Positions 1-64,000 of a DNA stretch of 64,000 nucleotides are shown here, in pieces. Under the pieces are notes generated by a model, which had not been told where the DNA came from, did not search any database, and saw only the letters and a list, made by a program, of their open reading frames with translations. Source of the DNA: Amaurobius ferox (taxonomy: Eukaryota > Arthropoda > Arachnida > Araneae > Amaurobiidae); contig OX578146.1 of the NCBI GenBank assembly GCA_951213105.1, positions 57,109,069 to 57,173,068 on the forward strand. The letters are read 5' to 3'. Position 1 is the stretch's first letter. Every line of letters starts with the position of its first letter. Made by a program: the position numbers and the translations under genes.

Positions 1-468
1 AGTTTAATATTAGTGTTGTTCAAAACTGTATTCTTATTGCCAAAAGTATTTCTCAAAAGGTCCCTTAGAAATGTGTTGGCTACTGCTTTAAACTAAGTTT
101 AGTCAATAAAATAATTTTTAAATAAAATAATAAATAATAAATAATTTTAGTCAATAAAATTTTACACTGTTACAAATATTATGTGACTTTTCCCCTTAAT
201 TCAATACATCTGTCTTTAAGTATTTGATCTCTTTGCTGCAGGTTTGATCATGATCAAATTGACATCTACCTTATGAACGTATTTTTTTCTGGTTTTAGAC
301 CAATTTTTCTATTGTTATATTTTATGTTTTTATAAAGCGTTTAAAAGTATTTAAGTGGATGTAATTTTATTGTAATTTATTATTTAACATGAGTTTTAAA
401 ATTTCCTGCTTTTTTCTATTTAAAACGAATTTTCCTTACAATGGGGATTTTAAATTATTTGCATTTAC
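1..468. other. AT-rich stretch, no gene seen
   Basis: This is AT-rich sequence with short A/T runs. No coding segment, RNA gene or terminal repeat is recognised. Confidence 0.5.
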
Positions 469-988
469 CTCATTTTTTATACCAATCCCAACTGTTTTCA
501 AAGTGTTGTTTTTCATTGTGTGTTTCTTTAGTGTTGTTTTCTGTCTCTATTGTATTTCTATGTATATTGTCTTTGTATGTTTGTGTATTGTTATTTCTAT
601 GATTTTACCGACCGTCTCATCTAACTGTCCCATACCCTTTGGGTGTGCTGGACGACCTGGGTAATAAATAAATTAATTGGTTTGGTAGTGTTGGGAAATC
701 AATCTTTTTCCCAACCGTACCACTAAAGGCTCATTATTTATATCAATCCCTGTTTCCAAAGTGTTTTTTTTTTCTTAGTATGTTTTCTTTTGTATCATTT
801 TCTGTCTGTATTGTATTTCTATGTATATTATCTTTGTGTATTGTTATTTCTGTATTTTTCCAGACCCTTCACTATAACTGTTCCATACCTTTTGGGTGCA
901 CTGGATGGCCTGGATAATAAATACATAAATAAATTGGTAATATAGTGTTGCGAAGTTAATCTTCTTCCCAGCCGTACAACTAAAGGCT
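469..988 (+). repeat. Tandem pair of LINE 3'-end-like tails (2 x ~260 bp)
   Basis: Two head-to-tail copies of about 260 bp lie at 469-729 and 730-988. Each carries a T-rich segment and then a block reading ...GGACGACCTGGGTAATAAAT (first copy) or a close variant (second copy), followed by AAATAAATT and a shared CCGTACNACTAAAGGC end. A GRYGRCCTGGRTAATAAATA tail is typical of the 3' ends of several arthropod non-LTR retrotransposons, so I read these as 3'-UTR fragments. The short ORF over the first unit (389-664) is T-rich and low-complexity and is not called as a gene. Confidence 0.5.
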
Positions 989-1374
989 GTTATCCAGTAT
1001 TAGCGAACCGTGCAGTCTGGGTCAGGTAGGTAATTGATTCTGCAACACCCGAGAAAAATACTTTCCCCATCCAGGATGTTCCAAAAACATTGACCTCGGC
1101 TTTTATTCCTTAAATATTGACCTTAGACATATATAACAAATTACAAATTTGCGTAAAAAAAGGTACAGAATTTTATGAAATCGATTAAAATTTTCAAGGG
1201 AATTAAATTTTAAGAAATGCAAAATTTAAATGTTTATACGGCTCCCGTACAAAAATATTTCCAATAAGTACAATGTGCCTCATACACTAATAAGGGGATG
1301 TACAAAATTTCAGCATTTTATCATAAAATGTGATATGAAAGGAAAAGCTTCTGACTTAAAACACTATTCGATGC

Positions 1375-1756
1375 TGTTGTTGAGATCCAGACCGTCCGAC
1401 TTACCAGAAAGGTGTAAAGTAACTGTTTGGACGACAGGGAGCCGCCCAATTTAGACCGGAACCCAGTGGGGGAGGCATCCACAGGGACCGTACCCACCTT
1501 CCCCTACCACCAACCTCTCGGAAGGACTTACAGACCCACATGTTTAACGTGATCGTACTCCGCATGAACACGGCGGCAGTTGTGGCAGCATGCAAATCCA
1601 GCGCTCAACCCACCGGGCTACCGCGCCGGAAATGTGCCAACAGCACGCGGTGTTCCCAGATGGTCACCCACACAAGTACTAACCACGCCCGATGCTGCCT
1701 GACTTCGGTGATCTAACGAGAACCGGTGCTTTCAGAACACGGTACGGCCGTTGGTT
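1375..1756 (-). mobile_element. Composite SINE: 5S rRNA head fused to tRNA-derived SINE body
   Basis: Read on the minus strand, the insert begins at the 5' end of a 5S rRNA-like sequence (1755-1636). It passes through a 4-6 nt joint into a tRNA-like A box (GCGCGGTAGCCC), then the same body as the SINE at 20673-20964, and ends in a CAACAACA-type tail. A 14-bp duplication ACACTATTCGATGC flanks it on both sides (1361-1374 and 1757-1770). The whole 5S+SINE unit therefore inserted as one reverse-transcribed RNA. The segment carrying the tRNA B box in the other copy is missing here, so transcription would have to come from the 5S internal control region. 5S-headed SINEs (SINE3-type) are known in some animals; whether this is such a family or a one-off chimera cannot be told from one copy. 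Confidence 0.88.
1636..1755 (-). rRNA. 5S rRNA-derived sequence (retroposed)
   Basis: About 120 nt on the minus strand match 5S rRNA along its whole length: the CCAACGGCC start, the GTTCTCGTTAGATCACCGAAG block, the internal control region GTTAGTACTTGTGTGGGTGACC (in parts), and the GGGAACACCGCG...TGTTGGC end that pairs with the start. Several substitutions relative to the usual animal 5S are visible, for example TGTG for GGAT in the C-box. It lies inside a TSD-flanked SINE insertion, so it is best treated as a 5S-derived retrosequence and not as a unit of the 5S gene cluster. It might still be transcribed. Confidence 0.85.
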
Positions 1757-2365
1757 ACACTATTCGATGCATCAACATGGGTTCTCAGCGGGGAAAAAAT
1801 CATGTCGGCAGATCGTGTTTCAGGGGTCATACACAAATTACGAAAGAAAACAATAAATCAATAATAATTTTGCTATTTATTGGTATAAAAGTATCTAAAC
1901 TGAGTAGAAATAATAACTTTACACAAAGATTACAAAGCTTGTTCAAAATGTTTTCCATCCATGCCAAAGATCCATTAAAGATGAGAGGCAGATATTATTT
2001 GCCTATGATGCATTTTTGCGTTGCGTCATTTTCACTCTTGCTGTAAACATTTTAATTTTAAGTTGTGATTAATCCCTCACCAACTGTGTTTAAACATGTC
2101 TCTGGGACTTTTTATGATAAAATGCTAAAATTTTGTACATTATCTTATTAGTATATGAGGCACATTTTACTCATTGGAAATTTTTTTGTACGGGGGTCGT
2201 ATAAAAATTTAAATTTTGTATTTCTTCAAATTTAATCCCCTGAAAATATTTATCGATTTCATAAAATTCTGTACCTTTCTTACGCAACTTTGTAATTTAT
2301 TATATATGTCTAAGTTCAATATTTAAGGAATAAAAGCCGAGGTCAATGTTTTTGGGACACCCTGT

Positions 2366-3860
2366 ATAGGGAAAGTATTGTGAAGAGGTTGAAAATTCCA
2401 CTTATAGATTTTGATGGAAGAGCACGTTTCAAGCATCTCTGCACTCGAATTGAACTTTTTTGAGGCGATGCAGGTATGTGTATGTGTGTCACTGAGTCTG
2501 CCGAGTCTGTGGATGAGATATCTCCCGACTAAATAGTGAGTTTTGTACGAAATGTGGTACAAATAATACAATCAATGAATACTGGAACTCTATTAATTTG
2601 AAGTGCAATCAAATATTTGGAAGAGCCTTAAAATTTTTGAAGAAAATTTTGAAAATTCAAGGGAAATGAGATCCTTTAATAATGTTACACAAATGATCAT
2701 TTCTAATGTAAATGTTTGATTAGAAAACGAATGACACAAACTTTAGAACGCTAGTATGGACCGTTATCGATATCTTGCGCTTTTTTCTTAAATATATTAT
2801 TTTAAAAAATTACATCAAATTGAAGAATTATTAACTACCGTGAAACATTTTCATTTGCATGGGTAATATTACGCAAAAAAAATGTTTATATCATTCTCGT
2901 GAATCTAGTTCACTCCATTCAAGAGAGGATAATGGTTTTGTATTTTGAAGCCCAACGGTTCGGCAATAGTCATTTATATATAAGATATACACTTCTCTTC
3001 TTTTGTCTTGGCGATAAATTTATCGAAAGTGGCTATTAATTTGGCGAGATATACCTAACAGATTATTGCCCCAGATTGACAAAAAAACATCAAAATTGCA
3101 AAAATAAAGTTACATTAACGATAACAGCGTCACATTGATCAATTAATTATCAAATATTTTATTATTTGGACTATATTGCTTATTGCGCTTGTTATCAATA
3201 TTGATAATTGCCCATTTAGATTTTTGCGTGAAATATAAAATTATTTGATACTTCGAAATGATTTTACATGTCGCCAACTTGGCAATATATCGGCCCACAT
3301 TGACAAAAGTTTCGCCAAAATTGCAAAAATGATAACAATTTAACAAAATGATGTTACATTGGTGAATTCATTACTAAAATATTTTAATATTTGGACTATA
3401 TTGCTTATTGCGGATGCTATCAATATTGATAATTGTCCATTTTGAGTTGCGTGAAATATAATATTATTCGGTACTTCGAAATATATTATATTTCGAACGG
3501 GGAATATATTATATTTTGGGACGACATGTTGCCAACTTGGCAATATATCGTCCCAAACTGACAAAAATTTCGCCAAAATTGCTAAAATGACATGCTAATA
3601 AATTGATGCTAAATTGGAAAATTAATTATTAAAATAGTTTAATATTTGGACTATATTGAGAACTGCGGATGCTATAAATCGTGGTAATTGTCCATTTAGA
3701 GTTGTCCGAAATATAAATTAATTGGATACTTTGAAATAATTTCATATATTGTCGTCCGGTAAAGCGTTGAATGTGCATTTCAATGTTAAAAATTTTGTGA
3801 CGTGGATCTTATACATCATTTTCGTTTCATTCGACAACTATATTATAATAGTCTTCAGCT
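2366..3860 (-). repeat. Degenerate arm of foldback family A with internal tandem units
   Basis: From 2366 the sequence follows one arm of the foldback element at 58543-60370: a GTGAAGAGGTTGAAAATTC start, GAGCACGTTTCAAGCATC, a TG-rich spot, ACAATCAATGAATACTGGAA, and later the GGCGAGAT / CAACTTGGC motifs. Between about 3030 and 3760 the end part is repeated three times, with a period near 240-265 bp. Each unit has a TTGGCAATATATCG...TTCGCCAAAATTGC core (3039-3104 degenerate, 3270-3330, 3531-3583). The small ORFs here are by-products of the repeats. Confidence 0.6.
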
Positions 3861-5650
3861 CTCCATAATTCCATAATACTAAAATAACTCAAGAACGGTT
3901 CCTACAGTCGTAGATTCATGGGGTCAGACTTATCTTCGTCCTGTCAAAAAATTGCATGCAAAATAAGTACTTAATTTATTTCATCAATTGTAGACATTTA
4001 TTTTACGTTTTCCCGAGCGTTTCAGCCATTTCGCAAAAGAGATATGTCATATTTTTCAGAAATATGCCAAAATCTTATGCGAATCAAAATAACCCTCAAG
4101 GAACGTAACTACTAAAGGTTAAGACATTTTATTAAATCGTTTTTTCTCTACAGGAAAAAACGTGTTCCGTTCCATAATTTCAAAAATCTTAAATATCTCT
4201 AAAATGGTTGTTCTTCAAATAATGGGGTTGGTTTTATTATTTTTATTGTCAAAAGTTACGTATAAAACATGCATTTAATTTATACATTTGTAGTATTTCA
4301 TTTTAGAGTTTGACGATTGGTCGAGCCATTTACAAAAACATACAGGTTCTTTTTTATTCCTTATCGTACCAAAATCTAACCAACACCAACGTAACGCAGA
4401 AACAATTTATTTACCAAATTTTGTAATATTCGGTCTATTTATTTCTCAGCTAGAGCGGATACATATAATTTTTGCTGGCCATTTCGAAAAAAAAAGTGTT
4501 TCTTTTATCTCGAATCATACCAAAATCTATTCAACACAAGGATAACCTATTCAACACAAGGACAAGCGACTTACCTGTAAAACTTTATGAAATTTAGTCA
4601 ATTAGTTTTTGAGAGTAGACGTATACATTGCACATACAAACGCACACACAGGAAGAGAGATAGCGAGAGAGAAATAGGGAGAGGGAGAGATGGGGTAGGG
4701 CACACACACAGACATCACGTAAAATAAAAAAGGTTTTTCGTGTTCGAGAGGGACCAAAACGTGTATATCCACCGGAAATTCCAACTACATTTTGGACTAC
4801 ATTACAATTGCAATACTTCCACTCAACATTAACATGTATTGTAGGGAAAGTAAAACTCTGATGTGGGCAGAACATGGCTTTCGCTGCAGACTCATATTAA
4901 TGTTCTCTTTATTTCTGCAATAATTCAATTTATTGAGTTTAATTGCACAAAGTAACACCCATAATTATTTAAAATTACACCGAATTTGCATTTTTAATTC
5001 AATTTTCGTTCTCATTTGGTAACTGGGCTTATTTTCAAAAGTGGTGTAGTGAAAATGCGAAAAAAATTAAACATTTCGAGAACGGCTAGTCCTATTATAA
5101 TGGGGTTGATCTTATGCTTTTGATCGTTAAAAATTACATATAAAACAAGCATTATATTAATATATTTGAGCATACGTAGTTTTTTATTTCAGATTTGGCG
5201 ATTTTTGCGCTGCACTTCTCAGAAAAAGGCAGGTTTTATTTTTTCCGAATCGTACCAAAATCTAATCAGCACCAGGATAACCCACAAGTGACCTATCTAC
5301 CAAATTTTGTAAAAAATTTTCTTTTAGTTTTTCAGCTAGAGTGGATACAGTCAATTTTTGAGTGCCATTTCCCAAAAAAGGCGGGTATTGTTATTACGAA
5401 TCGTACCCAAAACTAAGCAGCACCAGAGTCGCCCCAAGTGACCTATCTACCAAGTTTTATGAAATTTGGTCAATTAGTACTTTTAGTTAGAGTGATACAA
5501 AATCTGCACAGACAGACACACAGACAAACAGACACATGACATACACAGAAACACACACACAGACATACACACAGACGTCATGCTAAAAATGGTTTTATCG
5601 TATTCTAGAGTTTCCAAATCTGCCCACTGTCATGTTTATCCAAGTCTCTA
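3860..5650. repeat. Dispersed repeat family C, several degenerate copies
   Basis: Recurring modules CTAAAATAACTCAAGAACGG...ATGGGGT, then AATCGTACCAAAATCTAA(C/T)CA, then ...ACCTATCTACCAAATTTT, occur at about 3880-4130, 4180-4620 and 5060-5480. They end in CA/ACAGACA-rich tracts (4630-4710, 5500-5580) and a CCTACA...GGGAAAGTA-like end near 4840. The same modules recur at 24190-24780 and 33592-34240. No coding capacity is seen. The family looks like a non-autonomous element with a microsatellite near one end. Confidence 0.5.
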
Positions 5651-6812
5651 ACATCAATTACATTTGAAAGAAAAGTACTAACCACTTTGTGAAATTTGAT
5701 ATTTTAATATATTAAATTTTTATATAAAGATGTTTTCAACTTTAATATGGACATATAATAAAGCTTTGCAATATAACTCTATTTTATTTGAAAAACAAAT
5801 ATAAAGAAAGGTTAATTAAGCATTCATCGTGTGTATAAAAATGCGCTAAGTAACTAAATTTATTGATAAATGCAATCGGGACTTTTAACAGTAAAAAAAT
5901 TAACTCCCACCATAACCTTGTTACTTACTAGTTACTTAAATGTAATAAGTGGTTACTTTTTACTTTGAAAATGTAATCACTTATTACATTTTCAAAGTAT
6001 CTACTCAATCATGTCAAATCAACCCGAATATTATTACCAGTAAATTTATTAAAACATTTCTTTAATAGATACACATTTAAGCTCTGTTGGAAATAACTGA
6101 AAAAATTGCAATCCTTAGTTAAAAAATGTTAACTAAAGTTTATTGTCCGAAATACAAAACAGCATCCTTAAATTCCGTACTTTGATTAATGTGGATTGTC
6201 ACAAATATGACGTTGATTGTGATAAATGAGGATTCCACTGATCCGTTACAGAACGCTTCCTTGAAATCTGACAAGAGTTGAAATATCTTAAAGAGGGTAG
6301 GTAACATTTTTAACACTAGATACACTACCCCAAGAAATCCAAATAGTTGTTTGCGTCAATTTACTGGGTCGCGGAATTCCCATAGCACGCCGAATAAAGT
6401 ATATTGTAGCTAAATATACATCTGGTATTTCTACCGTAATTCTTTTGTTTAGTTATGTAAATAAGGGATTATTAATCTAGGTGCAGACTCAATATGAAGC
6501 GAGGAAAAATTCAATATTATAAAATGAAAAGAATTTTTCATAGATTTCAAAAATGTACTACTGGAATTCAAAAAATATTATAGATATAAACAGTAAGCAG
6601 CAAATATGTTCAATAGGAAATATAGTTTTTCGATACCTGTTTTGTTTTTCCAAAGCTTTGGTAGTTTTCGTAGAATCATCTTATCAAGTTTACAGTGCTT
6701 AAGCATTGCAAACTGAAAGTGATATCTATTAATTATCAGAAGTGATTTGCAACCTTTTGAAACCCTTAACCCCTACAAGGATATATAATTTCGATGTTAT
6801 ATTATTTTGAAC
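5650..6812. other. AT-rich intergenic stretch, nothing recognised
   Basis: Only short AT-rich motifs and one local repeat are seen (AAATGTAATAAGTGGTTACT with its inverse near 5940-6000). No gene, RNA or complete element is recognised. Confidence 0.45.
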
Positions 6813-6896
6813 TACGCACACACACACATATATGTATATATATATATACAATATACGTATATATATATACAATACTCGTATATACAATATATATAT
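6813..6896. repeat. (CA)n/(TA)n microsatellite
   Basis: A run of CACACACACATA passes into interrupted TATATA with ACAATATACGTATATA repeats. It is simple sequence and the short ORF across it is not real. Confidence 0.9.
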
Positions 6897-7126
6897 GCAG
6901 GGTTAGCAAGAAATAAGTTTCCCACTTCAGAGGGCTCTAGAATGCGTTCTATTGGTCCAAATGAGATAAAATTTGAAATACAGATAACTCAAATGATGCC
7001 CTTGACATTTATTAAATCAAAAATTGTAATACAAAAATCCGCCGATAGGTGGTGCTGTAATACACATAACAAAATTCAATAGGCTTTATAAATGTTAAAT
7101 AATATCAAAAAATAGCATTGAAACTG

Positions 7127-7830
7127 TTTAATATGTCCCCCATTCATGTTCAACAATGTACTCTAATAGTAGAACTATATTTTCCACAGCTGACAGGAGT
7201 GAGTCTGCCGGAATATCGAGAATATGGCGCCGAATGATGTCCTTCAGATCTGGCACAGATTCTGCCCTTTTACGGTAGATGCTGTCCTTGAGGAAAGCCA
7301 CACAACCAAAAGTCGCAGGGAGTGATATCCGGCGAACAAGGAGGTCCTGCTGCTGGAGAATGCCGGCTGATCACCCGTTCAGCTGTGAAATGTTGTGTTA
7401 GCAATTGCTTTACACTACGCTCAATGGGATGAGGTGCGCCACCCTGCATGAAAATGATGTCCTGAAGGCATCCACGCTGTTGAAGTTGTGGGGTTACAAA
7501 ATGCCTCAGCATACCACGGTACCGTACTCCTGTGACGGAACAGGTTTTTATTCCAGTTGCAATTATCTCTACGAAAAATACAGTTCAATGATAAAGGTAG
7601 CCGTAAAACCACACCATCCTGTCACTTTTTCAGGATGCAGCACTTTTTCAGCACGCTATTCAGGGTTGTCCCTGGATATCGTGAGGGTTTTCCGCTGCCC
7701 AAATTCGACAATTGGGGGTGTTAACTTGCCCATTGAGGCAAAAGTGGGCTTCGTCAGTCCACAAGATGTTTCTTGGCCAACTGTCGTCAACCACCATTCG
7801 AGCAAGGAACTGAAATACAAAAGTTTTACG
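7127..7830 (-). pseudogene. Mariner-type transposase, C-terminal two thirds (split by LINE)
   Basis: Minus-strand reading frames give mariner/DUF4817-type transposase blocks in order: an ARMVVDDSWP-like segment, ILWTDEAHF (first catalytic Asp), FMQGGAPHP, SPDITPCDFWL (third Asp) and a VEHEWGTY C-terminus with a stop at 7127. The usual second acidic residue, expected in a QDGAP motif, is Gly here. At least two frameshifts separate the blocks, so the gene is dead. The N-terminal part lies at 15030-15265. Joining the two sides of the LINE target site restores the reading across the break, so this was one gene before the LINE landed. The short duplicated target AACCTCTGAGTCTCCG marks the junction. 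Confidence 0.82.
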
Positions 7831-7846
7831 AACCTCTGAGTCTCCG

Positions 7847-8860
7847 AGGCCGTCCCAAGTCTCCGAGGCCGTCCCAATCTCTTGTGTTGATATGACGTCC
7901 TTTTTTGAGCTCTTCCGTTTTCGTTTCGTAATCGCGTAAATTTTTATGTTGAGAAATTAAAAGTTGTGAATCAACAATGTCCTACCCAAGAGCTACAATC
8001 TGATACCTTGTTTTCCGAAAAATGCCTCGCCAGTGGTGAGCTATCGTTTGTTTTGTTTTCAAATTGTTCTAAATGTTCATCGAAACCATTGTAATGGGAA
8101 TTCTGAAGATAGTGACAAAATCGGTCACTGAATACATCTGTAAAACCAGTTAAATATGATAATTTTGTTATTACAAGTACATATATATAATAATCTATAT
8201 CTTTACTATGTTTATTGAATGTATTTTTAAACCCTGGATCAGTTTTTTAATGTGTAAACTTAGTTTTAAAATCCCATGTTTTCCTATCATTGCAATGATC
8301 TACATGTACTACTGCGAATCCCCCCTTTGAATTGACAATGTATCTATCCCATGACACTAGCAGTGCACACACCTGGCATAAAATGGAAAATACCACCTCT
8401 ACATACGTTCAGCTGTCATTTTCTTCACTCGTTTGGAAAAATTATTCCTCTTCTTCCCAGTTTTTCCCATGTTATTTTCGTTTTTTAATTTTAATTTTTG
8501 TTTAAATTTATTAAATCCTTATCGGTTCGACACATTGAGTCTGATTGCCAATACCTAAATGTTAAAAAAGTTTGAAAACTCTGGCACTACGACCTTAAAT
8601 AATCTTTTGTGGCAACAAAACTGACATTTTTAACCTGAAAACCTAGCCTGAAATCTATTCATAGCCTACCTTATAATCACTGGAAAATTGTCTTCCCACA
8701 GCATTTCTCATTTCAGCTTCATGGCGCATCATTTTGCTTTTTTGCTTGTCGTACCTATCCTTTTATTCAAATGTTATTTTTAAAATGTTTAATGATTTTT
8801 TTTCACAGCATTTATTATCTATTGAATTATATTTACAAACTTTGAAAAAATATACATATA
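7847..8860 (+). promoter_or_regulatory. LINE 5' UTR (expected internal promoter)
   Basis: About 1 kb lies between the 5' junction and the ORF1 start and contains no ORF of note. Non-LTR elements of this group normally carry an internal Pol II promoter here, which is family knowledge. I cannot point to a clear core element. At the 5' junction the 19 bp TCTCCGAGGCCGTCCCAAG are repeated (7841-7859 and 7860-7878). Confidence 0.5.
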
Positions 8861-10657
8861 ATGGAATATTCTCCATCATCCATGGACTTTCCCAACCTTC
8901 CTCCTGTGGTTCTACTCACTCCAAAAATACCAACCTCTAAATCAACAAAACTTTCAAAAATGCCAGCTCGAGAGATTATTCGACAGACTTCATCAGACAT
9001 AACAACCGACACTGCTTTGCCAGTCGTTCAATCTCCCCTACCATCTACATCAGCAAATTGTTCAGACAAAGAAACCACGGATACCACACCATCAGTTACC
9101 ACATCTTCTAATAAAACATCTCCTGAGCTTCAACCGAAACCTCCTCGTAACCTCTCCAATCCGACCAAACTCCAACCCACGGTCAAATTTGTGGATTTCA
9201 AGTCCTCAACTTCAAACCTCTCATACTCCGATGTTGCTGCTGGTTCCCCTTCAATATTTTTTCCTTTCATCTCTTCAATTTCAGCTCCTTCTATTACACC
9301 TTCTAAAACCCAGTTTACACTGTTCTCTCATCCCAAAAAGGATGACAAAAAGCTGAAATCTTCTTCACAACCTATCATAACTACTAATGAAGATTCAACC
9401 CAAGATCAACATCAACAAACTCAATCACCACTACCTATATTGCCACGAGAAGAAACTGACGACGACATTTCAATTGCAACTACGGAACTTATGGATGATA
9501 ACACTGATTACAGAAACTGCTTCCTGTTAAAGGTCCAGAGATTCTCTAACCAAATATCAAACTACCTTACAAGATATGTGAAGCCAAATGCAACTCAGAC
9601 CAAGTATTTTAATGAGAAGATGCAGACACTCAGAGACTCTTGTCTCCTCTTTGAAAAACAGATCCAGGATCCTCCTCCAACTCTCAATCCAGATTCCTCC
9701 AATATAATCAAAGACTTGAAGACCTCATTTGACCATAGCATTTCTAACCTTCATGAATCCATTGACCACAGCCTACAAAATTTTTCTCTCAACCTTTCCC
9801 ATGATTTACCAACTATGATCAATGAATCTGTCAAGAAACACCTGTCAGAACTTTCTTCATCTGGCCTCCTCCCATCTGCAACCTCTTCCACAAAAATGCC
9901 TTCAACTAAACCATCTTTTGCAACAATATTACTAAAGGGAAAAGACCGTGCCAGGAATAACATACAACTTAAAGAGGATCTACGTCTACTTAAATGTCCT
10001 CCAGAAGCATGCATAAAGAATGTCTCCACATTAAGCAACGGTACTTTGAAAATTACATGCCAGAACAGCGATGTTGATGCCCTACTACCTAAATTTATCA
10101 ATTCAGATATTGGGGACAAATTTAACATACAAAAACCACCACCAAGAACCCAAACCTTGATTATGTTTAATGTCCCGGAACCTTTTACAGCGGAAAATGT
10201 TAAACAGCTCATTCTACGTAGCCTCCCAGGCGATAGTACACAAGAACTACGGATTATACGCAACTTCAAAAGCAGAACAGGAAGCCTGAACTGGGTCTTC
10301 CTTGTTGACTTTGCTTCAGCCAAACTGCTTCTGGACCTGGGAAAGGTCTACCACCATTTCCATTATTTTCAGATAAAACGTTACATCGCCTTGCAAATCT
10401 GTTACCGTTGTCAAGGTTTCGGACATACTGCCAATTACTGCACTCGGACGGCTGGCAACTGCAGTAATTGTACCAAATCTGGTCACAACTTTAAAAACTG
10501 CCCTTCAACCAAAACAGTCTGTGTAAACTGTAACACGGCAATTCATGACGAACCGGATCTTGGCTGGAGAACGGATCATAATGCGAGGGACCGCTCTCGC
10601 TGTAAGGCAATGCAAAGAGAACTTTCTCGGATTCGAGAATTGCAGCGTAAGGGATAG
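8861..10657 (+). CDS. LINE ORF1, gag-like zinc-knuckle protein
   Basis: This encodes 598 aa from an ATG. The first ~190 residues are Ser/Thr/Pro-rich and likely disordered. The middle (about 220-330) is polar and helical, with a region rich in Asp/Asn. Residues about 425-500 (RTQTLIMFNVP...) resemble the PRE_C2HC/RRM-like domain of arthropod gag-like ORF1 proteins. Zinc knuckles follow: CYRCQGFGHTANYC at 514-527, CSNCTKSGHNFKNC at 534-547, and a third Cys-rich motif starting CVNC near 553. The tail is basic. By family, the product binds element RNA and forms the RNP needed for target-primed reverse transcription. ORF2 starts 226 nt after its stop. The long antisense ORF at 9751-10323 is a shadow of this gene. 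Confidence 0.88.
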   Translation: MEYSPSSMDFPNLPPVVLLTPKIPTSKSTKLSKMPAREIIRQTSSDITTDTALPVVQSPLPSTSANCSDKETTDTTPSVTTSSNKTSPELQPKPPRNLSNPTKLQPTVKFVDFKSSTSNLSYSDVAAGSPSIFFPFISSISAPSITPSKTQFTLFSHPKKDDKKLKSSSQPIITTNEDSTQDQHQQTQSPLPILPREETDDDISIATTELMDDNTDYRNCFLLKVQRFSNQISNYLTRYVKPNATQTKYFNEKMQTLRDSCLLFEKQIQDPPPTLNPDSSNIIKDLKTSFDHSISNLHESIDHSLQNFSLNLSHDLPTMINESVKKHLSELSSSGLLPSATSSTKMPSTKPSFATILLKGKDRARNNIQLKEDLRLLKCPPEACIKNVSTLSNGTLKITCQNSDVDALLPKFINSDIGDKFNIQKPPPRTQTLIMFNVPEPFTAENVKQLILRSLPGDSTQELRIIRNFKSRTGSLNWVFLVDFASAKLLLDLGKVYHHFHYFQIKRYIALQICYRCQGFGHTANYCTRTAGNCSNCTKSGHNFKNCPSTKTVCVNCNTAIHDEPDLGWRTDHNARDRSRCKAMQRELSRIRELQRKG

Positions 10658-10883
10658 GTGAACTATTACTTATCTTCTTTGACTGTCTCATCTTGCTTAT
10701 TTTCATGTTTTGCAATGTGTTTGCTTTCCGTGTCTTGCTCTATGTGTGTTTTTGTATTGCATCCTATCGTATTGTAAATAATTTTGTGCTTTTATCATCA
10801 TGTTCCCATTGTTTTTCCTGTGATGCTCCCCTCTCCCTGCTTGCCCCCTTCCCCTTATCAACTCTCTGGCATTGATTATTACC

Positions 10884-13800
10884 ATGGTACTTACAGCTCT
10901 GCAAATCAACGCTAACCACTCTCTAGCAGCACATAACCATCTGTTGCAATTCGCTATTGAAAAGAATTTTGATTTTATTGGGCTACAAGAGCCATATATA
11001 TCTTCAGTTAATATACTTTCTCCCCCCAAGGGCATTAAACAATATTTTTCTCTCTCTAAAAAAGCCGGAATTATTATCATTAATGAAAATTTAAAATCAG
11101 TGCTTAAATACCAATCAGAATCCTTTGTTCTTGTTGAACTCCTACTCCCTGATGGTCTCTCACTTAACTTAATTTCCCTTTATTTTCCCCCTCATGACTC
11201 CGTCCCTGATCTACTTCTGGAATTCTCCTCCTTGGATATTTTATCTTCACACTTTTTAATTTTGGGTGATTTCAATGCCAGAGCCTTGATGTGGGGATAC
11301 TCTTTTATTGATCACCGGGGTTACAATATTATTGACTTTTGTCTCGCAAATAACTTAATAGTGGTTAATGACCCTAAACGTGGTCCAACATTCTGCTCTC
11401 ATTCAGGCAAAGGTTTCCCTGATTTAACTCTTGTTTCTTTTGGTTTCTTTGACTATATTCAAAATTGGGAGATTCTCTCGAATGACTCATTTAGTGACCA
11501 CAAATTTATCAAAATAACTCTCAACCTTGACCCTCCCTCCTGTACTAACTTTTATTTAAAAACCAATTATAAACTTGGCAAATTTATCCATAACTTTAAA
11601 TCTTACATTCCTCATTTATCCTCTGAAATTGACAAAATCACAGACCCCCTTTCCCTTGACCTTTTTATCCAAGAACTTATTGAAATCACCTCCTCCTGTG
11701 CATTTAAACACATTAAAAAGAAAAAAGCTACTAAACGTCCAAAACTCCTCTGGTGGAACAATGAATTGGCAAAATTCAGAAATTTTGTTACTGCACTCTC
11801 CAAGAGAGTCAAATCACTCGAGAGAATCTCCGCTCCTACAGAAGAAATTTCTGAGGCAAAGATTAAATATAAGTTGAACCGTGCAAAATTCAAAAAACTC
11901 TTAAACAAGGCCAAAAGGGACTCCTGGAACAAATTTTGTACTAACTGCTCTTCTAAATTCGGTTCACAATTTAAATTTGCTTTTCAAAAGGTTAACAAAT
12001 TTAATAACATTAATATACAATTTCCTGACGAAATAAACCTCGATTATGGTTCAAAAATTCAACGTCTTTTGGACCACACTTTTAAAAATGATAGCACTTT
12101 CACGGGTTTTCCCCTTTTGAATACCTCTCCTGAGGGTCTGGGTCTCGTCTCTGATGAAGAGCTCTCACTGGTTTTTAACAATCTCCCTAACGGCAAATCC
12201 CCGGGTCTTGACCTCTTAGACTTCAATACTTGGAAATCTTTACAAAAAACCTTCCCATTTATCTTCACAAAAATTTTTAACTTAAGTTTTCAATTTTGCT
12301 ACTTTCCTAATTGCCTTAGAAACGCTAAAGTCCTCTTCTTAAACAAACCGGGCAAAGACCCTTCACTCCTTGCATCTTATCGCCCAATATGCCTACTACC
12401 CACCCTTGGTAAAATTATAGAAAAACTGTTTATTAATAAATTGAACCACTGGCTTGCCACCAGTGAGGCTCTTCATCCTTTACAATTCGGTTTCAGAGAA
12501 CTTACAAGCTGCGAAGACGCAACGATCAGACTAGTCAACACTATCAAAAACTTTAAACCAGGTAACTTTGTCTCCCTCACCACGGTGGACATCTGCGGGG
12601 CCTTTGATTCACTAAACTGGAACATCCTACCTCTTGCCCTTCAGGCTATTGCTCTTCCCCCTGTTTTTCAAAAATTTATATTTTCATATTTAGACTCCCG
12701 CCAAATCTCCTACTCAGATGGTATACATACTACAACAAAAAATATTACATCCGGTGCTCCACAGGGATCTGTTCTTTCCCCTGTGTTATGGAACATTTAT
12801 TTCAATAAGATTCTCCTTTTAAATAATGACAACTTTTATTTACAGGCCTTTGCGGATGATCTCGCCGTGGTGACAAAAGGTGACTCCCTTTCTGCAGTTA
12901 CTTTACAAACCAATTTGATTCTAACCATGATTTCTGCCTCTCTAGATTCTCTTCGTCTCAAATCTTCCCCTGAAAAGTCACACTGTATTATTTTTAATAA
13001 GACCCGTTCGAAGCGCCGTCAAAACCCTCGAATCAAACTTTATAATAAACCCATTAAAATAACTCGACACCTTAAATACCTTGGAATCCTGATAGACGAC
13101 AACCTTACATGGAGCCCTCATGTTTTTTACCTCAAAGAGAAATGCTTTAAGCTCTCTTCTACTTTTGGGAAAATCTCGGGTAATAACTGGGGTATTAATA
13201 AAGCATTACTAAAAATCTGGTACTTGGCAGTGATAGAAAAGATTATTACATATGGCTCTGGGGTTTGGGGGGGTAACTTAACTGGGGAACAAACCAATAA
13301 ACTTCTCTCTCTACAGAGGATTTTCCTTTTGAAAATTGCAAACGGATTTAGAACAACTTCAAGCATTTCCCTTTACTCTATTACAGGTATCCCACCCATC
13401 AACCTTGTTATACTTAATTTACACAAAAAATTTAACTTCTGGAGAAATCGTATTGACCTCTTTCAAGATCCTTCCCTCCCACCCCCGTCCCTTTTTGATT
13501 CCAACTTCCCTCCTTCCCTTGTACCTCCCTCTCATCGCATTATTAATCTACCTGTTTCTGATCCCTCCACCTTCTCGGATATTAATATTTTTACTGACGG
13601 ATCCAAATTTAATAACAACACAGGATTCTCCATTTGTATATACAATAGGGACACCCTGGAAGAAACACACCTTTTTAAACTTGAAGCTGGGAATACAGTC
13701 TTTCAGGCTGAAATCTCTGCCATCAAATTTGCCATGCAATGGGCACTTGACAAAAACCTAAAAGTTAATATATTTACTGACAGCTTATCTTCCATCTTGG

Positions 13801-14408
13801 CGCTAAAATCAAATAAAAATAAATCTAAATACCTTCATGATCTAAAACTTATTGCTCTTTCGGCTTCGAAATTCATCAATCTTCAATGGGTTAAGGCCCA
13901 CGCAGGTACATTGGGAAATGAAGTCGCGGACGCCCTTGCCAAAACGGCAACTACTTCTGGCACTCCCCTTTTGGTCCCCTTTCCATATTCTTTTCTTTCC
14001 CACTCCTGTAAAACATTCCTACTTCACTCCTGGCAATCTGAACTTAACACATATAGATCACCACGCACCCACGACCCTTCTCGTGTCCTATCCTTTCTCC
14101 CCTTGGTTAACCCCCGTTTCCAAATTTTTAACAAATTTATTATATACTTTATTACCGGTCATGGACCATTCCTTGACTACCTCTTTTACTTTAAGCTTAA
14201 ATCTACATCAAACTGTCCCTGCAACGCCTATGGTGATGCAGATCATTATATTTTCTCCTGCCCCTTTACAAAAGACTCCCACCTGAAAAAACCTCCCCAA
14301 GGATTCTCAGCGACTTGGTTTTCCAATGTTTGCACAAACAAGATACTGTTAAATCGACTGAAAGACTGTATTCTCGGGGCTAGAGAGATTACCAATAGGG
14401 TCCGATGA
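10884..14408 (+). CDS. LINE ORF2: endonuclease, reverse transcriptase, RNase H
   Basis: This encodes 1174 aa from the first ATG, in good context (ACCATGG); the frame is open 12 nt further upstream without an ATG. Domains in order: an apurinic-type endonuclease (GDFNA at residue 128, catalytic SDH at 204-206); reverse transcriptase (motif A VDICGAFDS with Asp 569, motif B SGAPQGSVLSPVLW, motif C FADD at 656-659); RNase H with the acidic set Asp 905 (FTDGS), Glu 943 (QAEISA), Asp 966 (FTDS) and Asp 1016 (EVADALAK); and a C-terminal Cys/His motif CPCNAYGDADHYIFSC near 1111. Every catalytic residue expected for the family is present. The protein nicks target DNA and copies element RNA from the 3' end. 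Shadow ORFs in other frames are ignored. Confidence 0.93.
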   Translation: MVLTALQINANHSLAAHNHLLQFAIEKNFDFIGLQEPYISSVNILSPPKGIKQYFSLSKKAGIIIINENLKSVLKYQSESFVLVELLLPDGLSLNLISLYFPPHDSVPDLLLEFSSLDILSSHFLILGDFNARALMWGYSFIDHRGYNIIDFCLANNLIVVNDPKRGPTFCSHSGKGFPDLTLVSFGFFDYIQNWEILSNDSFSDHKFIKITLNLDPPSCTNFYLKTNYKLGKFIHNFKSYIPHLSSEIDKITDPLSLDLFIQELIEITSSCAFKHIKKKKATKRPKLLWWNNELAKFRNFVTALSKRVKSLERISAPTEEISEAKIKYKLNRAKFKKLLNKAKRDSWNKFCTNCSSKFGSQFKFAFQKVNKFNNINIQFPDEINLDYGSKIQRLLDHTFKNDSTFTGFPLLNTSPEGLGLVSDEELSLVFNNLPNGKSPGLDLLDFNTWKSLQKTFPFIFTKIFNLSFQFCYFPNCLRNAKVLFLNKPGKDPSLLASYRPICLLPTLGKIIEKLFINKLNHWLATSEALHPLQFGFRELTSCEDATIRLVNTIKNFKPGNFVSLTTVDICGAFDSLNWNILPLALQAIALPPVFQKFIFSYLDSRQISYSDGIHTTTKNITSGAPQGSVLSPVLWNIYFNKILLLNNDNFYLQAFADDLAVVTKGDSLSAVTLQTNLILTMISASLDSLRLKSSPEKSHCIIFNKTRSKRRQNPRIKLYNKPIKITRHLKYLGILIDDNLTWSPHVFYLKEKCFKLSSTFGKISGNNWGINKALLKIWYLAVIEKIITYGSGVWGGNLTGEQTNKLLSLQRIFLLKIANGFRTTSSISLYSITGIPPINLVILNLHKKFNFWRNRIDLFQDPSLPPPSLFDSNFPPSLVPPSHRIINLPVSDPSTFSDINIFTDGSKFNNNTGFSICIYNRDTLEETHLFKLEAGNTVFQAEISAIKFAMQWALDKNLKVNIFTDSLSSILALKSNKNKSKYLHDLKLIALSASKFINLQWVKAHAGTLGNEVADALAKTATTSGTPLLVPFPYSFLSHSCKTFLLHSWQSELNTYRSPRTHDPSRVLSFLPLVNPRFQIFNKFIIYFITGHGPFLDYLFYFKLKSTSNCPCNAYGDADHYIFSCPFTKDSHLKKPPQGFSATWFSNVCTNKILLNRLKDCILGAREITNRVR

Positions 14409-15013
14409 CTGGTCTGATCGTTAATCTGCTTTCAATGTCTGTGATCAATAATCTCACCCCTTTTACACTTTTTCTGATCCAGAGGTTTTGATTTGATTTT
14501 GCTTTATTTTGTTCTTTGCTGTCCTTGTCCCGGTTTATTGTCGGTCGTGCAACTCATTTTATGATCCCTGATTGCACTTCTCCCTGTTTTGTGACCTTGT
14601 CCCGTTCTGTCCCGTCTCTTTTGTCGGTCGTGCAACTCATTATATGATTCCTGCTTGCACTTCTCCCTAAATAATTTCGTTATATTTCTGTTGAGTGATT
14701 TTATGTTTGTGTAACGTCTACCCACCGATTATAGTTGTTTAACTTCAGAACATCTTGTCAAGTTACAACATGTCAAGTCAATGAAAATGTTATCAACCAT
14801 CTGAATATACAGCGCTTGTAAACAGCTGTATCATTGTTACCCTAGCCTAAAATGTTGTAACCTCCCTTTCTTAAGATAAAATAAACACAGGTGTTGGTTG
14901 CGACGGGAAGACGTAGGGTTCCTGGCGGACGGCCTCCGCTTACCAAAATCTTCCCGACCATTCGCTTTGCTGCTCTAAGTCCTAGGACGAGCCGGATGGT
15001 CTGGGCTTTCGGG
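14409..15013 (+). other. LINE 3' UTR with 83-bp tandem duplication
   Basis: The region downstream of the ORF2 stop contains two copies of a block starting TCGGTCGTGCAACTCATT (14541 and 14624), followed by TTGCACTTCTCCCT. It ends in a GC-rich segment (14890-15013) that abuts the target-site duplication without an A tail. A structured, non-polyadenylated 3' end is seen in several LINE groups that recognise a specific 3' RNA. The ORF at 14504-14725 is a by-product of the repeat. Confidence 0.6.
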
Positions 15014-15029
15014 AACCTCTGAGTCTCCG

Positions 15030-15265
15030 TCCTGCAATAGGTGCACAGGTTTGATTTTGTAGGGATAAAATTCAAAATCCACCATAAGATTTTTCATACA
15101 TTGGAATACGGCATATCCAATACACGGGAAACAACTGGCAAACTCACACTACCATGCGGCTATGATTGCTGGCTTCAACGACCGCGTTAGACACATTTTC
15201 GACGCTAAAAGACTGGATTGACGTTCGTCCTCTACCTGGAAGAATGCCAATACTGTGTTCAATAC
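15030..15265 (-). pseudogene. Mariner-type transposase, N-terminal part (split by LINE)
   Basis: On the minus strand the sequence reads as a mariner N-terminal helix-turn-helix region: GRTSI...SVENV, then a VSRVLDMPYSNV-like recognition helix, then KIL and an HLLQDGD-like block up to the LINE junction. It has at least one stop in the recognition helix region (TGA where Trp is usual) and one frameshift. It joins in sense with the C-terminal part at 7127-7830 across the LINE. Confidence 0.75.
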
Positions 15266-16885
15266 TATCATAATACTACCATACTGTATACAATACTGTG
15301 TTCAATACTACCATACTGTGTTCTGTCATTTCGCCTTTTTTCTGTGTGCCCGTTAAGGTCTAGCTCTCACTTGGGCTTGTTGTCAACAGCGTCATAGTAT
15401 CAATGCAGACTAAAAAGCTGAGCTTTCCCTGTTTAAAATCTTATTTAAATGACTATTTAAACTTACTTTCATGTATTGTAAATTTTAAAATAACTTTGTA
15501 AATATATATATGTCATTTTTAGGGAATTGTTACACTTTACTTGCTTAAAATGACACGTTTCAAAATATTTTCCCCATTTAAACGTATATCGGAAACTGAA
15601 TTCATCCAGCCTTTGAGGTGTTTTGGGGGAAATAGGGAATTTAAACCTTCCTAACTCTCAAACCGCTCCCTCGCTGATAACCTAGGAAATAAGATAGCCT
15701 ACATAAAGCTATGGCCATTGCTTCCTCCATTTTCAACCCTTGATAAACTGGCTAACTTGAGTCAATGATTGGATGTAGAACGCGACGTTTCATATGTGGA
15801 TAAGAGAGGTTGGGAAATAAGAAAGAATATTTCACGGGCAAGGCTAATGATCCGCCATTTTGGGTCAAACTTGATTCTATTATAATTAATATTTGAAGAA
15901 AATAATCATTATTAGTAATACAAAAGAACTTTAGGTATTTTCCACGAATAACTTGACATTCACCTAACTTTAAACAACATCAAAAAGAGGAAATACACTA
16001 TATTGACTTTCATTAAACTTCAGTAATTTCCGAAGTAGACATATCGCTTCATCTCGGCATCAATATGGAGAAGCATCGGTTTGTATATTTAGGACTTTTA
16101 AAAAGAATAAATCTGATTTCCCTTTATAAGTGACATGTTACACGCGAATCTATCTCTATTAGACAAGAGCGGTTGACACCTTTCTAATGGATTTTTAGCA
16201 TATTGCAATTTTAAGATGGTTTAAGTTTTCATAGTACAGTATTTGTAAATACGAAGTATATAACATTAAGATATTATTAACTATAGTGATTTTCAACTAA
16301 GCTCACATTCCAGATCTATTTCTCACCAATTTTTAGTGGCACTCTTTTGAATTATTTACTTTTACTGGTTCTAGCTATTTATATTTATAAAACTGATATA
16401 TTTTTTCTGGCACTTGTTAATAGTATTCTAGTATATTTCTACTTCTACGTGGACGCATGCTGAAATTTTTCCAAGAGAGGGGGAGAATTGAGCATATTTT
16501 TAATTATCGTGCATTCCATCCCATGTTTGCATTTCTATGTATAATTATTTTTTATACTCACTAAGAAAATAAAACATTCTGAAAGTACTAACTTCAATAA
16601 AAATTTCACTTGTAATACCAAAACCTTTTCCAAGTTAAAACACCAATCGTTCAGCCTCCCCATATAAAAATTTCATTTATAGCAACTAGTTTGCACTGAA
16701 GAATGGCATCTAAAGATTTCATACACGTACGCCTCCTTGCTATACGTTATTACTATACCTCTTTACTATACCAGTATTTTGCGTTGTGATCTTGGTTTTT
16801 ATTTTCTGCGTGCAAAATCGGGTGATGCACCTATGCAAGGCACAACTTATAGTTTATATTACTTGAATTGTGTCTAAACTCTAAA
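15266..16885. other. Intergenic stretch, small AATACTG minisatellite
   Basis: Tandem AATACTGTGTTCAATACTACC-like units (in parts) lie at 15246-15325. Beyond these I see no gene or complete element. Confidence 0.45.
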
Positions 16886-16980
16886 TACACTAAAGAGCCA
16901 GAAAAACTGGTACAGTCGGGCGTATGCAAATGATTGAGGTATGCAACCAATCAGCGTAACGCGATGCGGTCGACAGTGCG

Positions 16981-16988
16981 TATATAAG
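16981..16988 (+). promoter_or_regulatory. TATA box of the Tc1-like element
   Basis: TATATAAG lies 48 bp upstream of the ATG at 17036, which is a sensible position for a Pol II core promoter in a compact Tc1 element. Confidence 0.5.
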
Positions 16989-17035
16989 ACAACAAGGAGT
17001 CTGAGGAGGCTATTAGATCGGTTCTTGCTGCTACA

Positions 17036-17404
17036 ATGGCAGGTTATCAAGATTTAAGTGCTTTTGAACGGGGAGTAATTGTCGGCGCACGAGAGATGGA
17101 GCATAGCATTTCCGAAGTAACGATGAAATTTGGATTTTCGCGCACGACCATTTCAAGAGTGTACCGAGAATATCAGGTTTCCGGTAAAACCTCAAATCTC
17201 CGACAGCGGTGCGGCCGGAAAAAGACCTTGACAGAACGCGATCATCGACGGCTGAAAAGAATCGTTACACGATATAGACGTGCAACACGTCTTCAAATTG
17301 CTGCGGATTTGAATGCAGGGCCATCAACAAGTGTCAGCGTACGCACTGTGCAACATACCTTCATTGATATTGATATCTCATTGGCTCTACACGATATTAG
17401 GTAG
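17036..17404 (+). CDS. Truncated Tc1-like transposase (DNA-binding half only)
   Basis: This encodes 122 aa from an ATG directly after the TATA-bearing leader. Residues 1-104 form the paired-type helix-turn-helix of Tc1 transposases: MAGYQDLSAFERGVIVGARE, a VTMKFGFSRTTISRVYREY recognition segment, a GRKKTLTERD linker with the GRPR-like hook, and a second helix-turn-helix (ATRLQIAADLN). The last ~18 residues are new sequence read past the deletion point. The DDE catalytic domain is absent. If made, the protein could bind the element's ends but not cut, so it could act as a competitive repressor. That is an inference from known repressor forms in other transposon families. The reading frame has no stop or frameshift. 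Confidence 0.8.
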   Translation: MAGYQDLSAFERGVIVGAREMEHSISEVTMKFGFSRTTISRVYREYQVSGKTSNLRQRCGRKKTLTERDHRRLKRIVTRYRRATRLQIAADLNAGPSTSVSVRTVQHTFIDIDISLALHDIR

Positions 17405-17432
17405 GTGTACCAGTTTTTCTGGCTCGTCAGTG

Positions 17433-18940
17433 TATATTTAATATAGAAAGTATTCTATATATTTATACCCATTTCCTCGTGGAATAAACATCACCATTTA
17501 AAACATATTGTGAATGAGTAAATGAAAATTATGGTGGAGGGAGCACATGTCTCTCCTTACTTAATATCATAATACTGTTTATTTTTTCACTTTACTTTTC
17601 ACAGCAAACTAATGATGTACAAGATGAATGGCAATCTTTTAACATGTGGCGTTTTTTGGATGGCATTACATAAAATTATTTAGAAGTGCCAAATCAATTT
17701 ATATTTCGCCCAAATCTAACTTGGCATTTAGAAATAGATTGCTAGAAACTGCTAATCAATATGGTGTATGTAATAAATGATATAAATCATTCATTATATG
17801 CATGCAAATCATTTATGAAAATATTGAATTTTTATAAAATTTGGGATCATTTTCCATAATTAAGTGTCATTTGGCAATATTTTAAAAAAGTCGCAGAGTT
17901 GGTTATATTTCGCCAAATTTATCGCCGATGTCCACCTATTAAGGATACTTGATTCCTAATTTAATTTTATGTAGCTTTTTCAATATATTTGTCTGAAAAC
18001 GTGCTATATCTCGAGGACGGTTCATAATAACGTTCTAAAATAGGTACTAATCGTTTCTTATTAATAAATTACATAAGAAATAACTCTTAATATAACATTA
18101 TTACAGCATATGATTTCTAAAATTTTTTTTTTCAAAACTTCATTTAAAAAATTGCAGGGTACTCCAAACATTCGATCGCGTTTAAAATCAATAGATTTCC
18201 AATACTCACTGATTGTATATAATCGTACAATATTTTTTTCGAATAGCTCCATTCGTTCCTGAGACATCGCTTATCATACATACTGACGGACGTAAACACT
18301 AACAAGCAAACTAGCATTCGCACACACTAACATACTAAAAAAATATACACACACTAGCACACTTACAAAAACATACATTCACATACTCACAAAAGCATAT
18401 GAAACATATGTGATGAAAGAACTTTAATTGGTTTAATTTTTAATAATAAATTTTGTGGATTTAATTATTAATCTTAATTAAAGTGGTCGTGAATCGTAAC
18501 ATTCGTGTATACTGGCCGCAAAACCCGTCATTACTTCTTTTCTCGAGTTCCTTAACTTAAATTAAAAAGGCTACACATTAAAATCCACATTTTAACTTTT
18601 AAAATAAATTATTATTTATCCACACCTCTATTATTGTTATAATTAAAATTACATCAATGTTCAATTTAACAAATGCTTAAGGAGGAGAAAACCATCCTGT
18701 GAAGCCAGGTCGTTTGAATCTTATTCCAAAGATAAAAAATTAACCTAACATACATTAAAACTGGCACATACCTCTGTATTTTGGGTCTGTAGCTCATCAT
18801 GACTGCCATCTTTTCCGATGCTTTTTCTAATATGCTAACAATTAGAGTCAGACATCATTTTTTTCTATAGCAATCTCACTACTCAAATGAATAACAACTC
18901 CACACTACTTGAAAATATGACTCTCTCTCCTAACTCTTGA
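17433..18940. repeat. Degenerate family A arm (about 17600-18420) in AT-rich DNA
   Basis: Segments around 17690-17930 (TTGGCA..., CGCCAAATTTATCGCCGATG) and 18000-18290 (CTCGAGGACGGTTCATAATA, ATTCGTTCCTGAGACATCG) follow the left arm of the foldback at 58543-60370. They end in an ACACACTAACATAC-rich tract (18290-18400). The rest to 18940 is AT-rich and unassigned. Confidence 0.5.
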
Positions 18941-18949
18941 GCAACAATT

Positions 18950-19305
18950 CATTTGAAATCATTTCTTATTTTCCCTTGAAATCATTTCTTATTTTCGTTG
19001 ACTTTCCACCTTGTAGCCGCATCATTTGGCCTAGGGTTCAGATACGCCCTCTTTGCACCCAATTGATACTCCTCAGTGAGCTGTCGTATCTTTGCATTAT
19101 TGGCTCTTTCTGTCTCCAGTGAAGATTGATTTAAGTCTTCGCTCTGGGATATTTTGCCCCAACCATACCTGCAATTTGTGTGACATGTATTTATTGGAGT
19201 TATGACTTTCCGAGCCATGACTGTCAGATAACATTGACTAAAAGGCTGTTCTTTGTTTCGTCGTAAATATCAAAAAATGCATATTGTGCTTCCTGGTCTC
19301 ACACT
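18950..19305. repeat. Copy 1 of a ~360-bp direct repeat
   Basis: This segment recurs in the same orientation at 20125-20490 at roughly 75% identity by eye. Shared blocks include TTTCTTATTTTCGTT, TGATACGCCCTC, ATTATTGGCTCTTTC, TTTATTGG(A/G)GT(T/C)ATGACTTTCC and TTTGTTTCG(T/C)CGTAAA(C/T)ATCAA. It contains the small minus-strand ORF at 18982-19218. Confidence 0.6.
18982..19218 (-). CDS. Short unrecognised ORF within a duplicated segment
   Basis: This is 78 aa from an ATG, hydrophilic and helix-prone (ISQSEDLNQSSLETERANNA), ending in NENKK. I do not recognise it. The composition is unlike the AT-rich noise around it, and a possible splice acceptor (AAATTGCAG) lies within the frame, so it might be an exon relic of a cellular gene. 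The second copy of the segment, at 20125-20490, has insertions and does not keep this frame open, which speaks against function there. I infer no function. Confidence 0.22.
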   Translation of the reverse strand: MARKVITPINTCHTNCRYGWGKISQSEDLNQSSLETERANNAKIRQLTEEYQLGAKRAYLNPRPNDAATRWKVNENKK

Positions 19306-20124
19306 CTCCCTCTCGCACAAAGAACACGTAAAAACCACCTATGAAATTATCACATTAAGAAAATATTCTTGAAAAATAATCAGAAAGGAACCATTCAACT
19401 TGACTTTGCCATGTCTATAATTGTCATGTTGCACCACTGAAAGTTTTTCATGCTCACCTTGTATCGTTATCATGTACCGAGGACGAGTTCACTTAACACC
19501 TGAGACGTACATGCCTATTATTGTCCTATACCACTTAACATTTTCTTTTATAACGTTATGTCATCATTAATATGTACTAATCTTACATATATATTAGGTC
19601 GAGTAACTTCAAACAATACATAAAAATAAATTTTGCTGTTTTACTATATAATTGTTATAAGCACATTCACTCATACCTCGTATTTCGACATTTATATACA
19701 TCTATGGTATACCATTAACACATCTTAAGTACACATTATGGCATTATTTTCACAAATATTATGGTTTTAGTTTCTACAGTTACATCATTCATTACTTATA
19801 CATCATACAATCTTTTGACACTTCTAACATTTCAGACAAACTTTTACAATTTTTTTTAGCAGTTTAAGTTACGAATTAATTCATTTTCTTTAAATCTTTT
19901 AGATTAATTCTTTGACATTATTAACATTCTTATTTGCATGTTATTTGTTCACGAAATCCATTACTAATTCATTTAAACTTTGGTATTTTCATAAACACAT
20001 CATATTTGAATAGCATTTTATATCAACCAAGTCATAATTAATTCTTTTTTTTTAAACACCAGAGATCTTTAAACCACTTCAAATTTCCCACTGTATTGTA
20101 CAAAATACCATGAAATTCTCAACT
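19306..20124. other. AT-rich spacer between two direct repeats
   Basis: Low-GC sequence without a recognised gene, RNA or terminal repeat. Confidence 0.45.
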
Positions 20125-20490
20125 TCCTTTGAAAACATTTCTTATTTTCGTTAACTTTCCTCTTTGTAGCCACTTCATTTTTGCCTGGAGTTCTGATACG
20201 CCCTCCTTGCTTTCATTGAATGTTTCTCAGTACGATGTCGTATCTCGGCTCTTTCAGTTCATTCATTAATTTTCTTTCATTATTGGCTCTTTCAGTTTTC
20301 AATGAAGCTTGCTTTAAGTCTTGGCACTAGGATATTTTTCCCCAATCACACTTACAATTTGTAGGATGTGTATTTATTGGGGTCATGACTTTCCGGTAAA
20401 ATACTGTCATAAAACTGTGACTAAAAGTTTGCGCTTTGTTTCGCCGTAAACATCAACAACCGCATATGATGCCTCCTGGGCTCACACATA
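20125..20490. repeat. Copy 2 of a ~360-bp direct repeat
   Basis: A diverged same-orientation copy of 18950-19305. It runs into the ACATACAC-rich tract of a family A arm at about 20485. That arm continues on the far side of the composite SINE, at 20979-21090. Confidence 0.6.
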
Positions 20491-20547
20491 CACTAACATA
20501 CTCACAAAAACATACATACACTGACATACATACACAAACAAGTATCA

Positions 20548-20619
20548 TCCCACGTGGTCTAGTGGTTAGGATACCTGGCTCTCACCCAGGAGGCCCGGGT
20601 TCGATTCCCGGCGTGGGAA
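20548..20619 (+). tRNA. tRNA-Glu (CTC), structurally intact, within a retroposed unit
   Basis: It is 72 nt with a perfect 7-bp acceptor stem (TCCCACG/CGTGGGA), A box TGGTCTAGTGG, anticodon stem CCTGG/CCAGG around loop CTCTCAC (anticodon CTC), T stem CCGGG/CCCGG with loop TTCGATT, and discriminator A. A TTTT Pol III terminator follows at 20627. The sequence is very close to the usual animal tRNA-Glu. It lies within a TSD-flanked retroposed unit, so it is a retro-copy of a tRNA gene, but nothing in it would prevent transcription or folding. Confidence 0.93.
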
Positions 20620-20964
20620 GCAACACTTTTAAATACACCTACTCATCGGAATTAATATATTTATATTATTTTGCGGGCGCGGTAGCCCATTGGTTAGCGC
20701 GCTGGAGTTGCACTCGGTAGGCCCGGGTTTGATTCCAGCCACTGCCAAAACTGCCGCCGTGTTCATGCGGAGTACGATCACGTTAAACATGTGGGTCCGA
20801 AAGTCCTTCCGAGTGGTTGGTGGTAGGGGAAGGAGGGTACGGTCCCTGTGGATGCCTCCCCCACTGGGTTCCGGTCTGAATTGGGTGGCACTTCCCGACC
20901 GTCCAAACAGTTACCTTACACCTTTCTGGTAGGTCGGACGGTCTGGGTTTCAACATCAACAACA
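20548..20964 (+). mobile_element. Composite SINE: tRNA-Glu head, 53-bp linker, tRNA-derived SINE body
   Basis: The insert is flanked by the 14-bp duplication ACAAACAAGTATCA (20534-20547 and 20965-20978). It starts exactly at the first base of a tRNA-Glu (20548-20619), continues through 53 bp that include the tRNA's own TTTT terminator (20627-20630), and then into a SINE body at 20673. That body has an A box (TAGCCCATTGG), a B box (GGTTTGATTCC), a conserved core (GCCGCCGTGTTCATGCGG onward) and a CAACAACAACAAAC tail. The core and tail are shared with the 5S-headed copy at 1375-1756 and the fragment at 56534-56573. The target was a CA-rich tract of a family A arm. Confidence 0.88.
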
Positions 20965-20978
20965 ACAAACAAGTATCA

Positions 20979-21100
20979 CCTCAAAAGCATTTGGTTCCCG
21001 TTCAGAGATGCCTGAAACGTAATCTTCCGAATTCGAATTTTCGACCCCGCCACACTTCCTCTATACATTATACTACGCATGTAGGGAAAGTAACAATATG
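20979..21100. repeat. Family A fragment beyond the composite SINE
   Basis: It continues the family A left arm interrupted by the SINE: CTCAAAAGCATTTGG, GATGCCTGAAACGTAA, CCGAATTCGAATTTTCGACC, then the GGGAAAGTA-type end. The order matches 59380-59440 of the complete foldback. Confidence 0.6.
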
Positions 21101-21897
21101 GAGAAAATAATATGAGTTTGAAGAAAAATGCATGTACTATCCATATTAGATTTTTATAAATTGCGGCTGTCTTGAAAAGGACACTGATAGTGATAAATGT
21201 GCATTCCAGTGATCCGCAAGAAAAATGCTACCGTGGAATATGACAAGAGATGAAATATCGCAGGTGGCGTGAAAAATTTGTACAGCTTTTACATATATTT
21301 CTTTACGTTGCCACCTTACTTAAATGTAATACTTAACATAATTATGCGTTATCCACTATACTTAGAAGTAGTAGTACTATCCCAGAATGTGATTGAGAAA
21401 TTTTTGACTTCAGTATTTTTTTCAAAGAATGGAGATAGAATGAAGAGTATTGAAATGTGAAAAAAAATGATGTGAATAACATCTAAGATTGGGGTATATC
21501 TTACTGAAATCGAAGCATTACGAAACATGTAAACAATTTGGACGCTTATATCTTCAAATCTTATAGATAAATATGTAAACAGTTTTTGCAGGTTTTGTCG
21601 AAATGTAGTGTCATCTGTGAATATGTAAAAATAATTTCAATGTATATATTGAATTTCTTTTTATTCAAAATAACTTAAAAGTTTCTGACAGAGCGAGTTT
21701 TAGCCTCACCTCAAAATATCTTTTTTTGCTTAATTTTACTGGAAATATCTTCTTAACTCCAAAATATAGGTATAAATAGTCAGCGTAAAAACTATTCAAT
21801 GGGAAATCCAGTTTTTTAAAAAAGCAATATATTTTATCAAATTAAAGAATATTGAAGGTTAAGTAATATGTAGCCCTTTTGATGAGAGCCTTACAAG
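21101..21897. other. AT-rich intergenic stretch, nothing recognised
   Basis: No coding segment, RNA or terminal repeat is recognised. Confidence 0.45.
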
Positions 21898-22194
<297 letters not shown>

Positions 22195-22254
22195 AAGTCC
22201 TATACTGTTTACTATTTTCGAAAGTCTCCATACATATTATGTATCGTTCAATTG

Positions 22255-22335
22255 TATTCATTCCCACTCGCATTGACGAAGTGAGGTGAAATGCTCGCCC
22301 ACTCGCTTTGACGAAGTGAGGTGAAATGCACAGTC
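22255..22335. repeat. Two-unit 37-bp direct repeat
   Basis: CCACTCGCATTGACGAAGTG and CCACTCGCTTTGACGAAGTG, each followed by AGGTGAAATGC, stand in tandem. Confidence 0.8.
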
Positions 22336-22870
22336 ACTAGTTTATCTTACACGTGGTGCTATTCTTGTGATTTCATATTACAGTTCGAGGAGGTATTGTT
22401 TTTCAGCTTTGTATAATTCAATTGATTTATTTTTCTCCTTCCACTAGCCAGTAGACAGTTCCAATGGTGTCTATAGTTAAATACTATCGCCATTGTCAGA
22501 AACTGGCTATTCTATCGGTTTTAATTCGAATTGTATGGCTGTCCTGATGAGAATGCAATTTCGAACTAACCGCCATTTTTTGTGTAGTTTCAATTGATTG
22601 TTCTCTATTCTTAATCTCTTATCTTGAACTGATTAGTATTGCCTATTCTCATTTTTGCCGAGTTTTATTTTTATTTACTTTTATATACTTTTAATTGTGA
22701 TTTTTGAATCCTAATATTCTTCTTATCCCCCTTTCCATTGTAGTGATATGTTACCTTCTATCTTTATTCTTAGTCTTGGCTTATAGTTACTCATTTGTAA
22801 CAGATATGCTAGAGATGGGTTTTTTTGTACATACAGTAGTTTATGCATAATTTTCGATTAAAATCCTTCA

Positions 22871-22915
<45 letters not shown>

Positions 22916-24189
22916 GAAGTTCTTAGTTTTCGAAATATATGGGTTACAAATGCGATATTTTAATATTTTGAACCATTTTGAAAATGTGGTATTTCGGTAT
23001 TTTAAACTTTATGTTACGGCTCCAAGAATCCACTGTTTCTAATCCAGAACGGCAAAATAACTGAAAATCCCACCCCTGTAAACAAATACCTTCAAGGAAC
23101 TTGTCTTTTGTTCGTAACTCGTTTCCCCTTCTCTCAGTAAAAACTTGGAGGAAGGGCTGCAGACAGGTACAATAGGCGTCCCCCTCCTTTCCCAGTAAAA
23201 TGGGGGTGAAAAAGAATGGTACAACAGTTGAACCAGCGCCGTTCTAGAAGAAGAGATTTTCAGTAGTACAACTGTTGCACCTCCGTAAGGAATGGTTAAT
23301 TTTTAACTGTTTAAAAAAGGTATAAAAACGACAAACCACCACAGAAAAGGTGTTATTCCAGCAAAACCGTTTCGGCTCCACCGAACAAACGCCACTGCCA
23401 ATTTTTCTTTTTTTTTTTCTCATTTATAAATACATATTTGTGTTAAGCATTTAAATGGGGAGGTTTAATTCACAAATAAGTTTGAGAGTGATTGAAAATA
23501 AAAGCAATAGATAGATACACGTAGTTTTGAAAATCTGTCTATTATGCGATTATCACTGTAATTTGAAAACTACTGTCCTCTTTCTATATAACGGTGTTTA
23601 TCCATTTGATGCTAGGGATACATTCCATACTTTCAAATATTTTCTTTTCTCAAATGGGCAAATACTCAACAAGTAGCAGCGGGAAACTCAATATGGCGAA
23701 TATTAAACTTATTAGTTATTAGTCGACTTTAGAGTTTAAGTGCAAAATAAGAAATTTCATAGTAGAACAAAAAGTACTATATTTGATGTATTGATGAAAA
23801 CATTGGTTAGAATAAAATAAACCAAATTAATGACATCTTATCTCATCACGGGTAACTGTAGAAAATTCAGAAATCAACAGTATACATTTTTTAATAGCTC
23901 GGATACTAGAGTGTGGGGTGGGGGCTGATTAAGCCACTTGGTGGCTCTTGTAAAAGATGTCCGTCAGAGCTTTCACCATTGTAATTTAAATTTTTGAGCA
24001 GAACTTGGCTAGTGCTCTGCCGTGCACCTTAATCTAGAGGTTAACATCCAGTTGCTGGTGAGCACCGTAGCGTTTCGTGCTGATTAACTTGGTGCTATTT
24101 CTGTTATGAAGTTGTGTTTGAAAATGTTTTGACATGAGTGCTCAATTTTAATGTTTTCTTTATGAAGATATTAAAGAGACAAAGATATT
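22336..24189. other. Intergenic stretch with short (TA)n at 22878-22911
   Basis: A GC-richer island at 23040-23400 contains the matching segments GTACAACAGTTGAACC and GTACAACTGTTGCACC and a TATAAAAA at 23320. I cannot assign it to a gene. The remainder is AT-rich with nothing recognised. Confidence 0.4.
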
Positions 24190-24780
24190 AAGATATTAAA
24201 AGAACACATCTGTAAAAATCCCGTATTGATCTTATTGCAAAAAATTTGATGTGGTCAGCACAAATTTTCCTTACGGGTTCAAATATTATATCCATTACGG
24301 GTTCTGATATTATATCCATTTCGCATTTTAAATGCACATTCTTTACATTTGGCAATCTAATGCAATTTAAAGTCATCAGCTCCTCAAAATCTCTAATGAC
24401 TAAAATATCTCGAGAACGGTTCATCTGAGAGTCATGGGGTTAGACTTATTCGCTCTGTTGTCAAAAATTGCATGACGAACAAGTATTTAAGTAATACATT
24501 TCAGCAATTTTAGACATTTATTAAGATTTTCACGATCTTTGCTGGCTATTTTGCAAAATAGGGTCGATTATGTTTTTTCTCATTATCCCAAAATATATTC
24601 AATATCAGGATAACACTCAGAATATGTAACTACTAAATTTTAAGAAACTTTTTAAATATTTTTTACTACAGTGAAGAACGCTTTCAATTTCTTAAAATGA
24701 AAAATATTCAATATATCTCGAGAATGATCAATATTATAGCAATGGGGCTAGTCTATTATTTAAAATATCTATATAACTGT
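24190..24780. repeat. Family C repeat copy
   Basis: It matches the modules at 3880-4250 in order: ATATCTCGAGAACGGTTCAT, ATGGGGTTAGACTTAT, GTCAAAAATTGCATG, a TTTCAGCAATTTTAGACATT block and CCCAAAATATATTCAATATC. The palindromic short ORFs at 24188-24428 are incidental. Confidence 0.6.
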
Positions 24781-25562
24781 TATATAACTTCTATTATTTA
24801 AAAGGGAATAAAATTAAACGTTCTCATATTTAATAATAAAACAATACCATGAACAGATTATTAAATTTTCTTTTAATGAAAATTTCAGAATAAAGAACAA
24901 AATCTATGCTTTAAAATGTGCGACAACGATATTTTTTATTTCTATAGTTAGCACGGTAGAATTGCAATTACCAAAATGCAAATATCTTAACGTATATAGC
25001 CTTATTTATTCTACCGAAACAAGTAAGTTCCTTCTTGCGTGAAACGAATATATGACAATGACGAATTCATAAACATGAGAAAATCAAACAAATACTGCAA
25101 AACTTTTACATGTTATAAACGCTTCTTTTTCGTTTTTATCATTTTCAATGAATTGTTCCTGGAAAATGGTGATTTATAGTTCAACATTGCCAAGAGCAAT
25201 AATAAAGATAAACGTATTCACAAGAATACGTAGAATAAAAAATATCAGGAAAGCAAGTGCTTTTAAAATGATGGCGAAAGTTTAGCGTGCAACTTACATA
25301 AAATGTTGATATTTTAATGACGCGTATAATATAGTTTTAAAGAAATATCTTTATGTATTTTGAAAGTAACTTGTAAGAAAAGGAAGTACTTGTAAAATTC
25401 AATACATAAAGCGAGATTGAATATTTAGCGAAATCTTCTCTTGAAGGATACAAGTTCTGTTTTAAATTTTCTTCTTTTACGTCAAAGGCGCATTCTTTTT
25501 ATTTTCCCATCCGCGAACAGCGCCCGTTAAAGAGAATTTTTTTCTGCATCAGTTGAATGTTT
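24781..25562. other. AT-rich intergenic stretch, nothing recognised
   Basis: No gene or complete element is recognised. Confidence 0.45.
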
Positions 25563-26440
25563 GTAAATGAGTTCTTGACAGATTCGATTTAACCAAACTA
25601 GTTCTTCTCTTTTTAAAATGGAAAGCATGCTTGTATCCTTGTTTTTTCAGTTTAATAATCTTAAAAATAAAAAAAAATCGCTTTCAAAATTTATTTCGAT
25701 TTGCTGCTTAAACAACTTTCTTTGTCGTGGAAAACATAATTTACGTACTGCGATTCTCATACACATATTTAATTTGCAAGCATGTATTTTAAAAACAACA
25801 GCAAATTGATTTAACTAGATACTATTTATTAATTCGATTAACTAGTTACTAATTATTAATTTGATTAACTAGTTACTAATTATTAATTCGATTAACTAGT
25901 TACTAATTATTAATTCGATTAATTAGTTACTAATTTGAATTAACTAGTTCTTCTCTTTTTGGAAGGGAGAGCATGTTTACATCCTTGTTTCTGCAGTGTA
26001 ATTTATTTCGATTTTTTTATTTCGATAATATTCGTAAAAAAATATCGGTTTCAGATCTTATTTCGATTTACTACGGTAACAGTTTATCTGCCTTGAAAAA
26101 AATAATTAACATATTGCGATTCTCACAAACTTATTTAATTTGAAAGCATTTATTTTATAAAACATCAGAAGATTGATTTAATTGGTTACTAATCACTAAT
26201 TCGATTAACCTTTTGCTAATTCGATTTAACTTGTTCTCTTTATAAAATTAAGATCTTGCTTTAATCTTTGTTTTAGTTTAATAATCGCCAAAATTAAGAA
26301 AGAAGTACGTCTTCAGAATTTATTTCGATTTACTACGTAAAAATTTTATCTACCTTGAAAAACGTAATTTAATTATTGCGATTATCACAAACTTATTTCA
26401 TTGGAACTCATTTCTTTTATAAAGCAAACAGCTTGATTGT
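25563..26440. repeat. Three-unit ~300-bp repeat containing a 33-bp minisatellite
   Basis: Three diverged units begin near 25580, 25945 and 26210. Each runs TAGTTCTTCTCTTTTT-like start, TTATTTCGATTTRCTACG, TTGCGATTCTCAYAMACTTATTT and end AAACANCAG..TTGATT. Between the first and second, the motif ATTCGATTAACTAGTTACTA is repeated four to five times with a ~33-bp period (25808-25940). The short ORF 25618-25809 falls in the first unit and has no recognised domain. Confidence 0.7.
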
Positions 26441-26529
26441 AGCAGCCACTTCTGCGTTTCTATAGATGTACTATGCTGATGTTATATGGTTGTTCTTTTG
26501 TAAATTGAAATTCTTCAGATTTGTGAAAT

Positions 26530-27040
26530 TCGTTTGTATCATGGAGTTAGAAAGAAGGAGATAAATCTCCTATAGATGAAATGTTTGAAAATGCCATAAT
26601 GCCTTGATAATTATATCTTGGTGTCGCCAGTGTTAGTAAAGTTGTTGTAATTGTTTGTTAACACAACAGAAAGGCGTAGTATTTCGTATATGTATTTTTG
26701 ATTATTTTTAAATTAAAGGTGCCCTTATTGTGAGTATAATTAACTAGTATTTGGTCATAGTTGTAGGACAGAATACAGAATATTGAAAGTTGAGATAACT
26801 TTGAATACGGTGGAATATTCTTTATTGCTTCAGTTCAACTTTGCGTTGCGCTAACAAATTTATTTTTACAAAATTGGCAGTTTAAATAAATATGTTAGGA
26901 TTTTCACCATAGAAAAGTATACAATGCAGGGCTACTTATTTTATCCCAGCGCCATCTGAATCACTGTCGCAAACGATATTGGTGTTTTCTTAGAAGTTGT
27001 AACTCCTTACTTTTACCTCCATGGTTTGTATTAGTACACT
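26530..27040 (+). repeat. Dispersed repeat, inverted partner at 61985-62490
   Basis: It matches the reverse complement of 61985-62490 along about 500 bp (roughly 75% by eye). Shared blocks include ACACAACAGAAAGGCGTAGT, a TTGTAGGACA..GTACAGAATAT block, TTTATTTTTACAAAATGG and CTTACTTTTACCTCCATGG. There is no coding capacity. Confidence 0.65.
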
Positions 27041-27671
27041 TGATTATGTGTATGGTGAGAAGATTAGCTCTATAATTTTATTGTTGTGCCAAGAAATACT
27101 AAAATACTGTAAACCACCTTTCCAAAAGTACAGTGTCAGTATATCAGAGCACATATATATTTTATAATTGAGTGCTATCTAAATAAATATATAATTTAAA
27201 AGATAAATTGTGTGGTCTATGATCAATGTTTTATTTTCAGATTCTTTAAATGGACTCTCATTTTTGAGGAGTCCATCATTTTCTTTACCTTTTGGAAGAT
27301 TATTTTCGAAACACATGCAATTTATTTGCTAGTTACGCACGGGTATATTATTTAAACCTATCAAGGCCACCATAAATAAATTAATTTAATTATTCATTTC
27401 TTCACGACAGGTAGACATAAGTATCAAAAGGCAAAAATGTGTACTAGGAAATTTTGTATTAAAATATGTATTTATGATTAAAAAATGTTTATTATAGTTT
27501 ACGAGTAAATTATATTGTCAATTTGAAGAAGATTGGAAATGTTCCGTTTCTTAAGTTTGTAATGACTATATTTGAAAAACTAAAAAAGATAGTTTTGAAC
27601 AATAAACAAGAATTTGTAGCTCTTGAAAGCTCTGTAACTGTATATAATTGCATTTTGGAGCAAGTTCTCTA

Positions 27672-28526
27672 CAGAGTGTCCCAAAGAGATTGAAACGCTC
27701 TTTATTTCTTTACCTGTTAGAGATAGGTGGGCAATGTAAATTGCAAAAATGTTGAAAGTAAGGTAGGAAATAAGACTACGTTAATGAAATAGCCCTCCCA
27801 TTAATTTTCAAAAAGTTACACTTTTGAAATTTTTATACGACCCCCTTAGACAAATTGGTCAATAAGAAAATTTATATTTTTAATGCAACAAGATCATTAA
27901 AAAAACCGCATATCTGTATCTTTAAAATCAACTGAATAATGATGAAGGAAAAATCTAATTTATGCTACTTTTCCGTACCATGTGAAAGGCTGTTTAATCA
28001 GTGAAAATAGGGATCAGAAACAAATTAACAATGGGAATTGTTTAGATAAAAAAGTACTTAAAATACTTAATTATTGAAAAAGTAATTAGTTATTGAAAAG
28101 TACTTAAAAATCCGTGATTGCATCGTGAACCCACGCGGAATTCGCAAAAATGTCTCCTATGTATTATCATCCAGTTTTATCGTTTTTGAGATATTTCACA
28201 AATTTACATTTCTAATTGGATATATGGTCTCCCCATTCACAGTGCTCAATTTTCAATTAAATATAACTCGCTCAATTTTAAAAATACGGATATGAGGTTT
28301 TTTTAATGATCTTGTTGCAGTAAAAATAAAAAAATTCCGTGTGACCAAATTTGTCAAAGGGGGTCGTATAAAAATTTAAAAAGTGAAACTTTTTGAAAAT
28401 TAGTGGAAAGATTATTTCATTAACGTAGTCTTATTTCCTACCTTACTTTCAACATTTTTGCACTTTACATTGCCCACTTATCACCAACAGAAATAAAATG
28501 GGTTTCAATCTTTTTGGGACACCCTG
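27672..28526. mobile_element. MITE with ~255-bp inverted repeats, TA target duplication
   Basis: The ends read CAGAGTGTCCCAAAGAGATT on the left and CAGGGTGTCCCAAAAAGATT on the right (reverse complement), each directly flanked by TA. The arms at 27672-27930 and 28273-28526 are inverted copies. The centre (27931-28272) has no ORF. The outer 13 bases match those of the MITE at 1072-2364 although the interiors differ, so the two were probably mobilised by the same or a related transposase. The element sits inside an older repeat whose diverged halves flank it (27410-27671 and 28527-28800). Confidence 0.82.
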
Positions 28527-28799
28527 TATTTTGAAGAAAAATCTTGAAGAAAAAGTATTTGTCCGAACGAGGGTTTTTTCTTGTCATTTTTCTTTTTTTC
28601 ACTCGAAATATCTTCGAAACTATAAAGTCTATATATAAATAGCAAATGATAAAAATATGTATGAGGAAATTTGGTTTCTATATCTATTTTAACAACTAAA
28701 AGTGATAACTATAAACAATACGTAAGGATTTATAGCTGTTTGAAAGCCCCATAAGTGTTTATAATTAGATGTTGGATCGAGTTCTTTTTTATCGATGTT

Positions 28800-31156
28800 A
28801 CAAAAGTTGAGTTATATTTTTAGAAAATATTATTCATGCAAAACTGGGTCAGCTCTACTGGACTGGAACAACCGCTGATTTTATTGTCAATTCCGATTAA
28901 TTGCTCTGTAGATTTGTAATTGACATTTTATCTTCTATCTCGCATTTTTTGCTGATTTCTTTATTCCAACCTTTTACATTATCTACTACGGGCGCTACTA
29001 TCGAGCATGGTCATAGTTTTATGAGCATAGTCAATTTACTGTAGATAGTCATAACGCATACACGTATGAACTATTGCTTAAACAAATATTGGTGTACTTA
29101 CTTATGTTATGTTATAATGGTTCATTGTTGTTATGTAAAACTGTTTTTATGAGACTTGATACTTCTATAATTACCGTGTTTACCCATCTCCAATTATAAG
29201 GTTATCTTTTAGCAGTGGGTGTCCATGGATCCTGTAATCTCCCTTCTTTAAATATTAAAGATAATTAAATATAATTAATAATAGAGACACATTGATTTAC
29301 TGTCTGTTTATCTATCTCTGGATAATTCTGCCACAATATGTTGCCAAACGTGTTTCAATCACGGCTAAAATTTTCAATTTAGGTACTAACCCAGACCATC
29401 AACACTTTTATAACCCCTCCACACGAACACTAAATTTTTAAGATCGCCCATTGATTTTCCACGTTCACTGCTGCTCGAATTCAATGTTCATATTAAAAAC
29501 CGAAGCGTTCTTCTTAGATAATTAAATTTCACGTGAACCCAGTTTTTTTTTTCTTTCAAAGAAATATTTGAAATGTAAATTATTGTTCTGTTAAACCTTT
29601 TCGCATCAGACTGATCACATTATCGAAAACAATAAATGTGAATATTTTCTCCTTTCAAATCATTTTCTATGTTTCTTCCTTAGTAATCTTAAATTTACAG
29701 TTATTTTTTCTTCCAAGAGCTTTCTCCTTGCCCTGTATCTCCCTGCGCTGTATAAGGTATCGTAAGGTATGCGCTGTAAGGTATGCGCTGTGTCGCTCCT
29801 TTCTCCTATCCTATTTCTCCTTGCGCTGTATAAGTTATTACCTGATAACTGTAATGGCGCAAGGATATAATTGTGATGGTGCTTAGATTAAATTGAAAAT
29901 AAAGTATTTCCTTTAAAACGGACGCCACTGGCGTCAGGGTTATATTCTAGTATAATATACTTGCACAGTTTGCTATGAACACTGTATAAGGTATTACCTG
30001 ATAACTGTAATGGTGCAAGGATATAACTGTGATGGTGCAAGGAGAAAACTGTGAATGTGCAAGGAGAAGATGCAAGAGTTCAACATAATTTTAAGCAAAA
30101 CTTCATCTGCACAGTACGCATTCTTGATTTTGACAGAGCAATGGGGATTCCCTTATATTGAGGTTTGGTTGAATACCGTCCAAATTTTTTAGCCACACTC
30201 GTAATTGTAAACAGGTCCTCACAGCCCCAAAGTTAATGAGTTCTTAATTGAGGACTGAGTATAGTTATCCGCTCTGACTGATAGCAAGTTTGAAGTGAAG
30301 TGAAGTCTTATGTTCCAAATAATAACAGCAAAATCATTTACTAACTTTTGTCATGGAAATGTGTGTACTAGTTCATTGCTTACATTGAAACCTATTTGCA
30401 GCACAAATAGGTTCCAATAGGTACAAGTATTTTCTCTAACTAGAAATTCCGTTGCAGCATGATTACTTATGCTTCCGAGAAAATAGAACTTTATGATCTT
30501 TGTGATGTCCCCGGTGTATAACTATCTACTTATCATTTATGAATACTTGATGCACTTAACTTATTTTCGAACTGGGTTTCTTTTCTCTCGCGAAACGTAG
30601 GAAATATGTCTTTTCGCTCGCATAATTTATTTCATATAAGTTACTATAGATATCACTTGTGCCTTGTTAGTTTCGTAGGTTATTTTCGTAGTACATCCAC
30701 ATTTACCTTCACCTATTGTGCAGAGGTAGATCACTAAGTATTCAAGAAATGCATTTTCAGAGAAATGAATGTTTTAACACCATGTTGACATGTTTCAATC
30801 ACAGTCACAGAATCCATCAATAGGGAGAGTTTCTATAGTTAAGATTGCAATTTTATTGCATGAAACTTCACTCATAGACTGGATGTGCTGAATTATGCAC
30901 TTATCGGCATGGAAAATGACTGGCGACAAAAAATCTTGCTATGTGACTTGAAAACCAACTCTATGTGACTTGCTATCAACTTTATGTTACTTGCTATCAG
31001 CTGTCAGGCAGCAAGAACACTATGAACAAATGCAGTCTTATCATGCGAGCGGTTTCAATATTTTACAAATTTAGCTCATGTCTACAGCAGGCTGTAAAAG
31101 CCAAATTTTTAGTCCCAGATGATGCCTATGCGGTGTTTTCAAAAGTTAGGATAACT
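28800..31156. other. Intergenic stretch with GCGCTGTA / GTGCAAGGA minisatellites
   Basis: From 29740 to 29830, AAGGTATGCGCTGT units repeat. A block with TTACCTGATAACTGTAATGG occurs at 29843 and again near 29993, and the second occurrence is followed by 22-bp units ACTGTGATGGTGCAAGGAGA (30019-30075). CTCCTTGCGC at 29818 is the inverse of GCGCAAGG at 29866, so the block can fold. No gene is seen. Confidence 0.5.
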
Positions 31157-32315
31157 AAAAAGATCAATCATGCGTAAAATTGATTATGAAACACTTTCCA
31201 TTTGAAATGGAATTTTATTTAAACATCTCTAAAATGCGATACATTCAGCGCTGTTATTTTTAAAATTATCCCAATACTAAAATAATTTATTATATTTGAA
31301 AACTTCATTGAAAACAAATGAACTTCATTCAAATAACGTCATCGAAATCTAAATCGCCTGACTCTCTATATAAAAGCAGTAAAAAATCCATTCAGAAATT
31401 GTTTCCATTCCTTTCATTCAGCGGCAGTATTTCTAAAATTATCACATTACTACAACAATTTATTTTACTTAAAAACGTAAAACCATGGAGGTAAAATTAA
31501 TTTCTAACTCCATGCTTAGAACTTTATAAAAAATGGACTCGTCTGCTTCTCTATGTAAAATCAATGAATATTTTATTCATATCAGCTATATTGCAGACTC
31601 CAGAGCTAAATAATTTTGTGTTAAAGAAATTCAGCAATTCTTATACAACTCATCTTACAGCTTGATGTGTTTACATTCTCCATACGTAAAAGTCAGGCTT
31701 CGTTGTAGAAATGCTCAAAGTTTGATGATCATTTAAACACAAATATTATAATAATTGCGTTGGAGCAGTATGTAGAGGCACAGAAAATGAATAAAAAATA
31801 AAGAGGTTGTAGGAAGAAAGCAACACTTAACATAAATGAAAAAGAACTTTAAAAATTACGATTTGACGCAAGATAGATGCAACATTTTGTTTTGAAGTGG
31901 GTCAAGTGATTTTTCATATAATATGGAGGCAATTATCATTTCAATTTTTATTTTAAAAAACTACCAAACCTATTTTGCTGAAATTTTTTTCATATATTTT
32001 ATTCGATAATTTGAATATTTTCTAAAATTTTCAAAGCAATTTATGAATCTTAAATTCGCTTAAAAAATGTTTGAAAAATTAGGTCCCATAAGGTTCAGTG
32101 TATTTCATATTTTCAACCCGGGTTCAATCCAAGACTAATTGGGTTATATTACTCATTTGCATTCCCATATGTTCCACAGACAGTCTCAGCAGTATACTAA
32201 AGTTTCATTTTGATAAAGTCATTTTTACGGCAGTTATCGAGCGAACTGACAGACAGACAGACAGAATGAACAAAGTCATAAATACTTTTCAACCATATTG
32301 TAAAGTGTTCAAAAC
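31157..32315 (+). repeat. Family B repeat, copy 1
   Basis: It starts AAAAGATCAATCATGC, then ACACTTTCCATTTGAAATGG, ATGCGATACATTCAGCGC and ACGGCAGTTATCGAGCGAAC, then a (AGAC)n run at 32249-32266, and ends TTGTAAAGTGTTC. The ends form a short inverted repeat (AACACTTTCC and its inverse). Copies lie at 32633-33591 (inverted) and 34599-35590 (direct). There is no coding capacity. Confidence 0.75.
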
Positions 32316-32632
32316 GAGCCTATTGAGTGCAAAATTGATTCAATGGTTCTATTATCTGTACAAAGGAACGTTATATTAACTTTTAAAATTTTTGTGGAAC
32401 GTTGTTATTCTCCGTGACAAAGATGCAGGTAAGCAAAGAAGTCTAGAATATAAAACATGTTTATAATTACTACTTCTATCCTAAAGAAAAGAATTGTGGG
32501 CAGCACATAAGTTTCCCTACAGACCTGAAATTTATTTTCTCTTTATTTTTTAATAATTAACTAAATTTAGTTTAACTGCACAACATAAAACGCATTATTA
32601 TTTGAAATGACGCTGAATTTACACTGTTAAAC
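32316..32632. other. Spacer between inverted family B copies
   Basis: It contains GGGCAGCACATAAGTTTCCCTA (in parts; 32510-32531) followed by sequence that matches 4880-5000 of the family C region. The family C sequence appears to resume at 33592, so copy 2 of family B looks inserted in a family C element. Confidence 0.5.
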
Positions 32633-33591
32633 ACTTTCCAACCTAGTTGTAAAGTGTTTATAACCTTTTTCATTCTGTCAGTCTGTCTGTCTGTCTGTGC
32701 TGTCGCACGATAACTGCCGTAAAAATGGCTTTATCAAAAATTTTAGTATGTTTTTCAGACGATCGGAGGGATATATGGGAATGAAAATAAATAATATCAA
32801 CCAAGCAGTTTCGGATTTTATTCGGGTTGAAAAAATGAAATACATTGAACCCTATGGGGCATAATTTTTCTAAATTTTTTACGCGGAGTTAAATTCACAA
32901 ATTGCTTTGGAAATTACATGAAATCATCAAATTATAATGTAAAATGTGTAAGAGAATTTCAGCAAAATATGTTAGGTAGTTTTTTAAATAAAAATTGAAA
33001 AAATATTTATACCCATATTATATGAAGAAATCACATGACTTATTTCAAAATACGATATGGCATCCATTTTCCCCAGTGTAAAAATCGTGATGTTGAAACA
33101 CCGTTTAAATGTACATTTAGTGTTGCATCTGTTCAAAAACAGCTTTATTTTTGCATGTTTTCTGTGTATGGAAATTCTGTGCCCACGCAATTACAATATT
33201 TTTTTATTTTGAATTATCTTTAAACTTTGATTACTCCTACAACGAAGCCTAATTTCAGTAGCATGCAGAATGTAAGCAAATCAAGCGATTGTAAAATGAG
33301 TTGAATGAAAAATGCTGATTTTTTTTTATACAAAATTATTTAGCTCTGAAGTCTGGAATATAAGTAATATGAATGAAATATTCAGTGATTTTACATAGAG
33401 AAGCAGACGATTTATAGCAGTCCTTTTTTTATGAAATTTTAAGTTTCTAAGTGTAATACATTATTGTAGTACTGTGATTATTTAAAAAATATAAGTGCTG
33501 AATGTATCGTCTTTTAGTGATGTTTAAATAAAATTGCACTTCAGTTGGAAAGTGTTTCATAATCAATGTTTTATGCATGATTGATCTTTCT
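32633..33591 (-). repeat. Family B repeat, copy 2 (inverted)
   Basis: This is the reverse-complement counterpart of 31157-32315: AAACACTTTCCAACCTAG, a TCTGTCTGTCTG run at 32681-32699, CGATAACTGCCGTAAAAATG, and an end CATGATTGATCTTTCTTG. Together with copy 1 it forms an imperfect inverted repeat of about 2.4 kb. Confidence 0.75.
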
Positions 33592-33988
33592 TGTTATTCA
33601 ATTTTCGTTTGCATTTGATAACTCGATTCAATTTTTGTTTGCATTTGGTATTTTCAAAGGCAGCGTAGTAAAAGTGCAAAAATAAACTAAAATATCTTAA
33701 GAGCAGCTACTCCTAGAGTAACTCGGTTATTTGTTTCATCGCTAAAAAGTATGTATAAAACAGGCATTTAATTGGAACATCTGAGCATATGTATTCCTTT
33801 ATTTTAGATTTTAACAATTTCTGCAGACCATTTCGCAAAACAGGCAGGTTCCTTTATTCAAAATCGTACCAAAATCTAATCAGCACTACTACAACTCACA
33901 AATGATTTTACCTATAAAATTTTATGATATTTGGGAATTTTTTTTTGAGTTAGAGTGAATATACACATTGCTCAGACACATACACATA

Positions 33989-34071
<83 letters not shown>

Positions 34072-34240
34072 ACACACACACACACACAAACACTAATAAC
34101 AGTGTTTTGCGAACTAGAGGTTCCAAAAGCTGTTGATCCGTCGAAAACTCAATTTGCGGTTTTCGATACGATTCCAATACTTTCCCTATACATTACCATA
34201 TATTGTAAGGAGAATAATTATTGTTTCACTAAAATTATCT
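33592..34240. repeat. Family C copy ending in a ~100-bp (CA)n tract
   Basis: Family C modules run in order: TTATTCAATTTTCGTTTGC, CTTAAGAGCAGCTACTCC, AATCGTACCAAAATCTAATC, then GAGTTAGAGTGAATATACAC. They lead into (CA)n at 33990-34088 and a CTTTCCCTATACATTAC end. The Thr/His-repeat ORFs across the CA run are artefacts. Confidence 0.6.
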
Positions 34241-34598
34241 AATTCAATATTTTAGGTTGAAAATTATGTTTTGAGAAAACCTTCCTAAACGCTTTCGGAA
34301 ATACATCCATATGAGTGTGATCATCTGCGTCATGTACTGACACTTTGCTGAGAGACATATCAGTATAATGTGAGCATATATAATTAGTTTAATTTTATTC
34401 AGAGTAGACATTAATTGGTGCGTAAATATTAATTTTGTGATTATTCTTATCATCTGCATACTCATAAATATTCCAATAAGAATTTGTCCATCTTGGCTCT
34501 AGTCTGTCGGTGCAATTTCTGCGTTTAATTAGTCCTATAACACAAATGCGCTTTCACCACCTCCCCATACAAGCTATTGTATTCAATTTATAATTACA
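34241..34598. other. AT-rich spacer, nothing recognised
   Basis: No gene or element end is recognised. Confidence 0.45.
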
Positions 34599-35590
34599 CA
34601 AGAAAGATCAATTATGCATAAAGTATTGAATATGTAACACTTTCCAACTGAAATGCAATTTTATTTAACCATCTCTAAAATGCGATACACTCAGCGCCGA
34701 TATATTTTAAACTATCACAGTACTGCAGTAATTTATTATATTTGAAAACTTAAAACTTCATGGAAAAAAATAACATTATTCAAATGACGTTCTCTAAATA
34801 TAAATCGTCTGGCTCTCTATGTGAAAGCAAGGAATATTCCATTCATTGATTTTATATTTTTATTCCAGACTCCAAAGCTAAATAATTTTGCGTGAAAAAA
34901 TTCAGCAATTCTTATACAACTCATCTTAAAATCAAATGTTTACATTACGCGTCCATTAAAATTGTGCTTCGTTGTAGAAATAGTCAGAGTTTGATGAACA
35001 TTTAAACTCAAAAATATTGTAATTTCGTTAGCACAGAATATAGATGCACAAGAAATACGCAAAAATAAAGCAGTTTTAGGATGGATGTAATACTAAATAC
35101 TATAAATGTAAAATAACTTTATAAATCACGATTTTTACACTGGGAAAAAAGATAGATGCCATATGTTATTTTGAAGTGGTTCACGTGATCTCTTCATATA
35201 ACAAGAGTGTCCTTTTATTATTATAATCTTTATTTAAAAATCTACCGAACATATTTTTCTGAAAGTTTTTTATATATTTTACATAATAATTTAAATATAT
35301 CATAAAACTTTTGGAGCAATTTGTGAATTCTAACTTCACTTAAAAAGTCTTTGAAAAATTAGGTCCCATAGGGTTTAATGTTTGTTTATTTTTCAACCCA
35401 GGTTTAATCCAAAACTAATTGGGTGATATTATTCATTCACATTCGCATATGTCCCACAAACCGTCTGAACGGCATACAAAAATTCCATTTTGATAAAGTT
35501 ATTTTAACAGCAGTTATCGCGCGGACAGACAGACAAAATGAACAAAGACATAAACATTTTCAATTATGTTGGAAAGTCTTAAAAATTGCA
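34599..35590 (+). repeat. Family B repeat, copy 3
   Basis: It runs in the same order as copy 1: AAGAAAGATCAATTATGCAT, AACACTTTCCAACTGAAATG, ATGCGATACACTCAGCGC, GCAGTTATCGCGCGGAC, GACAGACAGAC, and ends near TTGGAAAGTCTT. It is diverged from copies 1 and 2. Confidence 0.72.
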
Positions 35591-36545
35591 GGATCTTTTA
35601 ATTTGATGTGGCATTTTAAGTAAAGATAAAAATCGTATCCAAACTATCATGGGAAAAATTCAAATTACATTTGCGATAATTATGTAATTTGATAACTGAA
35701 GGCTTGTTAATTTGAAAATAGCGATAATGGAAAATTATTCAAGACATACCTTTAAGAAAATTCAGTCAAGTTTCTGACATTGCAAAAAGTAAGTTCTGAC
35801 CTAAAACTCATACGTGATGGCCTAAAACTTATACGTGACCTAAAACTTAAGTCTTATCGTGTGGATCTGAATGTTTGATTTATTCCAGGTACAATTGTAA
35901 GAGGCAGTAATGAAGATATACGTATTCCAAGAAATATGTAAAGTAAAATTGTTATGACTGCAAGTAAAACAAGTTTAAGATCGAGGCAATTTTTTTCTCT
36001 GTATATATTGAAATGCTTAAATGGCATGCATAACATATCAGAGAGATTTGGGGGAGTTAAAAATGAATTTAGATTTTCTTATTCTATAACAGAGAAACAA
36101 ATTATTGTTTTCCCCAAAACGTTCGCATTTGATATTTTGACGAAAAAGCAACTTATAAGATGTCTACAGTGAATGCATTTCGAACACTATAGGAAAAATA
36201 TCCATGTATATATATGTGAGAGATAGTACGTGGTACAATAACCTAAGAATGAATGTGCCTACCGCTATGATATTTTATGTGTGGATCCATCATATATCGT
36301 ACAGGAAAATCATATCCGTGATTTGCCCTCTAGAAATAATCAGCGATCTAAGATTTATTAATTTATCAATTTACGAAACTTGGATATTTTTTTAAAAACT
36401 ATTTCAAAGATCATTTAGTTTTATCGGTATAGGATTTTCCGCATTGACAAGGAATTTGTTAAATGCTGCAATTAATGAACATCATCGAACTGAAAAAGTA
36501 TATCAAAATAATTCCAAAATGTAGCTTATTAACATAATCTGCGTT
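35591..36545. other. AT-rich stretch with a short CCTAAAACTYATACGTGA repeat
   Basis: CCTAAAACTCATACGTGATGG, CCTAAAACTTATACGTGA and CCTAAAACTTAAG (in parts) follow each other at 35799-35850. Nothing else is recognised. The three short ORFs (35854-36395) lack known motifs. Confidence 0.45.
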
Positions 36546-37690
36546 GTATTACTTTCCTTATATACACATAATGTATAAGGAAAGGATTGTGACGGGGTCG
36601 AAAATTCGAATTCGTGTTTTCAACGGGAGAGCACGTTTCAAGCATCCCTGAACACGAATCGGGTGTTTTTGAGATGATGTCTGTGTGTGTGTGTGTGTGT
36701 GCCTGTGTGTGTGCGTGTGTGTCAGTGAGCCTGTGGAGACGATAACTGACGAACGCATTGAGATATTCGAACAGAATTTGGTACAAAAGTTACAATCCAT
36801 GAATACTGGAAGCCTGTTGTTTTTATATGAAATCCGATGTTCAGTACCCTTCTAAATTTTCGAGTGAAATTGTGAAATAATCATAAAAAAATTAAAACCT
36901 TTAATAAAGTTACGTAAATAGTCATTTCGTATGTAATTTTTCATTAGAAAACGATTCACATAAATTTTAGAAAGCTAGCATGAACAGTTCTCGAGATATT
37001 GCGCATTTTTCAAATGAATGTATCAAAAAATTCCATACATTAAAAATAAATATATATTGACTGTTGAGAAACATGTTCACTTGTCATATGTAATACCATG
37101 CGATAAATTTGGTGACATCATTTTTGTGGATCTAGCTCGTTCCATTCATGAGAAAAAATACTTAGAAATACTTTTGTATTTGAACGTCAATAATTATTTA
37201 TATGCTATAAGAATAGCTTATTTCTCCGCCCATAACGTTTGTCGAGATTTGGGGATATGTAATATCATGCGTATGTAATATCATGTCATATGTAATATCA
37301 TGCGATAAATTTGGTGACATCATTTTTGTGGATCTAGCTCGTTCCATTCATGAGAAAAAATACTTTGAGTAATACTTTTGTATTTGAACGTCGATAATTA
37401 TTTATATGCTATAAGAATAACTTATTTCTCCGCCCATAACGTTTGTCGAGATTTTGGCGACGAATTTGGCGGGATGTCGCCAACTTGGCGACTTCTTTAA
37501 ATGTTGCCAAATTAGCAAAAATCACTCTGGATAAAAATGACGATAAATTAATGAAAATGACGACTAATTGACGACAATTCAATGTCTTGGAAATAATACA
37601 GATATATACTATAAGAATAACCTATTTTTTTTAATTGTAACGGTAGTAAATTCATTGCATTATATAAGGAATGTCATGTGCTGCCCACAT
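36546..37690 (+). repeat. Solo arm of foldback family A with a 202-bp internal duplication
   Basis: It follows the right arm of the complete foldback (59440-60370) from GTCGAAAATTCGAATTCG through GAGCACGTTTCAAGCATCCC, a (TG)n run at 36680-36722, GTGGAGACGATAACTGACGA, GTCGCCAACTTGGCGACTT, to the terminal ...AAGGAATGTCATGTGCTGCC. The segment starting GTCATATGTAATA...GATAAATTTGGTGACATC is tandemly duplicated (37083 and 37285). Only one arm is present. Confidence 0.78.
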
Positions 37691-38461
37691 CTGATTTTGT
37701 AGGTTGTGATCATGCTCAAAGACTACAGAAAGCTGAAGGGGCTAAACTCATACTTATAGTGGGCTAAGCGAGCATGTAATTTAACTTGTCTGGACGAAAT
37801 AAAAACTATTTATTAAACTAAATGTATTATTTTTATGTAAGAGGGAAAACAGTTGTTAACCATTACATAAAAATGTATATAGCAATTGGAACTTTCGGGT
37901 AAAACCTTAAATTTTTCGATAGAACCTTATGAAAACTTGACGTTAAAAACAGAAACAGCCTCAAGTATATAAATCAGTAAACTACAATGTTTGACATTTC
38001 CAAAACACAATTATTTCTATAAATTTATCCAAATTGAAATGTTTTGTGACGTCGAATGTTTTATTTATTCCATATTTGCTTCCAACAAGCATCGAGAAAG
38101 ATAAACGTAGTTACAGAAAATTTGTAAAGCTTTTCTGAGAATACCGACAGATTTCAAATAGTAGCGAAAAGCTTTCTGAAAGAATTCTTTAGAAATTTTA
38201 TGATATCCATGATATTTAAGAAAAGTTTATAACGTCTAAGATATATTTTTGAAGTTTTGAAATAAAGACAGAAATGCGGTGATTCAAATGTTAAATACCG
38301 ACATTGTCAGCATCACTTTTGTTTTTCGTTAAGTTCGGCAAAATTTATTAAATACGTTTTCGAAATTAAAACTGTTCAAAAGCTTTTGAAAATGTAATTA
38401 GAGTTTCCAAACTACTGTATACATTCCCGTATGTTTAACGTATATTTGGATGTGTTTTGAG
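37691..38461. other. AT-rich intergenic stretch
   Basis: Nothing recognised. Confidence 0.45.
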
Positions 38462-38625
38462 GTATAATGAAGAAGTACTGCAGATAATATATTAATAAGT
38501 ATATAGCAATACTTCCTAATATAATATATTAAGAAGTACTGCAGATAATATATTAATAAGTATTGCAATACTTCTTAATATAATATATTAAGAAGTACTG
38601 CACAGATAATATATTATAATATATT
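38462..38625. repeat. ~66-bp tandem repeat, self-complementary
   Basis: GAAGTACTGCAGATAATATA (38471) recurs at 38534 and, with a 2-bp insertion, near 38592. It is separated by AAGTATTGCAATACTTCTTA-like palindromes, so each unit can form a hairpin. Confidence 0.75.
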
Positions 38626-38752
38626 ATTAATTAACTGAGTTAGTAGATTTACAATACAATTTTAGGGAAATGACTCAGAAAATTTTAGGGTTCAAGAGGG
38701 ATTGTACCCTTAATACACCTTAAATACAGAACTCATTGCACATCTGAGAGTT

Positions 38753-38990
38753 CGTGGTAGTAGCTCAGAGGTATAAGGCAAGCGTTTCATCGTACTCTTT
38801 CGGTTGCCGGGTTGTGGGTTCGAATCCCATCCGTGGGAACGGATGTTGTGGTGTCCGTTTTGGGTGTTATATGATCCGTCTCTACTGGGGCACCAGGGAG
38901 ATGTCTTGTTGTTGCAAAATATTTCACGACTGACCGTTAAAAATGAGCGAATGATCAGATAATCAAGTGTCCGGTCACCAAATTTTTTTT
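38753..38990 (+). mobile_element. Second tRNA-derived SINE family, one copy
   Basis: A tRNA-like head with A box TAGCTCAGAGGT and B box GGTTCGAATCC is followed by a ~150-bp unique body (ATCCGTCTCTACTGGGGC onward). It ends in a T-rich tail, AATTTTTTTT. The imperfect flanking pair ATCTGAGAG / ATCTAAGAG may be a target-site duplication. The body is not related to the CAA-tailed SINE at 20673. Confidence 0.65.
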
Positions 38991-39229
38991 ATCTAAGAGG
39001 GAATGCATTTCTTTGAACAAAACATTTCCAGTAACACCATCCACGATAATATTTTTATCACCAGACAATGCGTTTTACCTTTCTGTAACGCTTTACATTT
39101 TAAACTAATTATTTTATATATTATTATTTAAAATGTTTTTTTATACCTTTTATGAATAAGCCTGTTATATCATTTCCAAATACGATATTTGTACATAATA
39201 ATATATGAAACAATCCATCCAGCTTTGAC

Positions 39230-39690
39230 TATAAAAATTAAATATACGATCACGTACTATATGATCACTTTACTAAGTGACTATATGATCACTTTACTAA
39301 GTGACTATAAGATCACTTTACTATGTGACTATACGATCACTTACTATATGATCACTTTACTAAATGGCTATCAGATTACGTACTATATGATCACTCTACT
39401 GAATGACAATACGATTACTTACTATATGATCACTTTAGTAAGTGACTACACGATCACTTACTATATGAACACTTTACTAACTGACTATATGATCACTTTA
39501 CTAAGTGACTGTATGATCACTTTACTAAGTGATTATATGATCACTTTACTAAGTGACTATACGATCACTTACTATATGATCATTTTACTAATTGACTACA
39601 TGATCCCATAGTATATGATCACTTCGGTGGCTATACAATCACTTTACTGTATGATCACTTTACTATATGATCAATTTGTCGGGAGCGATC
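39230..39690. repeat. GATCACTT minisatellite, copy 1
   Basis: The array is built from a 24-bp unit (TATATGATCACTTTACTAAG...) and a 15-bp unit (TATACGATCACTTAC). Both lengths are multiples of three, which keeps a long frame open (39189-39611, repeats of YMITLLSD). I treat that frame as a by-product. A larger array of the same unit lies at 62835-63880. Both arrays are followed by the same flank. Confidence 0.9.
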
Positions 39691-40310
39691 GCGTTGCTGA
39701 ATGTACACTCATATACCTTCACTGGAAATACTCTATAATACATTGAAATTCAATTTATTTCTAACGAAAGTTTTCCATATATTTGCGCTTTACATATCCA
39801 TCATTATGATATTTATTACTTTTCTCCTTTTCTAACTTCTGAAAAAACATACATAAGCGTTTTATAAAACTTTTGGTCAGACTTTAAAAGCAAAATCTTC
39901 ATATCTTAGTCGTACACTGTTTTGATATGTAAAATATCGATATCAAAGGAGAAAAGTCTGGGAATAAACTTGAAATACCGCTGCTTATCGCTTCTCTATG
40001 GGTTATTTAAGAATCTAAGTCTATTTTTATGCATTTACAATTTTAATGGCTTCTAAAATTTCATTCCCATCGAAATTCTTATTTTCCTTTGAATATAAAT
40101 ATACCACTGTAACCGAAGATATCTTTTAACTTTCTCGATTCTTGAAAAGTTTTGAATTCTTGATGCAGTTTCAGTAATGAAATGTATAAAATTATTTTAT
40201 GTATGCTTTTAAATATTTACAAATCCATTTGTTTGTTTTATGCCGATTGAGACGTATGTAATTGTTATGCAGTCTTGTTTAATGAAATAAAGTCACAAAA
40301 AATAAACTAG
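39691..40310 (+). repeat. Family F repeat, copy 1
   Basis: It runs from GAACGATCG-like GAGCGATCGCGTTGCTGAAT through CTCATATACCTTCACTGG, an AAAACTTTTGGTCAGAC segment, a TCTTCATATCTTAGTCGTAC block, and on to TTTATGCCGATTGAGACG. Diverged copies lie at 41556-41910 and 46305-46900. Another starts at 63880 and is cut by the window end. Confidence 0.7.
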
Positions 40311-40439
40311 TATTTAAGTCTAACAAAAATATATACGCTAATGATCTTAAATAGCTTGCAAATTTTTATTGAGTTTGATTTCGTTTAACAATGTATAAAA
40401 TTTAGAGTCGAAAATAGTTACCTGAATTGAAAATTTGCA

Positions 40440-41215
40440 CAGTTAGATTATGTTTCTAGTCCGAGGTCGATACTTGAAGTATGCAAAGTTCCACCCTTCT
40501 ATTTTACCGAGCACTTCTAGGCAGATTCCAAGGATTTTTATACTTCTTCTCCCATGTTTCTAAATCCCAAACGACAAAGCGAAAACCTGCAGTTAAGCTT
40601 TGTTCCATAGTCGATACTATAACTATTCAAAGTTCTACTCTTCAATTTTATCAATAACTTCTTGATAAGCTGATAATATATTTAGACCTCTTACCCCATA
40701 TGGCTCACCCTCAAACGACAAATCGAAAATCTGAAGTCGTTAGGTACGGTTCCATAGTCCATACTGTAAGTAAACAAAGTTCAGCCCTTCTATTTTACCG
40801 TGAACTTCTAAACAAACTGCAGGGATATTTAAAATTTCAAACCCTTACCCCATATTGCTCAACCCGAAGTGACAAATCAAAAATCTGACGTCTTTAGGTT
40901 CTGTTCCATATTCGATACTATAAGTATGCAAAGTTCCAGCCTTCTATTTTATCATGATATTCTAGGCAGACTGCAGGGATTTTTAAACCTCTTGCCCCAT
41001 ATGGCTCACCCCCAAACGACAAATCGAAAATTTGACGTCGTTAGGTCCTGTTCCATAGTCGATACTATAAGTATGAAAGTCCCACCCTTCTATTTTACCG
41101 TGCACTTCCAGATATTTAAACCCCTTACGCCATATAGCTCACCCCCAAACGACAAATCGAAAATCTGTCGTCGTTAGGTTCTGTTCCACAGTCGATACTA
41201 TAAATATCGACTATG
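40440..41215. repeat. ~148-bp tandem repeat, five to six units
   Basis: Units start near 40456, 40601, 40748, 40902, 41049 and 41182. Each contains CTGTTCCATAGTCGATACTA, AAAGTTCCACCCTTCTATTT and CACCCCCAAACGACAAATCG. Spacing is 132-154 bp. The ORFs within it follow the repeat. Confidence 0.85.
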
Positions 41216-41555
41216 GAATAAAACAAATAATTGAACTTTAAGGTCAACAGGAGTCTGGTAGAGACCCTGAAATGACTACTCGAAAAGGAAGACCTATTTT
41301 CCGCCCCTCTGGGATGGAATCCGAAATTCAACTGCTTAGGTTCTGTCCCGTAGTAAATAGGGTAGGAAGTTTCCACGGGAGAAATTATTTCTTTTTTAGA
41401 AACTGAAGCAGTTTAAAGGTGAATTGGAAAGTGAGTGGTATTATCGGTAAATATATTATTTAAGTAGTGGACTCTTACAAAAAATACTTTACATTTTAAG
41501 TTTAAATAAACCAATGACATTCTTAATAGTTTTATATTCAGATTTATTTATAAAA

Positions 41556-41910
41556 CTGTAAAAGCAAATCTTCATATCTTGGTCGAGCACTGTTTTGAAA
41601 TGTAAAATGCCGATATCAAAGGGAATATGTCTTAGCAATAAACTTAAAATATTATTGTTCGCCGCTTCTCGATTGGGTTATTTAGAATCAGAGTAAATAT
41701 TTTTATGCATTCAAATATTTACTAGTTTCCAAAACTTACTTTCAATCGAAATATTTTTCTTTCTTTGAATATAAATGCATTACATGTATTTTATATATGT
41801 TTATAAATACTCGCTGGTATAATTGTCTGTTTTATGCCTATTGGGATCTAACTCGTATGCGCATTTAGTTTATGAAATAGTGCAACATTAAATAAATTAT
41901 TATTTGTAGA
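41556..41910 (+). repeat. Family F repeat, copy 2 (partial)
   Basis: It matches 39890-40300 in order, including AAAGCAAATCTTCATATCTT and ATGCCGATATCAAAGGGA (both close variants), and ends near TTTATGCCTATTGGGATC. Confidence 0.6.
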
Positions 41911-42330
41911 TCACTTTAAGAACATGGAATATCAAATATTTATTTGGTGCATTTTGTTATCCCTAATATAATGCTTTCCATTAAATTTTACTTGCTCATT
42001 ACATAAAAACTAGAATTAGATAATAGAATTTTTGTTAATTTCATATTTAGAACATTCGAAATTTAATGCTTTGATAGAATCCTTTTATTTTGAGAAGCAT
42101 AATCATTCTTAGAAAGTTCATTTCCAAAGACACTTGCATAGTTGAAAAGTATCGCACCTACTATTCATTGTTGCTGTAAAATACTCCACAACATATGTTT
42201 TGTTGGAAACGATAGAATTTTGTAAACAGAGCTCCAACTTATAATGTACCGTATTCCGCCTCTAAACGTTTCTCAATGAGCTGGAGTCCAGTCCTATTTA
42301 CTTAGCTTGGAATTTTGCCAGAATATATTA
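41911..42330. other. AT-rich spacer before the Jockey-like element
   Basis: Nothing recognised. Confidence 0.4.
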
Positions 42331-45319
42331 GTGTCGAGAGTCGTACAGGACAGAGCACCAGGCGCGAAGCGCCTTTAATCTCCAGTTTCAATATGCGGTT
42401 CTTATCGTCAAACTGTGGCATCAGTTCTGTGACCCTAATTGGAGGTTCGAGGTTTTTATTTACTACTTTTTATTATTTGTCCTAGTTCCTAGTGTGGCAG
42501 TTTGTTGAACATTTAGAGTTTAAGCAGTTTGGGGGGTTGATGCAGATCTAAGGGTTGTCTAGCATTTTGGCAACTTAGAGTTTTGAACATTAGTCGCGAG
42601 ATTTATTTAATATCAGATGTTTGAGGTGGGATTTTTTATTCCGATTATCGATGTTTAGAACAGCGCGGGGTCTCTTACGAGATTTGGCCTTGCGATGATC
42701 ATAGTCATGCAGATTGAATAACAGTTCATTTGAAACGGATGGCAAATTTTTGTAAAATTTAAGCGCTAGCTTTTTAATTTGGGCTCTAACAGTTTTTATT
42801 TTGAAGTCATTCCTAATTACCGAGTTTCTTAAGTACCTGGGAGCTTTCCTGATAATCCGTAGGATTTTGTTTTGTTTTGTCTCTAGGAGGTCTATTGTAG
42901 TTTTACAGGCATATCCCCATACGGGTGCTGCATACAGCATTCCCGGGCGGATGACCGATTTATAAATTAACAGTTTGTTTTGATGACTGAGATTTCCGTT
43001 TCCTATCATTGGGTATAAGGCTCCTGCAGTTATATACGCTTTTTTGATTAAGTTCGTTCCGTGCTGTTTCCAGGTTAGGTGGGAATCTAGCGTTACACCT
43101 AGGTATTTAGTAGATTTTTCCGCGCGTAGGGCATGGTTGTTTATGTACAGTGGCGGCGGAGGTTTATGTTTCCTCTAGAAATAAATCCAATGACATTTAT
43201 TGGGGTTTACGTTTATTCGCCATTTTTCCAGCCAAGTTTGGAGTATGTCTAAGTGTTGTTGTAGCTGTCTGTGCATTACTGAAACATAGGGGTGTTTTGC
43301 AAGTATCGCACTGTCTGCATAGAGTGCCAGCTCTGTGTTTGGAGTCCTGGGGATGTCGTTCAGGTATATGTTAAAGAGTGTCGGGCCCAGGATAGAACCT
43401 TGCGTTACACTACTTTTAATGAGCTTGGGTGTAGATAAGTTACCTCCTACTCTGACTTGAAAGTGTCTGTTATTTAAGTATGAGATTAAAAGTTTGACAA
43501 GAGCGTCAGGGACTTTTAAAGTGATCAATTTGTGCGCTAATCTACAGTGCCATACTTTATCAAAGGCTTTTTGTATGTCCAGAAATATCGCAGCTGTGGA
43601 TGTCCTGTTATTGAGACCAGAAGATATGTACTCTACCACTCTCAGCAATTGATGAGTGGTGGAGTGCTTTGGCCGAAAACCAAACTGATCCGGAATGATA
43701 ATGTTATTCTCTCTAAGGTGCGTGTTCAGTCTCTTAAGAATTATTTTTTCAGTAATTTTACTAAGTGTCGGTAGTAAGCTAATTGGTCTGCAGTTGGCTG
43801 GAATTGTGGCATCCTCACCTGGCTTCGGGATTGTTATGATTATGGCTTCCTTCCATTCTTTAGGAAAATAGTTTAGTTTCAATATTTTATTTATTAAGAT
43901 AGTCAATTAACATATTACGTTTAGGGGTAGGTTTTTAACCGCAATATTTCTGATTTTGTCGTGCCCTGGGCTTTTTCGGTGTTTGAGGTTTTTGATAATT
44001 TCTACTATCTTCTGCGGGGTGGCTGGGTTAATCTCAGCCGTTATTGGGGAATTCCTGATGTTATTTAAAGTTTGTCTAACCATTCTTAGGGTGTCCTGAC
44101 ACATTAGATCGTGGTTTGGTTGGAATTGTTTTTCATAATGGCTTGCGATCGCCTCGGCTTTTTTCTCGTCTGAGTACGCGAGTTTAGCGCCATCTATTAG
44201 AGGCGGGAGCTTAATTTGAGGTTTCCTGAGTCTTTTTCCGAATTTCCAGAGCGATACGTCTTCTGGGCTAAGGGATTCAATCATTTCTTTATACTGTTGC
44301 TGTTTTTCTGCGACAATTTTTTCCCTGACTTTGCACGTGAGTCTGGTAAGCTCCCTTTTAAGGGCGGGGTCTGTGTTAGCCTGCCATGTCTTACGTATTC
44401 TATTTCTTTGCCTGACTAATTGTTTGACATGGTGGGAAAGCGTGGGCATTTTTGGAGACTCACGATTTGTTATTGCAGAGGCAATTGCTCTCTTGATTTC
44501 TGTTGTGAGTGTGTGCGTAGCACAGTCAATATCCGTCGTGCTCATTATATTAGGTATTGCTAAGTGCGGCTCAAAGATTGCTCTTTTGAATACTTCCCAG
44601 TTGACCCTCTCTTGTCCCAAAGAGGCTGGAAGAGGTTTGTTCAGGTCGAATGTCACCAGTACCGGTAGATAATCCGATTCGAATTCATCCAGGGTACTAA
44701 TAGTGTGAGCGTAATCTATGTTTCGCGTTAGGACAAAGTCTATGAATGTGCCGTTGGCGTCTGAGAAGCAGGTTGGTGTCGACGGTGCAGTAATGTTAGT
44801 GTTTGTGGTGTTCAGCAGTCTGTGTATCTGTGTACCGCGTGCATTGGCTCTCCTACAGCCCCACGCTCGGTGGTGCGCGTTGAAGTCGCCTGAGAGTATC
44901 GTGTTTGGATATCGCGAGAAAAGCAGTTCCAGTTGCGCAGCTACGTCTACTCTACTCATATTTTTGACATATGTTGAGGTTAGGATAAACGGGCTAGTAT
45001 TATTAATTTTAATTTTTATGCTAGTATTTTCTATACCTTGCAGATTTATGCTTTTTAGTTCCTCGTGAGGAATACTTCTTTTAATGTATATTGCTGTTCC
45101 TCCATGGGGCGTTCTAGCATTAGTATTTGAGCCAAGATTATGATAGCCAGAGTAGTTGGCTACGTTTATTTTTTTACTTTCTCTAACTCCAGTTTCCTGA
45201 ATTAATACGGCGTCTACATCATTTTCGTTTACATAGTTCCTAAGTTCATTTATTCTTGGAGATATGCCGTCCGCATTCCAAAATATTATTTGAAAGGATT
45301 CCTTTTGGGATCTAGCCAT
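42331..45319 (-). mobile_element. Jockey-like non-LTR retrotransposon, 5'-truncated, decayed
   Basis: It covers ORF2 on the minus strand plus a 3' UTR of up to ~260 bp; the exact 3' boundary is uncertain. No ORF1 is found upstream of 45319, where a decayed Tc1 transposase begins within 110 bp, so the copy is 5'-truncated. It has no RNase H, unlike the LINE at 7847-15013, which is the usual difference between Jockey and I-type elements. Confidence 0.8.
42590..45319 (-). pseudogene. Jockey-like ORF2 (endonuclease-RT), two in-frame stops
   Basis: One frame of about 909 codons runs from an ATG at 45319, with just two interruptions: TAA at 43907-43909 and TAG at 43175-43177. The frame is otherwise kept. 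The endonuclease domain has GDFNAHHRAWG at residue 144, but the catalytic SDH reads SDY at 215-217. The RT has motif A FLDIQKAFDKVWH, motif B SVTQGSILGPTLF (Pro to Thr in the usual PQG) and motif C YADS where YADD is normal, consistent with loss of one codon. The C-terminus (RPGMLYAAPVWGYA, thumb region) is typical of Jockey. Three separate active-site or nonsense defects make it inactive. The apparent plus-strand ORFs here are shadows. Confidence 0.9.
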
Positions 45320-45429
45320 GACGGGTTGATTCTCACCGTTACTTTATATATTAGTGTGAATTAAATAGTTTATTATATAATATATGCTTTTGAAACATTA
45401 ACGGTATATAAACACCACAGACAAAATAT

Positions 45430-46290
45430 TACGAAATAAAGTTTTATTGAATTTAATACTTGGTTACATCACTTTGCATCCTGATCACCTCTTTGATCTT
45501 ACGGTCATGCTGTCCAAATGGAGCCGGCAGTGAAGTTGGCTCATTCGTCCATCAATCTGGCCGTCAATTCCGCTAGTGACTGTGGACGTGCAACACGCAT
45601 CTTGACAGCAATTTCCAAACCGTCCCACATTTTCTAGATGACGTTAAGGTTAGGCGAATTGGCGGGGCAAGTGAGGTGTGGACGATGAACCTCATGTTCT
45701 GCGAACCAGTCTTGAACATATCTGACGCGATGCACGGTGCAATTGTCGTCTTGGTAGACAGGTTCGGTGGCAAGGCCCTCTCCACGCAGAAAGTCCACAT
45801 AAGGGACGACGTTGTCATCCAAGATGGGGACATAATCCATAGCCTTCTTCCGATTGTTGACTTTCACCAGTGATTCAACTCCAGTCGTCGAAATACAGCC
45901 CCCAAAACATCATACTCCCACCACCGAGCTGCACTGATCTCTGGAGACAGTCCGGTTGATAAGTCTCTTCGGCCCTCCTGGTGGCGCGGAAACGTGTGCC
46001 ATTGGCATACAAGCAAAAGCGTGATTCCTCTGACCATACTACACGTCGCCAGTCATCCACAGTCCAGTGTCGATGTTCTTGAGCCCATTGGAGTCTCTTC
46101 TGTTTGGGGGCTGCTGTAATCCGAGGACGTCGCCGGAGTTTACGGTTGAATAATTCTATGCATTGCAGCGCCCGGCGCAGGGTACTCTCGGAAACAGACG
46201 CACCCGGTCCAGCACCGTACCCCTTTTGTACCCTGGATAGATCTAACCATGAACACTCGTGAAGGTTCCCATACAAAGTTATTAAAGTAA
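45430..46290 (-). pseudogene. Tc1-like transposase, N-terminally truncated and frameshifted
   Basis: Minus-strand blocks in order: a RRRPRITAAPKQKRLQWAQE linker, RRVVWSEESRFCL (the first catalytic Asp, usually in WSDES, is Glu), GGGSMMFWG, then after a frameshift at about 45870 YVDFLRGEG...YQDDNCTVHR (second Asp present) and CPANSPNLNVI (usually SPDLNPIE; both the D and the E are altered). The N-terminal helix-turn-helix is missing beyond about 46280. This is a different subfamily from the element at 16888-17432, judging by the lack of shared ends. Confidence 0.85.
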
Positions 46291-46304
46291 TTAAATCATC
46301 TACA

Positions 46305-46900
46305 ATTGATTGAAATTCACATTTATTGCTAAAGAAATTTTTTCAAAAGTTTGTACTTTATATATATCATGCATCACAATATATATTATATTCTGCCATC
46401 TCAAAACTAACATACATAAGAGTTTTTGAGTTTAAAACTTTTGATCGAACTATAAAAGCGAAATCTTCATATTTTAGTTGTGCACTGTTTTGATATGTAA
46501 AATCGCGATATCAATAGGAATATGTCGTGGGAATAAACTTGAAATATTACTGCCTGCTGCTTCTTGATGGGATTATTTAGAATCAGAATAAGTCTATTTT
46601 TATGCATTCAAATATTTAATGATTTCCAAAACCGCGTTTCTATCAAACACTTTCTTTTACTTTGAATATCAATATATCACTTTCATCGAAGATTTATTTT
46701 ATGCTTCTTCATTCTTGAAACCTTCTAAATTTCTGATGTAGTTTTAATATGAAAATGTATAGAATTATTTTATGTATCTATTTACGTACTCATAATCCAA
46801 TTTGTTTATTTTATGCCAATCAAAATGCAATTGATATGCATGCTTGATAAATAAAATACAGCAACATAAAATAAAATAGTATTTAAACCTGTCAAAGAGG
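46305..46900 (+). repeat. Family F repeat, copy 3
   Basis: It matches 39740-40310 throughout, for example AAACTTTTGATCGAACTATA, TGCACTGTTTTGATATGTAA and ATTTTATGCCAATCAAAATG. The minisatellite seen beside copies 1 and 4 is absent. Confidence 0.68.
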
Positions 46901-48270
46901 GGGAAAATCAACAAGAAAGAAATTTGCTACTTTTCTTTAAAATGTTTTTTTTTGTTTAGCAATTTATTATTAGTCATTTTAATCGAAAACTGGACCGTAT
47001 TCAATACTCGAGTATCTAGCTTTTGCACAAAATATAATCTGTTTTGACACTTCGAAATAGTTTTACATTCTGTCACTGAGAAAAGAAATTATGCGAATAC
47101 AATTTTCTGGTACTATTCAAAGCCCAAAACAGTGCCCCATTGATCCTATACATGATAGTGACCCTTTTGCAGAAATAGAAGTAAAATTTCGCATTATGTA
47201 GAGAAAGTGATGTGCTGTCCAATTGAATTTTATATCTTAGTAAAAGAGCCAGCGACATCATCGCACTTATAATATTTTCGCCAAAATGCGCTAGCAGTAC
47301 GATCCAGCAATGGCCCTGAAGTAGCAGTAAATTTCCAATTCTGAATACATATGCAAGTTAAAGAAATTTAATTATTTTAATAACTAAAATTATTTATATC
47401 TACCAAAATATTTTATAAAGTTACTATATAAAATATAAGTTCCTTCAGTAAAGGGAAATTTGGGCTCCTATAGCAGTTGCATCCAGCAAGCAGCTTTTTA
47501 TTATTAGACGGCTGCAAATTTCTAAACAATTTGATTTTTTCAGTAGTCCATTTGAAACTGGTCACACATGCACCAAATTTCAAATGTGCCTGACTTCAAA
47601 TTGGGCGTTCTCGATTATACAGCCAATTAAACATTTAAGTGTGCGGCATTATACATTTTATTTCTCTCCTTGCAAGAATTTTAAAATCTCTATCTCATTG
47701 CAAAGTCCGTTTTACTATCATTTCACGTTTCTAATATTTTGGGGTGATTAAAAAACGTTTTTGAAATATACGGTTTCTTCCTGGAGGTTTTATCGATTGA
47801 TTGACCCGTGCATCATATCTCCAGTCTTTATCTCTCATTTCACTTTTCGAACGTTTTGGTGTGGAGCTAGCTCTCTCTCTATACAGAAAATTTTTTAAAA
47901 AACTCGATTTTTCTTTAATCTTAAGATTGACTTGTGTATCAAATTTTAAATCTATACCTCATTTAAAATAAAGCGTTTTCCAATTCTTCAGCGAATAAAA
48001 CACTTTGTGCGGCACCCCTAAAGATGTAAATATTGTCCAACTGAAATTGCACACATTCTTCTTGTTCTTTTCGAACAATCTACCCTCACACACAATTTAT
48101 GAGATATATCTAATTGTGAAGTATATTTTTCTATCATGTCACCTTTCGAATATTTTGCTGTGGAGATTCCCTTCCACCTTTACTTAACATTTTCAAAACA
48201 TTCGAATTTTTCCGAGAATTTGATTGATTAATTATCCTGTGTAAAAATGATGGTAGCCTCCATCTCATTT
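46901..48270. other. AT-rich stretch with a diverged CATTTCAC...TTTCGAA repeat
   Basis: Motifs such as CATTTCACGTTTCTAATATTTTGG, CATTTCACTTTTCGAACG and ATGTCACCTTTCGAATATTTTG (in parts) recur at about 47720, 47840 and 48135, with T-rich spacers. No gene is seen. Confidence 0.45.
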
Positions 48271-48780
48271 AAGGAGGCATAGGACCTTTAAACCTTCAAA
48301 AAATCAATTTTTCAATTTTATTTTATTCTGAATATTTGAAAATTTCTGAATACTGTGCAAAAAACCGCATTCTAAAATTCGCATTATTTCGAAAGTTATA
48401 ATTTTTTATGCAACATACACTTTTGAAAATTTTCTCATGTCAGCCATCGCCGCCATTTTTAAAGGGACATCACTGTTTGTTTACGTTTGCAGTTTGCTGA
48501 TTTGTCATGTAAATCTAATACTTTTTCCACCACCATGTCTTAATTATTTATTTAATTATTTCTACAGCAGTAGGAAGGCAACTACTCACCTCTACTGAAC
48601 TGCTCAGCCCAGTTTGTTTATATTCTAGCGCTGTTAACTTGTTTACAAAGTGGAGAATTTTTTTGAGTTTCGCAATTTCTTTTCATTATATTTTCTTACT
48701 TTCTACGATTGGTGTTCTGCATTTATGTTGTTTAAGCATAAGAACTTTGAACTAAAATACAGTTAATCTATTTACTTTCA

Positions 48781-50380
48781 GTTGATAAGTCACATATTTC
48801 ATCTGAAGAACATGAATATAGAATGGTTAATATATCAGTACTTTTCAAGGAGCTTGCAAATGTTTTGTGCTGCAAAATATATCATGGAGCAATAAATATA
48901 CGTGAAAAATCTACAATGGGTTTAGCATCCACATTTCTTGTATATTGTGATGAACTAAAGTCTGTGAAAAATACGAAAATGCTTGGTGTTAAGAAAAATA
49001 TTCCAGAAATAAACAGAAGAGCTGTACTTTCTATGCGATGTATAGGACAGGGTTTATCGGCTTTATCTACTTTTTGTTCTACTATGGGTCTTCCAGCGCC
49101 TGTTTCTCAGAAATCATATAATAAAATTAATCACAGGATTTTAAATGCCACATCTGTTATAGCTAAATCTTCAATGAAAACTGCTATCCAGGACGAAAGA
49201 GAATTATCAAATGGATCGAAATATGTTACTGTAAGTGGAGATGGTAGTTGGAAAACCAGGGGCATTCGTCACTTATAGGTGTGTGTATACTAATCGGAGC
49301 AGAAAGCGGGAAGGTTCTTGAAACCGAAGTAATGTCTTCTTTTCGTAAAGGTTGCAACAGCTACAGAAGTAAGAAAATTGGCCCTCGGTATGAAAAGTGG
49401 AAAAAGAATCACAAAATAGTGTGTTCAAAAAACCATTCGGGTAGTGCCGGAAAAATGGAATGTGATGGAATGTTACGCATATTCAACAGATCAATTGAAG
49501 ACCATGGTGTTCGGTACAAATTTTATATTGGTGATGGTGATACGAAAACATTTTCACAAATATCGAATAGCAAACCATATGGAAATGAAATAGCGGTTGA
49601 AAAACTTGAATGCACAGGTCACATTAAAAAAAGAATGGAAACTCGTTTGAGAAAGCTGAAAACCCAGATGGCTGGAAAGAAGCTATCAGATGGAAAGACA
49701 ATTGGAGGAAAGGGCCGGCTGACGGAAGCTAATGTTCAAAAATTGACTTCCTACTATGGAAATGCAATTCGTGGAAACAAAAATGATTTGTTTAAAATGC
49801 GACAAAGCATATGGGCGGTATGAATGCATATGGTATCATCTGACAGTGACCCACAACACTTTTTTTGTCCTAAGGGACCAAATACTTGGTGTAAGTACAA
49901 CCATCAGCATACTCGAACACAGTATCAAACTTCAAGCATAAGAACTCCCTCCCAAAATCCGTCATGGAGTTGGTAAAACCAATTTTTAAAGACCTTTCAG
50001 ATCCAAATCTATTGAAACGCTGTCTTGGAGGGAGAACTCAAAATCCTAATGAGTCTTTAAACTCCCTCATATGGAAATATTGCCCAAAAAATATAATTGC
50101 TGGGAGAGAAATTGCACAAATAGCAACAAATATTGCCAGTATAACATTCAATGATGGTGGTAACGGTATAATAAAAATTATGAATGCTTTACATTTGAGT
50201 ATAAACAGAAATTTACTAAATGTTTTGCATCTGAGTGATAAGAAACGGATACACGAAGCAGATTTTCGAGCCTCTAGCACTACATATGAAGTTCGAAAAG
50301 CTCGTAAAAGGCAGAAAACATTTGATTTTCACCGACAAGAGGAAGAGGAAGGAATTACTTATGCGTCTGGTGCATTTTGA
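48781..50380 (+). pseudogene. Mutator-like transposase, frameshifted
   Basis: Reading starts after a likely splice acceptor (TTACTTTCAG, ending 48780), and an ATG lies at 48823. Three frames are needed: 48781 to ~49260, ~49255 to ~49815, and ~49960 to 50380, with a bridging segment (49815-49930) in the remaining frame. The MULE catalytic blocks are clear: SGDGSWKTRG (first Asp), YIGDGDTKTF (second Asp) and NPNESLNSLIW (Glu). The C-terminus is basic: KRIHEADFRA...RKRQKTFDFH, then stop. The single-base losses near 49255 and 49815 break the gene, while the catalytic residues remain. By family this is a cut-and-paste transposase acting on the element's inverted ends. An upstream exon is likely but not identified. 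Confidence 0.82.
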
Positions 50381-50399
50381 TGCTACATTAGATATAACG

Positions 50400-52620
50400 C
50401 AGGATGTATTATAAACTGCAGCCAAACATTAATTAGCCGAACTGCTATAACTCAAAATTTTCCATGTCCGAAAGTCATATTTGTTACATATTTTTGTAAT
50501 TTTAAGCAATTTCAATAAGTCAAATTTTCTATAACTCAAATTCTTTTCTTGTGTTGGGTTATACTTTTGGATATTTAACAATTTTAGGTATTTTGTTTTT
50601 AGTTTAAATGTGTTCAGGGGTCTTATTTACATAGTCATTCTCTTTTAGTTATCCATTTTCCAATTGTTTAGGTTTTTGATATTCTTTGTTCAAATATATT
50701 CTATTCCATAGGTTTTGTTTTAAAAACGGCGAAAGTTCGTTCTTTTTTGGTTTTAGCAATTTAAATTTATTTAAATTGGCTAATTTGTGATTCCATTTAT
50801 TGCCCTTTTTATTCCCTTTAATTTGATTCCAAATTTATTACTCTCGGTTAAAAATTGGTTAATTCATTGCAGTTTTTCGGTTTTATTCTATTTTCAGCAT
50901 TTTAAATATTTCAGAATCGTCCATATTTAAATTGTTGCCGAATTCGTATTTTCCAAATCGTTTCACTTCATTTCCTTTTAATTTTCGTCTGCTTTGAAAT
51001 TCCATTTCTCTTCTTTAAAGTTTCGAGTTTTTAATTGGTTGATCGTAATATTAAAATCGTCTGTCATTAATTATTTTATCGTTCATTGATAGTTTTGTTT
51101 ACAATCTGTGGCAGCGATGTTTCGCAGTATATAAGCAAATCGCGCACTTTTTCGATCTCTTTGCTCTTTTCCTCTTCTGTTTATTGATTGGAACCCAAGA
51201 TGTGATCTGTTAAAGTTGTTGTTTTCAGCGCTTCGGCGCGAGCCGTAGTTCGAATCCGGCGAGCGCTCTGAGGAACGAAAGTTCTTTTTTTTTTATTCCC
51301 GGCCCAGTAATTGTGCTCTGTTTATTTATTATTCGAGTTTTAATCTAAACATTCAAGAGCTGTTGAAAATGTTGCGTCTGATGGCTGAGAATTGTTATGT
51401 CTATAAAGACAGGATGTTTTGGTTTCTTGTCTCTTCAGTCATTTAATTAGCAATCCACCGTGTTCCCAGCTGTTTGCGATGTCGGCCGAGGAGTCTTTAC
51501 CCGCCAATTAAGAATTTTGTTTATCTTGTCAAGCAGAGTAGCTCTATCTATGATGGATGGAATGCACATTTCCGAAAATTTAAGACGGACATATGGTCTG
51601 TATTCTGTTCTGATGCCAAAAGTCAGCTACAACTGTTTGGAAGAAATTGTTTAATTCCATCGTTACTAAACATCCTGTTTGGGAATATCCCCTTGGAAAA
51701 GGGATCCGGTTAAGGATTTTCCTCTCTAGAGATGGACATAATTCTCCTTTGCTGTGTTCTGCGTTTCAAGAGGTGTTCCTTGGGATCTTTGGTGACTTTT
51801 CCCTGTGAAGTTCTTTCCTGCTGATCCTTGCAGTTCCTTGGAGCATTTGGTGAAACCTTTGCTAATTATATCTCTCAATAGTTAAAATATGTTTATATTC
51901 CAATTGTCTTCAGTTTAATTGTGTTAGTAGAATAAGACCCCTTTAGACTTATATATTTTAGGTCACCTGAACCTGTGGTTATCTTTTAACTTTTGTTCTA
52001 AATTCCCTTTTGGCTAACTTATGTTCTTTTTATTCCAAATTTTAGTTTTGATAAATAGTTGTATAAGTTTAATATTGTTAACTTTAAAATTTAATATTCT
52101 AACGTTTTTTTTTACCACTATACGACCGGCCATTCCATTTATTTTTATTATTTAAGATGTTTGATTTAATTAAGATAGTTAATGAGATGTAAAAAGTTTT
52201 AAAAATTATTTTAAAAGTGAAGTTTAAATTTTAATAAACGTTAGATTTTGAAAACCTAAAAATCTGTGTCTTTCTTTTACTTAAAAATGTTTTTATTTTT
52301 TAGGTAAAGTGCCATTTTTAATATTTTACAAGAGTACATATTTGTACACGTAGGGAAACTGGTCAATAGGTCCACTTTCTATTTATTTAAGACTTTCTGT
52401 TTATTTAAGAATTCAGTTTATTTCTAGAATGTTTTCAGGTCAGAGGAACTTTAGAACTTTTTCAGAGTGTATTTCAGTGTATTTTAGAAGCACTTTCAGA
52501 TTTATTTTCAGATGACATTTAGGTTTTAAGAACTTTCAGTAAGAGCTTTAAGAGCTTTAAGAACTTGAATGCTTTTGAATGATGGAATGTGTTTTAATAT
52601 ATCATAAATGCAAGAAACCC
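50400..52620 (+). other. MULE spacer; possible solo LTR
   Basis: There is no coding capacity. A TATATAAG box at about 51130, a GC-richer leader after it (CGCTTCGGCGCGAGCCG; GTTCGAATCC at 51249), and an AATAAACG signal at about 52232 followed by ...CTGTGTCTTTC resemble the U3/R/U5 order of an LTR spanning roughly 50.6-52.3 kb. I could not find matching ends or a target duplication, so this is tentative. Confidence 0.3.
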
Positions 52621-52672
52621 CCCCAACACTTGTCACTAGAGTTTCAGTTTATCAAAGTTCCACTGCAGCTGT

Positions 52673-53835
52673 TTTTCTCAGGTATGTGATTTTACAACTT
52701 GCGCACAGTATATTTTAAAATATATTTTACTAATCACTTTCAATTTTTTGCTCTTACTTGTTTCATCTATATATACAATTTATACATAAGAAATTCCTCC
52801 TAAATAAGTAAAAATTTAGTAAATGTTCTTCATCTGACTGACAAGAAAAGTCTACACGAAGCTGATGTTCGAGCTTCCGAAGCAACATATAAAGCTCAAA
52901 TACCCCTTAAAAAGCAGAAAATTTTTGATTTTTCAAACATAACAGAAATAGGAAGGTGCTATTTATGCACTGGAGGCATTTTAAGGTCAAAATAAGATAA
53001 TAATTAACACTGAATATATTTTTAAACTTAAAAGCGGGTTTCTCAGATAAGTGATTTTAACTCTTGCGCGCAATATATTTTAAAATATGTGTAACCAATC
53101 ACTTTCAAATTTTTTGCTCTTACTCGTTTCATCTATATCACGAAGCAGATGTTCGAGTTTCCGAAGCAACCTTTAGAGCTCAAGTAGTCCCTAAAAGGCA
53201 GAAAATTTTTGATTTTTCTTACATAACAGACATAGGAAGGTGCTAATTATGAACCAAAGGCATTTTAAGGTGCAAAATATGATAATAAGTAACATTGAAG
53301 TATTTTTAAATTTTAAAACTGTTTTTCTCAGATATGTGATTTTAACATTTGCGTGCAATATATTTTAAAATATATGTAACCAATCACTTTCAAATTTTTT
53401 GCTCGTACTTGTTTCATCTATATACATAATTTAGAGATAAAAATTCCTCATAAATAAGTAAAAATTTAGAAAATGTTCTTCATCTGACTAACAAGAAACG
53501 ACTTCACGAAACGTCTGTTCGAGTTTCCGAAGCAACATATAGAGCTCAAGTAGCCCCTAAAAGGCAGAAAATTTTTGATTTTTCTTACATAACAGACACA
53601 GGAAGGTGCTATGTATAAACCAAAGACATTTTAAGGTGTAAAATAAGATAATAAGTAACACTGAATGTATTTTTAAACTTTAAAGCTGTTTTTCTCAGAT
53701 ATGTGATTTTAGCCCTTGCGCGCAACATATCTTAAAATATATTTAACCAATCACTTTCAAATTTTTTGGACTTACTTGTTTCATCCATATACATAATTTG
53801 TACTTAAAAAATTCACCATAAATAATAAAAAAAGA
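52673..53835 (+). repeat. Tandem array (3.4 units, ~365 bp) of the MULE terminal coding segment
   Basis: Units begin with TTTTCTCAG(G/A)TATGTGATTTT at about 52673, 53040, 53330 and 53692 (the last is cut). Each full unit holds a piece that reads like the transposase C-terminus at 50215-50377. Unit 1 gives NVLHLTDKKSLHEADVRASE onward, unit 3 gives NVLHLTNKKRLHETSVRVSE onward, and unit 2 starts within the segment after a ~70-bp deletion. In all three the frame is open to a stop near the homologous position. The stretch before the coding part (TTGCTCTTACTTGTTTCATC...) could be intron sequence. The units resemble each other more than they resemble the 50.2-kb original. Confidence 0.8.
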
Positions 53836-54259
53836 ATTGTGAAGAGGTTTATTTCATGTTTTTTAACACTGAAAATGAAAATTTCATTTTGTTTAAATTT
53901 TAAAAATATTAAATTTTTTTCAAAATTTTAAAAAGTGTGTACAAATTAAAGATGTAATAGTTATAAGTATATTATTATCAAATTGAAGTCCATAAGTATA
54001 ATATTATGTGAAATATCTTGCGCGCGGCTGCTACATACACCGTTATGTCTGTCAAAATTGTATAAATTTTAAAAAACGATATAAAATGTACATATAATTA
54101 TATGACTTCAGTCAAATTTGAATAGTAAGAAAGGTTTTCTATATGTTTAGAGAAAAAAATTTGAGCATCTGGGATACACCTGGTTGAAATTAAAAAATTG
54201 TAAATATAACTCTATTTTCAATGACTTTCGACTGTTTAAAGGTCCTATGCCCCCTTCAA

Positions 54260-55250
54260 AGTTTTTTACAGGAAGTTTATAGATTTGATACATACAGAGC
54301 TGATATCATACGTATTTATGTTCTGTGTATACGTAAAAAATTTATGCAAACCCTTTGGAGAATTTGGTTCAAACAAATTAACATTTGGCAAACTAAAGAA
54401 TCAACTATATTCCAAAAACTTAATTTTGCCACCCTCAGTGTTTAGTTAAGAAAACGATCAAAATTTCTAAATCTTAATTTGAAGAATGATGAAGTGGATC
54501 AATTTAAATATACAGCATACCTTAATATCCTGTTTCAAAACAAAACTTTCAATCATATTCCTTTTAGAAGAATTTTGAAAGAACATCACCATCATCTTCC
54601 TATACTTAACCTAAAAATCAGGACAACCTACAGATATGAAATTCCATTGGGAAGAAGAATTTTTAACTATAACTTCTTGTAAAAAACTTTGTAAAAATCT
54701 ACAAACTGAAAATTTAAAAGCATATAATTGTGAAATTAATACATATTTAGATCCACTGATAGGACATGTAGTCACTGGTGATAGTGCTGTCCTTGAAGAT
54801 AGAAATTTAATACGGGCCTTTCAACTTGGTACAAAATATCGTAATCCTCATATAGGCAATAAATATGAAACCTTTCAGCAAGATATTGATAAATTTATTT
54901 ATGATATGTCCATTCGTTTCAGTATACCTGACTTCACCTTCAATCAATGGCGATAAAGGATATGCAACGACTTCAAGTTTTTTTATCAACAGTTATATCA
55001 ACGGCATGAAAATTGCAAATTGAACATTAAATATCTCAAGACCATTCAAGATAAGTTCATAATTACATACACTGATAAAGTTTCAAGCAATTACGCATTT
55101 ACTTGCAAATTCTATTATATCCAGACCTTAAAAGAAAAATATGAATATGTTATGCTATATCGGAAAGTTAACATACCCCATCAAGAAATTAATAATAGGA
55201 TTAAAGCCTTATATCAAAAAACAGGTATTAAATACACTAGCAAACTGTAG
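54260..55250 (+). pseudogene. Penelope-like/related reverse transcriptase, N-terminal half
   Basis: Plus-strand blocks in order: a basic leader (IRKKFMQTLWRIWFKQINIW), then IRTTYRYEIPLGRRIFNYN, then after a frameshift at about 54660 NCEINTYLDPLIGHVVTGD and LGTKYRNPHIGNKYETF, and after a stop at 54954-54956 LKTIQDKFIITYTDKVSSN followed by the TCKFYY motif. This order (NYK-like motif, HVVTGD, GPKYR-like, then DKFV.TP.DKA.NN and CK..Y) is the conserved N-terminal part of Penelope-like retroelement RTs with C-rich motifs, as I know the family. Two stops and a frameshift are present. The catalytic palm would follow but the sequence is cut at about 55250 by the block carrying the viral capsid gene. 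Confidence 0.65.
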
Positions 55251-55392
55251 AGAGACGTCTCCCTTGGGGGGAGATGAGCATATAGTGTTCTTCTATTGTA
55301 TGGGGAAGAGAGATGGGCTGATAGGCAGGACCTCTACGAGGTCCGAGTATACTAATTTTTATATTTCACCATTTCTCTCCCACGGCCGCCTC

Positions 55393-55438
55393 TGACGTCA
55401 CGTGTACATATATATTAATATATAGATGACGTCACATG
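55393..55438. promoter_or_regulatory. Pair of CRE/E-box motifs around an AT core
   Basis: TGACGTCACGTG (55393-55404) and TGACGTCACATG (55427-55438) flank TACATATATATTAATATATA. TGACGTCA is the CREB/ATF site and CACGTG an E-box. In the orientation of the capsid gene they lie downstream of it. Any function is unproven. Confidence 0.35.
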
Positions 55439-55447
55439 TTTTACCTA

Positions 55448-55492
55448 TATTAATTAAATAATATTAATTAAATAATATTAATTAAATAATAT
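55448..55492. repeat. AT-rich 15-bp tandem repeat
   Basis: ATTAATTAAATAATATTAAT-type units are repeated three times with a 15-bp period. Confidence 0.85.
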
Positions 55493-56044
55493 GAATGAAT
55501 ACACGTCACTCCGTCTTATAGCAACGCGTTTATATGTTGGAGGAGTGAAGATAGGTAGTGAAGTCTTTTAGTATCTCTTACAGATACTTTGTTAACATTT
55601 TTCATAGAGAGAATGAGTATTGAATCTATCTGGTTAAAAACATATTTTATTCATTTATTTGTTGTAATATAGTCTTTCAACATTTATGTATACATATTTT
55701 TTCATTTATCTTTTTTTTATAACATTTTCACATATATGCTTTTAATATTCATACTTTTATATTTTTTTCATTTATATGTTTTTTTTATAATGTATTCAAC
55801 ATTTATATCTAATCTGTTTTATATATATACTTTTATATTTTTTTCTTTATAAACTTTAGTTTTTTTATGTTATTTAGATAGTTATATTTTTTTTATACTG
55901 TACAGTGAAATGGGAGAGTAAGTTTGATTTATTTTCTTGGTGTTTTTATCTGCAATGTGAGACAGTGAAGAGAACGGTTGAGATGGTAAAAAACATATTT
56001 ATTGAGTACAGAAAGTTATATATGCTTGTATGTTATATTTGTTT

Positions 56045-57216
56045 TTACATTAGGCATCCTTGTTTACGGGGTCCAGTAACTATCATGTGACAGTTTGTTC
56101 CAGGCCATTGTTTCCAAACATCTTTTCTAGTTGCGTTTGTTGAGTGGTATATGTCTAATACATCGTATTGGTTGTCTTTCGGAACTGCATTGTATAATGG
56201 GAAGAATCTGACATCGTTTATGTCTACCAGAACTGTCGAGGTGTATGTTATGAGTACCATGAAGTGAATGTTATTCAGTTGATTTGTTTGTGAATATAAT
56301 GACATGGGGCGTACAAGACAAGATGGTGCTGGGGATTTATAATTGTCTAGACTTGAGGTGGTGTAATTGTAATTTGCTCTGTCTTCTGTTAGTCGTTAGC
56401 CTCCGTCCCATCTACCTTTGTACCATGCTGGGGTTTCTAGTCCAACTATTCCACTGGCTGGTTTTAATCCGTGTCTCCATTTGATTTCTTCAGCATTCCA
56501 TGTGTGTTCGAATGTACCACTTGGTAGGAGTGTTGTTGTTGTTGATACCCAGACCGTCCGACCTACCAGAAAGTTGGTAGGAGTGTGTTCCAATTCTATG
56601 AGTCCATTAGTCCATATTATGAGTCCATATTATATAGTTATGAGTCCATATTTGTGTATTGTTTTGCCATGGCTTTATAGGCGTCGTTAAGGATATCGGG
56701 TTGAATTTTTGCATTTTCACAAATGATATTTGTTAGTGTGGCTGTTCCAGCTTCGCAATTGTTTGAAGACATGTTTGCATTAGGAAGAGTGGCTTCATAT
56801 AATTTTTGGATGGGTAATATCATTCCTTTGTCGATGAAAGTTTCTAAGTACGGTTGTGTTTGATAGAGTACTTTTGGTACTATTGCTCCTCCTGTTGTTC
56901 CGGTCGTTAATTCTATTGGTATGATGTGATGTAATACGAATCCACATTTAATGGGTGACCATCTTCTCGCGAAAGAATTCAATCCTTGCCAGTCTGATGG
57001 TTTCATTGAGGCACATATGTGTTAATAGGATATATCCGACCATCCCTGTTTCATTTTATTGTCGAATTCGTCTGGCATTTTAATGTAATGTCTTAGTGTT
57101 CTGTTGTATTTCATGCTGAGTTGTTTTGTAGCTGTTTGGTTCATGTTCGTTCCTTGTGGTTCGCTTGGAGAAGCATGGGCGTGTGCGTCCATTGGTGTTG
57201 AAATGTCTTGGGACAT
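56045..57216 (-). pseudogene. Endogenous parvovirus/densovirus-like capsid (VP) gene, broken
   Basis: The minus-strand reading begins at an ATG at 57216. Conserved blocks include a KYNRTLRHYIK start, GWSDI, MKPSDWQGLNSFARRWSPIK, a FVLHHIIPIE strand followed by a TGTTGG loop, KVLYQTQPYLETFIDKG, and later WRHGLKP and WYKGRWDGG. This order (the W..I lead-in, the DWQ.L....RW motif, a strand with IIP, a TTGG loop) fits the jelly-roll VP of arthropod-type parvoviruses; the genus is not decided. No NS1 or phospholipase region is seen. Damage: an in-frame stop at 57022, a stop at 56638 next to a tripled ATGAGTCCATA-like repeat (56599-56650), a SINE fragment at 56534-56573, and at least one frameshift. 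It is an old copy and cannot be expressed as a whole capsid protein. Confidence 0.6.
56534..56573 (-). mobile_element. 5'-truncated SINE (40 bp of 3' end) with 13-bp TSD
   Basis: On the minus strand this is the last 40 bp of the SINE body at 20673-20964: TTTCTGGTAGGTCGGACGG, then GTCTGGGTATCAACAACAACA (in parts). It is flanked by TTGGTAGGAGTGT (56521-56533 and 56574-56586). It adds 53 bp to the capsid pseudogene and shifts its frame. Confidence 0.88.
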
Positions 57217-57625
57217 ATTTTACTTTTCTGTTATAGAGATTTTTTCGTTTAGTATATATATATATCTTTTGATGTGTTGAATATGTTGTTTTACTGATGT
57301 ACGTGCTTGTATGAATGATCAACGTCTGTGTCCTGGAATATGGAGAAGCATAGTGAATTGTAATATATGTGTTTGGTGGTTTATATACTCTCGGATGCAT
57401 GTGTGGTTCGAACTTCAGATATCGATTGGATGGACGGGACAATGGGTTAATGGCGCGTCTTGTTCTGACATGTGGTGATCACGTGATTACAGATGGCGCA
57501 CAATCGTGATTGCAGATGGCGCTGATGGTGATGCTGTGTGTGTGTGTAATGTTGCTTTGAGCGCCTTCCTGCCTGACTCCTATATATGAATTTTTTTTTA
57601 AAGTCCCCCCCCAAAGGGGGACAGT

Positions 57626-57659
<34 letters not shown>

Positions 57660-57904
57660 TAAAGGAGGAAGGGAGGGTTGTAGAGTTTGTTTATTTTTAT
57701 ATGTATTATATATATTTAATAATTAATAATATAGGAGAAATGGACTATATTCTTATATCTTAAGCTCTTTTATTGGCCCCGCCTTTTGACCTATCCTCTC
57801 ATAGACTTAGCATTAGTGCCCCCGAGGATAGAGCCCCCGGCCGTCATCTCCGACCCCAGGAGACGTCTCCCTTTGGGGGACAGTTATTCACTAGTATTAA
57901 ACAC

Positions 57905-58542
57905 ACCTTGCAAAATTTCAGGAAATGGTCCACACAAACCGATTAAATATGTGTAATTTATTTGAAAACATAGAATTAAATTCCAAGGGCATACATATTT
58001 TTGCAGGATGGAGAATTTGACCTGGTGCCTAGTTATTGATACCACGTGATCAGTAGCAGAACAAACATCCAATCTAAATCATGGACATGAAAAATATAAA
58101 TGAAACGGGTTATTTTGCTTTGGGGGGAATAAGAAGACGAGTTATTGGTAGAATATTCAATTAAAAAAATGTACATTTTCCATCTGTAACATTTTCAAGA
58201 TGAAGTCGCAGACTCTAGATTTATTACTTTCTTTCAATGAAATAATAACTTGAAATACCACATATCCACTACCACATCATTTTCTTACAGCCACGGCAGA
58301 GAATTTACGATTACGACGAAAAAAGGCAATCTGCAGAAGTATAAATCTTCTAAATACGACAGCTCACTAAACTACAATTGTTACACTGAAAAGAGGACAG
58401 CATCAGCAAGTCCTTTCTTCCTAAAGAATATGTAACATTATTTTTTTTATCTCAAACGGTTTGAACAGATTGTTAATACTATCTAAGATTTTGCTGCGAG
58501 AAGGCTGAGATGAAGATAGAACGATGAAAGAATCTGATATAG
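57905..58542. other. Intergenic stretch, nothing recognised
   Basis: AT-rich, with two short ORFs (57884-58072 minus, 58250-58435 plus) that show no known motif. The Penelope-like RT does not visibly resume here. Confidence 0.45.
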
Positions 58543-59323
58543 GCAGCACATGATTTTCCTTATATAATGCAATGAATTTACTAGTTTTACATTAAAAAAA
58601 ATAGATTATTTTTGTAGTAGTTATTTATATTCTTTCCAAGATATTGAACTTTCGTCAATGAATCGTCATTTTTCGTCTCGTCATCCTCATTGAGTCGTCA
58701 TTGATTTCGCGTCATTTTTATCAATTTGGCGAGTTTTTCGTTAATGTAGAAACATTTAAAAAGTCGCCAAGTTAGCGACATACCACCAAATTCGTCGCTA
58801 AAATCTCGCCAAACTTTATGGACGAAGACATAAATTATTCTCACAGCAGATAAATGACTATTGGCGTTCAAATACAGAAGTATTTCTCAAAGTATCTTTT
58901 TCATGAATGGAACGAGCTAAATCTACGAGAATGATGTCACCCAATTTATCGCATGGTATTACATATGAAAAGTGAACATGTTTCTCATTAGGAAATATTT
59001 TTTTTTTATTTTATATGTCTTTTTGATAATTTTTTTCCAAAATGTGAGATATCTCAAGAACGGTTCATGTTATCGTTCTAAAATTTATGTCAATCGTTGT
59101 CTAATGAAAAATTACATGAGAAATGTCTATTTGCGTAACTTTATTACAGGTTTTTATTTTTTCACGATTTTTCAAAATTTCACTCGAAAATTTAGGGGAG
59201 TTCTGAACATTCGATTGCAAATAAACACAATAGGTTTCCAGTGTTTATGGATTGTGATTTTTGTACCAAATTTCATTCGAATCGGTCCATTCGTTCGTCA
59301 GTTATCGTCTCCACAGACTCACT

Positions 59324-59364
<41 letters not shown>

Positions 59365-60370
59365 TCACACACGCACACACAGACATCACTTCAAAAATGT
59401 TCGATTTCCGTCGAAAACTCGAATTCGAATTTTCGGGGTCGAAAATTCGAATTCGAGTTTTCGATGGGAGAGCACGTTTCAAGCATCCCTGATCACAAAT
59501 CGAACATATTTGAGGTGACGTCTGTGTGTGTGTGTGTGTGTGAAAGTGTGTGTGTGTGTGTGAAAGTGTGTGTGTGTGTGAAAGCGTGTGTGTGTGTGTA
59601 TGTGTGTGTGTGTCAGTGAGCCTGTGGAGACGATAACTGACGAACGAATAGTCCGATTCGATTGACATTTGGTACAGAAATTACAATCCGTGAATACTGT
59701 AAGCCTATTGTTTTTATACGCAATCGAATGTTCAGAACTCACTCTAAATTTGAGAGTGAAATTTTGAAAAAATCATCAAAAAATCAAAACTTCTAATAAA
59801 GTTACACAAATAGATATTCCTTATGTAATTTTTTATTAGAAAACGATTAACATAAGTTTTAGAAAGCTAGCATGAACAGTTCTCTCGAGATATTGCACGG
59901 TTAATAAAAAATTATCAAAAAATCATATAAAATGAAAAGAAAATATTTTCTTTTGAGAAATATGTTCACTTTTCAAATGTAATATCATGCGATACATTTG
60001 GTGACATCATTCTTATGGATATAGCTCGTTCCATTCATGAAAAAAGATACTTTCAGTAATACTATTGTAGTTGAACGCCAATAGTCATTTATCTGTTATA
60101 AGAATAAATTATTTCTCCGTCCATAACGCTTGGCGAGATTTTGGCAACGAATTTAGCGGAATATCTCCAACTTGGCGACTTTTTTAAATGGTTTCAATGC
60201 AAAGAAAATCTGGCCAAATGGATAAAAATGACGCGAAATCAATGAAAATAACGACTATTTGACGAAAATTCAATATCTTGAAAAAAAAATATTATCTACT
60301 ATAAGAATAACCTATTTTGCTTTTACTGTAAAAGTAGTAAATACATTACATAAGGAAAGTCATGTGCTGC
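58543..60370. mobile_element. Foldback family A, complete copy: 1.83-kb palindrome
   Basis: The outer ends are GCAGCACATGATTTTCCTTA (58543) and the inverse GCAGCACATGACTTTCCTTA (ending 60370). The arms (58543-59435 and 59440-60370) are inverted copies along their whole length, with roughly 80-85% identity by eye. The centre is a perfect 25-bp inverted repeat with a 4-bp loop (59411-59435, GGGT, 59440-59464). Each arm holds a (CA)n or (TG)n microsatellite. There is no transposase. Solo or partial arms of the same family lie at 2366-3860, 17600-18420, 20485-21100 and 36546-37690. The ORFs across the CA/TG runs are artefacts. Confidence 0.88.
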
Positions 60371-61079
60371 TCACATCATATTTTTGTATATGTGGAAAGT
60401 AACAAGTTGATTGATAGTTTGAATTACGATGTGGATGTTAATGCTAAAATCCTGGTTATTAGCGCATAAAAGAAAAATGTATCCACCGGCAGCATGCCAT
60501 GTTGATAAAAGATGTTCTTGATTAATTTTTACTAGACATTTAAAAAATAAAAATTTGAGTATTAAATCTAAAAACATAATTAAGATACCTTGATATGGTT
60601 TCTGAATTGAAATGATTTCTGAATGAAATTATTCTGAAATGGAAATTTCTGAAAATGACTATGATGCAAACTGAAAATTGTTAGAAATTTCATGTCCTGT
60701 AAACTGAATAGACGGCGCTCCTATGAGAGTTCCAAAGACAAATAGTGCCCCAATAAATTTGCAAGAAATGGCTCATTAGTGTGTCCATTAGATCTCTCTG
60801 CAGCAAAGTGAATTTGCGCGATCGAATGAAAGTGATTGCAGCGGCTCTAGCGGAGAATTTAAAAACATTGAATAACAAAATAAATAAGTGAAAACTTCGT
60901 ACATTCAGCATACTTATACTAGTTACATACTTATACATTCCACATACTAGTTTCAACGATAAATAACGGCCGCATTTTTCAAAGGCGACAAAATTCGCAA
61001 GCTCACTAACACAACTAAGTGAAAGCGATAAAGATATTGAGCAAGTCTTAAATTGCTAAAGATTCTTGAGACTCTAATC
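60371..61079. other. Intergenic stretch, nothing recognised
   Basis: The minus-strand ORF at 60690-60956 (88 aa) has no recognised motif, and I do not call it. Confidence 0.4.
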
Positions 61080-61720
61080 GTGCTTTTAATTTTTAGGAAG
61101 CCAAGAGGATTTTTTATCCTAATTCTATTCTTTACTTCTGGACTATCTTGGAAGTTTTTCTCTTGTTTCTCAATCTAACTCCCTTGTTAATGACCATTGG
61201 AATTCTCCCCTTTCGCTTGGAAATATCTTGTATAATTTCTTCCATTCTGGATATTTTCCTTCTATTTTTTGCCCCTTTTCTGATTTTATTTTGTTATCTT
61301 TACCTCTATTTTTGGACGCAGTTAGCTCATATGATATCCGATTCCAATTAATTCTATCATATTTGAATTTCATTTTTCGAATTGTCCTATCTGGTTTTCA
61401 GTCATTTTCACTTTTTTCTACTTATTTTTACAGCTGGTTGAAATGTCTCGGGTTTTCTTCCTTACTGTTTGTTATAATATTTCTCTCTTTAGATGTTTCT
61501 ATTCTTTCTGCTATTATTTTCCTTATCGGCTTACTTTCGTCTCCCTTTCTTCTGTGGTTTTGTGGGTTCGATGTTTCCTGCCAGTCGGTACGGTTTTCCC
61601 TCATTTCTTTTTTTTTTCGCAGTGTTACCTACTTCCTTTCTACTATCTTTCTACTACCTTTCTAATACCTTTAGCCACATGTACCATTCTCAGTTGCCCA
61701 CTTTACTTGAGTAGGTAAGT
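61080..61720 (-). other. Purine-rich antisense stretch, possible old gag-like ORF
   Basis: The plus strand is strongly pyrimidine-rich. The minus strand reads Lys/Glu/Arg-rich over ~600 bp (for example KNRGKDNKIKSEKGQKIEGK at 61250-61310), broken by several stops. It could be a decayed ORF1 of a retroelement or merely biased composition. I do not assign a family. Confidence 0.25.
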
Positions 61721-61984
61721 TGGTGTTTCTTGTCGGTCTTATCGGAAGAAGGTTATTATATATCGTCAAAACTAATTCTAACGAAGTTTTTATACATTTA
61801 TTATGTTAATTGCAAGAGTTTATGAGCGATTGCTTGATTAAACTAACAAACTCTGTAAAACAGCGAGATAGAAAAAAAAGACCCAATTAAAAAGTTGTAG
61901 GATTTGTATACTTACATCAACACTGGGAACATAGGAAACGCGTAAATTGAGGGCAATAAATACTTGGTAAAAAGTCGTATCGTC

Positions 61985-62490
61985 ACGGTTTGTAATACGG
62001 TGGCCATGGAGGTAAAAGTAAGGAAATGAACTTCATATTAAGAAAACGCCAATACCGTTTAAGATAAACATTCAGGTGGCACTGGGATAAGTTAAGCAGT
62101 CCTGCACTGTATGTATTTCTATAGCGAAAGGCATAAACTATTTATTTAAATTGTCCATTTTGTAAAAATAAATTATTAGTGCAATGCAAATTAGAGCTGA
62201 AATAATAAAGATTATTCCTACATATTCAAACATTATTTTACCTTTCAATTTACTCCATATATTCTGTACTTTGTCCTACAACTGTGAAAAATACTGATTA
62301 ATTATAGTCATAATTAGGAACCATAATATGAAGATAATCAAAAATGCATATTCTAAAAACTACGCCTTTCTGTTGTGTCAACTAATAATATTGGCTTCTT
62401 TACTGACACTAGCGACATCTAAATATATTCTCAAATCATTATGATATTTTCAAGCGTTTCATCCATAAGAGTTTCATCTAATTCTTTCTG
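61985..62490 (-). repeat. Inverted partner of the repeat at 26530-27040
   Basis: The reverse complement matches 26530-27040 along its length, including ACACAACAGAAAGGCGTAGT and CTTACTTTTACCTCCATGG. Both copies are diverged and non-coding. Confidence 0.65.
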
Positions 62491-62834
62491 ACTTCATGAT
62501 GGTGACGTTCCCAATGCTTCTCATATTCCGTGGTATTTCGAATCTCAGTGTGCACTGTTGCTGACGGAAGACATTTTGAACAGACTGTACATTAGATTTC
62601 GGTGTATATATTTGTTGTTCATTTTCACATTGATGAATTGGACAACCAACCGTCAATAATCATATTTTGTTAAATATATATATTTTGTAAAATTTTTATT
62701 GTTTATTCCTACGATTGCGACAGTACGCTACAAAATATGTAATTGGAATTTTTCGTCTGTATCATTTTGTTCGTTATCCTATGTTTTTAATTCTCTATTA
62801 GGGACTCTTCCATCACTTTAATTATATCGGGATG

Positions 62835-63880
62835 ATCACTTTACTATATGATACTTTAGTAAATGACTACACGATTACTTAATGTATGATCACTTTACTA
62901 AGTGATTTCACGACCACATACTATGTAATTAGTTTACTAAATAACTATACGATCACGTACGATATAATCACTTTACTTAGTGACTATACGATCACTTACT
63001 ACATGATCACTTTACTAACTGACTATAAGATTACGTACTATATGATCACTTTAATAAGTGACTATCTATATGATCACTTTACTATGTGACTATATGATCA
63101 CTTACTATATGATCACTTTACTGAATGACTATAAGATTACGTTCTATATGATCACTTTACTAAATGACAATACGATCACTTACTATATGATTACTTTACT
63201 AAGTGACCGTACGATCACTTACTATATGATCACTTACTATTTGATCACTTTACTTATTGTCTATATGATCCTTTAGTATATGGTAACTTTAGTGGCTATA
63301 CAATCACTTTACTATATGAGCAGTTTACTATATGATCACTTTACTATGTGACTACACGATCACTTATTATATAATCACTTTACTAAATGACAATATGATC
63401 ACTTACTATATGATCACTTTACTAAGTGACTATATAATCACTTCACTAAGTGATTATACGATCACTTACTATATGATCACTTTACTAATTGACTATATGA
63501 TCCTTTAATATGTGGTAACTTTAGTGGATATACAATCACTTTACTATATGAGCAGTTTAATACATGATCACTTTACTATGTGACTACACGATCACTTACT
63601 GTATAATCACTTTACTAAATGACAATGCGATCACATGCTGTATGATCACTTTACTAAGTGACTATACGGTCACTTACTATATGCACACTTTACTAAGTGA
63701 CTATATGATCACTTTACTAAGTGTCTATACGATCACTTACTAAAATGATGACTTTACTAATTGACTATATGATCCCTTAGTATATGATCACTTTAGTGGC
63801 TATACAATCAGTTTACTATATGATCAGTTTACTATATGATTACTTTATTATATAATCACTTTACTGTATGTTCACTTTGT
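62835..63880. repeat. GATCACTT minisatellite, copy 2 (~1 kb)
   Basis: The same 24- and 15-bp units as at 39230-39690 occur, over about 1,045 bp. A higher-order pattern returns at about 230-240 bp (TTTAGTGGATATACAATCAC / TTTAGTGGCTATACAATCAC at 63290, 63520 and 63790). The open frames 62886-63276 follow from unit lengths divisible by three. Confidence 0.92.
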
Positions 63881-64000
63881 CGGGAACGATCGAGTTACTG
63901 AATGTACACTCATACACCTTCACTGGAAATACTTTATAATACATTAAAATTTAATTTATTGCTAACGAAAATTTTCCATATATTTGTGCTTTACATATCC
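63881..64000 (+). repeat. Family F repeat, copy 4 (cut by window end)
   Basis: GGGAACGATCGAGTTACTGA, then CTCATACACCTTCACTGG and the TTTGTGCTTTACATATCC end, correspond to 39681-39802 at about 90% by eye. The copy directly follows the minisatellite, as in copy 1. Confidence 0.85.

Follow-up and report, generated by a model that had tools for sequence, protein, structure and literature searches.

The window, by which we mean the whole 64,000-nucleotide stretch of Amaurobius ferox DNA that was analysed, contains a tRNA-Glu(CTC), its 53-nt 3' flank and a young, full-length SINE, which together form one unit inside a 14-bp target-site duplication. The parts of this unit are as follows.

20534..20547, no strand: left target-site duplication ACAAACAAGTATCA, read directly from the sequence and backed by shuffles and by the C|ACA context and common duplication length of the SINE family
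20548..20619, plus strand: intact tRNA-Glu(CTC), called by ARAGORN and by Rfam model RF00005 (68.4 bits)
20620..20672, plus strand: 53-nt 3' flank of the tRNA, interpreted as a putative pre-tRNA trailer from direct reading and assembly searches
20673..20964 (about), plus strand: full-length tRNA-derived SINE copy with a CAA tail, defined by family matches and alignment
20965..20978, no strand: right target-site duplication ACAAACAAGTATCA, read directly and backed by shuffles

The tRNA starts at base 1, right after the duplication, and all 72 of its positions agree with those of several tRNA-Glu genes in this genome (L080, L082-L085). Two T4 runs occur in the flank, at 20627-20630 and 20669-20672, the second of which lies at the SINE joint, 2 nt from GGGCGCGG. 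The joint reads ATTATTTT|GC|GGGCGCGG, with GGGCGCGG beginning at 20675; two sequences of different origin stand end to end within a single target-site duplication. The GC at 20673-20674 may be part of the 5' end of the SINE RNA. An extra GC or TGC between the duplication and GGGC is also found in 7 of the 20 ordinary copies that have extra letters, a count favoured by a query that itself began with GC, and the window T4 may therefore meet a complete SINE 5' end.

The duplication is perfect, and its 14-mer occurs exactly twice within the 64-kb window, at 20534 and 20965. Directly 5' of where the SINE begins, no duplication is found; the single one detected has tRNA, flank and SINE between its copies. 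When both 60-nt flanks were shuffled by a dinucleotide-Markov procedure, a shared word of at least 14 nt appeared in 9 of 20,000 shuffles. A resident tRNA-Glu gene behind which a SINE later inserted, with an enclosing duplication arising by chance, would account for the intact tRNA and for the T4 that follows it as in a normal gene. We regard such a pair of unrelated events as very improbable, given the rarity of such a word in shuffles, the family-typical context and length of the duplication, the SINE's lack of a duplication at its own 5' end, and the seven further loci, described below, that share the layout. A chance duplication was rejected on the shuffles together with the insertion pattern of the family. 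The proposal of the earlier note that the duplication encloses one retroposed unit is thus borne out.

To place the window copy within its family, we searched the 3.56-Gb assembly (G000), in which the window lies on contig 15, with the tRNA-derived SINE; scoring of the best 40 of 1113 candidates yielded 46 matches, of which 41 are near full length. Duplications were tallied over 76 distinct matches of at least 200 bp, counting the 71 with a full start and dropping the other five. A duplication of at least 9 bp abuts the SINE start in 66 of these 71 copies. The family's cut context is C|ACA, a preference for AC to which overlap with the CAA tail may contribute, and its commonest duplication lengths are 14 and 15 bp; the window duplication fits both context and length. 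The five non-abutting copies comprise the window unit, whose left duplication copy lies 125-139 bp further out, L067 and L055, which seem masked by adjacent copies, and L037 and L056, in which the abutting test detected no duplication. L056 carries a T4 before its start and was rejected as a chimera, as no Pol III gene was seen by eye in the 500 nt upstream. In an alignment of 72 rows (the 71 copies, window included, plus L109), the window SINE differs from the majority sequence at 3 of 275 positions, and 15 of the 72 rows match the majority without difference. The SINE family is young, within a sample itself skewed to young copies by searches that favour nearest relatives (best 40 of 1113 candidates). 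A second, partial copy lies elsewhere in the window.

56531..56576, minus strand: 5'-truncated tail of the same SINE family, 46 bp, identified by match and by eye, with its duplication read by eye

Several arrangements of the family were observed in passing. At L045, L055, L061, L067, L077 and L109, neighbouring SINE copies or short tails follow one another in head-to-tail order, separated by one copy of the target sequence, looking as if one site was reused repeatedly. Head-to-head pairs a few dozen bases apart occur at L012 and at G000:C8:12882367-12882979 (L034, L053), and G000:C23:13922595-13925285 holds a cluster of five near-identical partial SINE-SINE joints, perhaps a tandem array. Two groups of LINE-like open frames were seen by eye in the window, at 8846-14408 (plus strand) and 42590-45343 (minus strand); the sequence behind both groups has no likeness to the SINE tail that is obvious by eye.

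The window also contains a SINE copy with a different Pol III head, which the earlier note had taken, together with the tRNA-Glu unit, as a sign that the family repeatedly carries along upstream Pol III genes.

1375..1756, minus strand: 5S-headed SINE copy, with 5S at 1635-1755 (87.5 bits, Rfam)

The copy is real, its 5S looks arthropod-like, and its order is 5S, a tRNA head lacking the B-box region, and then the same body and tail. A Blast comparison of the 5S head with the fetched loci revealed 5S-headed copies of the same body at L072, L075 and L061 and partial ones at L055 and L097. The 5S-headed copies have the joint GTTGGCACATTTC|GGGCGCGG or close variants of it, and their tRNA heads have lost the same region. 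The window copy is thus a member of a multicopy 5S-headed subfamily, which rules it out as an independent fresh event. Separately, at G000:C14:26046203, C19:88610114 and C19:96395833, the start of a tRNA-headed SINE is joined to a second SINE start, with a 5S end standing between the two starts in two of the three pieces; these are possible SINE-to-SINE jumps. At L087 (about 1370-1572), a 5S lies 17 nt upstream of a tRNA-Glu; neither SINE nor duplication was found there, and the locus was dropped from the set of fusions described below.

The 5S-headed subfamily provides a precedent for a fixed head, and the tRNA-Glu could in principle be the head of another such subfamily. The earlier note had named the same head on most copies as the observation that would count against its reading, and the assembly searches brought no such refutation. 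With as many as 3 mismatches allowed, 30 nt of the flank matched the 3.56-Gb assembly at the window only. When 20610-20700, from the end of the tRNA across the flank into the start of the SINE, served as query, the window itself was the one full match among the best 40 of 74 candidates, the other matches covering the SINE part plus at most 23 nt of flank. With a query of tRNA, flank and SINE start, the window was recovered together with 39 matches that stop at query position 72-84, which is the tRNA end or around the first T-run (best 40 of 444 candidates). Across the 78 loci L001-L078, the only tRNA calls were the window's own, in three overlapping loci. Among the candidates scored, the assembly yielded no tRNA-Glu gene with the window's 53-nt flank, neither as a donor nor as a SINE-bearing parent, although a missing match in such searches does not prove rarity. 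Since the flank was found once only and the same head was not seen on many copies, the window tRNA is not a subfamily head; we consider the chance that it is one to be negligible, even with the limited number of candidates scored.

Seven further fusions were found elsewhere in the genome, making eight with the window, in each of which a pre-tRNA is joined to a SINE or to a truncated SINE tail. By tRNA, the seven are Asp, Ala, three Glu, and, by eye, Lys and one more that was not assigned.

L088: duplication 15/15; leader AGT, tRNA-Glu, GATGCTTTT, then a truncated tail
L092: duplication 14/14; GTT, tRNA-Glu-like, TATTT, C, then a tail
L097: duplication 12/13, imperfect; TTAAC, tRNA-Glu, GACCACATTTTTTT, ATTA, then an older full SINE
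L109: duplication 13/14, imperfect; GAG-tRNA-Asp(GTC)-GATCATTT-A-GGGCGCGG, with an intact tRNA
L125: duplication 16/16; AC-tRNA-Ala-ACGCCTGTACCTTTT, joined to a truncated tail
L123: tRNA 3' part only, type not assigned, joined to a tail, by eye
L124: tRNA-Lys 3' part only, joined to a tail, by eye

ARAGORN backs six whole tRNAs, namely Glu (window, L088, L097), Glu-like (L092), Asp (L109) and Ala (L125); it calls the L092 tRNA Lys owing to the anticodon CTT, the sequence being otherwise tRNA-Glu-like. On L123 and L124, ARAGORN called no tRNA, and both were recognised by eye. The L124 duplication sits in CA-rich simple sequence, where a script check gave no confirmation and a longer shared word exists elsewhere in the locus. 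A whole SINE with its 5' end is present in three fusions; in the other five of the eight, the partner at the joint is a tail that lacks the SINE 5' end.

These fusions were chosen by eye from searches of best-scoring or pattern-limited matches, and eight is accordingly a minimum. Screening of 29 non-window tRNA-Glu loci, with 10 further matches left out, gave three of them (L088, L092 and L097). A pattern scan for a tRNA B box at most about 70 nt before the exact SINE start hit 31 places, with none for the reversed-pattern control; besides the window, four of these sequences were examined (L109-L112) and the remaining 26 were assessed by eye on the matching stretch. L110-L112 were rejected as chimeras: they have no tRNA, and L111 and L112 have ordinary duplications, with none seen in L110. 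A looser start pattern requiring GGGG matched 38 places, with a recognisable tRNA by eye in L097 only. The conserved-tail pattern matched 24 places (control 0), 17 of them judged by eye only; the seven examined comprised three fusions (L123, L124, L125) and four ordinary truncated insertions (L126-L129), which were rejected as chimeras and in which a B-box-like word lies inside or at the edge of the duplication (L126, L127, L129) or upstream of it (L128). The tail-B pattern gave one match, not a tRNA by eye, and missed L088 because its B box carries a substitution. In 21 of the 31 B-box places, by eye, the SINE adjoins the end of another tRNA-headed SINE family (..TTCTTTACA), which seems to provide its target site.

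The earlier note had interpreted the base-1 start of the window tRNA as the mark of an RNA whose 5' end RNase P had cut before reverse transcription. Such a cut is possible at the window; it is not the rule, as the five other whole-tRNA fusions start 2-5 nt before base 1. Normal tRNA maturation includes intermediates in which the 5' end has been cut and the trailer is still on. A leader with the same final letters as the duplication would look alike, which makes the base-1 start ambiguous: the cause may be either an RNase P cut or a short leader masked by the duplication.

Two comparisons with ordinary copies bear on how the joints were made, both conceived after the cases had been seen. Of the 8 chimeras, 7 (scored by hand) have a T-run of at least three that ends at most 2 nt from the joint, compared with 10 of 70 ordinary SINE starts (Fisher 5e-5), a contrast that is overstated because tRNA genes have T-runs just downstream anyway; the RNA 3' end at the joint is predicted from this run. 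The exception is L097, whose joint lies 4 nt beyond a T7. The target-site AC at 12-18 nt before the joint was found in 67 of 70 ordinary copies; among the 8 chimeras, 2 have it (Fisher 8.5e-6), namely L097 and L125, the latter with its AC at 15 nt. The window unit has no AC 12-18 nt before its joint, and hence no parental target-site mark.

The second comparison weighs on read-through, or 5' transduction, in which a SINE lying 53 bp downstream of a tRNA-Glu gene would have been transcribed with it into one Pol III RNA, trimmed at its 5' end by RNase P and retroposed. The contiguity of the window unit is as expected from such a transcript, its first terminator consists of merely four T, and at L097 the joint matches a canonical 14-bp target site (C|ACATTTTTTTATTA), the trace expected from a parent SINE that had inserted next to a tRNA gene. 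At the window itself, the parental mark carried by nearly all ordinary copies is missing, the single assembly searched yielded no parent locus (nor any donor), and the sibling L109 breaks inside its donor's terminator. With the AC mark in only two of the eight fusions, read-through may explain L097 and is unlikely for the whole set. For the window unit we judge it unlikely, and the read-through transcript of the earlier note gives way to the capture of a separate RNA as the more probable source, L097 alone looking compatible with the former.

Evidence for separate RNAs comes from donor-type genes in the same genome. Among 10 of 41 other matches examined, two tRNA-Asp genes on contig 14 (L113 and L114) match L109 at 100% over the GAG leader, the tRNA and GATCATTT. 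Both read GAG-tRNA-GATCATTTTTATTTC, and their flank continues TTATTTC where L109 continues A-GGGCGCGG. The L109 copy thus consists of a 3-nt leader, tRNA-Asp and a trailer broken inside the T5 terminator of the donor, and no SINE was seen in 60 nt of the L113 and L114 3' flanks. The nearest gene to the L125 tRNA, L130, reads AAC-tRNA-ATGCTTGTACATTTTTAATA and is a relative, with, by eye, 71 of 72 tRNA positions and 12 of 15 trailer positions shared; its leader AAC and trailer ATGCTTGTACATTTTT compare with (A)AC and ACGCCTGTACCTTTTT in L125, and no SINE was seen in 78 nt of its 3' flank. In both L109 and L125, the captured stretch, which begins some 3 nt ahead of base 1 and extends to a T-run, corresponds to a predicted primary Pol III transcript, its start and stop being deduced from the sequence. 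A break in or at the terminator, combined with donor flanks in which no SINE was seen, points to fusion of two RNAs. The idea that the SINE takes whichever Pol III gene lies upstream is thus less well supported: capture does recur with other tRNAs, but the SINE-free donor flanks (60 and 78 nt) and the joints in or at terminators argue against adjacency. Separate donors were found for both halves of L109; for the window unit they were found for the SINE and for the tRNA-Glu, the latter not with the window's flank. Because no tRNA-Glu gene with the 53-nt flank was found in the assembly, we infer rather than observe the fusion of two RNAs at the window. A separate array at G000:C4:128513972-128560648 contains many tRNA-Glu genes interspersed with tRNA-Gln genes.

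We consider it probable that the window unit is a single chimeric retroposition, in which a LINE reverse transcriptase jumped from SINE RNA to a separate pre-tRNA. Target-primed reverse transcription by the LINE enzyme would start on the SINE RNA at a C|ACA site and proceed to the 5' end of that RNA. The enzyme would then jump to a second, separate RNA from Pol III, a pre-tRNA-Glu that was either unprocessed or already processed at its 5' end; it would land on the oligo-U at the 3' end of this RNA and copy the RNA to its 5' end, after which the cDNA would integrate with the 14-bp duplication. At the window, transcription of the pre-tRNA would have passed the first T4 and ended at the second, about 40 nt further. 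The captured RNA was presumably made by Pol III, and the window unit, by analogy, probably took the same route as its better-documented siblings. L123 and L124, which retain only the 3' part of a tRNA, fit an enzyme that jumped to the 3' end of the tRNA and then halted partway along it.

The same sense orientation and end-to-end joints would also result if a cellular ligase had joined the pre-tRNA 3' end to the SINE RNA 5' end before reverse transcription, and ligation or template switching has been proposed for U6/LINE-1 and other sense chimeras in the available part of one report (PMC13174262). Ligation would need broken or shorter RNAs as partners in the five of eight joints that lack the SINE 5' end, and, although sequence alone would not separate the two, we think it distinctly unlikely. 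Template jumping rather than RNA ligation probably made the joint.

Related chimeras are known from other systems. In the U6 snRNA/LINE and U6/SINE chimeric retrogenes, as described in the accessible portion of the source, a Pol III RNA with oligo-U stands in sense upstream of a LINE or SINE (AnolisSINE2 and Mon-1 being the SINE partners) within one duplication, and the U-stretch is among the candidate reasons for the preference for U6 (PMC4476161). Unlike these, the window unit and its siblings capture pre-tRNAs of several kinds with leader and trailer, and their intact tRNAs retain an internal promoter (compare PMC4476161, as far as its available text goes). PittSINE is proposed to have arisen from TguSINE1 by template switching to tRNA-Asp, which makes it comparable in both the proposed mechanism and its result, a SINE with a new tRNA head; that case is, in the part of the paper available, deduced from two established families and is a head exchange, whereas ours consist of single insertions with a visible joint and, once, donor-type genes, and in three cases add a new tRNA before a whole SINE (PMC5729268). 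The moth 5S/tRNA chimera HaSE3, for which template switching was likewise proposed, resembles the A. ferox 5S subfamily in carrying a 5S head on a body common to a tRNA-headed SINE, and differs from the pre-tRNA fusions in being a family rather than fresh events and, in the available text, in having no pre-tRNA (PMC3272025). In tRNA/LINE-1 chimeras, the tRNA is co-inserted with a LINE in one duplication, with ligation offered as an alternative; the accessible text describes typically half-length tRNAs, mostly antisense and tied by the authors to twin priming, whereas here the tRNA is in sense, whole in 6 of 8 cases and joined at its trailer (PMC13174262). In the available part of a paper on hagfish SINEs, template switching is mentioned as a possible way in which chimeric SINEs arise (PMC7245038).

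Among the matches listed in a search of titles and abstract openings of the open-access literature, we found no report of a full pre-tRNA with its trailer joined to a SINE. Features that appear to be new within that literature are the processing state in which the RNA was captured, the placement of the joint at the terminator, the range of tRNAs involved and the presence of donor-type genes in the same genome.

In the literature found, the gain or exchange of Pol III heads by SINEs has so far been deduced from families that were already established. Single insertions in this genome expose the first step, including which RNA was taken, its processing state and the joining point. More tentatively, we speculate that the partner LINE enzyme prefers the oligo-U ends of fresh, unprocessed Pol III transcripts, such that any pre-tRNA may be fused before a SINE or a broken tail; this could be an ongoing engine that supplies SINE promoters, gives rise to new SINE families, including the 5S-headed one, and spreads intact tRNA genes with terminators genome-wide. 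If general, the process would be testable by a genome tally comparing joints with pre-tRNA ends. It would also constitute a route for intact tRNA genes to new sites, with a bearing on tRNA gene evolution and annotation. The fusions may thus show how SINEs gain new promoters and scatter tRNA genes.
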